A DNA stretch of 34,213 nt, taken from the NCBI GenBank assembly GCA_947857085.1, contig CANUDF010000012.1:1-34213 (forward strand). Direction: 5' to 3'. Position numbers and translations under genes: made by a program. The notes under the pieces are model-generated. The model saw only the letters and a program-made list of their open reading frames with translations. It did no database searches and had not been told where the DNA came from. The stretch comes from Candidatus Gastranaerophilales bacterium (GTDB taxonomy: Bacteria > Cyanobacteriota > Vampirovibrionia > Gastranaerophilales > Gastranaerophilaceae). Each line of letters starts with the position of its first letter. Position 1 is the first letter of the stretch. Of the stretch, positions 1 through 34,213 are shown one piece after another.

Positions 1-37
1 TTGTTTTCTTATAATCAGGATGTATTCCGTCTTTCAT
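1..37 (-). CDS. rpmE: 50S ribosomal protein L31, 5' end only (cut by window edge)
   Basis: Reading leftward from an ATG at 37-35, the first twelve codons give MKDGIHPDYKKT, which matches the conserved start of ribosomal protein L31 (family pattern M-K-x-x-I-H-P-x-Y). The rest of the gene lies outside the window. A strong ribosome binding site (GAGGT, about 46-50 on the minus strand) sits just upstream at good spacing, and a sigma-70-like promoter lies at 93-121. L31 is a small protein of the large ribosomal subunit. Only 12 residues are visible, so the L31 subtype (zinc-binding or not) cannot be decided. Confidence 0.85.
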   Translation of the reverse strand, partial: MKDGIHPDYKKT

Positions 38-92
38 TTTCTACCTCATTTCTTTCATCAAGATTCCAAACTTGAATATTTCGACTAACAAT

Positions 93-121
93 ATTTTATC
101 CTGCTAAATACTAAAACGCAA
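93..121 (-). promoter_or_regulatory. Predicted promoter for rpmE
   Basis: On the minus strand, TTGCGT (121-116) and TAAAAT (98-93) are separated by exactly 17 bases, pointing at rpmE. The predicted transcription start near 86 gives a leader of about 50 nt that contains the GAGGT ribosome binding site. Confidence 0.5.
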
Positions 122-154
122 GTGTTTTTTAAAATTAATTAACGATAATAAAGT

Positions 155-170
155 TCATGCATATGCATGA
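155..170. promoter_or_regulatory. Perfect 16-bp palindrome, candidate operator between divergent genes
   Basis: TCATGCATATGCATGA is its own reverse complement with no spacer. It lies about 34 bp upstream of the predicted rpmE -35 box and about 90 bp upstream of the plus-strand small ORF, so a dimeric regulator bound here could act on either side. The regulator is unknown and no function is shown by sequence alone. Confidence 0.35.
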
Positions 171-262
171 GAAAAAAATTGATACATTATATAAAAGGTT
201 GATGTAATTTATAGCCTGATTTGGAATAATATATATGTAACCAGTTTAATAGGAATACATTA

Positions 263-430
263 ATGAATCTTCATGAAGAATGTTTATTACGATATTTAAA
301 AAGTCCGGATGAATTATCATATTCTACTGAAATATTGAAGCTAAATAATTTTATATTAGAAAAACACTTTTTAATGAAAAATTTTGTTGCCAAATCATTC
401 TCTATCAGCTATACTGATAACATAAAATAG
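263..430 (+). CDS. Small hypothetical protein, 55 aa
   Basis: This open frame starts with ATG at 263, has AGGA at 251-254 as a plausible ribosome binding site 8 nt upstream, and ends with TAG at 428-430, 19 nt before the diguanylate cyclase gene. The product (begins MNLHEECLLRYLKSPDEL) has one cysteine, no signal peptide and no clear membrane segment. No family is recognised. Its placement suggests it could be co-transcribed with the next gene, or be a translated leader. It may also be a chance ORF, given its length. Confidence 0.4.
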   Translation: MNLHEECLLRYLKSPDELSYSTEILKLNNFILEKHFLMKNFVAKSFSISYTDNIK

Positions 431-449
431 ATTTGGGAACTTTATTGTT

Positions 450-2228
450 ATGTTAAAAAAAATATTATATACAATTTGGATAGCTGTATTTTTATTGTTT
501 GTAATTTATACCGCTAAAAATACAAACTTTAACACATTTTTAAATGCGGTTGAAAATAAAACTTTTGATTTGCGCCAGAGTATGATAATCAAATCCGGTT
601 ACAAAAAGGCAGACAAAGATATTGTAATTGTAGCAATAGATGATGCAAGCTATGAATATATTTTAGACAAATACGGAGAATGGCCGCTCCCGAGGGATAT
701 GTACGCTAAACTTATTGATTATATTGAGGCACAAAATCCGAAAAGTATAGCCTTCGATCTTATGTTTGTGAAATCCATAAAGACAAAACCCGGCGCTGAT
801 GAAACTCTTGCCGCGGCATTTAAAAAATATGATAATATTTATACCGCAATGAACTTTGATAATCAATCTGTAGAATTAAGAAAGCCTGTTGAACTTCCTG
901 AGCGTTTAAGCGTGAATGTTACTAATTATTCGCAAAATATAGATTTTGACTCACTTTCTTTCCAAAATTGCAGAGCTATACTTCCTGAAATAATTAAAGC
1001 AACTAACAACATCGGCATGATAAATGTTTCAAGAGCAGAGGACGGAATCCTTAGAAAAATGCCGATATTTGTAAAATATCAAGGGAAATTTTATCCGCAG
1101 CTTGCATTTAAAGTTGGTATGGGGATAATTCAGGAAGAAGAAGGGTATAAACCGCAAGAATTTATTATTGACAGAAGTTCTAATTTGCTATTAAACAATA
1201 GAAAAATTTTTATAGATGAAGACGGCGGGGCAATTTTAAACTGGTACGGTCCAACCGGCACATATCAGCAGATTTCTATGTTTAGACTTATAAGAGCTAT
1301 TGAAAACGGAACAAAAGACTCTTATAATTTTCAAAATAAAATTGTCTATTTCGGAACGACTGCTGCAAGTTTATTTGATATAAAAACTACTCCTGTAGCC
1401 AAAGTCTACCCCGGGGTAGAAGTACAGGCTACATATATTAACAACCTTTTAGATAACAATTTTATTTCAAAAGTTGACAAGTGGGTTACAGTTCTTGCAG
1501 GTATCATACTTGCGGTTATTACCGGTTATTTGGTGATAACTATTGATTCTGCTGCAATAGTTACCCTTTCTTTTGTATCAATGTACTCCGTTTATATTAT
1601 GTTTGCATATTTTATTATGAAGTATCACAATTTATGGATTGGTATTGTTTATCCGTTAATGCTGGGTCTTATAGTATTTGTTTCCGCTTTTGTAATAAAA
1701 TATATTATTAAATCAAGAGATTTTGAACAGCAGTATCTCTTAGCAACTACTGATGGATTGACAGAACTGTATAACCACAGGTATTTTCAGGAGCAAATGA
1801 AGATGCAGGTTGAACAGTCAAAACGTTATGAAACAGCATTTTCACTCATAATTATTGATATTGACTTTTTCAAAAAATTTAATGATACCTTCGGGCATCA
1901 GGCAGGTGATGCTGTCTTAAGACAAGTAGCACAACTTCTTAAACAAAATGTGCGTGCCACTGATATAGTATGCAGATACGGAGGGGAGGAAATGAGTATC
2001 ATTTTGCCTAATACATCAAAAGAAGTCTCCGTATCAACTGCTGAAAAAATCTGCAAAAGGGTTGCTTCTAAAAGATTTAAACTCAATAATCACATGGAAA
2101 GTAATGTAACAATAAGTCTAGGTGTTGCAAGTTTTCCGGAAGATGGCCAAACACCATCTGAAATAATTGATGCCGCAGATAAAAGACTTTATCAATCAAA
2201 ACATAATGGAAGAAATCAGGTTAATTAA
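450..2228 (+). CDS. CHASE2-domain membrane diguanylate cyclase (GGDEF)
   Basis: This 592-residue sensor makes the second messenger cyclic di-GMP from two GTP. Order of parts: an N-terminal membrane segment (about 5-23), a large extracytoplasmic CHASE2 sensor (about 28-340, with the typical stretch around IVIVAIDDASYE and the later IVYFGTTAASLFD), three close membrane helices (about 347-420), then a GGDEF domain starting at DGLTELYNHRYF (about 435). The active-site signature is GGEEM at 511-515, a variant of GGEEF that keeps both acidic residues. An RATD motif at 502-505 sits at the spacing of the product-inhibition I-site, so the enzyme is probably active and feedback-inhibited. No EAL domain is present. 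The ligand of CHASE2 is unknown. The ribosome binding site is weak (GGGAA at 435-439). The next two genes follow within 14 and 4 nt, suggesting an operon. Confidence 0.93.
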   Translation: MLKKILYTIWIAVFLLFVIYTAKNTNFNTFLNAVENKTFDLRQSMIIKSGYKKADKDIVIVAIDDASYEYILDKYGEWPLPRDMYAKLIDYIEAQNPKSIAFDLMFVKSIKTKPGADETLAAAFKKYDNIYTAMNFDNQSVELRKPVELPERLSVNVTNYSQNIDFDSLSFQNCRAILPEIIKATNNIGMINVSRAEDGILRKMPIFVKYQGKFYPQLAFKVGMGIIQEEEGYKPQEFIIDRSSNLLLNNRKIFIDEDGGAILNWYGPTGTYQQISMFRLIRAIENGTKDSYNFQNKIVYFGTTAASLFDIKTTPVAKVYPGVEVQATYINNLLDNNFISKVDKWVTVLAGIILAVITGYLVITIDSAAIVTLSFVSMYSVYIMFAYFIMKYHNLWIGIVYPLMLGLIVFVSAFVIKYIIKSRDFEQQYLLATTDGLTELYNHRYFQEQMKMQVEQSKRYETAFSLIIIDIDFFKKFNDTFGHQAGDAVLRQVAQLLKQNVRATDIVCRYGGEEMSIILPNTSKEVSVSTAEKICKRVASKRFKLNNHMESNVTISLGVASFPEDGQTPSEIIDAADKRLYQSKHNGRNQVN

Positions 2229-2242
2229 GAAAAGAGGCTTAT

Positions 2243-2929
2243 ATGAAATTAAAAACATTATCACTATTAATAGCAATAATTTTAGCAGGACAAATAACAT
2301 TGGCAGGTCCGTTCAATGCTAATGCAAAAACAAAAAGAATTCCTGCTGGGACTAAATTTACAATGAAATTATTAACACCTGCTACAACAATATCTAATAC
2401 TGAAGGTGCAGAATTTTCAGCTATGTTAATAACAGATCAGACAGCAGATAATGATGTAATTTTACCTATGGGTTCTGTTGTACGCGGAACAATTCAAAAA
2501 ATAGTACCTGCAAAAAGAATGTCTAAAGGGGCCATATTATATATGGATTTCGACCATGTGGTAACCCCAAACGGGCGTCAAATACCACTAAGTTTTAATA
2601 TAACAGGCAGATCCGATTTAACTTATGATGGCGGAATAACTACAACAAGAGGCTATGGTGATGCTTTTAAATTAACCTGCAAAAAATCAGGCGAAATTGC
2701 AAGAGAATCAACACAATGGGGATTTGATGTAGGTGAAGATTACTGGAACGGCTATATGCAAATTATTACTGTACCTGTAGGCATTATAGGAGCAGGCCTA
2801 GGCAGTGCAGGTTACTTTGTTTATGACAGTGTTGCTGATATGATAAGAAAAGGAAAAGATGTTGAGCTTAATAAAGGCGAAGTTCTCAATGTAATACTTA
2901 TAGATCCTATTGATGTTCCGGTAATTTAA
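2243..2929 (+). CDS. Exported hypothetical protein, 228 aa
   Basis: The first about 28 residues form a typical Sec signal peptide (basic MKLK, a hydrophobic core, then small residues before GPFNANA). The mature part is rich in predicted beta strands. A stretch at about 33-125 reads PAGT-x-F, then ISN-x-EGAEFSA, then LPMGSVVRGTI, then a P-x-GRxIPL block. That order loosely recalls the beta-barrel of VirB10/TrbI-type proteins (P-x-GT, D-x-x-G, P-x-GS-x-x-x-G), but this is only a pattern resemblance and no secretion system is nearby. A hydrophobic glycine-rich segment at about 178-195 could touch the membrane. AGAGG at 2232-2236 is a good ribosome binding site. Function unknown; probably a periplasmic or outer-membrane-associated protein transcribed with the upstream diguanylate cyclase. 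Confidence 0.75.
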   Translation: MKLKTLSLLIAIILAGQITLAGPFNANAKTKRIPAGTKFTMKLLTPATTISNTEGAEFSAMLITDQTADNDVILPMGSVVRGTIQKIVPAKRMSKGAILYMDFDHVVTPNGRQIPLSFNITGRSDLTYDGGITTTRGYGDAFKLTCKKSGEIARESTQWGFDVGEDYWNGYMQIITVPVGIIGAGLGSAGYFVYDSVADMIRKGKDVELNKGEVLNVILIDPIDVPVI

Positions 2930-2933
2930 AATT

Positions 2934-3863
2934 ATGTCTAAACTCGATAAAATAGAAGAATTACAAAATATTTTAAAAGAGGATCCTTCCAATTTTCCTG
3001 TCCGTAGACAGCTTGCAGTTCTTTTGCTTGATACAGGATTTGCGGAAGAAGCATTGCAGCATTTTTTATATTTATCGCAAATTTTTAAACAGGATAGCGG
3101 TATTTATTATAATCTCGGGATTGTTTATGAAAAACTTAAACAGTTTAAAAAGGCAGAAGAAACCTATCTAAAAGCAATTGAGTTTTCTCCTGAAGAAATT
3201 GATGCAACATATAACCTCGGGCTTGTATATATTGAGCTAAAAGAATATGATAAAGCAATATACTGCTTTAATAAAGTTCTGGAAACAGATGCTAGCGACT
3301 CAAACTCCTATTTTAATATAGGTATTGCTAATTTTAAAAAAGGCGACTTAATTGAGGCGATGGATAACTTTCAGCATACTGTTGATTTGAACGATGAAGA
3401 TATTTATGCCCATTTTTATATAGGCAATATATTCAAGGAGTTTGGCGATAATGCATCAGCTTCTGATGAATTTAAGAAAGTACTTTCTATATCACCTGAT
3501 TATAGCTGGGCATATTATAATTTAGGGGTAATAGATTTTGAAGAGGGTAACATTCAGGGTGCGGTACAAAATCTTGAAAAAACAATTGAACTAAATCCAA
3601 AAGATGTAGAGGCATATAAGATATACATAAAAATCATTGCCGGAAATGGAGATTTTCAGGGCGCTAATGATTTAGTAAAACCAGCTTTAAAAAATTGCGG
3701 AGCAAATGGCGATTTATTCTATCTTTACGCACAAATTAAAAAGCAGCTACAAGATTATGAAGCATACATAAATTACTTGAAAAAAGCACTGGAAAATAAT
3801 GACACACTGTCACTTGCTCCAAAAATTGTGAAAAATGAAATTGACAAATTTTCAGCAGAATAA
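2934..3863 (+). CDS. Tetratricopeptide repeat (TPR) protein, 309 aa
   Basis: The protein is built from successive 34-residue TPR units. Clear copies begin near residues 54, 88, 122, 156 and 190, each with the pattern of small and aromatic residues (YYNLGxxYxxLxxxxxAxxxxxxAIxxxP), and weaker copies flank them. TPR arrays form a helical scaffold for protein-protein contacts and carry no catalysis. There is no signal peptide or membrane segment, so it is probably cytoplasmic. It begins 4 nt after the upstream stop and has no obvious ribosome binding site, which fits translational coupling. Its partner is unknown. Confidence 0.85.
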   Translation: MSKLDKIEELQNILKEDPSNFPVRRQLAVLLLDTGFAEEALQHFLYLSQIFKQDSGIYYNLGIVYEKLKQFKKAEETYLKAIEFSPEEIDATYNLGLVYIELKEYDKAIYCFNKVLETDASDSNSYFNIGIANFKKGDLIEAMDNFQHTVDLNDEDIYAHFYIGNIFKEFGDNASASDEFKKVLSISPDYSWAYYNLGVIDFEEGNIQGAVQNLEKTIELNPKDVEAYKIYIKIIAGNGDFQGANDLVKPALKNCGANGDLFYLYAQIKKQLQDYEAYINYLKKALENNDTLSLAPKIVKNEIDKFSAE

Positions 3864-3872
3864 TTTTTAGCA

Positions 3873-3887
3873 TGTTAAAATTATAAT
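3873..3887 (+). promoter_or_regulatory. Candidate promoter elements for proS
   Basis: An extended -10 (TGT-TAAAAT, 3873-3881) and an overlapping consensus TATAAT (3882-3887) lie in the 53-nt gap before proS. No good -35 is visible at 16-18 bp. The gene has its own ribosome binding site (AGAGGAAT, 3903-3910). Confidence 0.35.
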
Positions 3888-3916
3888 AACGAAATATAAA
3901 TAAGAGGAATAATTCT

Positions 3917-5653
3917 ATGAAAATGTCAAAATTATTTGTGCAAACATTAAGAGAATACCCTTCTGATGCGGAAGTCGTTTCACACAAAATGCTTGCACGT
4001 GCTGGTTATATCAGAAAACTGACATCCGGCGTATACAATTTTTTACCGCTCATGTGGCGTGTTCTGAAAAAAATTGAAACAATTGTAAGGGAAGAAATGG
4101 ATGCAGCAGGCGCACAAGAACTTTTAATGCCTTTTGTACAGCCAAAAGAACTGTGGGAAGAATCAGGACGCTGGGAGGCATACGGGAAAGAGTTGATGAG
4201 ACTCAAAGACAGACATGACAGAATTATGTGTCTTGGTCCAACACATGAAGAAGTTATAACTGCAATTGCACGTGATGGATTGAAATCTTATAAACAACTG
4301 CCTGTTAATTTATACCAGATACAGTCTAAATTTCGCGATGAAGTCCGTCCCAGATACGGTCTTTTAAGAGGCAGAGAGTTTATAATGAAAGATGCATACA
4401 GCTTTGATGTTGATGAAGCAGGCCTCGATAAAGAATACGAAAATATGGCTCGGGCTTACAAAAGAATTTTTGACCGCTGCGGGCTTGATACAAAAATGGT
4501 TCAATCCGATTCCGGAGCAATAGGCGGCTCTGTATCTCACGAATTTATGGTAATAACAGACACTGATGCCGGAGAAAATGATGTTTTCTACTGCAATGAA
4601 TGTGACTATTCTGCAAATTCAAATCATGCTGTTTCAAAACTTCCGGATACAGTAGTTGATGGAAAAGATTATTTTAGTAAAACTGAAATAATTGACACCC
4701 CAAATACTCACTCTATTGAAAAACTTAGTGAATTTTTGAAAATTCCGCCAACACTCATTTTAAAATCACTTGTTTACATAGTAGATAAAAAAACTGTAAT
4801 GGCACTAATCAGAGCAGATAAAACAGTTGAAGAAACAAAACTTATGAATGCCATAGGCGGTATAGAAATAAGAATTGCTTCAAGTGCCGAAATTGCAGAA
4901 CTTATGGCAGAAAAAGGATTTGATGCCGTACCCGGGTTTATAGGTCCTAAGGGAATGTCTGATATTCCGATTATAGTTGATGAGACTGTACGCGACATGA
5001 AAAACTTTGTTGTCGGCATTAATATTACTGATAAGCATCAGGTTGGTGCAAATCTGAAAGACTTAGGATTAGAAGAAATCAAATATACTGACATCAGATT
5101 GGTTGAAGCCGGAGATTACTGTCCTAATTGCGGAAAACCGCTATTTGTAACAAAAGGAATTGAAGTAGGTAATATTTTTAAATTAGGAACAAAATATTCA
5201 AACCCAATGAATGCTGTTTATACAGATGTAAATGGTAAAACTCACCCTTATGTTATGGGCTGCTATGGTATAGGGATTTCAAGAACTGCTGCGGCAGCGG
5301 TTGAGGCTCATCATGATGAAAATGGAATAAAATGGCCTGTTTCAATTGCACCTTATCATGTTGTTGTAATTCCGGTAAGCACAAACGATGAACTTCAAAT
5401 GACAACATCAGTGAAAATTTATGAACAATTACTTAATGCAGGTGTAGAAGCAGTTCTTGATGACAGAGACGAAAGAGCCGGAGTTAAATTCAAAGATGCT
5501 GATTTAATAGGCTTCCCATACAGAATTACTGTAGGTAAGACAATCTCAGAAGGCCTTGTTGAATATAAAGTGCGAGAAACCGGAGAACTAACAAAGGTAA
5601 CTTCGGAAAAAGCAGTATCCGATATAATAGAAATTATAAAAAACATTAAATAA
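3917..5653 (+). CDS. proS: Prolyl-tRNA synthetase (bacterial type, with editing domain)
   Basis: This class II synthetase charges tRNA-Pro with proline. The 578-residue length fits the bacterial ProS form. The N-terminal catalytic part carries motif 1 (TSGVYNFLPLMWRVLKKIE), motif 2 with the LGPTHEEV segment, and the RPRYGLLRGREFIMKDAYSF stretch (near 140-160). An inserted editing (INS) domain spans roughly 225-405, and motif 3 (CYGIGISRT) follows near 450. The C-terminal anticodon-binding domain starts around 477 (PYHVVVIPV). The editing domain hydrolyses Ala-tRNA-Pro. AGAGGAAT supports the ATG at 3917. The gene ends at a strong hairpin terminator shared with the convergent gtrA-like gene. 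Confidence 0.97.
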   Translation: MKMSKLFVQTLREYPSDAEVVSHKMLARAGYIRKLTSGVYNFLPLMWRVLKKIETIVREEMDAAGAQELLMPFVQPKELWEESGRWEAYGKELMRLKDRHDRIMCLGPTHEEVITAIARDGLKSYKQLPVNLYQIQSKFRDEVRPRYGLLRGREFIMKDAYSFDVDEAGLDKEYENMARAYKRIFDRCGLDTKMVQSDSGAIGGSVSHEFMVITDTDAGENDVFYCNECDYSANSNHAVSKLPDTVVDGKDYFSKTEIIDTPNTHSIEKLSEFLKIPPTLILKSLVYIVDKKTVMALIRADKTVEETKLMNAIGGIEIRIASSAEIAELMAEKGFDAVPGFIGPKGMSDIPIIVDETVRDMKNFVVGINITDKHQVGANLKDLGLEEIKYTDIRLVEAGDYCPNCGKPLFVTKGIEVGNIFKLGTKYSNPMNAVYTDVNGKTHPYVMGCYGIGISRTAAAAVEAHHDENGIKWPVSIAPYHVVVIPVSTNDELQMTTSVKIYEQLLNAGVEAVLDDRDERAGVKFKDADLIGFPYRITVGKTISEGLVEYKVRETGELTKVTSEKAVSDIIEIIKNIK

Positions 5654-5655
5654 CC

Positions 5656-5685
5656 AAAAGCCAAATCTTAATGATTTGGCTTTTT
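5656..5685. terminator. Bidirectional intrinsic terminator between proS and the GtrA-family gene
   Basis: A perfect 12-bp stem (5656-5667 with 5673-5684) closes a 5-nt loop. The arms begin with AAAA and end with TTTT, so U-tracts follow the GC-containing core in both directions. The stop codon of the minus-strand GtrA-family gene lies in the loop (5668-5670), so one stem arm is coding for that gene. Confidence 0.88.
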
Positions 5686-6084
5686 AAATGCAAAGTATTT
5701 AAATAATACATAAGTTATTACTGATACCAGAAATATTGAAAGAAACTGTGCAATATATGCATTTTTAATAATGAATTTTAGTAACAATTCTAAAATAACC
5801 AAATTTATAAAATAACTAACCAGCCATGTAGAACAACATTTAAAATATTCTTTTAAATAGTTTCCTCTTGTGCAAAAAACAAAAAACTTCTGGTTTAAAT
5901 AAGAAAATATAGAAGAAATTCCCCACTGCAAAGTAACACAAATTCTGTAATGTTCCTGCCCCAGTAAAAATAATGCCAAAACAAATATAACGTAAGAAAT
6001 TCCCGCGTTTACAGCTCCAATAATGAGAAATCTTATTTTGTCATCTATTTTATACCACTTATCAAATACATCTGATAATTTCAT
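5668..6084 (-). CDS. GtrA-family small membrane protein
   Basis: This 138-residue protein has four predicted membrane helices (about 19-39, 49-69, 83-105 and 112-130) and the early GtrA signature FLIIGAVNAGISYVIFVLAL. GtrA-family proteins are linked to movement or handling of polyprenyl-linked sugars used in surface polysaccharide or teichoic acid glycosylation. Family knowledge gives only this broad role; the substrate is unknown. The ATG overlaps the last base of the gatD stop codon (TAATG), so the two are surely translated from one message. Confidence 0.8.
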   Translation of the reverse strand: MKLSDVFDKWYKIDDKIRFLIIGAVNAGISYVIFVLALFLLGQEHYRICVTLQWGISSIFSYLNQKFFVFCTRGNYLKEYFKCCSTWLVSYFINLVILELLLKFIIKNAYIAQFLSIFLVSVITYVLFKYFAFKKPNH

Positions 6085-6809
6085 TAGTATGCCTTACCAA
6101 CAAGTGCTTTGTGGGCACATGTTTCAATAGTATCATCAAGCATGGATAATTTGATATCTTTGCCATAGCGTTTTTTCAACGCCAATTCAATTAAATAATC
6201 CGCAAAATGAGGATTTTTAGGCAGTAAAGATCCGTGAAGATACGTTCCGAAAACATTTTTATAATACGCTCCCTCAGTTTTATCTTTTCCATTATTGCCA
6301 TTACCAACCGTAACAAAAGCTAGAGGCCTTGTATCGCCCTCAAGATAAGTAAGCCCGCTATGGTTTTCAAAGCCGACAAGTGTTTCAGGAACAACCAGAT
6401 TTGTTTTAGCTGTGACATTACCTATAAAGCGATTTTTACCTGCAACAGTATAAACATCAAGAAGAGCAATCCCTTGAAGCCTATCGCCGCAATTCGGCTG
6501 ATAATAACGTCCTAAAAGCTGGTAACCGCCGCAGATACCAAGGAATACAGCTCCATTATCTCTTTGTGTTAAAAGATTTTCTTTATTTTTAAATAATTCC
6601 TGTGCAACTTCTGCCTGCTGCTTATCCTGCCCACCTCCAATAAAAAACAGGTCATGCTCTTTTATATCATCACCAATATTAATTTCATCAAATTCCACAT
6701 TAATACCGCGCCACTCACAACGTTTTCTTAAAGTAATAACATTGCCGATATCGCCGTATAAATTAAGCAATTTGGGATATAAGTGCGCTATTGAAATTTT
6801 TAAATTCAT
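6084..6809 (-). CDS. gatD: Lipid II isoglutaminyl synthase glutaminase subunit GatD-like (class I glutamine amidotransferase)
   Basis: GatD releases ammonia from glutamine for its partner MurT, which amidates the D-Glu of lipid II stem peptides. The protein shows the family opening LYPKLLNLYGDIGN, the nucleophile elbow LGICGGYQLLG with Cys93, and FGTYLHGSLLPKNP with His192 (numbered from the ATG at 6809). Both positions fit the GatD catalytic pair. CobB/CobQ cobyric acid synthase glutaminase domains are related, but this protein stands alone, as GatD does. The start at 6809 is preferred to the in-frame ATG at 6827, because 6827 lies inside a TGT-TATAAT extended -10 box. No murT-like Mur ligase gene is in the window; the downstream partner here is a GtrA-family gene. 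Confidence 0.85.
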   Translation of the reverse strand: MNLKISIAHLYPKLLNLYGDIGNVITLRKRCEWRGINVEFDEINIGDDIKEHDLFFIGGGQDKQQAEVAQELFKNKENLLTQRDNGAVFLGICGGYQLLGRYYQPNCGDRLQGIALLDVYTVAGKNRFIGNVTAKTNLVVPETLVGFENHSGLTYLEGDTRPLAFVTVGNGNNGKDKTEGAYYKNVFGTYLHGSLLPKNPHFADYLIELALKKRYGKDIKLSMLDDTIETCAHKALVGKAY

Positions 6810-6825
6810 ATCTTTCACAAACTGC

Positions 6826-6834
6826 ATTATAACA
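6826..6834 (-). promoter_or_regulatory. Extended -10 promoter for gatD
   Basis: On the minus strand TGT-TATAAT (6834-6826) forms a consensus extended -10. The predicted transcript starts near 6819, about 10 nt before the preferred ATG at 6809. No clear -35 is seen, which is usual for extended -10 promoters. Confidence 0.55.
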
Positions 6835-6862
6835 CAAAATTAAATTTATATTTTACTGCCGC

Positions 6863-6891
6863 TTGCAACTAACAGTTGATTAATATAACAT
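6863..6891 (+). promoter_or_regulatory. Predicted promoter of tatD, leaderless-type
   Basis: TTGCAA (6863-6868) and TAACAT (6886-6891) are 17 bp apart. The -10 is only 7 nt from the tatD ATG at 6899, so transcription should begin at or just before the start codon. No ribosome binding site is visible. Confidence 0.5.
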
Positions 6892-6898
6892 TAAATAT

Positions 6899-7657
6899 AT
6901 GAATTACTTAATTGATACACATGCTCATTTGGATATGCTTCAGGATTTAGAAACGGCTATTATAAATGCCAGAGCTAATAACGTAAAAAAAATAATTGTG
7001 CCATGTGCTTATCCGTCTGACATAGATAAAATTTTTAACATAGCTGAAAAATACGAAAATGTTTTTGGCCTTCTAGGTGTTCATCCATCAGAAGTAAAGG
7101 ATTGGACTGATGACTTGGCCGGAAAAATTAAAGAATACGCAAAAAGTTCCAAAATTGTTGGTATTGGTGAAATAGGGCTTGATTATTACTGGGATAAAAG
7201 TTTCAATGACATGCAACAGGAAGTTTTTATCAAACAAATAAAACTGGCAAATGAATTAAACCTGCCTATTTGCGTACATGATAGAGAAGCGCACAAAGAT
7301 ACCTTTGATCTTTTAAAGGAACATAACAAAAATTCTACTGTTGTAATGCACTGTTTTTCAGGCAGTAAAGAATTTGCAGCAGAATGTATAAAAGAGGGCT
7401 GGTACCTGGCACTTGGCGGAGTAGTCACTTTTAAAAATGCAATAAAAATGAAAGAAGTTGCTCAAACTATCCCTCTGGATAAACTTATGCTTGAAACCGA
7501 CAGCCCGTATTTAACCCCCGTTCCATACAGAGGAAAGGAAAATCAGCCGTCATACGTCAAATATGTTGCTGAAAAAATAGCTGAAATCAGAGGTGTTACA
7601 GTTGATGAAATAGCAGAAGCTACGACTAAAAATGCAGAAAAGGTTTTCGGAATATGA
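6899..7657 (+). CDS. tatD: TatD-family metal-dependent DNase / hydrolase
   Basis: TatD-family enzymes are TIM-barrel two-metal phosphodiesterases, with 3'-5' exonuclease activity shown for some members in DNA repair. At 252 residues the length is normal. The metal ligands are all present: THAHLD (His8, His10), GIGEIGLDYYWD (Glu91), CVHDREAH (His127), MHCFSGS (His151) and ETDSPYLTP (Asp200). The gene overlaps tlyA by 4 bp (ATGA), so both are likely on one message. The ATG at 6899 lies right behind a -10 box without a ribosome binding site, a leaderless-type start. Exact substrate cannot be told from sequence. Confidence 0.93.
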   Translation: MNYLIDTHAHLDMLQDLETAIINARANNVKKIIVPCAYPSDIDKIFNIAEKYENVFGLLGVHPSEVKDWTDDLAGKIKEYAKSSKIVGIGEIGLDYYWDKSFNDMQQEVFIKQIKLANELNLPICVHDREAHKDTFDLLKEHNKNSTVVMHCFSGSKEFAAECIKEGWYLALGGVVTFKNAIKMKEVAQTIPLDKLMLETDSPYLTPVPYRGKENQPSYVKYVAEKIAEIRGVTVDEIAEATTKNAEKVFGI

Positions 7658-8463
7658 AAAAAGAACGTTTAGACAAATACCTCACTGATTTAGGTTATTT
7701 TGAAACAAAAAGTAAGGCTTCCGCTGCAATACTTGCAGGTAATGTAAAAATTAACGATGAATATATTACAAAAGCAGGGTTTCAAATAAATTTGGAAAAA
7801 GATTATGATGTTGAAGTAAAGTCAATGCCTTTTGTATCAAGGGGCGGTTTTAAACTAAAAAAAGCGCTGGATACATTTCCTGTAAAAGTAAAGGACAGAA
7901 TTTGTTTTGATGCAGGAGCCTCAACCGGAGGTTTTACAGACTGCCTGCTGCAAAACGGAGCTAAATTTGTATATGCGGCAGATGTGGGATACGGGCAATT
8001 AGACTGGAAAATAAGGTCGGATAAAAGGGTCAAAACTATTGAAAAGACCAACCTTAGAATTTGCAAATATAATGATATCTATGAAACAAACGATACTGTG
8101 GCAGATTTTCTCGTAAGTGATCTTTCGTTTATCTCTCTTACAAAAGTATTGGATAATCTTAAAAAGCTTTTAAATCCTGAATTTCATGAAATGGTTTGTC
8201 TTATCAAACCGCAATTTGAAGCCGGAAAAGAAAAAGTAGAAAAAGGCGGGGTTGTAAAAGACAAAAAAATTCATAAAGAAGTTATTGAAAATGTCTTAAC
8301 TTACGCTCAACAGCTGGGATATTCAATTAAAGGCTTAACATATTCTTCAATAAAAGGCCCCTCTGGAAATATAGAATATCTTGTATGGCTTTCTACTGAA
8401 AAATGTAACAACCAATATGATATATCGCTTATTATCAATGAAGCATTTGAAAAGTTAAATTAA
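7654..8463 (+). CDS. tlyA: TlyA-family rRNA 2'-O-methyltransferase (S4 + FtsJ domains)
   Basis: TlyA methylates ribose 2'-OH groups of rRNA (C1409 of 16S and C1920 of 23S in known cases). The 269-residue protein has an N-terminal S4 RNA-binding domain (about 4-60, RLDKYLTDLGYFETKSKA) joined to a Rossmann methyltransferase of the FtsJ/RrmJ type. The SAM-binding loop is FDAGASTGGFTDCLL (about 85-99). Catalytic-type residues include Asp156 in VSDLSF and Lys185 in LIKPQFEAGKEK. It overlaps tatD by 4 bp and ends 5 bp before a convergent gene. Some TlyA homologues are reported as hemolysins, but the enzyme role is better supported. Confidence 0.93.
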   Translation: MKKERLDKYLTDLGYFETKSKASAAILAGNVKINDEYITKAGFQINLEKDYDVEVKSMPFVSRGGFKLKKALDTFPVKVKDRICFDAGASTGGFTDCLLQNGAKFVYAADVGYGQLDWKIRSDKRVKTIEKTNLRICKYNDIYETNDTVADFLVSDLSFISLTKVLDNLKKLLNPEFHEMVCLIKPQFEAGKEKVEKGGVVKDKKIHKEVIENVLTYAQQLGYSIKGLTYSSIKGPSGNIEYLVWLSTEKCNNQYDISLIINEAFEKLN

Positions 8464-8468
8464 ATACT

Positions 8469-8891
8469 TTAACCTTTAACGTTAATCGTAAAAGGTTTTA
8501 CATTAATATTTAAATCAATATAACGGAATATATTTAAAACTATACCGGGTTCAAAATAATAAACATTATTTGTAGGCGTAATTCTTAATAAAGAAGTTTT
8601 TGAATCCAGTTTAACAATAGATGCCAAAAATTCTTTATTTACAGCACTAAATAAGATATAACCCGTTTTAGATTGAATTTCTTCAATTTTAAAACGATTT
8701 GCATTAATACCGGCAATTGTTAAATAAAAAAGATTTTCCGCACTTACACCAAAAACTTTTGTACACTGCTCAAACGGAACATTTTGAACAGTAACAAGAG
8801 TACTTAAACTCACAGGCTGAGGTTCTGCCTGTGAACATACAGGAAAGAACATACATACTAATACTAAAAATATTTTTATAATTCTTGCCAT
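8469..8891 (-). CDS. Small exported hypothetical protein, 140 aa
   Basis: The N-terminus MARIIKIFLVLVCMFFPVCSQA is a clear Sec signal peptide with likely cleavage after Ala22. A lipobox is not convincing. The mature part of about 118 residues mixes strands and helices (a V-P-F-E-Q-C region, then alternating hydrophobic strands) and has one cysteine after the signal. No family is recognised. The gene starts 16 bp inside the 3' end of polA and is therefore probably co-transcribed with polA and coupled in translation, although its periplasmic product has no evident link to DNA replication. Confidence 0.7.
   Translation of the reverse strand: MARIIKIFLVLVCMFFPVCSQAEPQPVSLSTLVTVQNVPFEQCTKVFGVSAENLFYLTIAGINANRFKIEEIQSKTGYILFSAVNKEFLASIVKLDSKTSLLRITPTNNVYYFEPGIVLNIFRYIDLNINVKPFTINVKG
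8471..8497. terminator. Hairpin between convergent tlyA and the exported protein gene
   Basis: Arms 8471-8481 and 8487-8497 pair over 11 positions with one mismatch around a 5-nt loop. The hairpin overlaps the last codons of the minus-strand gene. A strong T-run is missing on both sides, so this is only a weak terminator candidate. Confidence 0.35.
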
Positions 8892-11746
8892 GACTCACCT
8901 ATATTAATATCAACTACCAATGGCACAGACAAAGGCTGATTCAATTCCATAGCCTCCTGAACAACAGTCTTTAAAGTTTCTATTTCAGATTTATCTGCCT
9001 CTATAACAAGCTCATCATGAACTTGAATTATCAATTTAGAATTCAAATTAAGCTCTTTCATTTTTTTATCTAAATCAACCATTGCTAATTTAATTAAATC
9101 AGCAGCCGTACCCTGCATAGGCTGATTTATTGCTGCACGTTTTGCAAATTCACGAAGCATACCATTTGAACTGTTTAATTCACCTGCTAAATACCTTTTT
9201 CTGCCGAAAGCAGTCTCTACATATCCTTTTTCTTCAACTGAAGCTACCATATCCTCCATATATTTTTTAACATTAGGATAAGTCTCAAAATATTTAGAAA
9301 TAAAATTTTCTGCATCTTCAACGGGAATATTTAATGATTTTGCAAGTCCGTATTTACTTTGTCCGTAAACAATACCAAAGTTTACAGCTTTTGCTTTGTA
9401 GCGCATTTCTTTGGTTACATCTTGAAGAGGAACATCAAATACCCTTGATGCTGTAATCTTATGGACATCTTCGCCTGATTTAAATGCATCTATTAAATGT
9501 TTATCTCCTGAAACATGAGCCAGCAGGCGTAATTCAATTTGAGAATAATCAGCTGAAAAAATCAAAGATTTCTCCCTGTTTTTAGGAATGAATGCCCTGC
9601 GGATTTTATTTCCCTCTTCAGAGCGAACCGGAATATTCTGTAAGTTTGGATTTGATGAAGATAATCTGCCTGTTGATGTAGTTGTCTGATTGTAAGTTGT
9701 GTGAATACGCCCGTCAACAGGACTTATAAGTTCCGGAAGAGCATCTGTATATGTAGATTTTAACTTAGAATACTTTCTGTATTCCAAAATCAATCTTGCA
9801 ATGTCATGTTCTAATGCAAGTTCTTCCAATACTTCAGCATTTGTAGAGTATTTTGTCTTTGTCCGCTTTTTAATAGGTTTTATCTGCAACTTTTCAAAAA
9901 GAATTTCTGCCACCTGTTTTGGAGAGGCAATATTAAAAGCTTCTCCGGCTATTTTATAAATTTTAAACTCAATAGAACGCAGCGCATCAGCCATTGAAGA
10001 AGATAATTTGTGAAGGTACGCAACATCTATTGAAATCCCTTCATATTCCATATCCCCGAGCACAATTGCAAGAGGAACTTCTATATCATAAAGTATTTTT
10101 AATTCTTTTTCATCTAGCCTGCATATCCAGAATCTTGTCAGTTCAAAAATAGTTGATAATATATCTGAAACGTAATCAACTGCATTTTCTATAGCAACAT
10201 TGACAATTTTCAAATTTGTTTTAGCATCTCTGGTATAAGGAACGATGTCATTCATAACATGGTCAACATTTTCAATTGACTGAACATCCAGAAGATGCGT
10301 TCTGCTAGGGTCTCTAACATAACTTGCAAGCAGAGTATCCATTACAATACCTTTTGCGTTTATTCCCAGAGTCCGTAAGAAATTATGCTCTATTTTAGCA
10401 TCATGAGTAGTTTTCTTTATATTTTCATTTTCAAAAACAGGTCTCAACGCTTCAATTACATCCTCTTGCTTCAATTGATTTTCAATGTAATGACCGGTCG
10501 GGATATAAAAAGTATAAGTAATATTTTTTTCAGTATCTGATATAATTTTTTTATCCTCTGAATAGGTAAAATCATCATTATAAGCAACTGCAATTCCATA
10601 TAAGCTCCCGCTTACAGCACTCTTAATATCACCCTCTGTACGGAATGCAATAATAGATTTTGACATTAATTTATCAACTAACTCTTTCAAATCTGCAGAA
10701 TCTGTGATTAACTTGGCTTCATAAAGCAATTCTTTCTTATTAATTTCAGCCTTTACAGCTTCAGCAAATAATCCGAGCTGAACTTGGCCCGCCTGAGGCA
10801 GATTCATTGCATCAACATCTCTGCTTGGTGTTGCAATTTTTGCTTCTTTATCAAAGGAATTTAGAATATTATCAATATTCTTCAAGAAACTGAAAAATTG
10901 AAGTTTTTTTAAAAATGCCGTAACTTTTGCAACATCAGGCAAAACAATATTTGTACTTGAAAAATCGAAATCAATATCTACATCACGTACTATAGTTGCA
11001 AGAAAATAACTTAATTTTGCCATTTCTATATCTGCGCAAAAACACTTTTTAATATTTTTTTCCTGAATATCTTCACAATTATCAATAATGTTTTGTAAAT
11101 GTCCGTATTTGGCTAGTAATTTTATTGCAGTTTTATCACCGATACCCTTTACACCCGGTATATTATCAGAAGAATCACCGCGAAGACTTTTATAATCAAC
11201 TACTTGATCTGGATAAACTCCAAGTTTTTCATATACACTATCCCAGTTATATTCCTTTAATTCACCTTTTGAAGGAATAATTACCTTAACACATCCATCC
11301 TTATCAACAAGCTGAAATGCATCCTGATCTCCGGTTAATATTAAGACTTTATGGCCCAACTCACAGGCCTGCTTTGAAATAGTACCGATAACATCGTCAG
11401 CTTCGTAACCCTCTTTTGTATAAATCGGAATATTAAAAGCATCAAGCCCCTCATAGATTAAATTCATCTGAGAGCGCATATTATCCGGCATAGCTTCCCT
11501 ATTTGCCTTATACTCAGAATATTTTTCCACGCGAAAAGTTTGATGACTCACATCAAAAGCAACACATATAGCGTCAGGGTGCAAATTTTTATTTTTAAGC
11601 AAATCAAAAATAGCTTTAAAAAATCCAAATACAGCCCATGTAGGAACCCCTTCAGATGTTTTCATATTTGTTCGTTCAAGGGCAAAAAATTGCCTGAATG
11701 CCAGAGCATGACCATCAATTAGTATTAAAGTTTTCTGTTTTTCCAT
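8876..11746 (-). CDS. polA: DNA polymerase I
   Basis: PolA fills gaps and removes RNA primers. The 956 residues cover three parts. The 5'-nuclease (about 5-290) has DGHALAFRQFF, YEADDVIGTI, TGDQDAFQLVD and RGDSSDNIPGVKGIGDKTA. The middle 3'-5' exonuclease-like part (about 340-540) looks degenerate: the DxE motif reads FRTE and the second-motif Asp aligns to Glu. The polymerase has motif A DYSQIELRLLAH (Asp733), motif B KAVNFGIVYGQSKYG and motif C VHDELVIEAD. Proofreading is probably lost, as in several other bacterial PolA enzymes. The ATG at 11746 follows GGGA at good spacing and is preferred over an in-frame TTG at 11752. The gene starts 18 nt after clpX. Confidence 0.97.
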   Translation of the reverse strand: MEKQKTLILIDGHALAFRQFFALERTNMKTSEGVPTWAVFGFFKAIFDLLKNKNLHPDAICVAFDVSHQTFRVEKYSEYKANREAMPDNMRSQMNLIYEGLDAFNIPIYTKEGYEADDVIGTISKQACELGHKVLILTGDQDAFQLVDKDGCVKVIIPSKGELKEYNWDSVYEKLGVYPDQVVDYKSLRGDSSDNIPGVKGIGDKTAIKLLAKYGHLQNIIDNCEDIQEKNIKKCFCADIEMAKLSYFLATIVRDVDIDFDFSSTNIVLPDVAKVTAFLKKLQFFSFLKNIDNILNSFDKEAKIATPSRDVDAMNLPQAGQVQLGLFAEAVKAEINKKELLYEAKLITDSADLKELVDKLMSKSIIAFRTEGDIKSAVSGSLYGIAVAYNDDFTYSEDKKIISDTEKNITYTFYIPTGHYIENQLKQEDVIEALRPVFENENIKKTTHDAKIEHNFLRTLGINAKGIVMDTLLASYVRDPSRTHLLDVQSIENVDHVMNDIVPYTRDAKTNLKIVNVAIENAVDYVSDILSTIFELTRFWICRLDEKELKILYDIEVPLAIVLGDMEYEGISIDVAYLHKLSSSMADALRSIEFKIYKIAGEAFNIASPKQVAEILFEKLQIKPIKKRTKTKYSTNAEVLEELALEHDIARLILEYRKYSKLKSTYTDALPELISPVDGRIHTTYNQTTTSTGRLSSSNPNLQNIPVRSEEGNKIRRAFIPKNREKSLIFSADYSQIELRLLAHVSGDKHLIDAFKSGEDVHKITASRVFDVPLQDVTKEMRYKAKAVNFGIVYGQSKYGLAKSLNIPVEDAENFISKYFETYPNVKKYMEDMVASVEEKGYVETAFGRKRYLAGELNSSNGMLREFAKRAAINQPMQGTAADLIKLAMVDLDKKMKELNLNSKLIIQVHDELVIEADKSEIETLKTVVQEAMELNQPLSVPLVVDINIGESWQEL

Positions 11747-11764
11747 ACACAATCCCGCAAAAAA

Positions 11765-13075
11765 CTATGCGATTATTTCTTCCCCGCCATCATTTCTCTT
11801 TGTAGGAAGCTTAATCAACTCTGCTGAATTTCTGTTTTTAACAGCATCAGCTGTAACAACATATTTTTCCATATTTTCTTTAGTTGGAACATCATACATA
11901 ACATCCAGCATAATCTCTTCAACAATAGATCTTAAAGCTCTTGCACCTGTCTTGCGTTTCATTGCTTCCTGCGCGATTAAATCTATTGCATCAGGTTCGA
12001 ATTCAAGATCTACGCCATCCATTTTTAATAGACATTGATACTGCTTTACAATAGCATTTTTAGGTTCAGTAAGTATCATTTTTAATGTCTTTTCATTCAG
12101 CTGGTCAAGAACAGCATATGTAGGAATACGACCTATAAATTCAGGTATCAGACCAAACTTTAGCAAATCTTCAGGCTGTAATTTTTTAAGCATTCTGTTT
12201 GCATTTGCTTCTTTTTCAGCCTGAGACATAGGAGCTTTAGCCCCGAAACCAACTGTATTTCCCTCACCGGCGCGCCTTTCAACAATTTTTTCCAGCCCTA
12301 CAAAAGCTCCGCCGACAATAAATAATATATTGCTTGTATCAATTTCAATGAATTCCTGATGAGGATGTTTTCTACCGCCTTGCGGAGGAACATGAGCAAC
12401 AGTACCTTCTATCATTTTCAATAGAGCCTGCTGAACGCCTTCACCTGAAACATCACGGGTAATTGATGTATTTTCTGATTTTCTTGAAATCTTATCGATT
12501 TCGTCTATATAAATAATACCTCTTTCTGCTTTAGAAGCATCAAATTCAGCATTTTGATACAAGCGAAGAAGAATATTTTCAACGTCATCACCAACATAAC
12601 CGGCTTCTGTAAGTGTTGTTGCATCAGCAACAGCAAAAGGCACATCAAGCATTTTGGCAAGTGTTTGTGCAAGAAGTGTTTTACCGGAACCTGTAGGCCC
12701 TACAAGAAGAATATTAGATTTTTGTATCTCAACACTATCTTTAGCATTTGCAGATTTATTGTGTTTTAAACGCTTATAGTGGTTATAAACGGCAACTGAC
12801 AGCACCTTTTTAGCTTCGTCCTGACCAACAATATATTGATCAAGATATTCTTTAATTTCATGAGGTTTTGGAATAGGTTTTTCAGAATTAGTTTCCTCTG
12901 CACCTGCACCATCTTTATCTTTAGCCTCAAAAAATTCTTCATCAAGAATTTCATTACAAAGCTCTACACATTCATCGCAAATATAAACCTCAGGTCCGGC
13001 TATTAATTTTTTAACCTGATCTTGAGATTTTCCACAAAATGAACATTTTAATCTGCTGTCATCATGTTTAGGCAT
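11765..13075 (-). CDS. clpX: ClpX, ATP-dependent unfoldase of the ClpXP protease
   Basis: ClpX is an AAA+ hexamer that unfolds tagged proteins and feeds them to ClpP. At 436 residues the length is standard. The N-terminal C4 zinc domain shows CSFCGKSQ and ICDECVELC. Walker A is [14 protein letters not shown], the pore loop GYVG appears in [12 protein letters not shown], Walker B is [13 protein letters not shown], and the RKH loop appears in [12 protein letters not shown] substrate-contact motif follows (GFGAK). It lies 19 nt downstream of clpP on the same strand, in the classical tig-clpP-clpX order, so the partner is present. Confidence 0.98.
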
Positions 13076-13094
13076 TATTTATATTCTCCAACAA

Positions 13095-13688
13095 TTATCC
13101 TTTTACCACATCGCGTGAAACAACTTTATCAATCATACCGTATTCAAGAGCTTCTTGAGGTGTCATAATGTAATCACGATCAGTATCTTTTTCAATCTTT
13201 TTCAGAGATTGACCAGTGTTTGCCGCCAGAATTTCATTCAAGCTTTTCTTAATTCTGATTATTTCAGCGGCTTGAATTTCAATATCGGTTGCCTGTCCTT
13301 GAGCTCCGCCTAAAGGCTGGTGAATTAACACTCTGGAATGCGGCAATGCCATTCTTTTACCTTTAGCACCTGCTGAAAGGAGAAATGCACCCATTGAAGC
13401 AGCCTGCCCGAGACAAATAGTTGAAACATCAGCTCTTATGTGCTGCATAGTATCATAAATTGCAAATCCCGCAGTAACACTTCCGCCCGGACTATTAATG
13501 TATAGCATTATATCTTTTTCAGGATTTTCACTGTCTAATAATAACATTTGGGCGACAATTAAGTTCGCAACCATATCATCTATAGGTGTTCCCAAAAATA
13601 TGATTCTTTCTCTCAAAAGTCTTGAGAATATATCAAAAGAACGTTCACCGCGACTAGATTGTTCAATTACCACAGGTACAAAGCTCAT
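13095..13688 (-). CDS. clpP: ClpP, ATP-dependent protease proteolytic subunit
   Basis: ClpP is the tetradecameric serine protease of ClpXP. The 197-residue product has the Ser-His-Asp triad: Ser in [14 protein letters not shown], His in [14 protein letters not shown] and Asp in the [13 protein letters not shown] segment. The N-terminal propeptide region ([25 protein letters not shown]) is typical. It sits between tig and clpX with short gaps (38 and 19 nt), suggesting a single message. GGAAAT just before the ATG serves as the ribosome binding site. Confidence 0.98.
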
Positions 13689-13726
13689 GATTAATTTCCT
13701 TTCTTATATAATTATAACATTTATGT

Positions 13727-15052
13727 TTATTTGGTTTCAACTTTTGCTTTTTTAGGAGCAACAATTTCTACATTATTATTGCTTACCAGATAATCTCTAA
13801 CTTTATCATTTAAAGCTTGTTGAGAAATAGAACCAAGCATATCAGGATTTTGACCTAATTGTTTCAAAACATCCTGCTGCTGCATACCATACATAGCTGC
13901 AAGTTCAGCAAATTTATTTTCAATATCTTTGGATTCTAACTTTATATTTTCAACTTTTGCAATTTTGTCAATTACAAGTGAATTTTTAATTCTGCGAACA
14001 GCATCATCTTTTAATGTGTCCTCAAGATGATCTTCACCGCCCTGTGCCTTAACCAAGGCATCCCAATCAATACCCTGATAAGCAAGTCTCTGTTTATAGT
14101 CACCTTTTAATGATTCGACTTCACGATTTATCATAGACTGCGGGATATCAACTTTAGCTGCGTCAATAACAGCTTTAAAAATTTCATTTTCAGAGTTTTG
14201 TTTATTAGTTCTTTCTCTCTGAGTTTCAAGATATTTTTTTACATCAGCTTTTAAATCATCGACTGTCTTGAACGGACCGACCTTTTGAGCAAAAGCGTCA
14301 TTAAGTTCCGGCAGAATTCTTTCTTTAATTTCGTGAATTTTAATTTTAAAAACAGCAGGCTGACCTTTTAGTTTTTCATCGTGATATTCTTCAGGGAATG
14401 TTACGTTAATTTCAAATTCATCATTAACATTTTTGCCAACAATTTGTTCTGCAAATCCCGGGATAAAATTTGAATTACCTAAATCAAGCGCATAGTTTTT
14501 ACCTTCACCGCCTGCAATTTTTTCACCGTTTGCAAACCCTTCAAAGTCAATAACTGCTGTATCTGTATTATTAGCCGGTCTATTTACAACCAACTCCATT
14601 GCAGAATGCTGTTTTAACAAATTTTCTATTGACTTTTCTTCTGCATCTTCCGGAATAGGTGAATCTTCAACTTTTAAACTCAATCCTTTATAGTCACCCA
14701 GAGTAACTTCGGGACGGGTTTCAACCTGAACTTTAACAGTTAAATCTTTACCTATCTCAAAATCATAAGATGTTATTGCCGGCTGGGTAATTACATCTAA
14801 TTTATTTTCTTCGATAGCCTGAGCTATAGTTCTTGGCATCAAAGACTCAATTGCTTCAATTTTTATTCTTTCTGTACCCACATGTTTTTCTACAATAGGT
14901 CTTGGAGCCTTTCCTTTTCTAAATCCGTCAATATTTACGTATTGAGAAATCTTGCTAACGGCCCTGTTATAAGCATCAGCAGCTTCTTTAGCCGGTATAA
15001 CTATTTCAAGATTCACTACATTATCTTTTTCATTTTGCAAATTAACTTTCAT
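13727..15052 (-). CDS. tig: Trigger factor, ribosome-associated chaperone and prolyl isomerase
   Basis: Trigger factor binds the ribosome exit tunnel and shields nascent chains. The 441 residues give the normal three-part structure: the ribosome-binding domain with the signature GFRKGKAPRPIVEKHVG (about 44-60), an FKBP-type isomerase domain (about 155-240, DTAVIDFEGF and FIPGFAEQIVG) and the helical C-terminal chaperone arms (about 250-430). AAAGGAAA precedes the ATG at 15052. It is the first gene of the minus-strand tig-clpP-clpX-polA run. Confidence 0.97.
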   Translation of the reverse strand: MKVNLQNEKDNVVNLEIVIPAKEAADAYNRAVSKISQYVNIDGFRKGKAPRPIVEKHVGTERIKIEAIESLMPRTIAQAIEENKLDVITQPAITSYDFEIGKDLTVKVQVETRPEVTLGDYKGLSLKVEDSPIPEDAEEKSIENLLKQHSAMELVVNRPANNTDTAVIDFEGFANGEKIAGGEGKNYALDLGNSNFIPGFAEQIVGKNVNDEFEINVTFPEEYHDEKLKGQPAVFKIKIHEIKERILPELNDAFAQKVGPFKTVDDLKADVKKYLETQRERTNKQNSENEIFKAVIDAAKVDIPQSMINREVESLKGDYKQRLAYQGIDWDALVKAQGGEDHLEDTLKDDAVRRIKNSLVIDKIAKVENIKLESKDIENKFAELAAMYGMQQQDVLKQLGQNPDMLGSISQQALNDKVRDYLVSNNNVEIVAPKKAKVETK

Positions 15053-15187
15053 TTGTTTTTCCTTTATATAACTACATGTATCTTTCCAGATTATACATCA
15101 AAAAAGATTATGTGCAAGTCATTCAAAGGTATGAAATCAAATATCAGCAGGCTTAATCCGGAGTGTAAAACACATGCCGGCATTTTA

Positions 15188-15196
15188 TGATAAAAT
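15188..15196 (+). promoter_or_regulatory. Extended -10 promoter of the acyltransferase operon
   Basis: TGA-TAAAAT (15188-15196) is an extended -10 placed 7 nt before the ATG at 15204, another leaderless-type arrangement. It lies inside the longer reading frame that begins at 15174, which argues against the longer start. Confidence 0.5.
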
Positions 15197-15203
15197 AATA
15201 CGT

Positions 15204-15875
15204 ATGGTAAGGTTGATTAATAAAGACAACGTAGATAAAATTGCAAATATTGTTTATTCTATTCTCAGAGTACAGGAATTATTCACACATATTATTGAAA
15301 TAAACAATCCTGAACTTAAGCCATGCATTTATGCTATGTGGCATGGTAATCAGTTTTCAATCCACGGTATTGAAGACAAGGCTCATTTAAATGTTCTTAT
15401 AAGCAACTCTGCCGACGGAGAAATTATTACAAAAACAGTAGAAAAATGGGGATTTAAAGTTGTAAGAGGCTCATCAGCTAGAAAAGGCTGTGTTTCATCT
15501 ACAATGCAGCTTATGTCCAGATTAAAAGATGGTGAATGTGCCGCAATTATGGTTGACGGTCCGAGAGGACCTTTACATACGGTAAAAGGCGGTGCTATAA
15601 AACTCGCAAAGGAAACAGGGGCACCTATTGTTCCAATGCACTGGTATTCTCCACAAAAAACATTTATTTCATTGCCTTCCTGGGACAAAATGACTGTACC
15701 TTTCGGATTTTGCCGGATAATTAATATTTATGGCGATCCGATATATGTAAATGAAACCGATGACGAGAATGAAGTTGCGGAAAAAATAAAAGCATCATTT
15801 AATGATATTGAAAAACGAGCTCCTGAAGAATATGAAAAGGCCAGAAAGCTGAAATTATGGAGAAGGAAAAAATAA
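15204..15875 (+). CDS. DUF374-type lysophospholipid / lipid A-like acyltransferase
   Basis: The product (223 residues from this start) matches the DUF374 branch of the lysophospholipid acyltransferase superfamily, which transfers acyl chains to lipid or lipid A-like acceptors at the inner membrane. Visible blocks are AMWHGNQFSI, ISNSADGEIITKTVEKWGF, VRGSSARKG and MVDGPRGPLHTVKGGAIKLAKETGAPIVPMHW. His in WHGNQ is a likely catalytic residue. The start at 15204 (MVRLINKDN) is chosen because the in-frame ATG at 15174 precedes an extended -10 box; the longer form would add 10 residues. The gene overlaps the next one by 19 bp. Its presence fits a diderm envelope. The true acceptor is unknown. Confidence 0.85.
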   Translation: MVRLINKDNVDKIANIVYSILRVQELFTHIIEINNPELKPCIYAMWHGNQFSIHGIEDKAHLNVLISNSADGEIITKTVEKWGFKVVRGSSARKGCVSSTMQLMSRLKDGECAAIMVDGPRGPLHTVKGGAIKLAKETGAPIVPMHWYSPQKTFISLPSWDKMTVPFGFCRIINIYGDPIYVNETDDENEVAEKIKASFNDIEKRAPEEYEKARKLKLWRRKK

Positions 15876-16666
15876 ATATATCTGCTGTTCAGATGTGTGC
15901 AGCCATAGGAGATAAACAATCTAACTTTGAAAAAATAGTAAAATTAGTTTCGCATATTAAGAATACTGATTTTATTATTTTACCTGAAGTATGGAATGTC
16001 GGATGGTCTTGTATGGATTTCCGCCAACATGCTGAAAGTCTTGATAGTAGTGAAACTATACATTTGTTATCAGAGCTTGCAAAACTAAAAAATACCAATA
16101 TAATAGGCGGAAGTTTTATACAAAAAACAGGAGAAAACTTTTATAATACTACACCTGTTATAAAACGAAACGGTGATTTAGCAGCGGTTTATAACAAAAT
16201 GCATTTGTATTCTTATTACGGCTGCAATGAAAATAAATATATAACAGCAGGCGACTCGCCTGTTATGATTAATATTGAGGGAATTAACATAGGGTTAACA
16301 ATATGTTATGATATCAGATTTCCTGAACTATACAGAGCTTATAGAAAAGCAGGTGCTGATATTTTAGTTAACTGTGCTGCCTGGGCTTCAACAAAACCTA
16401 TTCCATGGGAAATGATGACGAAATCAAGAGCAATTGAAAATCAAACATATATGGTTGCTGTTAACCAGTACGGGCCTATGAAAAATAATGAAACAAATCT
16501 TGGACATTCAAGGATTATTGATTATAATGGTAATGTTATTTCAGAAATTCTTGAAGGCGAAGGGGTAATACAAGCAGACTTAACCCTTAATGATATGTAT
16601 GAGTTTCGAAATAAATGTACAGTTTTGAAAGATATTAAAAATTCTTATGAGGTAATAAGCATATGA
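15857..16666 (+). CDS. Carbon-nitrogen hydrolase (nitrilase superfamily, Nit2/omega-amidase-like)
   Basis: Nitrilase-superfamily enzymes cleave non-peptide C-N bonds with a Glu-Lys-Cys triad. All three are visible in 269 residues: Glu44 in ILPEVWNVGW, Lys114 in VYNKMHLYSYYG and Cys150 in GLTICYDIRFPELYR. The motif around the cysteine (CYDIRFPELYRAYRKAGAD) is closest to the Nit2/YafV omega-amidase group, which deamidates alpha-ketoglutaramate or alpha-ketosuccinamate. The specific substrate is inferred. No membrane segments are seen, so apolipoprotein N-acyltransferase (Lnt) is excluded. The gene overlaps its upstream neighbour by 19 bp and dacB downstream by 4 bp (ATGA). Confidence 0.9.
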   Translation: MEKEKINISAVQMCAAIGDKQSNFEKIVKLVSHIKNTDFIILPEVWNVGWSCMDFRQHAESLDSSETIHLLSELAKLKNTNIIGGSFIQKTGENFYNTTPVIKRNGDLAAVYNKMHLYSYYGCNENKYITAGDSPVMINIEGINIGLTICYDIRFPELYRAYRKAGADILVNCAAWASTKPIPWEMMTKSRAIENQTYMVAVNQYGPMKNNETNLGHSRIIDYNGNVISEILEGEGVIQADLTLNDMYEFRNKCTVLKDIKNSYEVISI

Positions 16667-18003
16667 AAAAAATATTAAGTATCTTAATTATATCGGCTTT
16701 TACAATTACCTGCGCAAATGCTGCAAGTATAAACAAGGCTATTTCCGATTCAGGGGTAAACAAAGGCGGAGTTGCGGTTTCCGTTAAAGAGGTTACAACA
16801 GGAAATGTTTTATATGAACTTAACAGTGATAAGCCCGTTTGTCCTGCTTCAACTTTAAAAGCTATAACTATCGCAGCCTCTTTAAACGAATTAGGTGAGG
16901 ATTACAACTTTAAGACCGGATTATATAAAACAAATAACAACGAATTAATACTAAAGCTAGGAGCTGATCCATTTTTAAAATCCGGAGATTTAAGAAAACT
17001 TCTAAAATCAGCAAAAGAAAAAAATATAGTATCTCCAAAAGCAATTTATATTGATGACTCTGTTTTAGATAATATCGAATGGGGAGAGGGATGGCAATGG
17101 GACGATGATTTAAACCCGCTTATGCCTAAATTCAGTTCATATAACCTTGATAAAAATTTATTAAAAGTTACTGTTGCCCCAACAGTAAAAGGGGCTCCGG
17201 CAGAAATAAAATTAGATGTATTTTATCCGACAACATTTATGAACCTTGTAACTACAGGCTCTGAAAATAATATAAAAATAAGCAGAAATAACAACATTGC
17301 TCCTGATGTTTTGACCATTGAAGGAACAATAGCAAAACAAATACAAAAAGAAATTCCGATAAACCATTTAAAAAGATACTTCAGACTTAGACTTGAAGAT
17401 GCTATCCGCTCTGAAAAACTAGACTACTACGGTGCAATCACAAATAAAAAATTACCGGAAAGTAATATTTATCTTGTAGATGAAATTTCAACCCCTATAG
17501 ATGATGCTGTTGAAGAAATAATGAAAAACAGCAGTAATATGATAGCAGAAACATTGTTTAAACTTGCAGGAGGACATTATTCAAAAACATCCGGTTCCGC
17601 AGAAAAAGCTGTTGAAATGCTTCTTAACTATTGTAAAAAAATTGGTGTTGATACCAAGAATATCAGAATAGTTGACGGAAGCGGCGTTTCTAAAAACAAT
17701 TTAGTAACGGCTGACTTTATGACATCTTTCTTAATAGCACAATATAATATTGATAATAATTATAAAAATATATTTGCTTCAGCCGGAGAAGGCACATTAA
17801 AAAACAGAATGCTTTATTTTGGAGACAAATTAAAAGCCAAAACTGGTACGCATTGTGATGTCAGCTCAATTACGGGCTATATTACAACTTTAAGCGGAAA
17901 ACTAATTGCTTTTGATATTATGATAAATGATACAAAATTAAACACATCTGAAAAAAAGATGCTTGAAGAATATATCCTGAGAGCAATACAGACATCTTAT
18001 TAA
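16663..18003 (+). CDS. dacB: D-alanyl-D-alanine carboxypeptidase/endopeptidase (PBP4 type, peptidase S13)
   Basis: PBP4-type enzymes trim D-Ala from, and cut cross-links in, peptidoglycan in the periplasm. A Sec signal peptide (about 1-20, ending CANA) precedes the catalytic region. The three penicillin-binding motifs are present: STLK (Ser63-Lys66), SSN (290-292) and KTGT (393-396). The large gap between the first two motifs (about 225 residues) fits the inserted domains of family S13. The length of 446 is slightly short of E. coli PBP4 (477). The ATG overlaps the upstream stop as ATGA, so it belongs to the acyltransferase-amidohydrolase unit. Confidence 0.95.
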   Translation: MKKILSILIISAFTITCANAASINKAISDSGVNKGGVAVSVKEVTTGNVLYELNSDKPVCPASTLKAITIAASLNELGEDYNFKTGLYKTNNNELILKLGADPFLKSGDLRKLLKSAKEKNIVSPKAIYIDDSVLDNIEWGEGWQWDDDLNPLMPKFSSYNLDKNLLKVTVAPTVKGAPAEIKLDVFYPTTFMNLVTTGSENNIKISRNNNIAPDVLTIEGTIAKQIQKEIPINHLKRYFRLRLEDAIRSEKLDYYGAITNKKLPESNIYLVDEISTPIDDAVEEIMKNSSNMIAETLFKLAGGHYSKTSGSAEKAVEMLLNYCKKIGVDTKNIRIVDGSGVSKNNLVTADFMTSFLIAQYNIDNNYKNIFASAGEGTLKNRMLYFGDKLKAKTGTHCDVSSITGYITTLSGKLIAFDIMINDTKLNTSEKKMLEEYILRAIQTSY

Positions 18004-18037
18004 AATATTTTTACAATTAGCAAACAGGCACTAATTA

Positions 18038-18046
18038 TGCTATACT
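18038..18046 (+). promoter_or_regulatory. Extended -10 promoter before the glycosyltransferase gene
   Basis: TGC-TATACT (18038-18046) lies 10 nt upstream of the ATG at 18057. The predicted leader is only about 4 nt and holds no ribosome binding site. Confidence 0.5.
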
Positions 18047-18056
18047 TATACATGAT

Positions 18057-18911
18057 ATGGAACCTTTAGTAAGTATTATTACAACAACTCATAATATTGT
18101 AGAAAATGGCCAGGCGGATGATTTCAGCCTGCTGGTTACATTGCTTGATATGCAAACATATCCTAACATTGAACACATTGTTATTGATAATGCTTCTACT
18201 GATGATACTGTTGTTTTATTAAAAGATTATAAAAATAAGGGGTATATCAACTTTTTCTCAGAACGTGATACAGGGAAATTTAACGGGTATAACAAAGGTA
18301 TTTTAAGAGCAAAAGGCAAATATTTGTCTTTTATAAGCTGTGACGATTTTTATCATGATATTACTGCAATTCAGGATTTAGTTAATTTAATGGAAGCTGA
18401 AAACGCTGATTTTTCATTTTCACCATCATATTGCAGACATGCCGAAGGCTTTGTGTTTCTATTTGTTCCTGCAATGTTTAACGCTTTTCAGGTAATGCCA
18501 TGCCCGAGACAATGTATGTTCTTTAAAAAATCTGTTCTTGAAAAAGAAAATTATTTTGATGAAAAGTTTAGATTAATGGCAGATTATGATTTAATAATAC
18601 GTTTAATGATGAAAAAATATAAGGCTGTATTTTTTGAACAAAATTATACTACCTACAAATTGGGTGAAAAACTTAATGAAAATCCTGCACGCGGAAATGA
18701 TGAAGCCCGAATGATTTTCTATAAAAATTACAGAAGTTTGTACCCGTTAAATGATGAAATTTTGGACAGAATGGTTAATATTTCGGAATTTCCAAAAGAA
18801 TTGCTCGCAAAACTGGCTACAAGATTTCCGGAAGAAGATAAAGACTTATTCTACGAACGTTATGAACAAATGCATGAATTAAGATTAAATGCATACAGAC
18901 AGCAAAATTAA
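18057..18911 (+). CDS. Family 2 glycosyltransferase
   Basis: The 284-residue protein opens with the GT2 fold PLVSIITTTHN, then DNASTDDTVVLLKDY for nucleotide-sugar binding, FSERDTGKFNGYNKGILRAKGKY, and a DxD-like ISCDDF near residue 99 for metal-linked diphosphate binding. It probably adds a sugar to a surface glycan or lipid from the cytoplasmic side; donor and acceptor are unknown. No membrane helix is evident. It is followed by a Gfo/Idh/MocA dehydrogenase and a CDP-alcohol phosphatidyltransferase, which together suggest glycolipid or polysaccharide synthesis. Confidence 0.9.
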   Translation: MEPLVSIITTTHNIVENGQADDFSLLVTLLDMQTYPNIEHIVIDNASTDDTVVLLKDYKNKGYINFFSERDTGKFNGYNKGILRAKGKYLSFISCDDFYHDITAIQDLVNLMEAENADFSFSPSYCRHAEGFVFLFVPAMFNAFQVMPCPRQCMFFKKSVLEKENYFDEKFRLMADYDLIIRLMMKKYKAVFFEQNYTTYKLGEKLNENPARGNDEARMIFYKNYRSLYPLNDEILDRMVNISEFPKELLAKLATRFPEEDKDLFYERYEQMHELRLNAYRQQN

Positions 18912-18950
18912 TAATTTTGTTATATGATAAATAAAAAGGGATATAAGAAA

Positions 18951-19955
18951 ATGACAGAACAAAAAATAGCAGTTATCGGCTGCGGCTTATGGGGAAGAAA
19001 TATTGTACGGAACTTTTACAACCTGAATGTTTTAGAAATGGTTTGTGATATTGATGATGATAATATTGCAAAAATTAAAGAATTATATCCTAATCTGAAA
19101 ATTACAAGAGATTATAATGATATAATTAATAACCCTGAAATTACTTCAGTAGCAGTTGTAACCCCGAGCCATACACATTATAAAATGGTTAAAGCAATGC
19201 TTGAAGCAGGCAAAAATGTTTATGTTGAAAAACCTATTTCAACAGTTGCTCAAGAAGCAAAAGACCTGAAAGAATTAGCTGACAGAAAAGGTCTTGTATT
19301 AATGGTGGGTCACCTGCTCCTATACCATCCTGCCGTAAACAGATTAAAAATGCTTATTGAAGAAGGTATGTTAGGTGATATTGTGTATGCACAAAGTGAT
19401 AGGCTTAATGTAAACTACTTTAAAAATGACAGAAGTGTTATGTGGGATTTGGCGCCCCATGATGTATCAATGATGAGCTATGTTATAGGTAAGGAACCTG
19501 TAAGAATAATTTCCGCTATCGGAAGTTCTTCGGACAAAAATGAAATTATGGATATTACACACTTAGGCATTGAATTTGAAGATGGTGTAATCGGTCACAT
19601 AACAGACAGCTGGATAACCCCGAGAAAACATGTGCAATTACTGGTCAGGGGTACAAAGGCTACAGCCATTCTAGACGACACATTGCCTGATCATAAATTA
19701 ACAATATACGATAATTTCAGCGCTGATAACACAAAAAACATTACCCTTGATTATTTGGAAATTGAACCGCTAAAACTTGAGTGCCAGCATTTTATAAGCT
19801 GCTGTGAAACGGGTAAAAAGGCACGTTCGGACGGAGATAACGGATTTATGGTAACAAAAATTCTTGAACAGGCTGAAAAAATCATGCTGGGTGACAGAGT
19901 TAAAAAACTGGATGAAGTTGATTTTGGATTATCAAGAGTAAAGCAACACCTTTAA
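18951..19955 (+). CDS. Gfo/Idh/MocA-family sugar dehydrogenase (WlbA-like)
   Basis: NAD(P)-dependent oxidoreductase of 334 residues. The N-terminal Rossmann fold shows IAVIGCGLWGRNIVRNF (G-x-G-x-x-G), then VVTPSHTHYKMVKAMLEAGKN and VEKPIS with the conserved Lys of the EKP motif. The middle MVGHLLLYHPAVNRLKMLIEEG and WDLAPHDVSMM resemble UDP-N-acetylglucosamine/glucosaminuronate 3-dehydrogenases of the WlbA/WbpB type used in making modified surface sugars. That substrate is inferred. The start at 18951 (MTEQKIAVIG) follows AAAAGGG at 18934-18940 and fits the family start; an in-frame ATG at 18924 would add nine residues and is less likely. Confidence 0.88.
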   Translation: MTEQKIAVIGCGLWGRNIVRNFYNLNVLEMVCDIDDDNIAKIKELYPNLKITRDYNDIINNPEITSVAVVTPSHTHYKMVKAMLEAGKNVYVEKPISTVAQEAKDLKELADRKGLVLMVGHLLLYHPAVNRLKMLIEEGMLGDIVYAQSDRLNVNYFKNDRSVMWDLAPHDVSMMSYVIGKEPVRIISAIGSSSDKNEIMDITHLGIEFEDGVIGHITDSWITPRKHVQLLVRGTKATAILDDTLPDHKLTIYDNFSADNTKNITLDYLEIEPLKLECQHFISCCETGKKARSDGDNGFMVTKILEQAEKIMLGDRVKKLDEVDFGLSRVKQHL

Positions 19956-19965
19956 GGAGACATTT

Positions 19966-20565
19966 ATGGCAAATTTCATATCAATATTTAGGATATTTGT
20001 TGCATTTTTTGCAATATATTTATTATTCATACCTGCAACATGGGCTTATATTTTAGCTTTTGTTCTTACTGTCATCGCATTTATTCTCGACGGTGTTGAC
20101 GGTTATGTTGCGAGAAAATTCAACGAATCATCTCAGCTCGGTTCCGTGCTGGATATTATGGGAGACCGAATTGTGGAAGCTTCTTACTGGATTGTTTTTG
20201 CAGTGCTTGGCTGGCTAAGTCCTGTATTCCCTATTATTTGCATTGCAAGAGCTTTTACAACAGACAGTCTAAGAAGTGTTGCACTTGCGCAGGGTTATAC
20301 TGCTTTTGGTGAAACATCCATGCAGTCAAGCAAAATCGGAAAATTTATTTGCGCTTCTAAGTTTATGAGAATAAGCTATGCGGTCGCAAAAGTCGTGGCA
20401 TTCATTCTTATAATCCTTGCAAACACTCCGGGATTTGAAATTTATCCGGCATTTGAAACAATGAATACAATTGCAGTTATTTTTGCGTGGATTGCAATTA
20501 TTTTCTGCGTTGTGAGAGGAATTCCTGTTGTAGCGGAAAGCAAAAAACTTTTTGAGAAGAAATAA
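19966..20565 (+). CDS. CDP-alcohol phosphatidyltransferase family protein
   Basis: This integral membrane enzyme of 199 residues joins a CDP-activated lipid alcohol to a second alcohol. The full signature D-x2-DG-x2-AR-x8-G-x3-D-x3-D is present (Asp42, Asp45, Gly46, Ala49, Arg50, Gly59, Asp63, Asp67). About five to six hydrophobic helices surround it. The family includes PgsA (phosphatidylglycerophosphate) and inositol-phosphate or other head-group transferases, and the product cannot be fixed from sequence. AAGGAG (19952-19957) overlaps the end of the upstream gene, and its stop overlaps the trmL ATG by one base, so it is translationally coupled on both sides. Confidence 0.9.
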   Translation: MANFISIFRIFVAFFAIYLLFIPATWAYILAFVLTVIAFILDGVDGYVARKFNESSQLGSVLDIMGDRIVEASYWIVFAVLGWLSPVFPIICIARAFTTDSLRSVALAQGYTAFGETSMQSSKIGKFICASKFMRISYAVAKVVAFILIILANTPGFEIYPAFETMNTIAVIFAWIAIIFCVVRGIPVVAESKKLFEKK

Positions 20566-21008
20566 TGTTAAATATAGTTTTATACGAACCAGAAATCCCG
20601 CAAAATACCGGCAACATAGCACGGCTATGTGCATGTACCGGTTCAAGCCTGTATCTGGTAGGCAAACTTGGATTTTCACTTTCCAGTAAATACACCAAAA
20701 GAGCCGGACTAGACTACTGGGATAGTGTTGATTTGCATAAAATTGATACAATGGAAGAATTGCTGGAAGCTAATCCTTATGCTAACTTTTATTATCTGAC
20801 AACAAAAACAAATCGTCTTTATACAGATGTTAAATTTAAAGACGGCGACTTTTTAGTATTTGGTCCTGAGACAAGGGGACTTCCGGAAAAATACGTAAAA
20901 GATAAAAACTCATTAACAATACCTATGAAAGAGGGACAAAGAAGCCTTAACCTTTCTAATTCAGTTGCAATTGTAGCATATGAGGCAATAAGACAAAATG
21001 GACTTTAA
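20565..21008 (+). CDS. trmL: tRNA (cytidine(34)-2'-O)-methyltransferase
   Basis: TrmL methylates the ribose at the wobble position of certain tRNA-Leu species. The 147-residue single-domain SPOUT enzyme matches the family length. It begins LNIVLYEPEIPQNTGNIARLCACTG, carries FGPETRGLP in the middle, and ends with the trefoil-knot signature IPMKEGQRSLNLSNSVAIVAYEA. Homologues without an RNA-binding extension belong to TrmL rather than TrmH or RlmB. It overlaps the upstream gene by 1 bp and the next one by 11 bp. Confidence 0.94.
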   Translation: MLNIVLYEPEIPQNTGNIARLCACTGSSLYLVGKLGFSLSSKYTKRAGLDYWDSVDLHKIDTMEELLEANPYANFYYLTTKTNRLYTDVKFKDGDFLVFGPETRGLPEKYVKDKNSLTIPMKEGQRSLNLSNSVAIVAYEAIRQNGL

Positions 21009-21798
21009 ATTACCTGAAAGAGCTCAAAATTCACATAAGGGGACATTTGGTAAAGTTTTAAACATAGCAGGGTCTAAATATATGCCTGGAGCAGCCTTAC
21101 TGTCAAGCCTTGCCGCATTGAAATCCGGCTGCGGATATTGTTTTCTAGCTTCAGAAGAAAGTGTTATTAAAGCTGTCTCGGCACAAACACAGAATATTGT
21201 ATTTGTTCCTTTGAAGGACATTAAAAAACAATTAAAAACTGCTGATGTAGTAGCTATTGGCTGCGGTCTGACAACGTCAAGGAAAGCCAAACGTATTTTT
21301 AAAACTGTTATAGAACATGCCGGAGATAAGCCTGCTATTATAGACGCAGACGGCTTGAACATACTGTCAAATATGAATATAAAGCTTTCAAAAAATTTGA
21401 TAATAACCCCTCATCCTAAAGAAGCAGCACGCCTTTTAAATACAACAAGCAGCAATGTTTTATCCGATTTAGAAACCAGCGCAAAAAAACTTTCTCAAAA
21501 ATATAAATGCGTCACTGTATTAAAATCACATAATACCATTGTTAGTTCTCCAAATTGTGAAATATACATAAATAATACAGGTAATAGCTCTTTAGCAAAA
21601 GCAGGAAGCGGAGATGTACTTACTGGAATAATAGCAGGATTAACAGCACAAAAAATGAATCTTTATGATGCAGCAAAAGCAGCAGTTTACTTACATGGAC
21701 TTTGCGGCGAGACAGCTTCAAAAAAGCTGACAGAATACTGCGTTCTTGCAAATGATTTAATAAACTTTATTCCAGAAGTTTTTAGCCAAAATAATTAA
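20998..21798 (+). CDS. nnrD: ADP/ATP-dependent (S)-NAD(P)H-hydrate dehydratase
   Basis: NnrD repairs hydrated NAD(P)H. The 266-residue ribokinase-like domain has GSKYMPGAALLSSLAALKSGCGY, IDADGLNIL, ITPHPKEAARLL and the nucleotide and catalytic loop NTGNSSLAKAGSGDVLTGIIAGL. The N-terminal epimerase (NnrE) domain of the common bacterial fusion is missing, so the epimerase must be encoded elsewhere or be absent. The start at 20998 overlaps trmL by 11 bp. The last 17 bp overlap the convergent 72-residue gene. Confidence 0.93.
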   Translation: MDFKLPERAQNSHKGTFGKVLNIAGSKYMPGAALLSSLAALKSGCGYCFLASEESVIKAVSAQTQNIVFVPLKDIKKQLKTADVVAIGCGLTTSRKAKRIFKTVIEHAGDKPAIIDADGLNILSNMNIKLSKNLIITPHPKEAARLLNTTSSNVLSDLETSAKKLSQKYKCVTVLKSHNTIVSSPNCEIYINNTGNSSLAKAGSGDVLTGIIAGLTAQKMNLYDAAKAAVYLHGLCGETASKKLTEYCVLANDLINFIPEVFSQNN

Positions 21799-22000
21799 TA
21801 ATATTTTGGACAAATTCTGCAACTTTTTCATCTTCTTTTTTCTTATCTTTTTTAGGCGCAGGTGATTTTTTCGCTAATGCTTCAGAAGAATCAGATAAAT
21901 ATTGATAAGTTTTCTTTACTTTTGCCTTAACAGGTTTAGCTATAATATGAGTATCCCACATAAACTCTGAAGGCTTTTTGGTAATACTACAAATACTCAT
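21782..22000 (-). CDS. Small basic hypothetical protein, 72 aa
   Basis: A strong ribosome binding site (AAGGAG at 22010-22005) precedes the ATG at 22000 with a 4-nt spacer, which is the main reason to accept this gene. The product has a central Lys/Pro/Glu-rich, probably disordered stretch (KKSPAPKKDKKKEDEK) and a short amphipathic C-terminus (VAEFVQNIINYF). It has no signal peptide. No family is recognised. Its 3' end overlaps nnrD by 17 bp on the other strand. Confidence 0.55.
   Translation of the reverse strand: MSICSITKKPSEFMWDTHIIAKPVKAKVKKTYQYLSDSSEALAKKSPAPKKDKKKEDEKVAEFVQNIINYFG
21786..21809. terminator. AT-rich hairpin over the convergent nnrD and small-gene ends
   Basis: CCAAAATA (21786-21793) pairs with TATTTTGG (21802-21809) across an 8-nt loop and covers both stop codons. 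No U-tract follows in either direction, so terminator function is doubtful. Confidence 0.25.
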
Positions 22001-22106
22001 TTTTCTCCTTTATTAATATACAAACATTAATACGCATAAATATAAGTTTTGCTAAATTTTACAAAAAAATTTTACATTATTTAATAATATATAAATAAAA
22101 AAACTA

Positions 22107-23231
22107 TTATAAATTAGTCAGTTTACCCATAACAACACGCTTGTCAGCACCAGTACAGCAAGGAAGATTATTAGGTATATTATAGAAAGTACAGTACCCC
22201 AGTAATGCAAAAGCCATCACTTCTTTGAAATTATTTGATATGCCGTAATCTTCATGAGTTTTCAGCTCGATATTGTCAGGCAGATAATAACGCAAAAATT
22301 TCATAAGTGCAGGGTTATATGCCCCGCCTCCGCCAACTATAACTTCATCTAACGAAATCTCAGGATAAATAAATCTTTCATAAGAAACCGCAATGGATTT
22401 TGCAGTAAGAGCAGTTACGGTTGAAATAATATCCTCCGGTTTATCCGGAGCCAATTTTAAAGCATTTTCTATATATATTGGTGAAAAATATTCACGGCCA
22501 GTAGTTTTAGGAGGCTTTTTAAAATAATATTCATCCTGCATCAGACAGTCAAGCCAGCTTTCACAAATATTTCCTAATAACGCAATTTTTCCGTCTTTAT
22601 CGTACGGCATGGCAAAATATTTTTTCATGCAATAATCAATCATAATATTTCCAAGTCCGGTGTCAAACCCGAATGTATCTAATTCCTTTGAAATAACTGT
22701 AACATTAGAAATACCTCCTATATTCTGCACCGCTGCATTTTTACCTTTAAACCATTTATCATCAGCAAAGCAAACCAGAGGTGCTCCCTGACCGCCGGCA
22801 GCAATGTCAGCCTCACGGAAATTTGAAATTACAGTGCAGCCCGTTTCCTGAGCAATTACAGAACTTTCACCGATTTGTAACGTACTTTTTAAAGATATAT
22901 TATCCAGCTTTTCATCAGCAGGAAAATGATAAATGGTTTGACCATGACTTGAGATAAAATCAGGTCTGCCAAATTCTGATATCAAAACTTTACATGCTTC
23001 TGCAAAACAGTGCCCTACTGCAAAATTCATCTGGCAGATATCTTTTATTGAACAATTACCGCTAAAAATTTGGAATAATTTTGCTCTAATATGTTCAGGA
23101 TATTTATAATTAATACCGGATATCAGCCGGCATGACAAATCAGGATAAACCTCACATAATCCTGCATCAATACTGTCGCAGGATGTTCCTGACATTAAAG
23201 CTATAATTTTTTTAGTTTCTAGTTCTTCCAT
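22107..23231 (-). CDS. anmK: Anhydro-N-acetylmuramic acid kinase
   Basis: AnmK opens and phosphorylates 1,6-anhydroMurNAc from recycled murein to give MurNAc-6-phosphate. The 374 residues carry the family marks ALMSGTSCDSIDAGL at the N-terminus, SHGQTIYHFP, the catalytic region GFDTGLGNIMIDY and VGGGGAYNPALMKFL near the C-terminus. The ATG at 23231 (MEELETKK) fits the family start. A GTG in frame at 23264 would run through a terminator hairpin and is rejected. A TTGTGT-17-TATTAT promoter ends 6 nt before this ATG, so the message is probably leaderless. No etherase (murQ) or transporter lies in the window. Confidence 0.95.
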   Translation of the reverse strand: MEELETKKIIALMSGTSCDSIDAGLCEVYPDLSCRLISGINYKYPEHIRAKLFQIFSGNCSIKDICQMNFAVGHCFAEACKVLISEFGRPDFISSHGQTIYHFPADEKLDNISLKSTLQIGESSVIAQETGCTVISNFREADIAAGGQGAPLVCFADDKWFKGKNAAVQNIGGISNVTVISKELDTFGFDTGLGNIMIDYCMKKYFAMPYDKDGKIALLGNICESWLDCLMQDEYYFKKPPKTTGREYFSPIYIENALKLAPDKPEDIISTVTALTAKSIAVSYERFIYPEISLDEVIVGGGGAYNPALMKFLRYYLPDNIELKTHEDYGISNNFKEVMAFALLGYCTFYNIPNNLPCCTGADKRVVMGKLTNL

Positions 23232-23237
23232 AAATTT

Positions 23238-23266
23238 ATAATATAAAAAAGCTTGCAGATACACAA
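23238..23266 (-). promoter_or_regulatory. Leaderless-type promoter of anmK, embedded in a terminator
   Basis: On the minus strand TTGTGT (23266-23261) and TATTAT (23243-23238) are 17 bp apart. The -10 is 6 nt from the anmK ATG. The -35 and spacer lie within the hairpin terminator of the upstream RNA unit, so anmK can be transcribed separately from that RNA. Confidence 0.45.
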
Positions 23267-23460
23267 GCTTTTTATATACAACTATCCATCTCCTAAACGT
23301 AAATCCTATTTCCTAAATAATAATATCCCTAATCAACTCAATCCCTAATTTTTTGCAGTACTACAAATTTAAATTCAATTTTAGACTGCTTATGCCATCA
23401 CCTCTGTTTCTTTCAATATACTTCTCAACCAGCTATTGTCCGGTAGCCGTTTCCTGATGA
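23244..23460 (-). ncRNA. Putative structured small RNA, about 215 nt, unknown family
   Basis: A strong promoter (TTGTCA-17-TACATT) and a strong terminator bracket a segment without a reasonable ORF. The predicted RNA begins near 23460-23457. Its 5' end can pair with its 3' region: AUCAUC (23461-23456) with GAUGGAU (23290-23284, one bulge) and AAACG (23452-23448) with CGUUU (23299-23295), leaving a purine internal loop between. A long internal hairpin closes at GCAGU/ACUGC (23389-23355). Eight GGA motifs occur, four of them in TTAGG[GA] repeats spaced 15-20 nt (23291-23349). The closing stem resembles 6S-like RNAs and the GGA repeats recall CsrA-titrating RNAs, but neither is established. It could also be a leader or riboswitch for anmK. 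Confidence 0.55.
23246..23273 (-). terminator. Intrinsic terminator of the upstream RNA unit
   Basis: AAAAAGCTTG pairs perfectly with CAAGCTTTTT (23273-23264 with 23255-23246) around an 8-nt loop, and a run of T follows on the minus strand. The symmetric arms would also work from the plus strand, but no plus-strand gene ends nearby. Confidence 0.7.
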
Positions 23461-23464
23461 TATT

Positions 23465-23493
23465 AATGTAAAACTAAGTTAAATGTTTGACAA
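23465..23493 (-). promoter_or_regulatory. Promoter of the putative small RNA
   Basis: TTGTCA (23493-23488) and TACATT (23470-23465) are separated by 17 bp on the minus strand. The predicted start is about seven bases downstream, near 23458. No gene on this strand starts before anmK. Confidence 0.6.
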
Positions 23494-23615
23494 GCAAAAA
23501 AAAATTATTATTTATTTACAATTGACCATGCCCCTAGTATTATCACGGCAAAATTCAAGTTCTTAAATCTTAATGAAGAAAATTTAATGAAATTAAGTAA
23601 AATTTAGGCATTTTT

Positions 23616-23630
23616 TTAATTGACAATTAA
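23616..23630. promoter_or_regulatory. Palindrome overlapping a consensus -35 box before the WYL genes
   Basis: TTAATTG-A-CAATTAA has 7-bp arms and overlaps TTGACA (23620-23625). That -35 is 17 bp from TGTAAA (23643-23648), which is itself in the left arm of the next dyad, giving a possible second promoter for the regulator operon. AT-rich composition lowers the weight. Confidence 0.3.
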
Positions 23631-23640
23631 GAATTAGAGA

Positions 23641-23666
23641 TTTGTAAAAAGCATGCCATTTACAAA
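23641..23666. promoter_or_regulatory. 26-bp dyad, candidate operator of the WYL regulator operon
   Basis: TTTGTAAA (23641-23648) and TTTACAAA (23659-23666) are perfect inverted arms around 10 nt. GCATGC (23651-23656) is a palindrome with exactly the same centre, so 22 of 26 positions are symmetric. A further half-site TTTGTA lies at 23670-23675. The dyad sits just upstream of the -10 box of the first WYL gene, so a bound dimer would compete with or contact RNA polymerase. Autoregulation is inferred. Confidence 0.5.
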
Positions 23667-23676
23667 AAATTTGTAG

Positions 23677-23682
23677 TAAAAT
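23677..23682 (+). promoter_or_regulatory. -10 box of the WYL regulator operon, leaderless-type
   Basis: TAAAAT lies 6 nt before the ATG at 23689, with no ribosome binding site between. No good -35 is seen at 17 bp, where the dyad operator lies instead, which suits either an activated or a repressed promoter. Confidence 0.45.
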
Positions 23683-23688
23683 AAATAT

Positions 23689-24630
23689 ATGAAAGAGTTC
23701 ATGTTAAATAATAAAGTAACTTATAACTTAATGTCCTTTACGGGTTTTAAATCAATGCTCTTATTTTCATATCTTCTTGAAGCTCCGCGCTCTTATGAGG
23801 AAATTAAACAATACTTTGCCGAACATCAATATCTGCATGAAACTATATCTATTGATACATTAAGAGTGTATATTAATTCTCTTGAGAGACTGGGCTGTGA
23901 GATTGTAAGAGGAAGAAAAGCAGAAGGTTCTAAATATAAACTGGTTAAACATCCTTTTGAACTTAAAATTAACGATGAACATGCTAAAAGTATTATAAAA
24001 GCTTTCAAAAGTGTCTACAAATCTATTGACGTTGAAGACCTTCTTGCTATAACAAAATTTTTTGAAAAAATTTCTGGAGGAATAGAAAATCAGGAACTTA
24101 AGGAAACTCTAAGAAATATATCCCCTCTTAAAAAAATCGATTCAGAAATTCTAAAACTTTTAATAATAGCGTGCAGAAAAAATGACGAAATTTCAATAAT
24201 GTATGATTCCCCATCTTCAGGTATAAAGAACATTGATGTCCTTGCACAAAAATTAGTTGTTGCTAATAACAAAGTTTATTTACACGGCATAAGCCCGCAA
24301 TACAAAAATACAGCAAGCTTTATTGTTTCCAGAATTAAAGAAAAACCTGTTGTTAAATTACAAAAGTCAATTAAAGCAGACATTGAACAGCTTACAATTG
24401 GCTGCGAAATATACGACAAAAATATTAATCTTCAGGATAATGAAAAAATTATTTCAAAAGATGATAAAAAACTGATAATAGAAATAACATCGGATAACAA
24501 ATTTTTGACAACTCAGAGAGTTCTTTCTTTGGGAAGTGATTGCAAAGTTTTATACCCGCAATCTTTTAAAGATGAGTTATGTTCAATCTTAAAAAAGATG
24601 AAGGAGGAATATTTTGCAGAAAAAATTTAA
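23689..24630 (+). CDS. WYL-domain transcriptional regulator, first of a pair
   Basis: This 313-residue protein has an N-terminal winged-helix DNA-binding region (about 15-85, with SIDTLRVYINSLERLGCEIVRGR), a linker, a WYL domain (about 145-225, with DVLAQKLVVANNKVYLHGISPQ followed by a conserved SRI segment) and a C-terminal WCX-like part (about 235-305). WYL domains sense ligands, and in several studied proteins they bind single-stranded DNA. It overlaps the second regulator gene by 17 bp. Pairs of this type (PafB/PafC) work as a heterodimer in the DNA-damage response of actinobacteria; the match here is in architecture only. Target genes are unknown; the dyad at 23641-23666 is a likely own site. 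Confidence 0.85.
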   Translation: MKEFMLNNKVTYNLMSFTGFKSMLLFSYLLEAPRSYEEIKQYFAEHQYLHETISIDTLRVYINSLERLGCEIVRGRKAEGSKYKLVKHPFELKINDEHAKSIIKAFKSVYKSIDVEDLLAITKFFEKISGGIENQELKETLRNISPLKKIDSEILKLLIIACRKNDEISIMYDSPSSGIKNIDVLAQKLVVANNKVYLHGISPQYKNTASFIVSRIKEKPVVKLQKSIKADIEQLTIGCEIYDKNINLQDNEKIISKDDKKLIIEITSDNKFLTTQRVLSLGSDCKVLYPQSFKDELCSILKKMKEEYFAEKI

Positions 24631-25528
24631 GGAAAAATATAATGAAAGCTGCATAAAAATATTCACACTGCTTAAACTCCTTTATGAAGATAAGGCAGAT
24701 TATAATAATGTTATGGATATATTTACAGAGGATGATGAGGAAAAACAACATGTCACTCTAAATAAATATTTAAATACTCTAAAAGTATTCGGCGTTAAAG
24801 TTCAAAAGGTAAACAATAAATTTGTTATGCAAAATACGCCTTTTTCTATGAACTTTGACCTGGATGACATTAAATCTATAAACCTTTTTGAAAAATTTCA
24901 AGAAGTACTTCCAAACGGAAAAACTAAACAGAATTTGGAGCTATTGCTCAAAAAGATTGAAGCAAGGTTTGATGACAACGCGAATAAAATATACCATTCT
25001 CTCAAATCTACAAATAACGCGGACTTTTCATTCTATTATGCAGATATTAGAGAACAAATAGAAAGATGCGAAAAGGTTTGCCAGGAAGCTTTCAAAGTAA
25101 ATATCCGCTATCTTGAAAAAAGCAAAGAAACCAATATTATATGTGATGCAAAACAGGTAATATATGACAACAAGACAGCATATTTACGCGTTTATAAAAT
25201 TAATGACAGGGAATATAAAGATTTACTAATTTCAAATATAATTTCCATATCCCAACTGCCTACCCAAAAAGGAACACTTGATACATCTCCAACTGTTGTA
25301 TATAAAATCAAAGGCAGACTGGCAAAAGCTTATAACTTAAAAGAAAACGAATATGTTCAAGAAATACTTGCTGATGGTACCATGATAATCGTAAATAAAA
25401 ATGAACCTACGGACAGTCTTCTCAAAAGGCTTATCAGATATGATTATGAATGCATAATTATCAGCCCGAAAGCAATACGCATTAAAATGATTGATATGAT
25501 AAATGCAGCTTTAAAAAATTATGAATAA
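24614..25528 (+). CDS. WYL-domain transcriptional regulator, second of a pair
   Basis: A 304-residue paralogue of the upstream protein with the same order: N-terminal helix-turn-helix region (about 8-70), WYL domain (about 155-220, with FKVNIRYLEKSKETNIICDAKQVIYDNKTAYLRVYKI) and a C-terminal WCX-like part. The start is TTG at 24614, chosen because a perfect AAGGAGG lies at 24601-24607 with 6-nt spacing; nearby ATG codons are poorer. The two proteins are clearly divergent, which fits distinct subunits of a heterodimer rather than a recent duplication. It ends 59 nt before dnaE. Confidence 0.83.
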   Translation: MQKKFKEKYNESCIKIFTLLKLLYEDKADYNNVMDIFTEDDEEKQHVTLNKYLNTLKVFGVKVQKVNNKFVMQNTPFSMNFDLDDIKSINLFEKFQEVLPNGKTKQNLELLLKKIEARFDDNANKIYHSLKSTNNADFSFYYADIREQIERCEKVCQEAFKVNIRYLEKSKETNIICDAKQVIYDNKTAYLRVYKINDREYKDLLISNIISISQLPTQKGTLDTSPTVVYKIKGRLAKAYNLKENEYVQEILADGTMIIVNKNEPTDSLLKRLIRYDYECIIISPKAIRIKMIDMINAALKNYE

Positions 25529-25572
25529 GCCCGCAATTTTTTTTAACATTAAAAGTAATTTAAAAAGTTATG

Positions 25573-25581
25573 TGTTAACAT
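25573..25581 (+). promoter_or_regulatory. Extended -10 promoter of dnaE, leaderless-type
   Basis: TGT-TAACAT (25573-25581) ends 6 nt before the dnaE ATG at 25588. No ribosome binding site is visible. dnaE may in addition be read from the WYL operon. Confidence 0.45.
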
Positions 25582-25587
25582 ATTAAT

Positions 25588-28500
25588 ATGAATACAGCAT
25601 ATGTACCATTGCACTTACACAGTGAATATTCTTTGCTTGACGGAGCAATAAGAGTTAAAGAACTCTGCGAATTTGCAAAGGCAAATAACATGCCGGCAGT
25701 TGCTATTACTGATCACGGCGTAATGTATTCAGCAATAGAATTTTACAGAATAGCAAAAGAAACAGGTATAAAAGCGCTTATTGGATGTGAATTTTATGTG
25801 CATGACGGTGATATTCATGAAAAGACACCCTCGCACAATCCTTTATATCACCTTGTTTTAATTGCAAAAGACAAAATTGGTTATATGAACCTTGTAAAAC
25901 TTGTTTCTATTGCACACTGTGAGGGAATGTATTACAAACCAAGAATTAATTTTGAATTACTTGAAAAATATCATGAGGGTTTAGTATGCAGTTCGGCTTG
26001 TTTGGGCGGCGAAGTACTGCAAAATTTATTAAAGAATAATTATGACGGGGCAAAATCAGTTGCACAAAAATATAAAGACCTGTTTGGAGAAGATTACTAT
26101 ATAGAACTTCAAGACCACGGTTTAGACGAACAAAAAAGGACGAATCCTGACCTTATAAAAATTGCGAATGAACTTGATATTAAAATGATTATAACAAATG
26201 ACTCGCATTATTTAAGAAAAGAAGATGCAGACTGGCATGACACTTTATTGTGTCTGCAAACCAATGCCCTTAAAGATGAGCCAAACCGTTTTCATTTTCC
26301 GAATAATGAATTTTATGTAAAAACACCGTCGGAACTCCGAGATGCTTTTAAATGGCTGGATAGTAAAACATTTGACGAATGTATTAAAAACACGGTAGAT
26401 ATCGCAGAAAAATGCCACCTGACACTGTTAGGCGAAAAAAGCCCTCTCCCTCACTATGAAGTTCCGGCAGGACATACCGTTGAAAGTTATCTCGATTTAA
26501 AAGTACACGAAGGATTAAAGGCACGTTATGGTGAAATTCCAGCTGATATTGAAAAACGAGTAAAATATGAACTCGGCATAATTGAACAAATGGGTTTTTC
26601 AGCTTATTTCTTAATTACATGGGATTTTATCCATTTTGCCAAAACACATGATATTCCGGTAGGCCCGGGCAGGGGTTCCGCAGCAGGTTCAGTTGTTGCG
26701 TATGCACTTGGAATTACAGATTTAGACCCGATAGAACACCACCTGTTGTTTGAAAGATTTTTGAACCCGGAACGATACAGCATGCCTGATGTTGATATTG
26801 ACTTTTGTATTGAACGCCGCGGGGAAGTTATTGATTATGTAACAAGAAAGTACGGTGCCGATAAAGTCTGCCAGATTATTACATTCGGTACATATGCGGC
26901 TAAAGCAGCTTTAAAAGGAGTTGCACGCGTATTTAATATTCCTTTTGCAAGAAGCAATCAGCTTTCATCTTTAATCCCCGCTGAACCGAAAGCAAAAATT
27001 GATGACGCATTGCAACCCGGCATGGAGTTAAAAAAATTATATGACGAAGATCCTGAAGTAAAAAAACTGGTAGACATGGCCAAGGCTATTGAAGGTATCA
27101 AGAATAACGTTGGTACCCACGCCGCAGGTGTAATCATCGCACACAAACCTCTTAATGAAATAGTACCTGTGCAGCCTTCAAAAGATGGTATTATAGTTAC
27201 GGAATATCCGATGGCTGATTTAGAAAAACTCGGTCTTTTAAAAATGGACTTTTTAGGCCTCAGAAACCTTACAATGATTTCTAAGACAATGAAATTAATC
27301 AAAAAACGCCGCGGGATAGAATTTGACGTAAACAGAATTCCGCTTGACGATAAAGAAACATTCAAAATGCTTGAAGCCGGTGATACAGATGGAGTATTCC
27401 AGCTGGAATCTTCGGGCATGAAAAAACTGGTAAAAGATTTAAAACCAGACGTATTTGAAGATTTGGGCGCACTTGTTGCATTATTCCGACCGGGGCCGCT
27501 TGAATCAGGAATGGTTCAAGACTTTGTAGAGCGTAAACATGGCCGACAGAAAATTACTTATGCCCACCCACTATTGGAACCTGTATTAAAAGATACATAC
27601 GGTACTATTGTTTATCAAGAACAAATTATGCAGGTATTCCAAGTTCTTGCGGATTATACACTCGGACAGGCTGATATGGTTCGCCGTATGATGGGTAAAA
27701 AGAAGCTGGACGAAATGGCACAGCAAAAAGGCAAATTCATTGAAGGTGCCGCAAGACACGGCATGACGGCAAAAGATGCTGCCGCTTTATTTGAACAAAT
27801 AGAAAAATTTGCATCATACTGCTTTAACAGATCCCACTCCGCAGCTTATGCATTTGTTGCGTATCAAACTGCTTATTTAAAGTGTCACTATAAAGTTGAA
27901 TATCTATCATGCTTACTATCAAGTGTATCAGGAGATCAGGAAAAAACACAGCTTTACATTGAAGAAGCACAAAAAAATGGTATAAAAGTCATGCCGCCTG
28001 ATATTAACAAGTCATATGCTGAATTTGCACCTGACGGAAACAATATCCGTTTTGGTCTTGCATCAATTAAGCAGGTTGGTGATATTGTTGTTGAAAGTAT
28101 TATTAATGAACGCGAGCAGAACGGTGAATTCAAATCAATTTACGATTTCTGCAAACGAGTTGATGCAAAATGCACAAATAAACGTGTTCTTGAAGGTTTA
28201 ATCAAATCAGGTGCTTTTTCCAATATAGAAAAAAGCAGAAAACAGCTTTTGGAGAATATGGAATACATAGTTGCAACTGCAAACAGAGAAGCACAAGCAA
28301 AAGAACTCGGACAGGTAAGTCTTTTTGCGGGATTACAGGATAATGACGATTTTGCGGGAACAAAATTTCAACTTGCAGGAAGTGATGAAGAATTTGACCA
28401 GAGACAGCTTCAGAACTTTGAAAAAGAATTTTTAGGCTTTTACGTATCAAGCCACCCGTTATCAACAATAAGAGATAAACTGCCATTTTTAATGACACAT

Positions 28501-29055
28501 AAAATTACAGAGGTAGCTGAACAACCTAATGATAAAGTTGTTACAATATGCGGACTTATTACAGGTGTAAAACAAATACCTACAAAGAAAGACCCAACAA
28601 AATTCATCAAATTTGTTACGGTTGAAGACTTAACAGGTAAAATTGAAGTAATATGCTTTAACAATAAGATTTCTGAATTCGGAACAATGCTTGAGCAAGA
28701 ACAACGTGTAATTATTTCAGGCAAAGTCAACCGAAGAGGAGATGAAGAAGTTCCGTCAATCATTGTGGATACTGTTAAACCTGTTGACAACTCAAATATA
28801 TTTACTATAGAATTTCACGACGAGTTAAGATTTGAAGAATTAGTACTTTTAAAACAAATCCTTTGTGATTATTCCGGTTCAGATCCTGTAATGCTAAAAC
28901 TGCATGATGACAGCGGAGAAGTAAAAATCCTATCTGCATCTATGTTCTGGGTTGATGCTAGTAATGACTTAGCAAATAAAATTGAACATAAATTTAAAGA
29001 TAGAATTTCAATAAATATAAAATCTTTAGATAATACAGAAATGGCAGCAGCATAA
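25588..29055 (+). CDS. dnaE: DNA polymerase III alpha subunit (DnaE1 type)
   Basis: DnaE is the replicative polymerase. The 1155 residues start with a PHP domain (about 1-280), followed by the polymerase core with PGRGSAAGSVVAYALG, the catalytic PDVDIDFCIERRG and the LLKMDFLGLRNLT region, a helix-hairpin-helix and tau/beta-binding part, and an OB-fold (about 985-1060, VVTICGLITGVKQI). All nine metal-ligand positions of an active PHP domain are intact: His9, His11, Asp18, His43, Glu68, His88, Cys138, Asp205 and His207. That pattern is known from DnaE proteins that proofread with the PHP domain. It is not the PolC form, having no inserted DEDD exonuclease. Confidence 0.97.
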   Translation: MNTAYVPLHLHSEYSLLDGAIRVKELCEFAKANNMPAVAITDHGVMYSAIEFYRIAKETGIKALIGCEFYVHDGDIHEKTPSHNPLYHLVLIAKDKIGYMNLVKLVSIAHCEGMYYKPRINFELLEKYHEGLVCSSACLGGEVLQNLLKNNYDGAKSVAQKYKDLFGEDYYIELQDHGLDEQKRTNPDLIKIANELDIKMIITNDSHYLRKEDADWHDTLLCLQTNALKDEPNRFHFPNNEFYVKTPSELRDAFKWLDSKTFDECIKNTVDIAEKCHLTLLGEKSPLPHYEVPAGHTVESYLDLKVHEGLKARYGEIPADIEKRVKYELGIIEQMGFSAYFLITWDFIHFAKTHDIPVGPGRGSAAGSVVAYALGITDLDPIEHHLLFERFLNPERYSMPDVDIDFCIERRGEVIDYVTRKYGADKVCQIITFGTYAAKAALKGVARVFNIPFARSNQLSSLIPAEPKAKIDDALQPGMELKKLYDEDPEVKKLVDMAKAIEGIKNNVGTHAAGVIIAHKPLNEIVPVQPSKDGIIVTEYPMADLEKLGLLKMDFLGLRNLTMISKTMKLIKKRRGIEFDVNRIPLDDKETFKMLEAGDTDGVFQLESSGMKKLVKDLKPDVFEDLGALVALFRPGPLESGMVQDFVERKHGRQKITYAHPLLEPVLKDTYGTIVYQEQIMQVFQVLADYTLGQADMVRRMMGKKKLDEMAQQKGKFIEGAARHGMTAKDAAALFEQIEKFASYCFNRSHSAAYAFVAYQTAYLKCHYKVEYLSCLLSSVSGDQEKTQLYIEEAQKNGIKVMPPDINKSYAEFAPDGNNIRFGLASIKQVGDIVVESIINEREQNGEFKSIYDFCKRVDAKCTNKRVLEGLIKSGAFSNIEKSRKQLLENMEYIVATANREAQAKELGQVSLFAGLQDNDDFAGTKFQLAGSDEEFDQRQLQNFEKEFLGFYVSSHPLSTIRDKLPFLMTHKITEVAEQPNDKVVTICGLITGVKQIPTKKDPTKFIKFVTVEDLTGKIEVICFNNKISEFGTMLEQEQRVIISGKVNRRGDEEVPSIIVDTVKPVDNSNIFTIEFHDELRFEELVLLKQILCDYSGSDPVMLKLHDDSGEVKILSASMFWVDASNDLANKIEHKFKDRISINIKSLDNTEMAAA

Positions 29056-29072
29056 AAAATTAAACAAAGTAC

Positions 29073-29100
29073 TTGCAAAAAAAATTTGCTCATGTATAAT
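29073..29100 (+). promoter_or_regulatory. Promoter of tRNA-Gly
   Basis: TTGCAA (29073-29078) and consensus TATAAT (29095-29100) are 16 bp apart, in the 63-nt gap after dnaE. The predicted start is near 29107, about 12 nt before the mature tRNA. Confidence 0.65.
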
Positions 29101-29118
29101 TAAAAAGTAACAAGAATT

Positions 29119-29190
29119 GCGGGGGTAATTCAGTGGTAGAATGCCTCCTTGCCAAGGAGGATGTCGCGAGTTCGAGCCTCGTCTCCCGCT
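29119..29190 (+). tRNA. trnG: tRNA-Gly (anticodon GCC)
   Basis: The cloverleaf folds fully: acceptor stem GCGGGGG with CTCCCGC (one G-U), D-loop TTCAGTGGTAGAA, anticodon arm CTCCT-TGCCAAG-type with GCC at 29151-29153, and T-arm GAGTTCGAGCCTC. The discriminator base is T, as expected for bacterial tRNA-Gly. The 3' CCA is not encoded and must be added by CCA-transferase. Confidence 0.96.
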
Positions 29191-29233
29191 AATTAAAAGA
29201 CCGTAGGACTTTAGTTCTAACGGTCTTTTAATT
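29191..29233. terminator. Bidirectional terminator after tRNA-Gly and the 5'-nucleotidase-like gene
   Basis: A 14-bp perfect stem (29191-29204 with 29220-29233) is extended by a 5-bp inner stem (AGGAC with GUUCU, a G-U included) with one bulged base and a 4-nt loop. The outer arms are A-rich on one side and T-rich on the other, so it can stop RNA polymerase from both directions. Confidence 0.85.
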
Positions 29234-30720
29234 TATCTAGATAGTTCAACAAGCTCAAACTGAGGGTACTGCATTCCTTTTGGGTATTCTGAAGCTGCTT
29301 TTTTAAGTCCGTTCATTAAAACATCATTAATTCTTACGTTCTTTTTATTTATTTCAACATCACTTTTTTCTACATTTTGAAGTACACTAAAACCTTGTCC
29401 TCCATCCGCTATATATGAATCTATGGTACATTTATATTTACCAGTTAGAGGATTGGAGTCAGCATCAAGTATAGGTTTGTTATTGATGTAAATCTGTTTT
29501 ACCTCCCAAATTCCTGACTCACGATTATCAAACCCCTCAATTTTAACATTATTTGAACACTGTAAGAAACGCGGATTGCTGCTGCCATAGCCGTTTGTTT
29601 TTAGTGCATGTTGAAAAACTTCTTTTAACTGTTGTGCATTTAATTCAACTGTTTTTATCGGAGTATCAGCAATCATTGTCTTTTTGAACAGGTAATTTGT
29701 AATGTAGCTGTCCGGTCTGTATTCCATTGGTTTCACTAAGAAGCCTGTTGAGAAAAATGCTATATCGGAATCAGAAACTTTCATCATTTCATCTGCCAAA
29801 AAACTACCTAACGGACATGGTTTTGAATATTGCTTAGGCAGATGAAGAGTATATGGTGCAATATTATCAAGTAATCCTGATGTTTTTTCATATTCTTCCA
29901 GCTCAGTCTTGAAAATTTTATCAATATCCAAATTGTCTTGTGTCAACATTACTACATTTTTGACTTCTTTGCATCCATTATTGTTGACTAAGTCAAGTCT
30001 ATACATTGAGTCACTAAAAGATTGAGGATAATAAATATTTAAGTCCGTATCAGGAGGCACAAAATCGTGATCATGACCTCCGATTGTGACATCTATTTTT
30101 ATTCCATTATCTCCGCACGTTTTGACCAAGTTTTTGCTGACCGGCATATAATCGTGATTTAAAACTATTACATTATCAGGCTTTTCTTTTAATATTGCTT
30201 GTTGTATTTCACTTATGACCTGCATTTGTTTTTTAGGTACAATTCCATATTTCGCCGTATTTATATTATCAATACAAAAACCTGTAATAAAAGTTTTATC
30301 CCCATCGCGCTTAACTATTGTGTATGGTTTCAGCCATTTTGGACGGCTTCCGTCAGAATTAAAAATATTTGCACAAACTGTCTGAATGCCTTTACTACTG
30401 AATTTTTTTACAGTATCAACAAGGTAATCCAAACTTTCTTTATTAAACCCAAAGTCATTATTTCCCAGGGTTACAACCATTTCTAAGTCTGGCTTTGCTT
30501 CTTTCATTTTAATAAAGCTGCTGCGTTCCAAATCTTTTGGATAAATTCCCTTAAAAATATCGCCGCAATGCAGCAGCAAAACATTATTATCGTTTTTACT
30601 TTCATTTAAAACTTTTGACAAGAAAGCTCTGGTTTTTCGTGTTTCTTGATGAGAATCCGAAATTGCATATATTTTTGTTGTCCCCTCAAATGCCATATTA
30701 CTATTTTGGTATATTTTCAT
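29233..30720 (-). CDS. 5'-nucleotidase-like metallophosphoesterase without a signal peptide
   Basis: The 495-residue protein has the two-domain layout of UshA/5'-nucleotidases: an N-terminal metallophosphoesterase (about 14-270) and a C-terminal 5'-nucleotidase domain (about 300-470, with CPLGSFLADEMMKVSDSDIAFF). Metal motifs seen are ISDSH (Asp22, His24), HCGD (Asp54), GNND (86-89), LNHDY and GGHDHDF. The GNH[E/D]xxD catalytic block reads GNNDFG, so the dyad His and Asp are replaced by Asn88 and Gly91. The short N-terminal tail (MKIYQNSNMAFEG) is not a signal peptide, unlike the usual periplasmic enzymes. It may act in the cytoplasm or be exported by another route, and may have altered or no nucleotidase activity. 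The stop abuts a bidirectional terminator. Confidence 0.85.
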   Translation of the reverse strand: MKIYQNSNMAFEGTTKIYAISDSHQETRKTRAFLSKVLNESKNDNNVLLLHCGDIFKGIYPKDLERSSFIKMKEAKPDLEMVVTLGNNDFGFNKESLDYLVDTVKKFSSKGIQTVCANIFNSDGSRPKWLKPYTIVKRDGDKTFITGFCIDNINTAKYGIVPKKQMQVISEIQQAILKEKPDNVIVLNHDYMPVSKNLVKTCGDNGIKIDVTIGGHDHDFVPPDTDLNIYYPQSFSDSMYRLDLVNNNGCKEVKNVVMLTQDNLDIDKIFKTELEEYEKTSGLLDNIAPYTLHLPKQYSKPCPLGSFLADEMMKVSDSDIAFFSTGFLVKPMEYRPDSYITNYLFKKTMIADTPIKTVELNAQQLKEVFQHALKTNGYGSSNPRFLQCSNNVKIEGFDNRESGIWEVKQIYINNKPILDADSNPLTGKYKCTIDSYIADGGQGFSVLQNVEKSDVEINKKNVRINDVLMNGLKKAASEYPKGMQYPQFELVELSR

Positions 30721-30831
30721 ATTAATCTCTTTCTATATAATAAGTTTAAAATTTTCTTTTCTTAAGTTATAAATATGCTAAATTTTTTTTTTGCTAATGA
30801 TTATAAAACTATCTCTTCATTTAATTGTAAG

Positions 30832-32265
30832 TTAATTTAAAATTTTGTTTCTTGCAATCCAAGTAATATAGTATGACAATAAAACAAAGAAAGGCATTTT
30901 AAACAAAGCTTTCACATCTCCAGTACCATACCTTATGATACAATTGATTAAAAATGCTGATATTAAACCAATTATAAATGCCGCAAATAAAGTTCTAAAA
31001 AATTTAAAGAAATCTATATTATCTACTTCTTTGATTCTATATGACAAATTCATCATTGCACAAATAATAAATGATGCTAATACCGCAATTCCCGCCCCAC
31101 ACAGCCCGCTGTGATTTATTAGCCATATATTTAATATAAAGGCAATAACTCCGGCTATAAATGTTATGACCATTTCTATATAAGTTTTGTTACTCAAATG
31201 GTATTTTATATTTACTAACTTCATTAATTCATGAATAAATAATGCAGAAACAAAAAAAGGTAAAAAGTATTTTGCCTCATTATAACGACCGGCAAATATT
31301 ATACGGCTTACCATATCAGAATAATACAAAAATACTCCTATAACAGGCATAAACAGCAATATATATAATTGAGCTGTTTTGGTAACAAAATCTTTTATAT
31401 CTCGCTCATTTTTCTCGTATTTCTGAACAATTACCGGAAACATAGCAAAAGAAAAAGTAGAAACTATTTGGGTTATTGTTGCTGATGCAAACATAGCGAC
31501 AACACTTGTCAACGCCGTAGAGATAAAGTCCTGCTTAAACTGAAAAATATATTTATTAATATTTAACATAGTCCACAGACTAACATTAGTAATAATAGTA
31601 GGCAGGCTATATCTTAAATTTTCAAATAATAATTCTGAATTCCATTTGAATTTCATATGGATCATAAGCTTGATTTTTTTAAGAATATAAATATCTACTA
31701 TAACAATAGCAGCAGCCATAGCTATTAACAAAGCTTCTGTTTTTGGGATAAAATCAGCAATAAACAAAAACAGCAAAAGCAAAGATGCCTGATATAGAAT
31801 AATGCTTATTGTATACAAAAATGGTCTGTTGAAAACTCTTAGCATCTGGTACAAAAACTGCCTGAAACCGGCAGGAAAAATGATTAAAAGAGTAAGAAAT
31901 AATAGATGCCTGCTTATATACAATTTTTGTACTATTAAATCCGAAAACGTAAAATAAATTATACCTATAATTAAATATGAAACAATCGAAATTATAAAAA
32001 TATTTGAATAAAATTCTTCCAGTCTGTTTTGCGAATTATATTTTTCATAAAATCTTAAAGCAGCTTTCGCTATCCAATCGCTTGTCAATGTACAAGTCAA
32101 TGTTAGAAGGCCGACGCAAAGATTATACATTCCCATTTCTTTTTTAGTTAATATATGCGCAAAAAACGGAATGATTAATAGAGCATTCACAATTACAAGC
32201 AGTCTTGACGGCAAGTAGCTCAAAAAATTTCTAAATATATAATTATAATGTCTTGAAATACCCAT
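30832..32265 (-). CDS. Polysaccharide biosynthesis flippase (Wzx/MATE-like, MOP superfamily)
   Basis: The 477-residue protein contains about 12-14 hydrophobic helices spread across its whole length. Its N-terminus (YNYIFRNFLSYLPSRLLVIVNALLIIPFFAHILTKKEMGMYNL) is typical of Wzx-type proteins that move lipid-linked oligosaccharides across the inner membrane. MurJ is related but is usually longer and has a different N-terminus. The ATG follows TGC-TATCAT by 9 nt, giving a very short leader. It diverges from the unknown membrane-anchored protein next door across an 87-nt gap to the first ATG. Confidence 0.88.
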   Translation of the reverse strand: MGISRHYNYIFRNFLSYLPSRLLVIVNALLIIPFFAHILTKKEMGMYNLCVGLLTLTCTLTSDWIAKAALRFYEKYNSQNRLEEFYSNIFIISIVSYLIIGIIYFTFSDLIVQKLYISRHLLFLTLLIIFPAGFRQFLYQMLRVFNRPFLYTISIILYQASLLLLFLFIADFIPKTEALLIAMAAAIVIVDIYILKKIKLMIHMKFKWNSELLFENLRYSLPTIITNVSLWTMLNINKYIFQFKQDFISTALTSVVAMFASATITQIVSTFSFAMFPVIVQKYEKNERDIKDFVTKTAQLYILLFMPVIGVFLYYSDMVSRIIFAGRYNEAKYFLPFFVSALFIHELMKLVNIKYHLSNKTYIEMVITFIAGVIAFILNIWLINHSGLCGAGIAVLASFIICAMMNLSYRIKEVDNIDFFKFFRTLFAAFIIGLISAFLINCIIRYGTGDVKALFKMPFFVLLSYYITWIARNKILN

Positions 32266-32342
32266 TATCCTATAATGATAGCATATCTAAATAATTATTA
32301 AAAATATTTAATAAATTTACAAAAAAGACTTATCAGAAAAAT

Positions 32343-32366
32343 TGTTATAAAATGATTTATAAAGGA
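32343..32366 (+). promoter_or_regulatory. Promoter and ribosome binding site that set the start of the last gene
   Basis: An extended -10 (TGT-TATAAA, 32343-32351) overlaps an in-frame ATG at 32352. A strong AAAGGAG (32360-32366) lies 6 nt before the next in-frame ATG at 32373. Transcription would begin after 32352, so 32373 is the start. Confidence 0.55.
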
Positions 32367-32372
32367 GAAAAT

Positions 32373-34121
32373 ATGTTCAAATACAAAAAAACAATTTATC
32401 TGGCATTAATAATTATACTAATTTGTGTGCTTACATATATAAAAAATAACAATTATATTTTTATATATATAAACCCTGATAATAATACTACTGTTTATCC
32501 ATACATATCTAAAGCCTCCAAAGAAATTAATTCTATACTTGACAATTCTATAAATACATTAAAAAGTTATACAACCGAAGCCAAAATTGTATACGGAAAC
32601 GGTTATGGCTCAGGATTTTTAAAAAATAACCATACCGCAAGTGATTACGACTACGGCGCCGGAATTTATCTTGGAACTTATAAATATGATGGCAAAAATG
32701 CCTACACAATTGCAGAACAAATAATAAAAATTTCTACACTTTATCAATCCAATTTATACAGTCTTGTAAAAAATTTCAGTTCTGAATTTTATATTCAGCG
32801 TTTACCAGCAGAAAGAGTTATAGGGATCAATGAAGAAGCAAATATTGATGCTAAGCTGATTGCAAAATCAATTGATGAAGCATTAAAAGGTAAACCTTAC
32901 AAAATGCAGATAGATAATGAAATATTTTTCTTGCTGCCAAACGAGGTTGTTCTTCCTAATTATAATTATGTAAAGCTTTATAATAAAGATATATCATATT
33001 TTAACGGTTATAGAAAAATGCTTAGGGAATTAACCGTAACTATTGACTATTATATTGATATACTAGACACCAGAACTAACAAAATTCACAAAATCTCCTT
33101 AATATCTGAAACAGCTCATGGTAAAAGACTTTATCAGCCGGAGTTCAAATATTTTGTGCCTAATGCATATACAAGCATGAAATCATTTAAGCATGTGAAA
33201 GATATCATGCCTTCTCTTGATGATGAAAAATATTTTGAAACAAGAATGATTAATTACTATCACCATTACACATTAAATAAATATGGAAACAGCAAAAAAT
33301 CAGGAAGTCCGTTAAAATCAGTAAAAAGATTATTACAATGCACTGACATAATTGCACCGATTTTACCTGATAATATTGTTGAAGAAATTCATAAAAATGT
33401 TTATGAAATTCTGGAGAGTAAAACTATTGCATTAATTAATGATTATTATATAGCGAATGGTATTTTGTACAATGTTACTAAATCTTCAAGTTTTTATAAG
33501 GATCTTGAAAAAGATAATCAGGTTTCAAAATTAATATCTGATATGGAATTAATTTTAACAGATATGATTAATGATAAGAACTTATCTTATAAGGAGCTGA
33601 AACCTTTATTTGATTACCAAAACTTGATTAACAAGAATAAGAATAATTTAAATGATTTACAACCAATGCTAAAAGAAAAATTTTATCCTACTGTTCAATA
33701 CATGGAAGAATTAATGGCAAAAAATATACCTGATTACTCTAAAATTCAAGTTTATACAACATACCTGAATAAAGTTTTAGAAACAGCCGGTATATACAAT
33801 ATAAAATTTTATAAAGACAGACCTAATCACATATATGTATTTAAAGATAATTTTACTAAACATATTAAACTAACAGATTTTAATAAACTTGATATTATAA
33901 ATGGTTCATATACACGTATATATAATGAAAATACTGTATTTGAGTTTTTAGATCCGAAAGAATTTTATGGAGATACAAGGGATTTAAATTATGGATGGAT
34001 TAGATACAATCCGACTAAATTACAAAATGCAGTTTATGAAGAAATGAAAAAACAGATTATAAAAGACAAACGCAGATATCACTTAAGAATAAAAGCAGGG
34101 TTAATAAGACAAAACTATTGA
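32373..34121 (+). CDS. Membrane-anchored hypothetical protein, 582 aa
   Basis: No family is recognised. An N-terminal hydrophobic helix (about 6-25, after a short basic tail) should anchor or signal the protein, with the remaining about 550 residues outside the cytoplasm. The body is rich in Lys, Asn and Tyr. It contains a Gly/Tyr-rich segment (YGNGYGSGFL then DYDYGAGIYLGTYKY, about 75-105), a central mixed region and a helical Lys-rich C-terminal half. It is divergent from the flippase gene, so a role at the cell surface is possible but unproven. AAAGGAG decides the ATG at 32373 over 32352. Base usage is like the neighbours. It ends 38 nt before tRNA-Thr. Confidence 0.75.
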   Translation: MFKYKKTIYLALIIILICVLTYIKNNNYIFIYINPDNNTTVYPYISKASKEINSILDNSINTLKSYTTEAKIVYGNGYGSGFLKNNHTASDYDYGAGIYLGTYKYDGKNAYTIAEQIIKISTLYQSNLYSLVKNFSSEFYIQRLPAERVIGINEEANIDAKLIAKSIDEALKGKPYKMQIDNEIFFLLPNEVVLPNYNYVKLYNKDISYFNGYRKMLRELTVTIDYYIDILDTRTNKIHKISLISETAHGKRLYQPEFKYFVPNAYTSMKSFKHVKDIMPSLDDEKYFETRMINYYHHYTLNKYGNSKKSGSPLKSVKRLLQCTDIIAPILPDNIVEEIHKNVYEILESKTIALINDYYIANGILYNVTKSSSFYKDLEKDNQVSKLISDMELILTDMINDKNLSYKELKPLFDYQNLINKNKNNLNDLQPMLKEKFYPTVQYMEELMAKNIPDYSKIQVYTTYLNKVLETAGIYNIKFYKDRPNHIYVFKDNFTKHIKLTDFNKLDIINGSYTRIYNENTVFEFLDPKEFYGDTRDLNYGWIRYNPTKLQNAVYEEMKKQIIKDKRRYHLRIKAGLIRQNY

Positions 34122-34146
34122 CATTGATTTTTTTTCTTAATAAAAT
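34118..34146 (+). promoter_or_regulatory. Promoter of tRNA-Thr, overlapping the upstream stop codon
   Basis: TTGACA (34118-34123) and TAAAAT (34141-34146) are exactly 17 bp apart. The -35 contains the TGA stop of the upstream gene. The predicted start is near 34153, six bases before the tRNA. Confidence 0.8.
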
Positions 34147-34158
34147 AATACATGTGAT

Positions 34159-34213
34159 GCCGGCATAGCTCAACGGTAGAGCAACGGTTTTGTAAACCGT
34201 AGGTTGTAGGTTC
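34159..34213 (+). tRNA. trnT: tRNA-Thr (anticodon TGT), 3' end cut by window edge
   Basis: Visible parts are the acceptor 5' strand GCCGGCA, D-arm TAGCTCAACGGTAGAGCA, anticodon arm ACGGT-TTTGTAA-ACCGT with TGT at the anticodon, the variable loop and the start of the T-arm GTAGGTTC. The T-arm 3' strand and acceptor 3' strand lie beyond 34213. Confidence 0.92.

Follow-up and report, generated by a model that had tools for sequence, protein, structure and literature searches.

A small RNA of about 215 nt, encoded on the minus strand between anmK and a divergent WYL/WCX regulator, almost certainly represents a real and previously unlisted RNA family of Candidatus Gastranaerophilales. The Gastranaerophilales, which are related to cyanobacteria, are uncultured and common in the gut, and no work on their small RNAs was found in the literature that we searched. 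In the window (viz. the whole stretch of 34,213 nucleotides of contig CANUDF010000012.1 that was analysed), positions 23244-23470 of the minus strand hold in succession a promoter, approximately 215 nt of predicted transcript and a terminator, with no sensible ORF within them, and the start of anmK (position 23231) lies past this terminator. The first-pass annotation of this DNA had described here an orphan RNA, possibly a new small RNA family, with a TTGTCA-17-TACATT promoter, a strong terminator and no sensible ORF, and our results bear out this description: the promoter is present (reading from 23493 to 23465) and it aligns in the relatives, as does the terminator (23273-23246), the minus strand is free of a sensible ORF, and the RNA lacks an Rfam match, occurs in 27 genera and is independent of anmK. 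Matches to this promoter pattern are not rare here, as 9 of them were found versus 6.1 expected by chance; thus, the promoter match by itself could be due to chance, but the promoter and the terminator both align in relatives. The RNA is encoded by an independent single-copy gene, which has its own conserved regulatory region, promoter and, in most cases, terminator. The features of this locus are listed in Table 1.

Table 1. Positions of the features of the small RNA locus within the window
Feature	Positions	Strand	Basis or remark
Upstream DNA TTCATTAAGATTTAAGAACTTGAATTT, part of the regulatory region	23551..23577	-	Kept upstream of the promoter in relatives
Upstream block GCATGGTCAATTGTAA	23516..23531	-	At most one mismatch in 204/286 genomes, 30/50 genera
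Promoter TTGTCA-17-TACATT	23465..23493	-	Aligned; near-invariant in 12 congeners and beyond
Small RNA transcription unit, ~215 nt	23244..23460	-	Promoter, terminator and conservation; transcript ends predicted
Motif GGCUACCGGA (GGYURYCRGA in many genera)	23439..23448	-	GGCUACC invariant in 12 congeners
Box GAAACAGAGGUGAUGGC	23394..23410	-	Shine-Dalgarno-like; AUG (23398-23396) follows after 2 nt and is succeeded by GCA and the stop codon TAA
Hairpin GCAGU...ACUGC, immediately 3' of the box	23355..23389	-	In 11/12 congeners; one pair with two-sided changes
Two UUAGGGAU motifs	23325..23348	-	Recur in relatives
Motif GAUAGUUGUA, 5' of the terminator	23277..23286	-	UAG invariant (genus alignment)
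Intrinsic terminator, strong	23246..23273	-	
Likely separate anmK promoter TTGTGT-17-TATTAT, overlapping the terminator	23238..23266	-	Sequence and alignment

The region is matched in BLAST searches within the genus with E values down to 1e-29 and it is also found elsewhere in the family. An exact copy of the 17-mer GAAAHAGAGGTGATGGC occurs once per genome in 81 of the 286 genomes of the order, belonging to 11 genera, whereas the reversed 17-mer used as control gave a single match in total in the 286 genomes. The 17-mer is also matched 11 times in viral contigs, where the surroundings are unrelated. Matches to the upstream block GCATGGTCAATTGTAA nearly always occur once per genome and practically all of them are in Gastranaerophilaceae; a few one-mismatch matches, which lie inside genes, are due to chance. 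This block is a probable candidate for a regulator-binding site that is dedicated to the small RNA gene. When the upstream block was followed without making use of the box described below, it pointed to genes of this same kind also in genera in which they are not beside anmK. An 18-base form of the block retrieved 117 loci from named genomes, mostly of Candidatus Gastranaerophilales or Melainabacteria, and at least 108 of these loci contain the box. Two loci (L304 and L263) retain the upstream block and the promoter and have lost the box, and they constitute natural losses. The neighbours of the gene differ among genera, comprising anmK, deoB (downstream in g46) and others, with varied genes in g41 and a tRNA nearby in g6, and the terminator is usually retained; genes other than anmK follow the small RNA in g46, g6, g44, g48 and part of g41. 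Some other observations were made at these loci. A 3' motif, GGCURYUAGRCUU, is found near the terminator in g6, g44, g48, g49 and g51 (loci L187-L195 and L210-L217), sometimes within a strong local hairpin (L212); near-identical repeats (AAAAAAGTCCGAAGCGAAAAAAACGTAAAACAAAAAAGGACTC...) are present downstream of the small RNA in one genome (G154, locus L203); and the second ORF beside the WYL regulator (24614-25528 of the window) showed no Pfam match.

The alignment of the relatives shows a rigid promoter and a rigid Shine-Dalgarno (SD)-like box with variable sequence in between. This box is the most conserved part of the small RNA and it had not been singled out in the first-pass annotation. 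It exists in two versions, GAAAnAGAGGUGAUGGC and GAAAGGAGUGAUGGC, and the order of its elements in the members is a purine-rich SD-like stretch, UG, AUG (sometimes GUG) and GGC (sometimes GGU). The cores AGAGGUG and AAGGAGUG exchange within one genus (g6; L187 versus the other g6 members). In total, 159 members from 27 genera were collected; as the box in this set was sought by pattern, part of the invariance of its core follows from the search, and the 108 of 117 loci obtained from the upstream block provide the less conditioned figure. The 12-mer AGAGGTGATGGC occurs once in the 1.75 Mb of the genome to which the window belongs, viz. in the box itself, and it is unique in 28 of 30 genomes. 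It is therefore not used as a start by ordinary genes, nor does it have a perfect complement in a shared mRNA.

A conserved peptide beginning at the AUG of the box was considered and rejected, as neither the length of the frame nor the peptide is conserved in the 159 members. A frame of two amino acids (AUG-GCN-stop) is present in 41 of the 159, while most of the other frames have 3 to about 35 codons and their peptides are unrelated; in g6, a shift of 1 nt after the start alters the peptide and leaves the RNA intact. In most cases [A/C/T]A[A/G] is the codon that follows GCN, and stops are about as frequent in it as the choice of bases gives, so that the high frequency of stops seems to be a by-product of a preference at the RNA level. 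Further, ordinary genes, of which only 4% have GCN as their second codon, have a spacing between the SD and the AUG that exceeds that of the box by 2-4 nt, and the short spacing in the box could make for poor rather than strong initiation.

In its overall fold, the small RNA is no more stable than shuffled sequences (z of 0.15; genus mean of -1.0 over 27 genera), and little conserved structure was seen beyond local hairpins, with no sign of a complex conserved aptamer fold. However, in 68 members from 13 genera, a stem of the form GGAN..NUCC encloses the box and places it in a loop. The inner pair of this stem, which covaries and was not used in finding it, is a standard pair in 61 of the 68 members as compared with 43.5 by permutation (0 of 5000), and after collapsing by genus in 24 of 31 as compared with 16.2 (1 of 5000). 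For the outer pair, significance is reached before such collapsing and lost after it. Over all genera, a box-enclosing stem is weak in the permutation test and many genera lack it; firm support for the stem is thus confined to the GGAN..NUCC members, and mainly to its inner pair. The box is less paired than the rest of the RNA in 19 of the 27 genera. The second recurrent element, GGCUACC, varies in other genera mainly by transitions, and some members are without it. The structures proposed earlier fared unevenly. Of the closing stem joining the two ends, which is poorly conserved in the alignment of the 12 congeners, the AAACG/CGUUU half did not hold, since its pairs are kept in only 3-6 congeners and it breaks within the genus, and in the AUCAUC/GAUGGAU half one pair is kept in 12 of 12 congeners but the remaining pairs are not all kept. 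The hairpin proposed at 23430-23449 does contain the conserved GGCUACC, and in this respect the proposal hit upon a genuine element. Similarly, eight GGA motifs and four TTAGG[GA] repeats can be counted as claimed, but most of the GGA motifs are not conserved and the density of GGA/AGG outside the box (0.0527 per nt) equals that in dinucleotide shuffles (0.0522 per nt; 27 genera), and therefore these repeats are compositional.

The gene anmK lacks a Shine-Dalgarno sequence and its ATG is located 6 nt past TTGTGT-17-TATTAT, a layout that is kept in the congeners; hence, anmK probably has its own promoter and gives rise to a leaderless mRNA. In two genomes, G006 (L134) and G007 (L131), most of the small RNA is deleted and the box leads straight into anmK. 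In G006, AUG-GCA-UAA is found 12 nt before the ATG of anmK, whereas in G007 the usual ATG of anmK is lost and the AUG of the box is the only in-frame ATG for this gene. The anmK start in G007 suggests that the box can recruit ribosomes.

The pairing of the box with the 3' end of 16S rRNA, whose sequence was taken from three relatives, has a mean of -19.5 kcal/mol and all 159 members are at -14.8 or lower; the corresponding values for ordinary gene starts (n=345) are a mean of -7.3 and a 5th percentile of -13.3. The complement of the box reaches into UUUCU at the 3' edge. In a scan of 16S rRNA only, the 3' end ranked first both for the box and for GGCUACC. When windows of 16S and 23S rRNA were scanned together, the 16S tail had the best mean (-18.3, sd 0.9) and was the most uniform of the top partners, but it was not unique, as the 23S windows GGGCCATCGCTCATC and GCGGTCGCCTCC were close behind (-18.0 and -17.7, respectively). 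Hence, what speaks for the ribosome is the Shine-Dalgarno character of the two versions of the box, both of which pair with the anti-SD, rather than the ranking by itself. After masking of the box, AACAAGGTAGCCGTAC in 16S rRNA ranked first of 301 (t of -4.84); however, once 23S rRNA was included several other GGTAG windows scored equally well or better. The transitions seen in GGYURYC preserve pairing to a constant partner (GGUAGCC), with G-U pairs included, and this partner of GGCUACC may be either the box itself, so that the motif forms an internal lid, or helix 45 of 16S rRNA through its 5' strand.

As the RNA carries a strong ribosome-binding sequence without a protein message, it probably acts by catching ribosomes. 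Our preferred, though still tentative and not quite evenly poised, reading is that it captures 30S subunits and thereby tunes translation, in the manner of SprF1 of Staphylococcus. If this is correct, then the expressed RNA would present the box to free 30S subunits, where GAGGUGAU or GAAAGGAG would pair with the anti-Shine-Dalgarno tail AUCACCUCCUUUC of 16S rRNA, and GCU of helix 45 might pair with the GGC of the box. By this pairing, the RNA would occupy the mRNA entry site, compete with mRNAs and block their loading, and initiation would be lowered; GGCUACC would serve either as a lid that pairs with the box within the RNA or as a second contact with helix 45 of 16S rRNA. A testable prediction of this capture model is that the box should decide binding to 30S. 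A bolder form, which we regard as doubtful, is that this dedicated chromosomal RNA silences or remodels the 30S subunit by antisense pairing with the 16S 3' end, with the box on the anti-SD tail and the 3' strand of helix 45 and with GGCUACC either on the 5' strand of that helix or in the role of an internal lid. If true, the protein factors RMF/HPF would have an RNA analogue that is conserved across a whole bacterial family.

Other explanations of the box merit consideration. Trans-acting small RNAs typically have their seed in the part of the molecule that is best conserved and most exposed, and the box, which is most conserved and in a loop, could likewise be a seed by which a base-pairing regulator recognizes GCCAUCAC(C/U)UC-like sites in target mRNAs. 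The varying positions of the core (A to G, C to U) also fit a fixed target by means of G-U pairs. However, in 28 of 30 genomes no perfect 12-nt site exists beyond the RNA itself, which argues against a shared and fully complementary target, the two versions of the box would require targets that change along with them whereas both fit the anti-SD, and Hfq was not found in the genome of the window; a regulator of this kind is thus unlikely, though it deserves to be kept in view. It is distinctly unlikely that the box is the start of a translated leader or attenuator, whose short frame would control the RNA or, ancestrally, anmK. An SD with AUG or GUG is always kept, the AUG of the box is the start of anmK in G007 and lies just before that gene in G006, anmK is the neighbour in many genera, and g10 and g42 have no terminator between the small RNA and anmK. 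These observations have to be set against a frame length and peptide that are not conserved, stops at about the frequency that base composition gives, an abnormal SD-AUG spacing, a terminator that intervenes in most lineages, and the presence of other genes downstream in the genera enumerated above.

The small RNA could also be a helper in the maturation of the 16S 3' end or in remodelling of helix 45, with the box on the tail of (pre-)16S rRNA and GGCUACC on the 5' strand of helix 45 (GGUAGCC). The first rank of AACAAGGTAGCCGTAC with the box masked, the preservation of G-U pairing to GGUAGCC by the transitions in the motif, and the extension of the box complement into UUUCU are all in keeping with this explanation, but we consider it improbable, since other GGTAG windows do equally well or better with 23S rRNA included, GGCUACC is equally able to pair with the box inside the RNA, the motif is absent from some members, and a maturation factor would be expected to be spread more widely. 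That the RNA is 6S-like, a CsrA sponge or an anmK riboswitch, as the first-pass annotation had entertained by analogy, is scarcely credible, even though the AUC/GAU pairing of the ends is partly conserved, GGA motifs are present and anmK is adjacent. In covariance-model searches, no Rfam family matched the small RNA (weak matches were seen only at a permissive threshold, with E of 0.8 and above), the loci of 20 relatives had no Rfam match at the gathering score, and the 6S model (RF00013) did not match the small RNA at E up to 10. The identity with 6S RNA is also rejected on account of the broken closing stem and because close relatives that carry the small RNA have 6S at another locus; in G002, for example, 6S is at C1:29912-30092 and the small RNA at C1:86408-86583, and the situation is similar in G010 and G011. 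In the genome of the window itself (G000, 99.6% complete) no 6S match was obtained at E up to 1, although such a match was found in 19 of the 20 other relatives that were searched. RNase P and tmRNA are likewise excluded as identities, both being at other loci of this genome. The CsrA sponge is rejected because GGA is not enriched and csrA is absent, the best score for PF02599 in this 99.57% complete genome being 12.7 bits as compared with a cut-off of 27. A leader or riboswitch of anmK is rejected in view of the RNA's own terminator and the changing genes (deoB, others or a tRNA) downstream in other genera; from this earlier idea it stands only that the RNA runs into anmK in some lineages.

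The 30S capture reading is best viewed against known systems. In the literature that we searched, the only described equivalents found were the SprF1-type RNAs. SprF1 of Staphylococcus aureus is a type I antitoxin RNA that binds ribosomes; a purine-rich sequence in it is proposed to make contact with the ribosome and to compete with the loading of mRNA, so that initiation is reduced (PMC8938821). The small RNA described here resembles it in having a purine-rich sequence with complementarity to the 16S 3' end, although its ribosome binding is something that we infer, and complementarity to the 16S tail is a criterion of the present analysis, as the cited work states only a purine-rich sequence. 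The two differ in that SprF1 is an antitoxin paired with sprG1, whereas for the RNA described here neither a toxin partner nor an overlapping convergent small ORF was noticed at the locus; it is the product of a single-copy gene of a whole family and bears an SD-AUG box, in many genera within a loop. Val-tRF of Haloferax volcanii is likewise an inhibitor of initiation and binds to 16S rRNA close to the mRNA channel (PMC8938821); however, it is an archaeal tRNA fragment and not the product of a dedicated gene. With 6S RNA (RF00013) the small RNA shares the nature of a housekeeping-like RNA gene of about 200 nt, but it differs by the lack of a match, the separate 6S locus in relatives and a closing stem that is not conserved. 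With sponges of the CsrB/RsmZ type it shares several GGA motifs, but in this case the genome lacks CsrA, GGA is not above shuffles and most of the GGA motifs are not conserved. The presence in at least 27 genera of a single-copy RNA whose conserved core is a site for ribosome binding, with no message attached, points to translation being controlled globally by RNA, and it suggests that SprF1-like RNAs may not be isolated curiosities.
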